IMG/VR virus record: IMGVR_UViG_3300001533_002528
Span: 1-21,675 of that record
Reading direction: 5' to 3' (one strand)
Length of the DNA: 21,675 bases
Origin: a virus
The translations under genes and the position numbers were made by a program. Positions 1 to 21,675 of the stretch are shown here, one piece after another (the first letter of the stretch is position 1; every line of letters starts with the position of its first letter). The notes below the pieces were generated by a model that saw only the letters and a list, made by a program, of their open reading frames with translations, was not told where the DNA came from and ran no database searches.

Positions 1-920
1 AATGGGATGTTTTCAGGTTGCCATTGTCGATCTGGGTGATTCCAGTCATAAATTGGTATTTCTCGAGCTAGCCCCAAAGAAATTTCCAATAACCAATCAT
101 AATCATTTTCTTTAAAAACCTTTCTAATCGCAGATAGTGGAGTAAAATAGCCAATACCCCTACCACTTTTATCTGATGTCCCCCAACAAATTCCTACATA
201 AAAATCATCACCAGACAATAATCCACCACCAGATCGACCAGGACGTGGACTGTTTCTCTTGGTAATCAAATCAACCCCACGATATTCTACAAATTCCACA
301 TCATAATGAGCCACTTCTTTGCCGCCATCACAACCCAATGAATGAAGACGTTGGCCCGCTTTTAATTCATACTCTGGTGGGGCTATAGGGAAAAAATCCA
401 CCGGCCAGTCTGGCGAAAAAACCAATAAACTGCAATCGTATCCACGATCATTGCTCCAAAATAAAATTTTGGCCTCATGCTCCTGCGGTTTGTCTAATTT
501 GTTTTCATTATGATACCAGGTAATTATTGTGGCGAATTTAGGATTATTCAATAATTCTTTTGCCGATACGGACCCCCTCCATAAGTGGCCACAAGAAATA
601 ACATAAGCAAGCCCTGTTTTAATATCATAATAAATAACAGTTCCAGAACCACTCGACCCACTGCTAGATCGAATTTTCATTGAAACTGCTAAATATTTTC
701 TAAATTCGTGTCCCCTGTCCTCTTGAGGAGACAATAATTGAAGAGATGCTTTAGATGGATCACTGTCCTCAACAATTGGCATTTCTACCACGTCCTCACC
801 AGGAGGACTCCACCTCATGATGATTTCGTCACTTTTGGGGTAGTGGTCTATGACGATAAGTAGTAAAATGGTAAAAATAGACGAGAATATCATCGTCAAG
901 GATGTTTTTGATAAATCCAA
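1..920 (-). CDS. Membrane-anchored trypsin-like serine protease (C-terminus beyond window)
   Basis: This frame is open from a TTG codon at 920 to the window edge (at least 306 residues), so the protein is partial. TTG is preferred because AGGAGG lies 5 bases upstream; an ATG at 893 would lack this site. Residues 8-25 form a hydrophobic segment, probably an uncleaved signal anchor. The chymotrypsin-fold triad is visible in order: His112 in SCGHLW, Asp162 in GYDCSLLVF, and Ser230 in GRSGGGL, preceded by SGSGTVI as in HtrA/trypsin-like domains. It probably cleaves proteins at the membrane or in the periplasm; the substrate is unknown. It is divergent to the gene at 947. It is one of four peptidases in the first half of the window. 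The family is fairly sure; a virion or envelope role is inference. Confidence 0.85.
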   Translation of the reverse strand, partial: MDLSKTSLTMIFSSIFTILLLIVIDHYPKSDEIIMRWSPPGEDVVEMPIVEDSDPSKASLQLLSPQEDRGHEFRKYLAVSMKIRSSSGSSGSGTVIYYDIKTGLAYVISCGHLWRGSVSAKELLNNPKFATIITWYHNENKLDKPQEHEAKILFWSNDRGYDCSLLVFSPDWPVDFFPIAPPEYELKAGQRLHSLGCDGGKEVAHYDVEFVEYRGVDLITKRNSPRPGRSGGGLLSGDDFYVGICWGTSDKSGRGIGYFTPLSAIRKVFKENDYDWLLEISLGLAREIPIYDWNHPDRQWQPENIP

Positions 921-946
921 ATTAACCTCCTTTCTAAGAATTATAT

Positions 947-1444
947 ATGGACGAAACTAAAGAGAAATTGGGCTTGTTGATATCTCATAACTTGTTTTTG
1001 ACACAAAACCAAAGATACACATTGGTAAGGGGAAACCCTATTACTGTTGTGGGGGTAAGTTTGCCAGTTTGGTTTACCAATAAAACAGGAAAAAGCACAG
1101 AACCAGCTAATGAAGTTTTTTGTAATTACAAAATATCCGTTAAAAATGGACCACTCGCAATGTGCGTAGAAAATGGCTATGATATCAACCTTCCACCAAG
1201 GAATAAATCAAAAAAACCAACAGATGATGAATGGAAACAAATGTCAGATGATGAAAAAGAATCTTGGTATAATGATAATCAAACAAACAATGTTGATAAT
1301 CTAAGAGACATATCTGATAACGGGAGTGAATATTTACGACTTGAAGAACAAAAAACAATGATAGTATCGGAAAATCTAATTGTATCTGTTGTCCATATTT
1401 TGGAAATTAAAAAAATTGAAGATTTGGAAAATTCTTTTCTTTAG
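947..1444 (+). CDS. Hypothetical protein, 165 aa
   Basis: I do not recognise this protein. It has no signal peptide or membrane segment. The first half is mixed strand-like sequence, the middle (about residues 85-125) is rich in Asp, Lys and Asn and probably disordered, and the end is a hydrophobic strand (SENLIVSVVHILEI). No ribosome binding site is seen: ATG at 947 follows the AT-rich TTATAT directly. It is divergent to the serine protease, 26 bases away. Its stop overlaps the stop of the convergent minus-strand gene by 4 bases (TTAG), which supports both ends. Codon use matches the neighbours. Confidence 0.6.
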   Translation: MDETKEKLGLLISHNLFLTQNQRYTLVRGNPITVVGVSLPVWFTNKTGKSTEPANEVFCNYKISVKNGPLAMCVENGYDINLPPRNKSKKPTDDEWKQMSDDEKESWYNDNQTNNVDNLRDISDNGSEYLRLEEQKTMIVSENLIVSVVHILEIKKIEDLENSFL

Positions 1445-1944
1445 GGACAATTGCTCAAAGCCAGCCCCAATCGCATGTTCACCATATCTCCTGCTGTCAT
1501 AGTTATTGTTTCTGACAATTGAGCACTAGCTATGAGATAGCCACTATTGTCTGAAGAAGTACATAAAAATATATTTTTAACAGGTCTGTTCCAATTTCCA
1601 GAAGTGGCCCTGAAGGTTACTATGGAAGTATTAATTTGGTTGTTGCCAGAATCATTCAAAGTCAAGGTAAAATTAGACCCTGGTGCTGCCGATACTCTCA
1701 AGTATCCATTAGAACTTGGTTCAACAGCATTCACTGTTGTTAAATCATCACCCACTGCAATTGTTGAGCGATTATCAAGCCCTATATAATAAGCACTCGG
1801 AACAGATAAACTCAAAAATGCTACTCTTAACAAAAATTCTTCACCTTCAGTGTGTAATGTGTTAAGAATGTTTCTTTCTTCATAGATTATCTTATTATTT
1901 CTAATGTGTTGTACAAACAACACTTTCATCAATCTGTATTTCAT
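1441..1944 (-). CDS. Probable virion structural protein, 167 aa
   Basis: The protein contains NTLHTEGEEFLLRVAF near residues 28-43, then VPSAYYIGLDNR, an EPSSNGYLR segment, and a beta-rich C-terminal half with NWNRPVKNIFLCT and SGYLIASAQLS. From memory this pattern (LHxEGE, YYIGLDNR, EPxxNGY, then alternating Thr/Ser-rich strands) occurs in small phage particle proteins of unclear position, such as tail or head decoration proteins. There is no signal or membrane segment. ATG 1944 lies 4 bases from a CTATATAG element and has no ribosome binding site. It is divergent to the 62-residue gene at 1962 and convergent with the gene at 947. The structural role comes from family resemblance; exact function is unknown. 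Confidence 0.7.
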   Translation of the reverse strand: MKYRLMKVLFVQHIRNNKIIYEERNILNTLHTEGEEFLLRVAFLSLSVPSAYYIGLDNRSTIAVGDDLTTVNAVEPSSNGYLRVSAAPGSNFTLTLNDSGNNQINTSIVTFRATSGNWNRPVKNIFLCTSSDNSGYLIASAQLSETITMTAGDMVNMRLGLALSNCP

Positions 1945-1948
1945 ATTG

Positions 1949-1956
1949 CTATATAG
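1949..1956. promoter_or_regulatory. CTATATAG palindrome between divergent genes
   Basis: The self-complementary 8-mer CTATATAG sits exactly between two divergent starts, 4 bases from the minus ATG (1944) and 5 bases from the plus ATG (1962). The same 8-mer recurs at 5653 and 8550, also between genes. It could be a shared phage promoter -10 element; the spacing would then give leaderless or nearly leaderless mRNAs. This is inference from position only. Confidence 0.35.
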
Positions 1957-1961
1957 TTTAA

Positions 1962-2150
1962 ATGCAATTGTCTTTCAAAAATTGGTTAGAATTGTTTTGG
2001 CAAGTTCCGCCAAAACAAGACCCGACTAAAGTCGGACAAGGGGCTTTTGCGAGTTATTGTGGCCCTAAGGAAGCAGATCCAAAAAACCCAAACGGACAAC
2101 TTCCACCCAATAATAGAAGAAAATGGCATAAAAAAATGAAGAAAAAATAG
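1962..2150 (+). CDS. Small basic protein with capsid-targeting-like N-terminus, 62 aa
   Basis: The N-terminus MQLSFKNWLEL resembles the amphipathic capsid-targeting segment of T4 internal proteins (MKTYQEFIAEA type), and WLE would fit the xxE cleavage rule of T4-type prohead protease. The rest is rich in Pro, Asn, Lys and Arg and ends KKMKKK, so it could bind DNA. Codons 11-25 coincide with two strong hairpins (1992-2035), as if a palindromic element had been inserted in frame. No ribosome binding site is visible; the start is 5 bases after CTATATAG. The next gene starts one base after its stop. It is short and not recognised, so existence is probable rather than sure. Confidence 0.5.
   Translation: MQLSFKNWLELFWQVPPKQDPTKVGQGAFASYCGPKEADPKNPNGQLPPNNRRKWHKKMKKK
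1992..2035. repeat. Tandem palindromes (REP-like) inside a small gene
   Basis: TTGTTTTGGC (1992-2001) pairs perfectly with GCCAAAACAA (2009-2018) around a 7-base loop. It is followed at once by CCGAC-TAAA-GTCGG (2022-2035). Two adjacent perfect stems inside a coding region suggest an inserted palindromic repeat or a structured mRNA leader. Confidence 0.55.
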
Positions 2151-2151
2151 C

Positions 2152-2868
2152 ATGGAAGTTAACCGTAACATAATTACGATTATAATTGTTTCTGTGTTGG
2201 CGGGCTTCTTTTTAGCAGCCAATCTGTGTGTACCAAATAATGCGCCTATTCAATATGAAATGGCAGCAACCACAGTAACAATAACACCTACTAAAAATAG
2301 AATTCAATGTCCAATTCCTCTAAATGATAGAGTAATAAACCGTACTGGAAAACAATGTGTTTATGCCGCAATAGAAACTCTCGGAAGATGGGCTAACGAA
2401 CCTAAACTCATGTCGCCACCATTAACAAGTCGACCAGAGTGTCAAGGAGTTTCTAATCCATACGATGTTTCAGATATATTAAATAAATTAAAAGTTCGAT
2501 ATAGACAAATTTATTTGGACCAAGTTGCAGGACGAGAATTGTTACTTAAAGCAATGAAAGAAGGTCGAGGAGCCTTGTTTGGAGTAAAAGGAAAAACAGA
2601 AGGTCACGCAATGGTCATGGTCCATTATGATGAAAATACAATAATGTATATTGATAACAGCGATAAAAACCTAAGAATCAATTCAATGTCAACAGAACAA
2701 TTCAACGCAAATTGGGATCGCTGGGTGGTCGTAATTTATGCCGATATAGATATAATTCCCTATAGAGTAAACGAGAATTGTAGAAATCTACCTGTCGTAA
2801 GTGACTATGGATTGAAAACCAGTCTTCCTTCTGACTACATTCCCATTCCTACTTTGGAGAGGAAATAA
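2152..2868 (+). CDS. Membrane-anchored C39/papain-like cysteine peptidase, 238 aa
   Basis: Residues 7-23 are a hydrophobic N-terminal anchor, with a Cys at 26 that does not form a clean lipobox. A papain-fold pattern follows: Cys69 in GKQCVYAAIE (Gln68 just before it), His152 in EGHAMVMVHYD, and Asp168/Asn169 in MYIDNSD. GHAxxxxxYD followed by a short strand and D/N-S/P matches C39-like peptidases, whose better-known members clip leader peptides at double-glycine sites. This protein has no transporter domain, so general proteolysis or peptidoglycan-peptide cleavage are equally open. It starts one base after the 62-residue gene and probably shares its mRNA. Its 3' end overlaps the convergent gene by 20 bases. 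The fold is moderately sure; the substrate is unknown. Confidence 0.65.
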   Translation: MEVNRNIITIIIVSVLAGFFLAANLCVPNNAPIQYEMAATTVTITPTKNRIQCPIPLNDRVINRTGKQCVYAAIETLGRWANEPKLMSPPLTSRPECQGVSNPYDVSDILNKLKVRYRQIYLDQVAGRELLLKAMKEGRGALFGVKGKTEGHAMVMVHYDENTIMYIDNSDKNLRINSMSTEQFNANWDRWVVVIYADIDIIPYRVNENCRNLPVVSDYGLKTSLPSDYIPIPTLERK

Positions 2869-3439
2869 AAAGCAATTCCCCAGCAGGGAGAATAAAATGC
2901 TTTTTCCAAAGACACCAATATTTCCAATATTTCAAATATTCTTGCTTGAGATTGTTTGAATTAAGACACATTAAACTGTATTCAGATAATAAAAGCTCAT
3001 CATTAATTGTGTTAGAAAAAATTATTTTATAAGTTTGTATAAATGCCTTCCATAACCAAAGAACACGTTTGCGATAATGTTTATGTGAAAAAATAAATTT
3101 ATCAACACAATTAAAATAATTTCCATCTGGCATCGGGGTTCGCCAAGAATTTAAACAATTAGCAAATGAATTTGCTTCATAAGAAAGCAAATGATGATTT
3201 TTTAAATTTTTTTTGATTTCACAAAAATCATTAACAGAAAATTCATACATGCTTGGCAAAGCTTGCCATGCAGAACACTTTCCTATTTCCCAATATTTGC
3301 CTATGTAATGAGTAGAATCCTCATGAATACTAACTACAACTTTATCATAATCAGAGTTTACTAAAAAAATTGAAAAAGGTGGTTTTAATATGGTGTTTGC
3401 TATGCCTTTGCGGATTATATATTCTATTCCCAAATTCAT
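2849..3439 (-). CDS. Hypothetical protein, 196 aa
   Basis: I do not recognise this protein. It is rich in Trp, Tyr, Phe, Lys and Cys, with no clear signal peptide and no membrane span I would defend. ATG 3439 is chosen over ATG 3451 because it overlaps the stop of the upstream acidic gene as TAATG, the usual sign of translational coupling. The C-terminus overlaps the convergent peptidase gene by 20 bases. Transcription with the acidic-protein gene is likely. Confidence 0.55.
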   Translation of the reverse strand: MNLGIEYIIRKGIANTILKPPFSIFLVNSDYDKVVVSIHEDSTHYIGKYWEIGKCSAWQALPSMYEFSVNDFCEIKKNLKNHHLLSYEANSFANCLNSWRTPMPDGNYFNCVDKFIFSHKHYRKRVLWLWKAFIQTYKIIFSNTINDELLLSEYSLMCLNSNNLKQEYLKYWKYWCLWKKHFILPAGELLFISSPK

Positions 3440-3684
3440 TATAAATCCCATTCATCTTCTGGCTCTTCATCGTCGTAATCTTCATCATCGTCAATATCAT
3501 CATCGTCAATATCATCATCTTCATCTTCATCTTCATCTTCATCTTCGTTATCTTCGTTATCTTCTTCTTCTTCGTCATCATCATCATCGTCTTCATAGTC
3601 TTCTTCTTCTTCTTCTTCTTCTTCGTAGTCATCATAATACCAACCATCATCTTCGTCAAATAATTTAAAACCAAAATCAATCAT
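3439..3684 (-). CDS. Extremely acidic small protein, 81 aa
   Basis: After MIDFGFKLFDEDDGWYYDDY the protein is almost only Asp and Glu to its end. ATG 3684 is chosen because GAAAGGAG lies 5 bases upstream; an in-frame ATG at 3699 would precede that site. The stop overlaps the next start (TAATG). Charge and size recall T4 gp67, a small acidic prohead-core protein, and also phage DNA-mimic proteins that block host DNA-binding enzymes. No sequence identity is claimed for either. The DNA is a run of GAA/GAT-type triplets that probably varies by slippage. Confidence 0.65.
   Translation of the reverse strand: MIDFGFKLFDEDDGWYYDDYEEEEEEEEDYEDDDDDDEEEEDNEDNEDEDEDEDEDDDIDDDDIDDDEDYDDEEPEDEWDL
3468..3625. 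repeat. Trinucleotide-rich microsatellite coding for Asp/Glu
   Basis: On the plus strand the tract is made of TTC, ATC and TCG/TCA triplets in long runs, including TCTTCA copies near 3520-3545 and TTC copies near 3601-3624. It encodes the acidic tail of the 81-residue protein and creates open frames in other phases that are not genes. Confidence 0.7.
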
Positions 3685-3750
3685 GTTCACTCCTTTCAAA
3701 ATGGGTTTTAAGTTCTTGATGATTAAATATAGTATTAAGGGGAAAAAATT

Positions 3751-4155
3751 ATGAAAAAATTGCCTGTTTTATTGCTTTTTTTAATGCTTGGCTGCGGGCC
3801 AGAAATTTTGATAGGCCCTATTATTAATGGTGTAATCTACTGGATGGAAGGAGAGGCACACAAATACTATGCCCACGAACCCGAAATCCTTTACCGTGCT
3901 ACTAAACGAGCATGCATAGAACTTAATCATTCTATAGATACAGATGAGCAGCACAAAAATGACTATTATATTGTAGCAGGAGGAAATAATCGATTCAAGA
4001 TAAATATTGAATGGGTAGAAAATGGAATTGCCGAAGTTAGAATTCGTATTGATTTTTGGGGAGATAAACCCTATGCAGAACTAATATATCAAAAAATAGA
4101 TGAACAACTAAGCGTAATCGAATTTGATGAACAAGGCAAACCAACAAGATATTAA
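3751..4155 (+). CDS. DUF3568-like lipoprotein, 134 aa
   Basis: The N-terminus MKKLPVLLLFLMLGCG is a type II signal peptide with lipobox LMLGC, so the mature protein would begin at Cys15 and be lipid-anchored to a host membrane. The mature part has the DUF3568 layout: a short Gly-rich start, then a region with LYRATKRACIEL, then strands ending in AEVRIRIDFWGDKPYAELIY. DUF3568 proteins are small bacterial lipoproteins of unknown function. AAGGGGAAAAAATT precedes the ATG and an AATATAGTA element lies at 3727-3735. Phage lipoproteins often act in superinfection exclusion, which is a possibility here but not shown. A strong terminator follows directly. Confidence 0.7.
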   Translation: MKKLPVLLLFLMLGCGPEILIGPIINGVIYWMEGEAHKYYAHEPEILYRATKRACIELNHSIDTDEQHKNDYYIVAGGNNRFKINIEWVENGIAEVRIRIDFWGDKPYAELIYQKIDEQLSVIEFDEQGKPTRY

Positions 4156-4156
4156 A

Positions 4157-4190
4157 CCAATCCCGCCGCAAGCGGCGGGATTGGGTTTTT
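4157..4190. terminator. Rho-independent terminator between convergent genes
   Basis: A 12-bp perfect stem, CCAATCCCGCCG pairing with CGGCGGGATTGG, closes a CAAG loop and is followed by TTTTT. It lies 2 bases after the lipoprotein stop and abuts the end of the convergent metalloprotease gene. It clearly serves the plus strand and may work weakly on the minus strand. Confidence 0.9.
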
Positions 4191-5629
4191 CATTCTATAA
4201 AAGTTCTAATTAATTTTCCTTTTTGAACCTCCCACATTTTGTCTTTCTCTGGTCCAACGGAATTATTTTTTTGAATCATTAAAGCGCAAAGTCTAGCGTC
4301 ATTTATAATATCTTTTATATTAGCTACATTTTCAAACACAAGATTTCCTTTTTTATCAAATTCATAATAGCTTTCATTTGCCACTTCGATTTCTAAATCA
4401 GCCAAATCATAGTCATTTATTGATAAATTAGAAACAAAACCTTCTGGAATATAATTTGATAATTTTATTGTTTTTTCTGGGGCGATTCGAACGCTTGTTC
4501 CATTTTCTGTGTGCTCAACGTGTTCTGCTGCAGATATAATATCTTGAATTTCTACATCAGTTTTAGAAAGTATTTTAATTTGAGGTTTCAAAATACGACG
4601 TTGTTTGAATACATTTTTCATAATTTTTTTATAGGGTGGTTCAGCGACAAGCAACATCGCTTGTGCTAAAGCTTGATGATAACGAGAGACACGTCCGGTA
4701 ACTTGCACAGCATGGCGAAGATATCTAAAGCTTTTATCACGAGCAATTCTTAAAGATTTAATTGATTTTGCGGTTTTATCTCCTTTTTCATATTCATAAA
4801 GTTCAACTAAGATAGAGTACCAAGTTCCTAGAAAGACTCTGCCATAGCTGTGACATTCTGAAGATAATTTGTTTTCGGGAGCATTTTTAGGAAGTTTGTT
4901 GGGTGGAGCGTACAAAAAATTGTTTACAGCATCTCTTAATGCTCCTGGCTTTCGACCGTCATGTCCTCCTGTCAAATGATAAATTGCATTCCCCATTTCT
5001 TCTGCTAAACGTGAAATGACGTTGGATTTTCTTAAATCGCCTTCTGTTTCTTTCAGGGCATATTCTAGGACTTCATCATATTGCATAAGATGGCAAATTG
5101 CCGTAATATCAGCATACGCCTCGTGAAACGCCCAAATTTCTGGTGCTTGTGTATTCCAAAAATCAGGTCTTTGCGCATCTAAAAGAGCATGTCCTAGTTC
5201 ATGTGCCACAATGTCTGAAGAATTTGCGGTATAGATTATTTTTTTAGTTTTAGGGTCTTGTCCAAAAAAGAAAACTAAATTTTGTCGATCATAGTAAGCA
5301 TTAAGACCTTGCTGTGCTTTAGGCAAAACATTCAAAGGTTTTTTTGAGGCCCAATTTGGAATGGGACGACCTGCTTTTTGAGTAACATATATGCCATTAG
5401 ATATAGTAATGTAGGAGTTATCAGACAATTCATTACCAGGTTTGCCCGTAAATCCTAAAACTCTAAAATCTAAATCAGTTTTAGGAGGCGTGATCTTTGT
5501 TCTTAACTCTGGCGTAGTTGGATCGTTGATTAAGTAATCAAATTTTCCTTCCCCTAAAGAAACAATGGGTTCATACGGTCTGCTTAAATCTTGCTTAAAA
5601 TATTCTCTAATTTTGTCAATAAACCACAT
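4190..5629 (-). CDS. Zinc metalloprotease with HELGH motif (gluzincin-like), 479 aa
   Basis: The zinc site is His143-Glu144-Leu-Gly-His147 (SDIVAHELGHALLD). FHEAYADI follows 23 residues later; its Glu170 fits the third ligand of gluzincins such as the thermolysin (M4) and M36 families. The stretch with HSYGRVFLGTWYSIL near residue 260 looks like the helical C-lobe of that fold. The residues after about 350 are not recognised. There is no signal peptide or membrane segment, so it may act in the cytoplasm or be carried in the virion. AAGGAGT lies 5 bases before the ATG. It is divergent to the channel gene at 5671 and shares a 41-base control region with it. The catalytic class is sure; the exact family is not. 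Confidence 0.82.
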   Translation of the reverse strand: MWFIDKIREYFKQDLSRPYEPIVSLGEGKFDYLINDPTTPELRTKITPPKTDLDFRVLGFTGKPGNELSDNSYITISNGIYVTQKAGRPIPNWASKKPLNVLPKAQQGLNAYYDRQNLVFFFGQDPKTKKIIYTANSSDIVAHELGHALLDAQRPDFWNTQAPEIWAFHEAYADITAICHLMQYDEVLEYALKETEGDLRKSNVISRLAEEMGNAIYHLTGGHDGRKPGALRDAVNNFLYAPPNKLPKNAPENKLSSECHSYGRVFLGTWYSILVELYEYEKGDKTAKSIKSLRIARDKSFRYLRHAVQVTGRVSRYHQALAQAMLLVAEPPYKKIMKNVFKQRRILKPQIKILSKTDVEIQDIISAAEHVEHTENGTSVRIAPEKTIKLSNYIPEGFVSNLSINDYDLADLEIEVANESYYEFDKKGNLVFENVANIKDIINDARLCALMIQKNNSVGPEKDKMWEVQKGKLIRTFIE

Positions 5630-5652
5630 TTTTACTCCTTGTTTAATCTAAT

Positions 5653-5660
5653 CTATATAG
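5653..5660. promoter_or_regulatory. CTATATAG element between divergent genes
   Basis: An exact CTATATAG palindrome lies in the 41-base gap between the metalloprotease (ATG 5629) and mscL (ATG 5671). On the plus strand it runs into the ribosome binding site (TATAGGAG). On the minus strand it is 23 bases before the start codon. The position suggests a bidirectional promoter element. Confidence 0.4.
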
Positions 5661-5670
5661 GAGTAATAAT

Positions 5671-6162
5671 ATGGTTGGCGAGATAGCGCAACAAATTAAA
5701 AAAGAATTAGAAAAAGAAATCGAGGGATTAGTTGGCAAAAATGAAATAGAAGAATTCAAAAAATTTGCATTCAAAGGACACATGATTCAAATGGCCATTG
5801 CCTTTATATTAGGTGCATCTTTTAATTCCGTAGTAAAATCAATTTCTGAAAATATTATTATGCCAATAATAACCTTTGGACTTGATAAAACTGGTGACAA
5901 TTGGCGAGAAATCACCTGGACGCCTTTTGAGGGGTTGACATTAGAACTTGGAAAATTTTGCGGGGCATTTGTTGACTTTTTTTTAATTGCTTTAGTTCTT
6001 TATGTGCTATATGTAAAATTATTGCGACCATTTTGGAAAAGTGCTCCAAAAATAAAATGTATTGAAACTAAAAAATGTACTTTTTGCCAAAGTATTATTC
6101 ATTGGCAATGTGAACGCTGTCCTCATTGTACAACTTGGTTAGGAAAATTGATAGATGGCTAA
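5671..6162 (+). CDS. mscL: MscL-type large-conductance mechanosensitive channel with C-terminal zinc ribbon, 163 aa
   Basis: After a charged helix (residues 1-25), residues 28-67 match the MscL N-terminal signature: EFKKFAFKGHMIQMAIAFIL, then GASFNSVVKS and NIIMPII. TM1 spans about 38-57. A loop follows, then TM2 at about 98-118 (GAFVDFFLIALVLYVLYV). MscL forms a pentameric inner-membrane pore that opens under membrane tension and releases solutes. Instead of the usual C-terminal helix bundle, this protein ends in a zinc ribbon (C136-x2-C139 and C150-x2-C153, with C147 between). AGGAG precedes the ATG. The next gene overlaps it by 8 bases. The family assignment is firm; a role in lysis, osmotic control during infection or DNA entry is inference. 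Confidence 0.88.
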   Translation: MVGEIAQQIKKELEKEIEGLVGKNEIEEFKKFAFKGHMIQMAIAFILGASFNSVVKSISENIIMPIITFGLDKTGDNWREITWTPFEGLTLELGKFCGAFVDFFLIALVLYVLYVKLLRPFWKSAPKIKCIETKKCTFCQSIIHWQCERCPHCTTWLGKLIDG

Positions 6163-6772
6163 ATCTCCTGAACAATATGAAAAAGAAGTTGGCGAACAAC
6201 GACTTGTTGAGGCAACAAAGAAAGGATTAAATGGAAAAGACGGAAAACTGTCCGTTATTTTGAAAAATTTAGGTGAACCAATTATTCATCAAAGTGGTAT
6301 TTACACAGATCAAGATTTTGAAGATGTTTATAATTCTCAAGAATTGCGTGATAAAATTCCAATGCATATTGATAGAGATGAAGATCTTTTGATGATGCCA
6401 GGTAACTACGAAGATGATCCCATTTATGGCCCATGGATGAAAAATCCAGATATGCAATACATTAACCAATTTATAGTAGGATGGATTTTTAGTGGTTTAA
6501 ACCGTGGAATGCATTTAGAAATACAATATATGAAGCACAATAATACACTAACTTGTCACTATAAAGGCTACGAGGTTTTCAGAGAAGTAAGAGGGGAATT
6601 AAAGGGATATGCTCCATTAAAAGAGTGGGAAAATTGGATAGAAAAATTATTCCTGATTGCAAAGGAGAAAAAAGTTAAAAAACAGATTGTAAACGAACAA
6701 GAATATAACAAAACAAAAGAGCTAGAAAAATTATCTTGGTGGGAAAAATTCCGTTTGCGATGGGGACTTTAA
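6155..6772 (+). CDS. Hypothetical protein coupled to mscL, 205 aa
   Basis: I do not recognise this protein. It seems soluble: charged N-terminus, a central region (residues about 85-140) with several aromatic and hydrophobic stretches including YINQFIVGWIFSGLNRG, and a charged helical C-terminus ending WWEKFRLRWGL. Its ATG lies inside the end of mscL (8-base overlap), with AGGAAAA upstream, so the two genes are almost certainly co-translated and may work together. A hairpin terminator follows 2 bases after the stop. Confidence 0.7.
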   Translation: MAKSPEQYEKEVGEQRLVEATKKGLNGKDGKLSVILKNLGEPIIHQSGIYTDQDFEDVYNSQELRDKIPMHIDRDEDLLMMPGNYEDDPIYGPWMKNPDMQYINQFIVGWIFSGLNRGMHLEIQYMKHNNTLTCHYKGYEVFREVRGELKGYAPLKEWENWIEKLFLIAKEKKVKKQIVNEQEYNKTKELEKLSWWEKFRLRWGL

Positions 6773-6774
6773 AG

Positions 6775-6798
6775 AAAGGCCCGTGTTTGCGGGCCTTT
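6775..6798. terminator. Hairpin terminator, probably bidirectional
   Basis: AAAGGCCCG pairs with CGGGCCTTT around a 6-base loop. On the plus strand the T run is part of the stem and no further T run follows. On the minus strand the stem is followed by CTTTAAAG. It separates the mscL pair from the convergent minus-strand block. Confidence 0.7.
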
Positions 6799-6847
6799 GC
6801 ATCTCGTAGAAATTACGTCGATAATGTTTTACTATAGGTTCAGATGT

Positions 6848-6872
6848 TAATTTTCCTTTCAAAGGAAAATTA
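6848..6872. repeat. Near-perfect AT-rich palindrome
   Basis: TAATTTTCCTTT (6848-6859) is the exact complement of AAAGGAAAATTA (6861-6872) with one unpaired C between. It lies in the 128-base gap between convergent blocks (6773-6900), which otherwise holds only the terminator hairpin. It may be a second weak terminator for the minus strand or a protein-binding operator. Confidence 0.5.
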
Positions 6873-6900
6873 TGTAATCTTATTTTTACTCCATCACGAA

Positions 6901-7464
6901 TTAAAGTACGAATAAGATGTATGCTAATGCGGATACCTCAACTGCTACAAGAGCAACAAGAAAATAACTTAATGAAGAAACAGGTTTTTTCTCTTCCAAT
7001 CTTTCTTCAACAACACTCTGCATAGAAACAGGTTCATCCTCATATTCATATTCATATTCATACTCGTCCTCGCCATTCTGAACGTCTTTGTCTCTCATCT
7101 TCTCAGCAAAAACAAGCATTGCAGATTTTATGTCCTCACGTAACTCTTCCCGAGAAACAAAACCTGAATCTTGCTCTTCTGGCATCGATAAACTAGAAAC
7201 GATCTGCTCTCTGACCTGTACTTTTGGTTCGCCCATATCTTCAACTTCTTTTTTCAAAATTTCGCCCGTTTCTTCGTCAAGAACTTCCGTCTCTCTTTCA
7301 TAAACACAAGGACGACTTCGTATTACCTGTCTTTGAGCTAAATGGAGCTTTCTTTTGGGCTCAACCCAAGTTTCAATAATTTGAGACCCATCAGAAAGAG
7401 ATTTAATCACACGTTCCGCATGACGACCATCTTCTAGCCTGATCTTTTCACGGTCTTCTGTCAT
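6901..7464 (-). CDS. Tail-anchored membrane protein, 187 aa
   Basis: The first 160 residues are charged and soluble. They include an EYEYEYEYED repeat near residues 134-143 (from a six-base DNA repeat). The last 20 or so residues are hydrophobic (SYFLVALVAVEVSALAYILFVL), so the protein should insert by its C-terminus with the N-terminal part in the cytoplasm. Positions 60-85 hold a patch with VLDEETGEILKKE. AGGAGT lies 6 bases before the ATG. ACATATATAAGG about 30 bases upstream may be a promoter element. Function is unknown; a host-membrane scaffold, lysis helper or virion protein are all possible. Confidence 0.7.
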   Translation of the reverse strand: MTEDREKIRLEDGRHAERVIKSLSDGSQIIETWVEPKRKLHLAQRQVIRSRPCVYERETEVLDEETGEILKKEVEDMGEPKVQVREQIVSSLSMPEEQDSGFVSREELREDIKSAMLVFAEKMRDKDVQNGEDEYEYEYEYEDEPVSMQSVVEERLEEKKPVSSLSYFLVALVAVEVSALAYILFVL

Positions 7465-7518
7465 AACACACTCCTGGATTTGGAATATTCCTACCTTATA
7501 TATGTTCCTTAAGAAAAA

Positions 7519-8514
7519 TTACGGCGGCACTATTAAATCAGCTTCTAATAAGGTATAAGGAATTATATATTCATTTACAACGTCTCCCGCAGCATCGTAT
7601 TCTGTGATGGTTTTTTTGGCTAAATCACCAGCTGTCGCACCAGAAGGATATTGTAATGTTTCAATCGTTTCTACAACAGGATTGGCACTGCCGCCAGCAA
7701 TTAAATTACTTGTAAAGGTAAATGTAGAAGATAAACCATTTACTAATTGCCAATCTTCTTGAATCGTTGTATTGTCGTAATTCTTGCTGTTGCCCTTCTC
7801 GTCAACCGCAAGAGAAATAATGTCGTTGTCCACAGCACACGATCCACCACCAGCAGCAGGATCTAACTCAATCAATTGATTGACACAATCTGAAAAAGCA
7901 AGCCCACCTGTGCTTACATCCACCGTGAATGGATTTACTGTTGATCCAGGCGTTGGACTATTGAATACCGTATGACGACGAAAATATGTCGGACATTCCG
8001 ATACGCCTGCACGAGCATTAAACCGTAAAACCGTTTCCGCCCGACCCTTCACAACAAAAAATTTCATTCGAGGTACAGGAAGTTTTTGCTTAATTAATAC
8101 CCTGTCTCTGGGATGTGCGTTTTCCAAAAATCTGCCTAAACTTGCTTCAAAATAAGTAGAGAAAAAAGTGTCAGCATTCAAAACATCAACAATTTGATAG
8201 GGACGCACCGCGTTAGCGGCAATTGTGTAATCAAGATTTGTGTCGTCGGTTATGTCAATCGCATATTGTATCCATTGCCTGTGGGAAGAATCCAAGGCAT
8301 ATTGTAAAGTCAAAACCGCTGTAGAATTGCCGTCACCGTCGTTGCCAGATAAATCGTATGCAGAAGGATTGCCCGTTGGCTCCCCCCAAGCACATATAAG
8401 ATTGTCCGCCCGCCCTGAATTCGCAGGACAAACAAAAGTTGGGTGATGAGCACGATCATCAATTACCCAAACACCCCAATAATCAGTAGGAAATGGATTC
8501 ATGAACCAAGTCAT
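7519..8514 (-). CDS. Probable virion structural protein, 331 aa
   Basis: I do not recognise a named family. The sequence is beta-rich with many Asn, Asp, Thr and Gly residues and few charged runs, and lacks signal or membrane segments. It begins MTWFMNPFPTDYWGVWVIDD. The C-terminal third (after residue 240) has Thr/Ser-rich strands and a GGSAN loop, as in phage fibre or decoration proteins. By eye its base composition is more GC-rich than its neighbours, hinting at a separate origin. GAGGAA lies 8 bases before the ATG and CTATATAG lies 35 bases upstream. Confidence 0.6.
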   Translation of the reverse strand: MTWFMNPFPTDYWGVWVIDDRAHHPTFVCPANSGRADNLICAWGEPTGNPSAYDLSGNDGDGNSTAVLTLQYALDSSHRQWIQYAIDITDDTNLDYTIAANAVRPYQIVDVLNADTFFSTYFEASLGRFLENAHPRDRVLIKQKLPVPRMKFFVVKGRAETVLRFNARAGVSECPTYFRRHTVFNSPTPGSTVNPFTVDVSTGGLAFSDCVNQLIELDPAAGGGSCAVDNDIISLAVDEKGNSKNYDNTTIQEDWQLVNGLSSTFTFTSNLIAGGSANPVVETIETLQYPSGATAGDLAKKTITEYDAAGDVVNEYIIPYTLLEADLIVPP

Positions 8515-8549
8515 TGTTTAAATTCCTCGTTGGTCTAATTTGCTATACC

Positions 8550-8557
8550 CTATATAG
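8550..8557. promoter_or_regulatory. CTATATAG element upstream of minus-strand gene
   Basis: This is the third exact CTATATAG. It lies 35 bases before ATG 8514, with an AATATAGTA-like element at 8569-8577 and a TATAG at 8544-8548 nearby. The region between 8515 and 8585 holds no gene. Confidence 0.4.
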
Positions 8558-8585
8558 ATATTCAACTTAATATAGTATTGCACAA

Positions 8586-8623
8586 AAAAAAGCCCTCCCC
8601 CGCAAGCGGGGGAGGGCTTTTTT
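8586..8623. terminator. Strong bidirectional terminator
   Basis: AAAAAAGCCCTCCCCCG pairs with CGGGGGAGGGCTTTTTT around a CAAG loop (17 bp, perfect). A-run and T-run flanks make it functional on both strands. It sits just after the end of the minus-strand gene at 8636 and before the promoter region of the next minus-strand gene. Its CCGCAAGCGG centre equals that of the terminator at 4157. Confidence 0.9.
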
Positions 8624-8635
8624 GTTTTGTGAAAA

Positions 8636-8965
8636 TCAAATACCTTCAGTAACCAGGGATGTTAAACCACTCCTGTTGAAAGTTGTTTGATCTTGTCTTG
8701 ATGAGGGCGTATCTTTACGAAGCTTACGACGCCTATCAATTTGTCCAATAGTGGCAATTCTGTCTTTTCTAAAGCTCTTAATTGGAGCCTTATCAAGGGT
8801 ATTGCGAACTATCGATCCTTCACGGAGTTCATATCCGGTAAAGGTTTTTCCATTGTTTTCGACGATCAACACAGTTCGTCGAACAGGATGGGTGTGTTTT
8901 CCTCGGTAAAAAAATCTCGCTACAGGTTGATTTTTAACCAATGAGTAAACATAAGAACTAGACAT
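8636..8965 (-). CDS. Small WYL-like protein, 109 aa
   Basis: Residues about 16-70 contain ARFFYRGKHTHPVRRTV, then a strand and FTGYELREGSIVR, then PIKSFRKDRIATI. The run from FFYRG through GYELREG to SFRKDRI resembles the small SH3-like WYL domain, which in bacteria binds nucleic acids or nucleotides and is usually part of a larger regulator. Here it would stand alone. The tail after residue 80 is basic and polar. GGAGAGA precedes the ATG, directly after a GAAA repeat. The WYL link is from motif shape only. Confidence 0.5.
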   Translation of the reverse strand: MSSSYVYSLVKNQPVARFFYRGKHTHPVRRTVLIVENNGKTFTGYELREGSIVRNTLDKAPIKSFRKDRIATIGQIDRRRKLRKDTPSSRQDQTTFNRSGLTSLVTEGI

Positions 8966-8977
8966 GTCTAATCTCTC

Positions 8978-8996
8978 CTTTCTTTCTTTCTTTCTT
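8978..8996. repeat. (CTTT)n tetranucleotide repeat at a ribosome binding site
   Basis: Four full CTTT units plus CTT lie at 8978-8996. Read on the minus strand it is GAAA repeated directly upstream of, and running into, the AAGGAGAG ribosome binding site of the gene at 8965. Confidence 0.75.
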
Positions 8997-9001
8997 AGAA
9001 T

Positions 9002-9343
9002 TTAACAAAAAAACCGATTTTTTACAAGACTAGTTTTCTTCTTCTTCTTCTTCTTCTTCTTCTTCTTTTCTTTATTCCAAAATGCAGGTTCTTCCATGCC
9101 TTCTAACATACTAATTCCAAGACGATCATTTAAAACTCCATTAAGAAGGTGGTTTGCGCTGCGGACGTGTTCTGCCCAACGGACAACACTTATACAAGAT
9201 TCTTCTGAGTCTATATTACCCGTTAGGCAAGTTTCTAATATTTTACAGATTTCATCATCAGAAAGGGCAGCATATCTTTTTTCAGTTTCATTCCATTGAA
9301 GGTCATCATGCGGAATTAAAGAGCTAAGTTGATTAGGGGTCAT
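9002..9343 (-). CDS. Hypothetical protein with polylysine tract, 113 aa
   Basis: Residues 1-90 look like a small helical domain (SDDEICKILETCLTG, VVRWAEHVRSANHLLNGVLNDRLG). This is followed by a run of 11 lysines encoded by AAG repeats and a short tail ending RFFC. I do not recognise the domain. AGGAG lies 8 bases before the ATG, inside the end of the M28 peptidase gene, which it overlaps by 11 bases; the two are probably co-translated. The lysine run could bind DNA, and its length may vary by slippage. Confidence 0.6.
   Translation of the reverse strand: MTPNQLSSLIPHDDLQWNETEKRYAALSDDEICKILETCLTGNIDSEESCISVVRWAEHVRSANHLLNGVLNDRLGISMLEGMEEPAFWNKEKKKKKKKKKKKTSLVKNRFFC
9036..9065. repeat. (TTC)10 trinucleotide repeat coding for lysine
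   Basis: Ten uninterrupted TTC units on the plus strand read as AAG on the minus strand and encode most of the polylysine run of the gene at 9343. Confidence 0.8.
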
Positions 9344-10460
9344 AAATATTACTCCTATATGCTTCTCCTATACCTGTATTTTGGATAGGAAATGGGGTTC
9401 GATGGTCATCATGATCGTATTGCGGTAATATTTCCTCCCCATCCCAGAACCATACTGGTTGTGCAGTATCATTGGCAATTTTATATACCAATTCAAAGCC
9501 AAGGCGAGCAATATCACGAATGCCTTTATACGATCCTAATTGGTCAATTCTTTGTGGGGTGTCTTGTGGTGTGTGATAGGCGGAATGTATCCCTGTAAAA
9601 CACCAAGCAACAGGCACACCTTTATTTTTAAATGATTGATGGTCTGAACCTCCGCCTGTTCCAACCTTAAGAATTGAATTAACAAACGGATATTTATTTT
9701 TTAATTGTTGAACATATCTCTTTATGTTTGGCGAACTTTCAGTATATTTTACTTGTTTTTCTTCAGAAGAATTTAGGTAACCAATCATGTCAAAATTTAA
9801 CATAAAAACATGATTTTTAATATTGGGTTGTTCTTGCGGAAATATTGGATTATTACAATATAATTTGCTACCAATTAATCCCATTTCTTCGCAATTAAAA
9901 GCTATAAAAACCACTGTTTTTTTTGATGGTGGCAACATAGAAAATGCTTGTGCGATTTCAATAATAGCCGAAGTTCCACTGGCGTTGTCATCTGCTCCTG
10001 GACAAATGCCCCTGCGGGATTTTACATGATCCATGTGTGCCCCAACAACTACAATTTCATTTTTATGAGTTGTTCCATCTATCCAACCGATAATATTTGG
10101 TGGGGGATATGGTTTAGAATCTGGCCAAGGGATGTATTGTAATTGTGTTTTACATCCACAATCTTCAAACATTGCTTTAATCCAGTCAGCGGCATATTTA
10201 TTTCCTTGTGTGCCAGGAACTCGTCCTCCCCATTCTTGTGATGCTAACTTATAGACATGTGATCTACATTCCTCAGTTGTTATAGAATTAATTGCATCTT
10301 CATAGGTTTTAGTTGGTGGATTGTCTGGCGTAATTGGTTGCTGATATGGTTGTTGCCAATGTATTTCTTGTGGCTTTTCCCTAGAAATTTCAGCAATTAA
10401 AAACATTCCCCCGACAACAGCGAGGACAATAAGAACATATTCTAATTTGATCTGTTTCAT
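9333..10460 (-). CDS. Membrane-anchored M28 family zinc aminopeptidase, 375 aa
   Basis: Residues 5-24 are a hydrophobic N-terminal anchor, followed by a Pro/Gln-rich linker to about residue 50. The M28 metal site is complete: His142 in GAHMDH, Asp157 in GADDNASG, Glu191-Glu192 in FNCEEMG (catalytic base and ligand), Asp224 in NFDMIGY, and His296 in YHTPQDTP. Family members are co-catalytic two-zinc exopeptidases that release N-terminal amino acids. The anchor places the enzyme on the periplasmic or outer face of the host membrane. No strong ribosome binding site is seen; the ATG lies 43 bases after the stop of a 53-residue gene. It overlaps the next gene by 11 bases. The family is sure; its role for the phage is not known. 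Confidence 0.9.
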   Translation of the reverse strand: MKQIKLEYVLIVLAVVGGMFLIAEISREKPQEIHWQQPYQQPITPDNPPTKTYEDAINSITTEECRSHVYKLASQEWGGRVPGTQGNKYAADWIKAMFEDCGCKTQLQYIPWPDSKPYPPPNIIGWIDGTTHKNEIVVVGAHMDHVKSRRGICPGADDNASGTSAIIEIAQAFSMLPPSKKTVVFIAFNCEEMGLIGSKLYCNNPIFPQEQPNIKNHVFMLNFDMIGYLNSSEEKQVKYTESSPNIKRYVQQLKNKYPFVNSILKVGTGGGSDHQSFKNKGVPVAWCFTGIHSAYHTPQDTPQRIDQLGSYKGIRDIARLGFELVYKIANDTAQPVWFWDGEEILPQYDHDDHRTPFPIQNTGIGEAYRSNIYDP

Positions 10461-10503
10461 CTTACTTTATGCCTACTGATCTTTTAATGTCTTTAATGTA
10501 CTA

Positions 10504-10665
10504 TTATTTTTTTTCTTTGTCAACGTCACTTTTTTTGCCACGGATTCGTTCTAAAATAGTCCAAGTAATCCAACCTAAAATTGATCTGCCAACACTCTTC
10601 AATATCCAAATTATGATGGGCGTGGTTGCTGGACTGATAAAATCTTTTTTTTCATTTTTATCCAT
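10504..10665 (-). CDS. Small membrane-associated protein, 53 aa
   Basis: This short frame starts MDKNEKKDFISPATTPIIIW and continues with an amphipathic or membrane-lying stretch (WILKSVGRSILGWITWTILERI), then a charged tail ending KSDVDKEKK. The pattern of a charged start, one hydrophobic stretch and a basic end is protein-like, and it lies in line with the M28 gene 43 bases downstream. An open frame on the opposite strand (10469-10669) covers the same bases but reads as low-quality sequence. No clear ribosome binding site is seen. It is probably real but small, and its function is unknown. Confidence 0.55.
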   Translation of the reverse strand: MDKNEKKDFISPATTPIIIWILKSVGRSILGWITWTILERIRGKKSDVDKEKK

Positions 10666-10697
10666 GTGAACCGTTTATTAATTACTAACTGCTGCAA

Positions 10698-10704
10698 TAT
10701 ATAG
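10698..10704 (+). promoter_or_regulatory. TATATAG element upstream of the terminase gene
   Basis: AATATATAGTAAGG lies 25 bases before the terminase ATG and upstream of its AAAGGAGAG ribosome binding site. It matches the TATATAG core seen at 1949, 5653 and 8550 and is a candidate promoter for the packaging genes. Confidence 0.4.
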
Positions 10705-10729
10705 TAAGGCAATTAGAAAGGAGAGTTTA

Positions 10730-12625
10730 ATGGAACAATCACAAATATTTGAGGAACAATCAAAACCAAAAAGACCGAGCAATTTAGTATATCCCACTAT
10801 TCGATTTGAGGATTATTATAACCCACCTCCTAGATCGAAGGGAAGACGATTTTCTACAGTTCGTGAATTATCTGAGGATGATGAATTCAAAAATGTTTAT
10901 TCTCATTTTTACGAATTTACAAAATTCGAACTTGATATCCCTATCGGTGAAAAAATAGAAGATCAGGAAAATTTTTCACCTGAGCAACAAATAAAAGAAC
11001 TTATAAAATGTACTAATGATTTCTTTTATTGGTCGCACAGATATGTAAAAATTTTACACCCTGTACATGGAACAATTCCGTTTGTTTTATACAAATACCA
11101 AAGAAAGGTAATTAATAGATTTACCGAACATGGTTGGAATATGTTAAGTAAGTTCCGTCAAGGTGGATTAACCACAGTAGCGGTTCTTTGGGGATTGTGG
11201 AGATGTCTTTTTCAACAAGACCAACAAATTTATGTTTTATCGAAAACCGACCGTGAAGCATTGGCGGCGGGAGACATCGCCAAAAAGGCGATGGATAATT
11301 TCCCATCTTGGATGTATGACCAGGCGCAGGCTGACATCAGCAAACATGAAAAGAAATTTGGAGATACTGGTTCTAAAATTTCGTTTTATACTCCTGAGGC
11401 TGCTCGTGGTAAATCAGCAACCTTGCTAATTATTGACGAAGCGGCGTTTATTCCCGACATGTATGAACACTATAAGGCCATGTATCCTGTCATTTCTACT
11501 GGCGGGAACATCGCTGTGATCTCTACGGTTAACGGAATTGGCAATTGGTATTACGACACCTACAAGGAAGCCGAATCTGGAAGGAATTTTTTCAAAATCA
11601 TTGATTTGGATTACTGGGAACATCCAATTTATGCTAATCCTGAGTGGGCGAAGAAGACCAAAGCTAACATGTCGGAAAAGGCTTGGCAACAAGAAATTTT
11701 GCGTGACTTTCTTGGATCGGGCGAAACATATATTCCCACACGAATAATCGGACAATTAGATCGGTTCACGAGAAATAATGCTCCGATACGTACAGCTTTT
11801 GAAAAATATGAAAATAAAGGAAAAGAAAGTTCTCGTAAAGCCGATTGGGAAAGAGGAGCCTTATGGATATGGAAAGAACCAGCAGATGGGCATGAATATA
11901 TTGTTGCTGTGGATAGTGCTGAAGGTGTCGAAGGTGGTGATAATTCTTGTTTTCAAATTATAGATGTTGCCACTTTAGAACAAGTGGCAGAATTTTATAG
12001 TAATATTATCCCACCTCATATTTATGCACAAATTATTAACCAGATTGCCATTTATTATAATGTGGCAACGGTGGTTGTTGAATCAAATACGGTTGGTGGC
12101 GCGGTTTTAAGTAACTTGCAAAATGACTTGGCTTATGAAAACCTATATTTTGAACAAAGAAAAAAAGCCACTAGTCCTGGTGTAAAAATTGGACCCGCTA
12201 ACCGAGGTGTATATTTAGAAGCCTTACAACATCGATTGGTAAATGGCACTTTACGCATTAACAGTCGTAGATTTGTTCAGGAATTATCCACATTTATTTG
12301 GAGCCGACAAAAACGACGAGCAGAAGCTGAAAAAGGCAAACACGATGACGCCATCATGGCAATGGCTATTGGGCTGTTCATCCGTGATGAACGAATGCGA
12401 GGAATTCCTGTGGGGTCTGAAATACCAGATGAAATGGTCAAAGTCTTCAAGAGCGATACTTATGAAGAAATTAAACGAGAAATTCTTGAAGGACGACCAG
12501 AAGATTGGTTGTCAGAAGATAATTATGATCCAATTTCTGTAGAATCATCTGAAGAATTACTTCTGCCGACCTTTAATATACCAAAGAGAAAAAATGATGC
12601 CTTGCTTCGTGAATTTGGATGGTAA
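10730..12625 (+). CDS. terL: Terminase large subunit (T4 gp17-like), 631 aa
   Basis: This is the ATP-driven DNA-packaging motor with nuclease. The ATPase domain shows an atypical Walker A at 142-149 (FRQGGLTT), Walker B at 232-238 (LLIIDEA, followed by AFIPD), and coupling motif III at 264-269 (ISTVNG). The C-terminal RNase H-like nuclease has Asp395 in AVDSAEG, Glu451 in VVVESNT and Asp539/Asp540 in KHDDAIMAMA. The order and spacing match T4 gp17, although T4 has Lys where this Walker A has Leu148. GGAGAG precedes the ATG. The next gene starts just after its stop. No small terminase is seen next to it. Confidence 0.95.
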   Translation: MEQSQIFEEQSKPKRPSNLVYPTIRFEDYYNPPPRSKGRRFSTVRELSEDDEFKNVYSHFYEFTKFELDIPIGEKIEDQENFSPEQQIKELIKCTNDFFYWSHRYVKILHPVHGTIPFVLYKYQRKVINRFTEHGWNMLSKFRQGGLTTVAVLWGLWRCLFQQDQQIYVLSKTDREALAAGDIAKKAMDNFPSWMYDQAQADISKHEKKFGDTGSKISFYTPEAARGKSATLLIIDEAAFIPDMYEHYKAMYPVISTGGNIAVISTVNGIGNWYYDTYKEAESGRNFFKIIDLDYWEHPIYANPEWAKKTKANMSEKAWQQEILRDFLGSGETYIPTRIIGQLDRFTRNNAPIRTAFEKYENKGKESSRKADWERGALWIWKEPADGHEYIVAVDSAEGVEGGDNSCFQIIDVATLEQVAEFYSNIIPPHIYAQIINQIAIYYNVATVVVESNTVGGAVLSNLQNDLAYENLYFEQRKKATSPGVKIGPANRGVYLEALQHRLVNGTLRINSRRFVQELSTFIWSRQKRRAEAEKGKHDDAIMAMAIGLFIRDERMRGIPVGSEIPDEMVKVFKSDTYEEIKREILEGRPEDWLSEDNYDPISVESSEELLLPTFNIPKRKNDALLREFGW

Positions 12626-12627
12626 CC

Positions 12628-12954
12628 ATGAAAACTGAAAGATCAAAACAATTACTTGAACAAGCCCTTCGGGCAATGCCACAAAACTTCTCGCTAAGAG
12701 AAGTGCGATATCACATGACAAGAGCATTGTCTGAACTTCAAAAAATTGAAAATAAACGAGCAAAACGAGAATCTCAGTTAACACCACGAGATAAATGGGA
12801 ATTAGATTTGAAAAGCGGAAAATTAGTGCCTCCTAACCTGAATGATCAACAAAAAATAGATTATTTAAGAAGAATTGATGAATTGATTGCCGCTGAACAA
12901 GCAAAAATAGATTCTATGAATCATCAATCTGAAAATGATTTATTGACAGATTGA
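12628..12954 (+). CDS. Small helical protein after terminase, 108 aa
   Basis: The protein is mainly helical and charged. It contains NFSLREVRYHMTRALSELQK near residues 20-40 and QQKIDYLRRIDELIAAEQAK near its end, both probable coiled coils. I chose ATG 12628 (MKTERSK), 2 bases after the terminase stop; an in-frame ATG at 12619, inside the terminase gene, is the alternative. Its place between terminase and portal suggests a head or packaging accessory, but no named family is recognised. The 3' end overlaps the convergent gene by 31 bases. Confidence 0.7.
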   Translation: MKTERSKQLLEQALRAMPQNFSLREVRYHMTRALSELQKIENKRAKRESQLTPRDKWELDLKSGKLVPPNLNDQQKIDYLRRIDELIAAEQAKIDSMNHQSENDLLTD

Positions 12955-13520
12955 AGATTTTGTTGTATTAAATAGTAATAATATCGTTCGTAAGATGTTT
13001 GCGCTTGCTCAATGATGCCCAAATGAACTTCATCTTTGGAGTTTTCTGTGAAATTCCCTTGAGAAAGTGGGTCTTTTAAATTTAGATAATTTTCTATAAT
13101 AGGTTGAAATTTGTTATCTGCTAAGTTCTGCCAAGTTAAAAATACTGCTCCTGGTGTTCGTTTCGCCATCTCACATATTCTTCGCAAACGAAAACAATAA
13201 TATCTGGAAGCTGTTAAAGGTGTATATTTGTTTAAAATAATATTAAGTGATGGCTTGGCAGGACGAATCACATAAATGAACTTGCATATATTATAAAAAG
13301 ATTCAGAAGTTAGAAACATATTCTGAAGTAAATGATGTCCATATATGGCTGCTGCATTGTCCAATTTGTGTCCCTGAGAAAATAACCAATCTAAATCATC
13401 AGGGTGACTATAAACTTGTTCGCTTTGATGAATAATGACACGAGGATTCTCGTTTAATACACGTACTAACTCATCAGAACCAGAACCTAAATGACTAACA
13501 ATAAAAACTACTTTTTTCAT
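12924..13520 (-). CDS. Sulfotransferase-like P-loop protein, 198 aa
   Basis: The N-terminus VVFIVSHLGSGSDELVRVLN, followed by ENPRVIIH, has the layout of the sulfotransferase PAPS-binding loop (strand, then R/S-G-S/T loop, then helix, then NPxV). KFIYVIRPAKPSLNIIL at 80-96 resembles the second conserved segment (strand, VxRxPxxS, helix) that binds the 3'-phosphate. Such enzymes move sulfate from PAPS to sugars, lipids or proteins. The protein is shorter than most family members and the loop is not canonical, so another P-loop kinase-like role is possible. It lies on the minus strand between terminase and portal, as an inserted cargo gene would. It has no ribosome binding site, but TATAAT lies 8 bases before the ATG. 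Confidence 0.55.
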   Translation of the reverse strand: MKKVVFIVSHLGSGSDELVRVLNENPRVIIHQSEQVYSHPDDLDWLFSQGHKLDNAAAIYGHHLLQNMFLTSESFYNICKFIYVIRPAKPSLNIILNKYTPLTASRYYCFRLRRICEMAKRTPGAVFLTWQNLADNKFQPIIENYLNLKDPLSQGNFTENSKDEVHLGIIEQAQTSYERYYYYLIQQNLQSVNKSFSD

Positions 13521-13528
13521 GCTAAATT

Positions 13529-13534
13529 ATTATA
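13529..13534 (-). promoter_or_regulatory. TATAAT box just before the sulfotransferase-like gene
   Basis: A consensus TATAAT ends 8 bases before ATG 13520 on the minus strand, so a transcript from it would be leaderless or nearly so, in line with the absence of a ribosome binding site. No convincing -35 box is seen. Confidence 0.35.
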
Positions 13535-13590
13535 GAATGAAAAACCTAAATAGTTACAGCAACTAGAAAAAACCCAATGTGAGGAAAATA

Positions 13591-16296
13591 ATGGCTTGGT
13601 GGGATTTTTATAAACTTTGGACATTTACATTTGAAAAAGGTCCATTAGAAAAACAAAAACAAAGACTACGAGGAATGTCGGGAGCAGGAATTGGTATTCC
13701 CGAAGGTATTCCTGACCTGCGCGGAGAAGCATGGGGAGGTGGCTCACAAGGACAAGTTAGACTCCATGCCAGTAATGAATTTGTTGATCTTCAAAGCGTA
13801 GTCAATCGGGTTTCTCGTTATCGAGAATATGAAAGACTTAGAAATGTTGCTGAAATTGAAATGGCAATGACCGTTATCGCCGATGAATCCTGTGTAGCAG
13901 GACATACGAATGTTGCAACACTTTTTGATGGATTTCGCCCTATTAATTGGCTAAAAAAACGTTGGGAAAAAGATAAAAAACCATTTCTAGTTTATTGTTA
14001 TGATTTTGATAAAGAGGATTATAGTTTTGGATGGGCATACGATGTAAGACTGGTGAAACAAGCAAAAACTATTAGAGTAGGACTCGATGACGGAACTTCA
14101 TTGATTGTAACACCAGATCACCGTGCCCTTCTGGCAGATGGTTCATGGAAACACGCTGGGGATTTGAAAGACGGTGATGAACTTATGGCATTTTATCGTC
14201 TGCCGCCTAATAAAATATTCAATGACTTAAGTGTTGGACAATTTCCAAGAATCTATACTCATAAAGATGGTTGGAAACACGAACGACAAATGATAAATGA
14301 TTGGAAACTTGGTTATACAGAAAAATATTATCAAGAATTAAACAAAATATCCAGATTAATTGCCGATGGACTTCCTACTCGTCAAGTAACACAAATAGTA
14401 AATCGTAATTACAGAACTATAGACAGCAGAATTAGAAAAGAAGGATTTACGGTCAATGAATTAAAGTGGTTGGGAAAAAGAAGAAAAGTTCGTAAAGTAT
14501 TAACTGTTATGTCTTATGAACTTCGAAATGTTTATGACTTGTCAGTAAAAGGACATGAAAACTTTTGTACTGATGCGGTTGTTTTACATAATTGCCAAAG
14601 GGGTGACAATAATCATGTCTTGAAAATTCATTGTAATAACAGTGAAGTGGTTGATGAATTAGAATTCGTTTTATTCAACCGAAAAATGATCAATATAGAT
14701 CGCAGAGCATGGAATATGATAAAACGGCTCTGTATTTTTGGAGATGGTTTTTATGAACTTATTACCAATCCAGAAAAACCTTCTGATGGAGTTCTAAAAA
14801 TTCAAGATTTGCCACCCGACAGTGTGTACCGAATTGAAACAACAAAATGTCGATTGGTTGAATTTCAACAATCAAAAGAAGGCCCAGATTGGCACGCTTT
14901 AACTAGGTCAGAAATTACTAAATCTACAGAAGCAGACTTGCAACAATCTACTGCCATACGTTTTTCACCCTATCAATTAGTACATTTTCGCCTTGGTGAT
15001 GATAGACGAACCTTCTATCCTTACGGGCAATCACTAATTGAACCAGCAAGAGGGCCTGCTCATCAATTAAGATTAATGGAAGATGCAATGCTGGTGTACC
15101 GTCTTACACGAGCCCCTGAACGCAGAGTATTTTATATTGATGTTGGTCAATTGCCACCGTTCAAAGCAGAAGCTTTCATAGAAAGATTAAAAGACCAATT
15201 CCGTAAAAAGAAAGTCGCCACAACAAGAGGAGGCGGCACTGGTGCTAATGCCGTCGAAGAACGATGGCACGCTCCCGCACAAGACGAAGATTACTGGTTG
15301 CCAATTCGCCCAAATGCAAATACAAGAATTGAAACACTTCCTGGTGCTTGTTTAACACTTGATACAAAAATTCCTTTATTGGATGGAAACACAAATAGCC
15401 TTAATGAGATAATTGAAAAGTTCGAAAATGGCGAAATTTTATGGGCTTACAGCTGCAACCCCGCTACCGGAGAGATCGTTCCTGGAAATATTACTTGGGC
15501 GGGTGTAACTAGAAAAAATTCAGAAATAGTCCGAATTACTTTGGATAATGGAAAATATGTGGAAGTTACACCAGATCATAAATTTCCAATTTTGGAAAGA
15601 GGATATGTAGAAACTAAGGACTTAAAAGTTGGTGACCGCTTAATTCCCTTCAACAGAAGAAGAGAAAAAATAAAGCCCAGTCATAAAAATACTTATGAAC
15701 AAATTTATGATGTTTCTTGCAAACAATGGAAATTTACTCACAGATTAGTTGCTGATTTTTTCGAAGAAAATAAAAATCAAAATGTAATACACCATGTAGA
15801 TTTTAATCGATACAATAAAAAATTGTACAATCATCGAATTGTTTCTATTGAAATATTAAAAAAGAAAAAAGATGTGGGAACAATTACAATTGATGGGCAA
15901 AATAAACTGCATGGATTCCACACATTTGCCTTAGATTGTGGTGTTTTTACAAAAAATTCAAATTTAGGTGAAATAGATGATGCCCTTTACTTCAGAAACA
16001 AATTATTTTCCGCTTTAAACTTTCCTCGCAATTATTTTAACAATGAAGACCCTGGACAAACAAGAATTACTCTTTCTGCCCAAGACATAAAATTTGCTCG
16101 TATGATAGAACGAATTCAAGGACATTTCGTTGATGGAATAATGGAAATAGCAGAAAGACATTTGGAAATGAGGGGCTTTCCCGAAGAAGAATACGAAGAC
16201 CTTAAGATAGAAATGACACCACCCTCCGCTTGGAAGGAATTGAGCGAAGCAGAAGTCATAAATCAACGAATTCAATGGATTACAGGATTGAATTGA
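13591..16296 (+). CDS. Portal protein (T4 gp20-like) carrying two inteins, 901 aa precursor
   Basis: The portal is the dodecameric ring through which DNA enters the head. The precursor consists of extein 1 (1-100), intein 1 (101-334), extein 2 (335-586), intein 2 (587-789) and extein 3 (790-901). Joined exteins make 464 residues. T4 gp20-like signatures are EDYWLPIRPNANTRIETLPG just before intein 2 and NLGEIDDALYFRNKLFSALN just after it, plus IFGDGFYEL in extein 2. ATG 13591 is chosen because GAGG lies 6 bases upstream; an in-frame GTG at 13579 would overlap that site. The frame ends abruptly after NQRIQWITGLN, while the +1 frame continues (see 16295-16660), so the true C-terminus is probably longer. 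The portal identity is firm. Confidence 0.92.
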   Translation: MAWWDFYKLWTFTFEKGPLEKQKQRLRGMSGAGIGIPEGIPDLRGEAWGGGSQGQVRLHASNEFVDLQSVVNRVSRYREYERLRNVAEIEMAMTVIADESCVAGHTNVATLFDGFRPINWLKKRWEKDKKPFLVYCYDFDKEDYSFGWAYDVRLVKQAKTIRVGLDDGTSLIVTPDHRALLADGSWKHAGDLKDGDELMAFYRLPPNKIFNDLSVGQFPRIYTHKDGWKHERQMINDWKLGYTEKYYQELNKISRLIADGLPTRQVTQIVNRNYRTIDSRIRKEGFTVNELKWLGKRRKVRKVLTVMSYELRNVYDLSVKGHENFCTDAVVLHNCQRGDNNHVLKIHCNNSEVVDELEFVLFNRKMINIDRRAWNMIKRLCIFGDGFYELITNPEKPSDGVLKIQDLPPDSVYRIETTKCRLVEFQQSKEGPDWHALTRSEITKSTEADLQQSTAIRFSPYQLVHFRLGDDRRTFYPYGQSLIEPARGPAHQLRLMEDAMLVYRLTRAPERRVFYIDVGQLPPFKAEAFIERLKDQFRKKKVATTRGGGTGANAVEERWHAPAQDEDYWLPIRPNANTRIETLPGACLTLDTKIPLLDGNTNSLNEIIEKFENGEILWAYSCNPATGEIVPGNITWAGVTRKNSEIVRITLDNGKYVEVTPDHKFPILERGYVETKDLKVGDRLIPFNRRREKIKPSHKNTYEQIYDVSCKQWKFTHRLVADFFEENKNQNVIHHVDFNRYNKKLYNHRIVSIEILKKKKDVGTITIDGQNKLHGFHTFALDCGVFTKNSNLGEIDDALYFRNKLFSALNFPRNYFNNEDPGQTRITLSAQDIKFARMIERIQGHFVDGIMEIAERHLEMRGFPEEEYEDLKIEMTPPSAWKELSEAEVINQRIQWITGLN
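13891..14592 (+). mobile_element. Intein 1 in the portal, 234 aa
   Basis: The intein begins at Cys101 of the precursor (CVAGHTNVATLFDG, block A). It has block B TPDH at 174-177 followed by ALLADGSWKHAGDLKDGDEL, and block F near NVYDLSVKGHENF. It ends in VLHN followed by Cys335 as the +1 residue. All residues needed for splicing are present (Cys1, TxxH, HN, Cys+1). There is no LAGLIDADG or HNH endonuclease. In its place is a small helix-turn-helix-like part (ISRLIADGLPTRQVTQIV followed by NYRTIDSRIRKEG), perhaps a leftover DNA-binding unit. Excision rejoins IADES to CQRGDNN. Confidence 0.9.
15349..15957 (+). mobile_element. Intein 2 in the portal, 203 aa
   Basis: The intein begins at Cys587 (CLTLDTKIPLLDG, block A) and has block B TPDH at 660-663 with VETKDLKVGDRL after it. 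Block F is GFHTFALDCGVF, and it ends TKN before Ser790. The penultimate residue is Lys instead of the usual His, which occurs in some active inteins. Between blocks B and F lies a piece that looks like an HNH endonuclease remnant (HRLVADFF, then NVIHHVDFNRYNKKLYNH), apparently cut short after the second half of the motif. Excision joins IETLPGA to SNLGEID, a highly conserved stretch of gp20-like portals. Confidence 0.9.
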
Positions 16297-16660
16297 GGCT
16301 CGTAATAAGATTCAAAAACTCGAAGAACTTAAATTGCAAATTATTGGCCAAAACCCACAACTTCTTGGCGTGGGAGTGCCCGGACAACCTACAGGGGAAG
16401 AGGAAATGGGCGCTGAACCAGGAGGTCCAAGCCCAGAATTAGGAAATGAACAACCGCCTGGTGGAGAGCAATTAGGGGAACAACCGCTTGGTGGAGAAAT
16501 CCCAGGTGGTAGCGAACAAGGGAGACAGCCGCCCGCAACAGGCAAAACAACTCCTTTATCTGAACCCAGTAGAGAAGATGTAAAACGATATGATCTCGAT
16601 ATTGAAGATTATAGTCGTGAAGCAGATGCTGAAGATATTGATTTTAGTATGGAAATTTGA
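16295..16660 (+). CDS. Portal C-terminal extension in the +1 frame, 121 aa
   Basis: Right at the portal stop (AAT TGA), the +1 frame is open and reads EARNKIQKLEELKLQIIGQN, then a Gly/Pro/Glu-rich tail (about residues 30-80) and an acidic end, DIEDYSREADAEDIDFSMEI. The frame has no good start: TTG 16334 lacks a ribosome binding site and the first ATG (16403) lies inside the low-complexity tail. From memory, many gp20-like portals end in a similar helix followed by a Pro/Gly/Glu-rich tail. So this is most likely the end of the portal, joined by a +1 frameshift at the UGA or separated by an indel in this sequence. Confidence 0.65.
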   Translation, partial: EARNKIQKLEELKLQIIGQNPQLLGVGVPGQPTGEEEMGAEPGGPSPELGNEQPPGGEQLGEQPLGGEIPGGSEQGRQPPATGKTTPLSEPSREDVKRYDLDIEDYSREADAEDIDFSMEI

Positions 16661-16673
16661 TGAATATTAAATT

Positions 16674-17138
16674 ATGAGCTTTAAAAAGTGGTATGAAAAT
16701 AAAAAAGTTCAATGGCCTTGTGAATGGCCCAACCGTCAGGGGACAGGTGATGATCCCCATGCGGGAGACACACCTCCTGAAATTCTCCCCGATGGACATT
16801 ACCTCCTTTATCATGGCACCAATATGGTAAATGCCAAAAAAATACTTGAACAAAGAAAAATTACGAAAGATGATATGGGATATGTGGGAATATGCACAAC
16901 CCCTAGTGCCGCAGGAACTTATGCCTCTATGAAGTCAAGCCAAAACAGAGGACTGCCAGAAGATAATCCATCGGTAGTATTACGATTGATTGTGGATAAA
17001 GATTGGTTTCTTAAACAAGAAATAAGTCGTGAATGTGGCGGTAGAGGAAGAGATCAATGGCTCATTCACTCAGAAGAAATGCCACCTGAAGCAATAAGGG
17101 CAATAAGTATTTACAGCATTTGGGGAGAAAGACAGTAA
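16674..17138 (+). CDS. Putative ADP-ribosyltransferase with capsid-targeting-like N-terminus, 154 aa
   Basis: The first residues, MSFKKWYEN, match the SFKxW start of two other genes in the window. From residue 42 the protein looks like an H-Y-E class ADP-ribosyltransferase fold: YLLYHGTNMVNAKKILEQ (His47-Gly-Thr, then helix), GYVGICTTPSAAGTYA (Tyr70 or Tyr83), the strand SVVLRLIVD, and WLIHSEEMPPEAIRAI near the end (Glu134/Glu135 as candidate catalytic Glu, and PPEAI as in many members). These enzymes move ADP-ribose from NAD to a protein or nucleic acid. Placement after the portal plus the N-terminus suggest packaging in the head and injection, as for T4 Alt. No ribosome binding site is visible. 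Fold is moderately sure; activity and target are inference. Confidence 0.62.
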   Translation: MSFKKWYENKKVQWPCEWPNRQGTGDDPHAGDTPPEILPDGHYLLYHGTNMVNAKKILEQRKITKDDMGYVGICTTPSAAGTYASMKSSQNRGLPEDNPSVVLRLIVDKDWFLKQEISRECGGRGRDQWLIHSEEMPPEAIRAISIYSIWGERQ

Positions 17139-17139
17139 A

Positions 17140-17625
17140 TTAATATTCTCCGCAAATAAATGCGTAATTTGTCGCGGTAAGGTAAACATAAGTCGTATTT
17201 GTTGCGCTAAGTTCGCATTCGTAATAAGAACCACAACCTGTCAGCGCACCCTGTACTTTCATGCGATAGACCAAGGCCGAACTCCTCCCTGGCTGAAAGA
17301 TTGCTGATATTTGTACATCGCCAATAGGCAGACTATATCGTTCATGTAAAGCAAACGCACGCGAAGAGCCACCGGTATTTGCCATGCTAAGGAGAATTGA
17401 TACTGATCCGACTTTAATTTTAATTATAGAATTATTTTGAATTCTAAATGGACAATCACCTTGTGTTATGCCTTGAATTGCCAACAAACCACCACTACCA
17501 CTACTACTACCACTACCACTACCACTACCACTACCACTACCACTACCACTACCACTACCACTACCACTACCACGACCACGACCACTTATAAATTTAACCC
17601 TAATCACACTTGGAACCACGGCCAT
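17140..17625 (-). CDS. Probable virion protein with Ser-Gly repeat linker, 161 aa
   Basis: After MAVVPSVIRVKFISGRGRG comes a run of alternating Ser and Gly residues (about residues 16-45), then a beta-rich domain with six Cys and many Ser/Thr residues ending YAFICGEY. It has no signal peptide. ATG 17625 is chosen because AAGGAG lies 6 bases upstream; an ATG at 17652 would precede that site. It follows the gene at 17636 in one operon. The flexible linker and beta-rich end suit a decoration or fibre protein. The fold is not recognised. Confidence 0.6.
   Translation of the reverse strand: MAVVPSVIRVKFISGRGRGSGSGSGSGSGSGSGSGSGSGSSSGSGGLLAIQGITQGDCPFRIQNNSIIKIKVGSVSILLSMANTGGSSRAFALHERYSLPIGDVQISAIFQPGRSSALVYRMKVQGALTGCGSYYECELSATNTTYVYLTATNYAFICGEY
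17511..17572. repeat. (CACTAC)n hexanucleotide repeat coding for Ser-Gly
   Basis: About ten tandem CACTAC units are flanked by imperfect copies from about 17488 to 17585. On the minus strand they read as GTAGTG-type units for alternating Gly and Ser. On the plus strand they make a spurious polythreonine frame. Confidence 0.8.
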
Positions 17626-17635
17626 TCTAACTCCT

Positions 17636-18037
17636 TTATGTAATAGAAGCACTTAATAACAAATCTGGAACATTAACTATTCTAAATTTGGTTGAACCAT
17701 AATTTATTGCTTCGTATGTTATCCTAATTGTTGCAGAAGTAATTTTGTTTGAAGAATTTTTTGTATAAGAAGCAACTGGCGTAATAGTATCATCGCGTAT
17801 TATTCCTGATAACATTATTCTTAAACGAGCCAATAATTTACTTAAAGATATTATTTCTGCTCCTGTATTATCAATCTTTATTAAATCATAACCTGCAATT
17901 CTATAAGTCTTATCGTATTCCAAATATGGGTCTGAAAAAATCATAGATAAAACAAATCCAGGATATCCAGAATTTAATGGAATAACATCGCTTCTTGTAA
18001 TAGTAATTGCAAGTGTCTTTGAATTATAATCTGACAT
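17636..18037 (-). CDS. Hypothetical virion-type protein, 133 aa
   Basis: I do not recognise this protein. It has alternating short strands with Ile/Thr-rich segments (TLAITITRSDVIP, ITSATIRITYEAI) and no signal or membrane segment, as is common in small phage structural proteins. It is first in a two-gene minus-strand operon; 10 bases separate its stop from the next ATG. No ribosome binding site precedes ATG 18037, only AT-rich sequence (TATATATTGATACT). It is divergent to the gene at 18080. Confidence 0.6.
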   Translation of the reverse strand: MSDYNSKTLAITITRSDVIPLNSGYPGFVLSMIFSDPYLEYDKTYRIAGYDLIKIDNTGAEIISLSKLLARLRIMLSGIIRDDTITPVASYTKNSSNKITSATIRITYEAINYGSTKFRIVNVPDLLLSASIT

Positions 18038-18079
18038 AGTATCAATATATATTTACATGACATTTAAAAAGGAAAATAA

Positions 18080-19414
18080 ATGACAGTAGCACTAACTGGC
18101 GGAACTGGTCTTTTTAATTATATTGGCAAACAAATTATCGTTCTTCAAAATTTAAACACTTATGTAGGAACAACGTTGCCAACCAACATAAATTCTCTAT
18201 TAACATTGTATCAAACCGATGATTTGGACGATTTAATGGACGGTTCTACATACCTTAAAGATGAAATAAAAATAGCGGCAATAAATTTGTCTGTATCATT
18301 AAGGTTAATTTGTTGGGAAACAGTTATCAGAATGGTAAACGATGATGTTGGTTTAGGTTGTACTGATATAGATTGTGGTTTAAATGAAATTATTACTCAG
18401 ATGACAGAAAATTCTGAATCGGTTGATGCTTCAACAGTTGGATCATCGAGCAGCACTGGCGCTAGTAACATTGGCAATGGAGAATTAGTTATTACAACTA
18501 AAAATGCTAATGGCATTGCCTTAGAAAATTGTTTTGCCGAAAACATTTTAATTCAATGCACCACATCTGACGCGGATGACACAACAACTACATTTACACA
18601 TCGCGGAAGAGAATTTATTGATGGTTTATCACCAGAATTTCCAGGAGGATCGGGTTGTATAGGAACTTTTACAACAATTATTCCCGGTAATTTATTAGAA
18701 AACTCGGATTTTGAAACATTTACAGTAGCAGATATACCTGATAATTGGGAAATAGTTGTAGGTACAGAAACTACTCATGTGGCAGAAGTAGCAACTGCTT
18801 ATACAGGAAGCAGTGCCTTAAAACTCATTGGGGATGGTGCTAATTTAACTCAGTTGGCTCAAACATTTGACAATGATTCGTACACATCTAATATTTTAAG
18901 TCCTATAACTAGGTATAGTGTTTGTTTATGGGTTCGCCATGATGGCACTCCTCCTGGTGATGGCGCTTTGGTAGTAGATTTGTATGATGACACTAATTCT
19001 TCTGTAATGACCGATGATTCAGGAACTAGCAATACATTCACGATTGATTTAACTGGTATAACAAATTCTTATGTAGCCTATAGTGGAACTTTTATTACTC
19101 CAAGAAGACTTCCAAACACCTATAGATTAAGGCTTCGACTTTCAACAGCGATTACGGCAGGAAGAGAAGTTTATATAGACAATTTATCGATAGGAGCAAT
19201 GACTGAATTATATGACGGAGGACCATGTGTTGGCATGCATGAAGGGTCGTCTTTATTTGCCGTAAATGATAGGTTCACCCTCACTGTTACAAATGATAGA
19301 GCAGGAGAATTTCAAACTTGGTTTGATAGAATTTTTAATATGCGAGCCTTGGGTTTGCAATTGCCGAGCAACAATGCTGCTGCCGAAACAGTGGATGATG
19401 CTTTAATAGCTTAA
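18080..19414 (+). CDS. Virion protein with carbohydrate-binding-like domain, 444 aa
   Basis: The N-terminal 110 residues are helical (starting MTVALTGGTGLFNYIGKQII). A Ser/Thr-rich strand region follows to about residue 200. Residues about 203-375 look like a galactose-binding jelly roll of the CBM4/9 (CenC) type: NLLENSDFE, DNWEIVVG, YTGSSALKLIGDG, a long strand region and VYIDNLSIG. The C-terminus has RAGEFQTWFDRIFNMRALGLQLPS. Such domains bind sugars, so this may be a host-surface-binding fibre or head-decoration protein. AGGAAA precedes the ATG. Its stop directly abuts the stop of the convergent gene. The domain call is moderately sure; virion location is inferred. Confidence 0.6.
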   Translation: MTVALTGGTGLFNYIGKQIIVLQNLNTYVGTTLPTNINSLLTLYQTDDLDDLMDGSTYLKDEIKIAAINLSVSLRLICWETVIRMVNDDVGLGCTDIDCGLNEIITQMTENSESVDASTVGSSSSTGASNIGNGELVITTKNANGIALENCFAENILIQCTTSDADDTTTTFTHRGREFIDGLSPEFPGGSGCIGTFTTIIPGNLLENSDFETFTVADIPDNWEIVVGTETTHVAEVATAYTGSSALKLIGDGANLTQLAQTFDNDSYTSNILSPITRYSVCLWVRHDGTPPGDGALVVDLYDDTNSSVMTDDSGTSNTFTIDLTGITNSYVAYSGTFITPRRLPNTYRLRLRLSTAITAGREVYIDNLSIGAMTELYDGGPCVGMHEGSSLFAVNDRFTLTVTNDRAGEFQTWFDRIFNMRALGLQLPSNNAAAETVDDALIA

Positions 19415-19726
19415 TTATTCCTCTTCTATGCTGGTATCTGCCAATGAAGGAACAATAACTTCTCCATTTCCCGCCCTTCTTTCTGATTGTCCAAGGCGGT
19501 CGGCCTTAGTAATTTCTGGAGATTTGTCTAATTTTTCAAATTGTTCTTTAATATCTGGGTCTTTATTGGCAAGTTGTCCAAAGAAGTCTTTTGTTTCGGG
19601 TTCGTAACGATCCCATGCCATTTTAATAATTCTTTTTAGGGTTTCATCATGCTCATCAGGGCTTGCAGATGGATCGCCAATATTATCAGATTCTCTTAAT
19701 TTCAAATATTTTTTAAATGATTTCAT
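19415..19726 (-). CDS. Small acidic protein with capsid-targeting-like N-terminus, 103 aa
   Basis: It begins MKSFKKYLKLRESDN, very close in pattern to the T4 capsid-targeting sequence (MK-x-aromatic-x-x-aromatic/Ile-x-x-E), with LRE as a fitting cleavage site. The remainder is charged and helical (RIIKMAWDRYEPETKDFFGQ), ending in a disordered acidic tail. No enzyme motif is seen. It could be an internal head protein or a scaffold-core part. It lies on the minus strand between two plus-strand genes; its stop abuts the upstream gene's stop. An AATATAGTA-like element lies 33 bases before its ATG. Confidence 0.6.
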   Translation of the reverse strand: MKSFKKYLKLRESDNIGDPSASPDEHDETLKRIIKMAWDRYEPETKDFFGQLANKDPDIKEQFEKLDKSPEITKADRLGQSERRAGNGEVIVPSLADTSIEEE

Positions 19727-19874
19727 TGATAAACTCTGTGGTTTTTGTCGTCTGCAGCATACTATATTAGTAGCAATTCTCTGTATATGTAGGATTGCTT
19801 TGTGAAGTTTTTATCAATTAAAACTATATATACACCAATTAGGTGTCAATTAAGCCTGTAGTATAGGAGTGATC
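19727..19874. promoter_or_regulatory. Divergent intergenic region, 148 bases
   Basis: The region holds no gene. It contains an AATATAGTAT element for the minus strand (19759-19768), ACTATATATAC at 19826-19836 and TATAGGAG at 19862-19869 on the plus strand, where AGGAG serves as ribosome binding site. AATTAGGTGTCAATTAAG may be an operator. The promoter assignment is by position only. Confidence 0.35.
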
Positions 19875-21641
19875 ATGAAGAGAAGACTCATTAACTTCAA
19901 TGTTTTTGAACAAATCGAGAGAGGCTCACTTACTAAGGCCCAAGAAGAACTAGTAGAAGCAGCACCGGTTCTAGCTAAGGCTCTGCAAGCAGAAAACTTG
20001 AGACTCCGTTGCTACGGGCCTGAGAATGTGTTGTATGAATCGACAGACGGACACTTTGTAAGTGCCAATTATCAAATGAAAAACGGTTATATTGATTTTG
20101 ATAATGTCGAAGAACTAGTTATCAACGAGGAAACAGAGCGAACAAAGCAAAGAGAAGTTGTTTCTGGAATGCTTGACGCTCTTCTCGAAGAAAAAACTAC
20201 AGATCGGGCCGACACTCTCTTTAAAGAATTTTTATTTCTCCCGCGTACGCGACGCATTTTCTCAGAATCTAAGGTTTCGAGAAAGAAGAAAGAAAAATTT
20301 GAGCAGTGTAAACCTTCCAGAAGGCGAATTAATGAATCCAAAGTACAACCCAGTAAAATTCTTCAAGTTTCTAACCGTGAGCGGATGAAGAAAACATTGA
20401 GTGAATGGGCTGTGTTGGTAGAAAATGTCGTGGACTATCTTAATTACAAAGAATATGGTCCATCTTTGGACATTACAACTACTAAAAAGGATCAAAAAGG
20501 CAATATTATAGGTGCCCATGTTCCAACTCTTAAAGTTCGTAATGAAGCCAAGTTACTCGCATTTGACTGGAAAACTCTTAATACCGATGTTGTAGTTAAA
20601 AGGGCTAGTGGTAAGACGGTCTCAGAAGATGTGAATTTCTGCAGAGCAATAGCAGAACTCAAACGACACAACAACCTGTCCGAAGACAATGCTCTCGAAG
20701 AAGCTCTTGAGAACATTGTTAGTAAGTGGCCAAATGTTCTTTATCTTACACAGAATGAACTGGCCGAACATATCAAGGTGGCCCTTGAAACTGCTGGTGC
20801 CACAAATTGGGATGATCAAACTTGTGAATTTATGGCCGAAGGCATCCTGCGTACAGCCTATAAGACTTACGTAGATCGTACAGCTAAGATTATGAAACTT
20901 GCTGGTGCCCCCGTAAACGAAAAGTCTGAAGATCCTTATCTTGAATTCAAAGATGTTGTTGATAAATTTTATGTTTCTTTAGATGAAAATAATCGAGTGG
21001 AAATGCAGGTCTATGTAGATCTCTATGAAGCCATTCGTCATATCCATGAATTAGCAGTAGAAGAACAAAACAATGTTGTTCGTTCGGAATCTGCCAGTTA
21101 CCTGGAATCCTTGTTGCCGATTATTCAGCAAGAAGCAGAACCCAAGCTAGAAGTGGCCGAAGATGCCGCTGAATGGTTATGGACAATCGTTGAATCCAAC
21201 TTGGAAACCCAAAATTGGAATGTAAGTAATACACCACATATCACCTTAAGTGGCGATCATCCCGCAATGGCCGAAAAAGCCAGAAAGGGTTATACACCTG
21301 CCTCTGATTCATCTGGAAATTGGGGCGATGTAGCGCCTGCTAGTGATGGCGCAAGCTATAAGGGTGGTGAAGCAGACACGATGAGAAATCGTGCTTGGGG
21401 TAATGAAGCCGGTGGCGGAAATACCTTTCCATCTTTAAGGAACCCTTATGTTCCTTCACCGTTCGGTGATTACAAAATCAAAGGTGAGAAGCATGTAGAT
21501 GCTGATAGTGGTCAACTTGCTCACTGGGGTGGACAAGATACTTGGCCCGCGCTTCAAAATCCATACGTCCCACAGGCTGAAACTCCTCAGACTGACAAAA
21601 TGAATAAAGGACGAGAACCAGATTTAGTTGTAGACCAATAA
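19875..21641 (+). CDS. Large hypothetical virion-type protein, 588 aa
   Basis: I do not recognise a named family. The start MKRRLINFNVFEQIERG is followed by a helical, charged region. Basic stretches lie around residues 120-165 (SRKKKEKFEQ, PSRRRINES). A long helical middle (about 180-470) carries many Glu/Asp residues. The C-terminal tail, rich in Gly, Pro, Trp and Asn, has two copies of an (S/A)L(R/Q)NPYVP motif (NPYVP at about 523 and 562). ATG 19875 is chosen because AGGAG lies 5 bases upstream; GTG 19869 would overlap that site. Its place after the portal module, just before another gene, suggests a head-assembly or structural protein. Confidence 0.7.
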   Translation: MKRRLINFNVFEQIERGSLTKAQEELVEAAPVLAKALQAENLRLRCYGPENVLYESTDGHFVSANYQMKNGYIDFDNVEELVINEETERTKQREVVSGMLDALLEEKTTDRADTLFKEFLFLPRTRRIFSESKVSRKKKEKFEQCKPSRRRINESKVQPSKILQVSNRERMKKTLSEWAVLVENVVDYLNYKEYGPSLDITTTKKDQKGNIIGAHVPTLKVRNEAKLLAFDWKTLNTDVVVKRASGKTVSEDVNFCRAIAELKRHNNLSEDNALEEALENIVSKWPNVLYLTQNELAEHIKVALETAGATNWDDQTCEFMAEGILRTAYKTYVDRTAKIMKLAGAPVNEKSEDPYLEFKDVVDKFYVSLDENNRVEMQVYVDLYEAIRHIHELAVEEQNNVVRSESASYLESLLPIIQQEAEPKLEVAEDAAEWLWTIVESNLETQNWNVSNTPHITLSGDHPAMAEKARKGYTPASDSSGNWGDVAPASDGASYKGGEADTMRNRAWGNEAGGGNTFPSLRNPYVPSPFGDYKIKGEKHVDADSGQLAHWGGQDTWPALQNPYVPQAETPQTDKMNKGREPDLVVDQ

Positions 21642-21654
21642 AAGGAGGATGCAA

Positions 21655-21675
21655 ATGATTCTTTTGGAACATGAT
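21655..21675 (+). CDS. Start of next gene (partial, 7 codons)
   Basis: An AAAGGAGG ribosome binding site lies 14 bases after the previous stop. ATG 21655 follows it and reads MILLEHD to the window end. Too short to assign. In T4-like head modules the prohead protease, scaffold and major capsid protein genes lie downstream of the portal gene, so one of these may follow. Confidence 0.7.

Follow-up and report, generated by a model that had tools for sequence, protein, structure and literature searches.

MscL is the safety valve of bacteria, opening when the cell membrane is over-stretched. A gene of this type lies among virion genes in the window (the whole stretch of 21,675 nucleotides of viral DNA analysed here), raising a testable question: why should a virus that lyses its host require a pressure valve? 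The gene had been read in an earlier note on this DNA as a phage-encoded MscL, a rarity in phages, in which two CxxC pairs replace the usual C-terminal helix as part of a new zinc-ribbon fusion. The gene and the parts of its product are as follows.

5671..6162, + strand: mscL-like gene, 163 aa, ATG start, matching PF01741 and MscLs in the PDB
5671..5745, + strand: N-terminal charged helical extension, residues 1-25 (alignment; model helix 2-21)
5746..6039, + strand: MscL core, residues 26-123, with S1, TM1, a short periplasmic loop and TM2 (Pfam, whole-record search, model)
6076..6129, + strand: zinc ribbon, Cys136-Cys153, CxxC-x10-CxxC, its four cysteines invariant in phage and ribbon-bearing bacterial MscLs

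Exploring the product of this ORF, which is preceded by a ribosome-binding GGAG seven bases 5' of the ATG, we found the motifs EEFKKFAFKGHM, GASFN and NIIMP. The profile search proposed in the earlier note matched PF01741 to residues 26-123 with an E-value of 9.6e-22 and 78.1 bits, far over the gathering cut-off of 27.4, and the Pfam scan of the ORF detected no other family above its cut-off. Among PDB sequences, solved MscLs matched best, with E-values of 6e-14 downwards. The motifs and both sets of matches bear out the MscL identity and indicate, at the level of sequence, that the ORF encodes a divergent MscL-family protein with two predicted membrane helices. The NCBI MscL models matched more weakly than Pfam and none reached its equivalog cut-off; because TIGR00220, the NCBI mscL equivalog, gave 53.5 bits against a cut-off of 71, we filed the protein under the Pfam family and not as an mscL equivalog, and since this cut-off was missed gating may have drifted. 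The TM1 pore helix and its hydrophobic gate are retained, the gate residues of the window protein being Met41 and Phe45, which we take to be the counterparts of the Leu19/Val23 constriction of E. coli MscL. Other phage MscLs carry LAVGV at the gate position of the alignment, presumably the E. coli gate residues. The N-terminal charged extension is present in the subgroup of the window protein and absent from some phage MscLs.

To model the protein we used alignments of two depths: 6 sequences gave a poor model (pLDDT 53), and 53 sequences yielded a monomer with a mean pLDDT of 84. The model shows a leading helix (residues 2-21), S1 and TM1 helices, a short periplasmic hairpin, TM2 (residues 93-122) and a C-terminal beta-hairpin ribbon, the region of residues 131-160 having a pLDDT of about 87-93. 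It thus contains the N-terminal helix, TM1, periplasmic loop and TM2 of the MscL fold. MscLs were the top fold matches in the PDB (archaeal 4y7k, E 2e-4; 2oar, E 3e-3), with modest TM-scores of 0.36-0.39, and small zinc fingers ranked below them with non-significant E-values. Classic MscLs (E. coli, 2oar, Methanosarcina 4y7k) share with the window protein S1, a NIIMP-type TM1, TM2 and the fold; unlike the window protein, which carries a ribbon in its place and scores under the equivalog cut-off, they end in a C-terminal helix.

The ribbon is spaced Cys136-x2-Cys139-x10-Cys150-x2-Cys153, and the C-terminus reads KCTFCQSIIHWQCERCPHCTTWL. The four cysteines show no variation among 14 phage homologues, nor across 48 aligned ribbon MscLs from phages and bacteria, a conservation far beyond chance. 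These invariant cysteines and the modelled hairpin match the definition of a zinc ribbon, in which beta-hairpins bear two CxxC knuckles separated by about 10 residues. The LLxEIRDLL C-terminal helix was sought in the window protein and is absent, the Pfam match ending at profile position 97 of 123, so the replacement of this helix by CxxC pairs holds. Bacterial MscLs that end in a ribbon lack this helix too and are nevertheless accepted by Pfam. Zn_ribbon_3, DZR or UPF0547 matched some of the aligned relatives; none of the three matched the window protein. PHROG 25692, which is not labelled MscL in PHROGs v4, has the same core and ribbon, spans both and matches all 14 of the 14 phage MscL members.

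The supposed novelty of the fusion did not survive comparison with bacteria. The same C-terminal ribbon occurs at the same place in 33 of the best 80 bacterial genome matches (Clostridia, Myxococcota; e.g. Eubacterium callanderi and Tyzzerella sp. An114), a proportion that should not be read as the frequency across bacteria, since the 80 were those most like the query. These bacterial proteins (L010-L034, L052) share the core followed by a CPxCxxxIxxxAxRCPxCTSxL-type ribbon, lack LLxEIRDLL as the window protein does and are about 27-37% identical to it. They differ from the phage MscLs, which have a shorter periplasmic loop before TM2 and a phage-specific TGxxWR motif; members of the window subgroup also bear the N-terminal charged helix.

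Host DNA carrying mscL in its normal context had been named as what would overturn the reading of the gene as phage-borne. The source viral record, of 29,976 bp and probably a fragment, holds terminase, portal and capsid-type genes, of which the window contains the following two.

10730..12625, + strand: terminase large subunit (TerL), Terminase_6N/6C, 50% identity to LR756511.1
13579..16296, + strand: T4-type portal with intein-like insertions (Portal_T4, E 1e-64; intein models)

Reading of sequence and order in the rest of the record revealed ORFs resembling a prohead protease, a scaffold and a major capsid protein. The nearest named terminase is that of the uncultured phage LR756511.1 (595,163 bp), with identities of 50% for TerL, 52% for the portal and 46% for orf590. 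Its module order is the same, with homologues of the portal, orf590, orf198, orf111, the metallopeptidase-like gene and orf205 in that order, placing the window in the lineage of this phage. Homologous synteny extends to many viral contigs of up to 527 kb. The gene mscL sits among virion genes, and the viral module, the viral relatives and the 527-kb contig rule out host DNA; the gene is phage-borne, as the earlier note had it. The carriers probably belong to a huge-phage lineage whose terminases are of T4 type and in which mscL is accessory; the window record itself measures 29,976 bp, and the longest contig bearing this mscL has 527 kb, beyond the >200 kb mark for huge phages. As separate observations, the portal has two intein-like insertions, the first of which the portal of the 595-kb relative (L094:23575-26148) seems to share, and past the capsid-type gene the same record continues with ORFs that read as endonuclease-like and one that reads as TnpB-like (L004:3366-7610).

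The gene occupies a defined slot, flanked by two genes and preceded by a palindromic box.

4190..5629, - strand: metallopeptidase-like gene (HELGH), divergent, on the other flank of the slot (weak Peptidase_M4 matches, conserved HExGH)
5653..5660, no strand: CTATATAG palindromic box between the metallopeptidase-like gene and mscL, in their shared spacer (intergenic CTATATA enrichment in the window)
6155..6772, + strand: orf205, conserved partner gene (synteny in related contigs)

The start of mscL lies 41 bp from the divergent metallopeptidase-like gene. At its other end, within the region of virion genes, it shares 8 bp with orf205, an overlap that suggests translational coupling. A family match was sought for orf205 and none was found; a C-terminal RxRWG(L/I)-type motif is conserved in most of its relatives. 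In LR756511.1 a gap of 44 bp separates the metallopeptidase-like gene from orf205, the two being adjacent and divergent with no mscL between them, and a search of that whole record for MscL found none. Peptidase-like genes recur in the window, namely the HExGH metallopeptidase-like gene (4190-5629), an M28 aminopeptidase (9333-10460) and a trypsin-like gene (3-920); all are conserved in related contigs, and the latter two have apparent membrane or signal segments at the start. In one viral contig (L093:11383-12624) two adjacent genes resemble, by reading, an ExbB/TolQ and ExbD/TolR pair.

The sequence CTATATA is concentrated between genes: 8 of its 10 matches in the window are intergenic, counting both strands, where 0.6 would be expected, and one match precedes TerL. 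Boxes of the form CTATATA(G) lie at 1949, 5653, 8550, 10698 and 19824, concentrated in intergenic spacers, and are possibly a late promoter element of this phage lineage. We considered the CTATATAG box as a late promoter of mscL and dropped it, as the box abuts the mscL Shine-Dalgarno; with its end at that site (5660), it is a better fit for the divergent gene and gives little information on the timing of mscL. A strong 12-pair hairpin with T runs (4157-4184), likely a bidirectional terminator, separates the convergent genes 3751-4155 (+) and 4190-5629 (-).

Scans of viral contigs revealed at least 25 viral records with a related ribbon MscL, the window included, and all 25 keep the four ribbon cysteines. 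In most carriers, including the largest, a 527,112-bp contig, mscL sits in the one slot between the metallopeptidase-like gene and orf205. In five records (L192, L194, L199, L200, L201), neither of the flanking genes lies within 4 kb of the ribbon MscL. The slot can be judged in 51 terminase-bearing loci; mscL occupies it in 13 and is absent from it in 38, indicating that the gene is dispensable. A 381-kb relative (L179) encodes a classic MscL with the C-terminal helix and without the ribbon; its frame (L179:1132-1917) opens with a long VVVELV repeat, possibly non-coding. General bacterial MscL patterns detected 14 viral loci among 2.9 million viral contigs, 4 of the 14 belonging to the ribbon family; this count is a lower bound because the patterns are short, and it agrees with the claimed rarity of MscL in phages. 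Among named phage records with MscL matches, the Acinetobacter one is bacterial DNA according to its annotated neighbours, and two entries listed as 'phage' turned out to be contigs of Salmonella genomes. MscL matches also occur in putative phage records from Listeria, Enterococcus and faeces that lack annotation.

MscL in viruses has been reported before. Giant viruses encode MscL-like genes (PMC6163359), and like the window gene those of Cafeteria roenbergensis virus, Terrestrivirus and Tetraselmis virus are virus-encoded; the hosts, however, are eukaryotic, the structural match to the window protein is weak, and the Cafeteria and Tetraselmis virus proteins, of about 101 aa, are too short for core and ribbon. 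MscL was also reported in Caudoviricetes contigs from estuaries, rising with salinity (PMC13288924), and the accessible part of that source mentions no ribbon, huge-phage lineage or locus. The open-licence literature yielded nothing relevant on jumbo or huge phages with mechanosensitive channels, nor on MscL with a zinc ribbon. The phage MscLs are a distinct branch of a known family in an uncommon setting.

To follow the history of the gene, we compared trees of MscL and of the terminase. In the MscL tree, built from core columns with the ribbon excluded and including 13 phage sequences, the phage sequences formed one clade, separate from bacterial MscLs, with support of 100 and a long stem; the phylogeny that the earlier note had called for thus sets them apart, and their bacterial sister group was left unplaced because the columns are few. 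In the terminase tree the carriers do not all group together: 3 or more changes are required, and a single clade of carriers was rejected by the AU test, so mscL must have been lost from some phages or passed between them. The best fit to these data is that the gene was gained once, long ago, and later lost in places, or that it moved between related phages. In all informative pairs pN was far under pS (e.g. 0.02 vs 0.49), indicating that mscL is maintained under purifying selection, and dN/dS was 0.03-0.29 in the measurable pairs. Together, the data indicate that the phage MscL family is conserved and probably of one origin.

What the channel does for the phage is most likely, by analogy with MscL, to act as a working tension-gated valve that would stop the infected cell bursting early or aid its survival of osmotic shock. 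The more specific proposal, that it spares the infected cell from lysis before assembly of the huge phage is done, we hold at a probability of roughly 0.52. From the data above we infer a pentamer, zinc binding, tension gating, the timing and the benefit to the phage. The protein would form a homopentamer in the host inner membrane, with TM1 lining the pore and a hydrophobic constriction at Met41/Phe45. In classic MscL a helix bundle at the cytoplasmic end stabilises the mouth; small zinc ribbons may cap or stabilise the cytoplasmic mouth in its place. As membrane tension nears the lytic limit the channel would open and release small solutes, and this release would prevent early bursting of a cell with disturbed solute balance or a weakening envelope, keeping it whole until the very large phage is fully assembled. 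Other benefits, for example assistance with release, would also be compatible with this sequence evidence.

One such benefit, which we consider unlikely, is a holin-like function or death trigger, in which late opening would collapse ion gradients or pass small effectors. In its favour, the gene encodes a membrane channel and lies near virion genes; however, Pfam finds no endolysin or other lysis gene beside mscL in the genes scanned, and the gate residues are still hydrophobic and MscL-like, not leaky. MscL lets through solutes and small proteins only, and its established role is to prevent lysis. Equally improbable is that the gene is cargo for host fitness that tops up or replaces host MscL where salinity changes, unlinked to the timing of assembly. 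The patchy presence of mscL within the lineage favours it, as does the rise of Caudoviricetes MscL with salinity in estuaries (PMC13288924), whereas the deep, separate phage clade with its long stem and the fixed slot overlapping a phage gene argue against repeated recent uptake from hosts. Least probable is a channel whose opening threshold is set by zinc, redox state or binding of orf205, since, although the ribbon cysteines are as invariant as the core and orf205 shares the 8-bp overlap and synteny, orf205 homologues flank the same slot in phages without mscL and so have a role of their own, some phages hold a ribbon MscL away from orf205, and bacterial ribbon MscLs, as far as seen, have no orf205 context.

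Beyond the preferred reading of a valve that keeps the infected cell whole, the data point to a class of ribbon-ended bacterial MscLs, of which the open literature searched held no description; in this class the C-terminal domain could determine the threshold for gating or sense metal or redox conditions. If the phage channel were regulated by its ribbon or by orf205, huge phages would use MscL as a timed permeability switch and not as a passive safety valve.

What the first reader, a model, noticed from the sequence alone, without database searches (positions are those of the whole stretch)
16674..17138. Putative head-packaged ADP-ribosyltransferase effector
A 154-residue protein right after the portal joins a capsid-targeting-like N-terminus (MSFKKWYE) to an ART-like domain (LYHGT, GYVGICTTP, SEEMPPEAI). 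T4 packages the unrelated-looking ART Alt in its head and injects it to modify host RNA polymerase. This could be a distinct, much smaller injected ART of the H-Y-E type.
Basis: inference. Interest (0 to 1): 0.82.

Follow-up and report, generated by a model that had tools for sequence, protein, structure and literature searches.

The report
Tagged phage ADP-ribosyltransferase-fold protein
Next to its head-building genes, a T4-like phage carries a small protein with an ADP-ribosyltransferase fold and a front-end tag like the one T4 uses to load proteins into its head, so it is probably shipped with the DNA and injected into the host.

Summary
The ORF is real: 154 aa, strong purifying selection, and two homologues (80% and 61% identity) in the same place behind the portal of related uncultivated phages. 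An ART fold is well supported. An AlphaFold2 model (pLDDT 68, pTM 0.66) retrieves ARTs as its best matches (Tpt1/KptA, RhsP2, DarT, PARP), and the family profile matches the KptA NAD lobe (HHalign 81%; best of 100 shuffles 11%). It is not an H-Y-E enzyme.

The capsid-targeting idea gains support. The motif M-x(1-3)-[FYL]xx[WFY][aliphatic/aromatic]..E is enriched about 6-fold at protein starts in this phage clade. It recovers T4 IPII and IPIII, and it is a detachable prefix on Acb1-like 2H enzymes between terminase and portal. The genome has a gp21-type protease and gp23-type capsid protein. Virion location, injection, target and activity are untested; Q128 and the loss of HGT in one homologue leave a non-catalytic protein possible. 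Head-packaged phage ARTs are a published kind; this is a new small variant with an unusual active site.

The parts
16674..17138 (+). 154-aa ART-fold protein gene
   Evidence: ORF; homologues in L002 and L003; purifying selection; AlphaFold2 model and fold searches
16674..16697 (+). codons 1-8, capsid-targeting-like N-terminus MSFKKWYE (homologues MSFNKWFE, MSLKLWLE)
   Evidence: motif enriched at protein starts in the clade and matching T4 IPII/IPIII
16794..17123 (+). ART domain, residues 41-150
   Evidence: confident part of the model from residue 41 on apart from two short loops; region aligned to ARTs
16812..16814 (+). H47 codon (HGT motif; NAD-binding His of ARTs)
   Evidence: invariant in A1; aligns with KptA HGT
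16893..16895 (+). C74 codon, position of the Tyr of H-Y-E ARTs and the second His of KptA
   Evidence: invariant; hand alignment of GICTT with KptA VHLS
17055..17057 (+). Q128 codon, position of the catalytic Glu
   Evidence: invariant; start of the strand 128-131 in the model; aligns with V of KptA NGVWL
13579..16296 (+). T4-like portal (gp20) with two inteins
   Evidence: Pfam Portal_T4 1.1e-64, Intein_splicing 3.7e-24
16334..16660 (+). C-terminal tail of the portal, out of frame here because of a gap of about 74 nt
   Evidence: in frame with the portal in L002/L003
10730..12625 (+). large terminase subunit
   Evidence: Terminase_6N/6C, phrog_2 2.4e-38
19415..19726 (-). small acidic protein with the same kind of N-terminus (MKSFKKYLKLRE), conserved in relatives at this place
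19869..21641 (+). conserved protein between portal and prohead protease, probable prohead core protein
   Evidence: conserved in L003-L009, L025, L029 and L031; position only

Best explanation
The gene encodes a small single-domain ART-fold effector that rides inside the phage head. Steps: (1) it is expressed with the head genes directly behind the portal [position shown, timing inferred]; (2) its first 8-10 residues act as a capsid-targeting sequence of the T4 IPIII type that draws it into the prohead core [motif shown, function inferred]; (3) the gp21-type protease may trim the tag [protease shown, cleavage inferred]; (4) it enters the host with the DNA [inferred by analogy with T4 Alt and IPI-III]; (5) its ART domain binds NAD+ through H47 of the HGT motif and, with a non-canonical H-C-Q site, modifies a host molecule or removes an NAD-derived defence signal early in infection [fold predicted, chemistry and target inferred]. 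My estimates: ART fold about 0.93; packaged about 0.6; enzymatically active about 0.5. The confidence given covers packaging plus some NAD-dependent activity.
For: Fold: Foldseek on the model gives 14 Tpt1/KptA chains on top (probability about 1.0, E 1e-3 to 1e-2), then DUF952, DarT, RhsP2 and PARP10 among the next ranks. VIA-align gives RhsP2 Z 8.4 over 102 residues and Tpt1 Z 8.1, and all 50 rows shown are ART-fold proteins. Viral predicted structures include a phage DarT, a phage KptA and phage G proteins. HHalign against the KptA NAD lobe gives 81%, E 1.2e-5, score 35.3; best of 100 column shuffles 22.9, ten other segments of this phage's proteins at most 13.8, reversed KptA 12.7. Tag: start-site motif 19/628 vs internal 8/1691 in G003 (p 3e-6) and 16/593 vs 8/1779 in the other relatives (p 1.8e-5); T4 IPII and IPIII match (MKTYQEFIAEA); none in 50 kb of PaBG, 1/267 in distant relatives. 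G003 has MKTFLQWLE, MKTFRQWLQE, MKTFIAWAEE and MKTFQQYIE on different small proteins. In T4 the targeting residues of the IPIII tag are 4 and 7, the two aromatics (PMC9026906). Cargo logic: Acb1/2H enzymes between terminase and portal carry such a prefix in L028, L011, L010 and L034, and lack it in L032 and L031. Peptidase_S77 1.1e-25 and Gp23 3.2e-68 lie just downstream. Selection: pN 0.11 vs pS 0.79. Precedent: about 44% of phage ARTs lie in contexts suggesting head packaging (PMC9503650).
Against: No virion data. The tag lacks the T4 [LI]xE cleavage site in the window copy (W-Y-E). The motif also occurs on proteins with no expected head role (a DnaG-like primase and an HTH protein), so a single match is weak evidence. 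The catalytic Glu is Gln. L003 reads HSA instead of HGT and lacks 13 residues. Sequence searches alone give nothing significant (Pfam DarT E 0.23). The model rests on three sequences, and the best VIA Z of about 8 is at the level the tool calls common.
Confidence: 0.4

Rival explanations
1. Packaged or not, the protein is a catalytically dead ART fold that binds NAD, ADP-ribose or nucleic acid, for instance to sequester a defence signal or to serve as an internal head protein.
For: C74 and Q128 in place of Tyr and Glu in all three members. L003 has lost HGT and 13 residues while still under selection.
Against: HGT kept in two of three members and H47 in all. Q at the Glu position is an accepted state of a recognised active-site clade, H-Y-[EDQ] (PMC9503650). 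KptA enzymes lack the Glu and are active.
Confidence: 0.27
2. An active ART that is not packaged but made late inside the cell, acting on assembly, superinfection or host functions; the N-terminus is only an amphipathic helix.
For: The motif is not fully specific. The spacing and missing [LI]xE site differ from T4.
Against: Clade-wide start-site enrichment with T4 internal proteins as positive controls. Position in the head cluster. Tag present or absent on otherwise alignable 2H enzymes.
Confidence: 0.22
3. A tRNA 2'-phosphotransferase (KptA/Tpt1) for RNA repair.
For: Best Foldseek matches and best profile match are Tpt1/KptA.
Against: No RNA lobe: only 40 residues precede the NAD lobe. The Arg-His-Arg-Arg tetrad and Arg cage (PMC6333775) have no counterparts, and the second KptA His aligns with C74. 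Pfam PTS_2-RNA does not match.
Confidence: 0.04
4. Not an ART: the fold match is a chance result of a shallow alignment.
For: Model from three sequences with mean pLDDT 68; no significant sequence hit.
Against: Two routes (structure and profile-profile) agree on the same family with clean controls.
Confidence: 0.05

Closest known systems
Phage T4 Alt (head-packaged, injected ADP-ribosyltransferase)
   Same: ART superfamily; predicted to be packaged through a short N-terminal propeptide in a phage with gp20/gp21/gp23-type head genes
   Different: Alt is of the R-S-E clade (PMC9503650) and much larger (from memory, about 680 aa); this one is 154 aa and H-C-Q; different genome place
T4 internal proteins IPII/IPIII with capsid targeting sequence MKTYQEFIAE
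   Same: N-terminus with two aromatics three residues apart; both T4 proteins are recovered by the same motif
   Different: Glu closer to the second aromatic; no [LI]xE cleavage site in the window copy; cargo is an enzyme-fold domain
KptA/Tpt1 NAD lobe (H-H-h ART clade)
   Same: Best fold and profile match; HGT motif; WL[IT] strand followed by a V/MP motif
   Different: No RNA lobe, no Arg cage, second His replaced by Cys, V replaced by Q at the Glu position
DarT, RhsP2 and PARP-type ARTs (H-Y-E and R-Y-E)
   Same: Fold (VIA Z 8.4 for RhsP2; weak Pfam DarT match E 0.23)
   Different: No Tyr and no Glu at the catalytic positions
Phage ARTs encoded next to terminase/portal genes (PMC9503650)
   Same: Genomic context and proposed early, injected action
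   Different: Many of those are fused to MuF or lie in polyvalent proteins; here a stand-alone tagged domain without detectable relatives beyond two contigs

Membership tests
ART superfamily | split-sheet ART core | tested here: met
   predicted model; Foldseek top ranks and all 50 VIA rows shown are ARTs
ART superfamily | sequence relation to a known ART family | tested here: met
   HHalign to KptA NAD lobe 81%, controls at most 11%; single-sequence HMM searches not significant
H-Y-E ART | His in the first motif | tested here: met
   H47 invariant
H-Y-E ART | Tyr in the second motif | tested here: not met
   C74 at the aligned place; Y70 not conserved
H-Y-E ART | catalytic Glu at the start of the late strand | tested here: not met
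   Q128 invariant at the start of strand 128-131; Q is accepted in the clade named H-Y-[EDQ]
KptA/Tpt1 | N-terminal RNA lobe and Arg-His-Arg-Arg tetrad | tested here: not met
   40-residue N-terminus; no equivalent Arg in alignment; no Pfam PTS_2-RNA match
T4-type capsid-targeted internal protein | N-terminal motif with two aromatics three apart | tested here: met
   MSFKKWYE, MSFNKWFE; L in the first place in L003 (MSLKLWLE); clade enrichment
T4-type capsid-targeted internal protein | [LI]xE cleavage site for gp21-type protease | tested here: not met
   W-Y-E in the window copy; the specificity of this clade's protease is unknown
T4-type capsid-targeted internal protein | present in virion and injected | not testable with these tools
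   needs virion proteomics
ADP-ribosyltransferase enzyme | NAD-dependent transfer | not testable with these tools
   needs purified protein

The most novel reading that the evidence does not exclude
A large clade of uncultivated T4-like jumbo phages uses one short, detachable N-terminal tag to load many unrelated counter-defence and takeover enzymes into the head, and this ART with an H-C-Q site is one of them, carrying out a non-standard NAD-dependent reaction. The tag could then be used to list injected effectors from sequence alone.
Probability: 0.25. Interest if true: 0.72.

Novelty: new variant of a known kind. Interest (0 to 1): 0.5.

Why it matters
Injected phage proteins act before any phage gene is expressed, and few are known outside T4 and its close relatives. 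If the tag works as proposed, it gives a sequence handle for finding such effectors in uncultivated jumbo phages. The ART itself would be an unusually small head-packaged ART with an active site outside the standard triads, which bears on how far the catalytic Glu is needed.

Tried and rejected
Close relatives were sought in viral contigs, GTDB genome contigs, GenBank phages (best hit E 0.8 spans two unrelated ORFs of a Klebsiella phage, taken as chance), plasmids and 17 related phage records (the one weak hit lies antisense to a RecA-like ORF). None was found beyond the two synteny-conserved homologues. PDB sequence searches gave only chance hits. NCBIfam, PHROGs and PADLOC gave no ART match. 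A single-sequence fold was poor (pLDDT 38) and was replaced by the three-sequence model.

Full report
What is there. The ORF at 16674-17138 (+) is 154 codons long and reads as quoted. It follows a T4-like portal gene (Portal_T4 1.1e-64), whose C-terminal tail is displaced into another frame here (16334-16660). The record is a 29,976-base virus fragment. Upstream is a large terminase. Downstream, beyond the window end, are a gp21-type protease (Peptidase_S77 1.1e-25), a probable scaffold and a gp23-type capsid protein (3.2e-68).

Relatives. A terminase search brought 33 loci with 48-85% identical terminases, some from records of 340-530 kb. Two of them, L002 and L003, encode homologues of the protein right behind the portal tail. 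The others that reach this far have different genes there, so the place is a variable slot. No further homologues were found in viral contigs, genome contigs, phages or plasmids. Selection is purifying: pN 0.11 against pS 0.79 with L002, dN/dS about 0.2 with L003.

Fold. AlphaFold2 on the three-sequence alignment gave mean pLDDT 67.6 and pTM 0.66, with the core from residue 41 mostly confident. Foldseek put 14 Tpt1/KptA chains first with probability near 1.0; DUF952, DarT, RhsP2 and PARP10 follow, mixed with unrelated chains at E above 0.5. VIA-align listed RhsP2 at Z 8.4 (102 residues, 2.7 A) and Tpt1 at 8.1; every one of the 50 rows is an ART-fold protein (the reading of each row as ART rests on my knowledge of these families). 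Predicted viral structures gave phage ARTs, a phage DarT and a phage KptA. HHalign of the family against the KptA NAD lobe gave 81% probability and score 35.3. The best of 100 column shuffles reached 22.9, ten other segments of this phage's proteins at most 13.8 and the reversed KptA 12.7. Single-sequence profile searches were not significant (Pfam DarT E 0.23), so the claim rests on structure and profile-profile comparison together.

Active site. In Tpt1 and diphtheria toxin the HGT motif binds the adenosine 2'-OH of NAD (PMC6333775). HGT is present in the window and L002 proteins; L003 has HSA. KptA VHLS aligns with GICTT (second His to C74) and KptA NGVWL with RDQWL (V to Q128). The Glu of typical ARTs sits at the start of the late strand (PMC12340436); in the model that strand starts at Q128. 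So the invariant triad is H47-C74-Q128. These placements come from sequence alignment and secondary structure; I could not measure distances in the model, and the automatic HHalign alignment shifts by a few residues around C74.

N-terminal tag. T4 internal proteins enter the head through a 10-residue capsid targeting sequence, with residues 4 and 7 important for targeting and 8 and 10 for processing (PMC9026906). A motif with two aromatics (or Leu and an aromatic) three apart, an aliphatic or aromatic residue and a nearby Glu was counted at possible starts and at internal Met. In a 320-kb stretch of a related phage (G003) it was 19/628 against 8/1691 (p 3e-6); in the other relatives 16/593 against 8/1779 (p 1.8e-5). 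T4 IPII and IPIII match; PaBG, E. coli and more distant relatives show no excess. I chose the motif after seeing some of the tagged proteins of the clade, so the p-values are somewhat optimistic; G003 beyond the head cluster is the fairer test (a narrower version gave 18 hits against 1.5 expected). Several G003 proteins are almost T4-like: MKTFLQWLE, MKTFRQWLQE, MKTFIAWAEE, MKTFQQYIE. Some matches are on proteins with no expected head role (a DnaG-like primase, an HTH protein), so one match alone is weak.

Tagged cargo. Between terminase and portal many relatives carry a 2H phosphoesterase of the anti-CBASS Acb1 kind (Acb1 8.6e-10 and 3.2e-9 for the two tested). It has such a prefix in L028-L030, L011, L010 and L034 and starts directly at the domain in L032 and L031. 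A prefix that comes and goes on otherwise alignable enzymes is what a targeting tag would look like. It also suggests that this head cluster collects counter-defence enzymes.

How it most likely works. The protein is made with the head proteins, drawn into the prohead by its N-terminus, perhaps trimmed by the gp21-type protease, and enters the host with the DNA, where the ART domain uses or binds NAD+. Shown: gene, conservation, motif enrichment, gene context, invariant residues. Predicted: the fold. Inferred: packaging, cleavage, injection, activity and target. The main rivals are a non-catalytic ART fold and an unpackaged ART.

Novelty. Phage ARTs near terminase and portal genes, proposed to be head-packaged, are described (about 44% of phage ARTs, PMC9503650). 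This is a small, stand-alone, tagged member with an unusual site and no known relatives beyond two contigs: a new variant of a known kind. The more interesting lead is the clade-wide tag.

Noticed in passing
L028:3885-4430 (+), L011:11005-11595 (+), L010:6480-7031 (+), L034:10993-11559 (+): Acb1-like 2H phosphoesterases between terminase and portal carry capsid-targeting-like prefixes; the same family in L032:11244-11780 and L031:3278-3844 starts directly at the domain.
   Followed up: partly
L089-L104 (G003, 320 kb of a 343-kb phage): About 20 mostly unrelated proteins begin with MKTFxxWLxE-like sequences very close to the T4 IPIII tag; one is a radical SAM protein (L095:2711-4357).
   Followed up: partly
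window 16260-16334: A gap of about 74 nt relative to L002/L003 puts the C-terminal tail of the portal out of frame; either an assembly error or a real deletion.
   Followed up: partly
window 13579-16296: The portal gene holds two inteins; the first (about residues 105-340) is shared with relatives, the second (about 592-794) is missing from L002-L004.
   Followed up: no
window 5671-6162 (+): Phage-encoded homologue of the mechanosensitive channel MscL (Pfam 9.6e-22).
   Followed up: no
window 9333-10460 (-): M28 family peptidase with an N-terminal hydrophobic segment in the phage fragment (Pfam 1.8e-40).
   Followed up: no
window 1962-2150 (+) and L004:5462-5695 (+): Small basic proteins with tag-like starts (MQLSFKNWLE, MKFTEWLS), reminiscent of the basic internal proteins of T4.
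   Followed up: no
L002:10691-11140 (+): Directly behind the ART gene of L002 lies another gene with a tag-like start (MKFKVWLES) and no family match.
   Followed up: no
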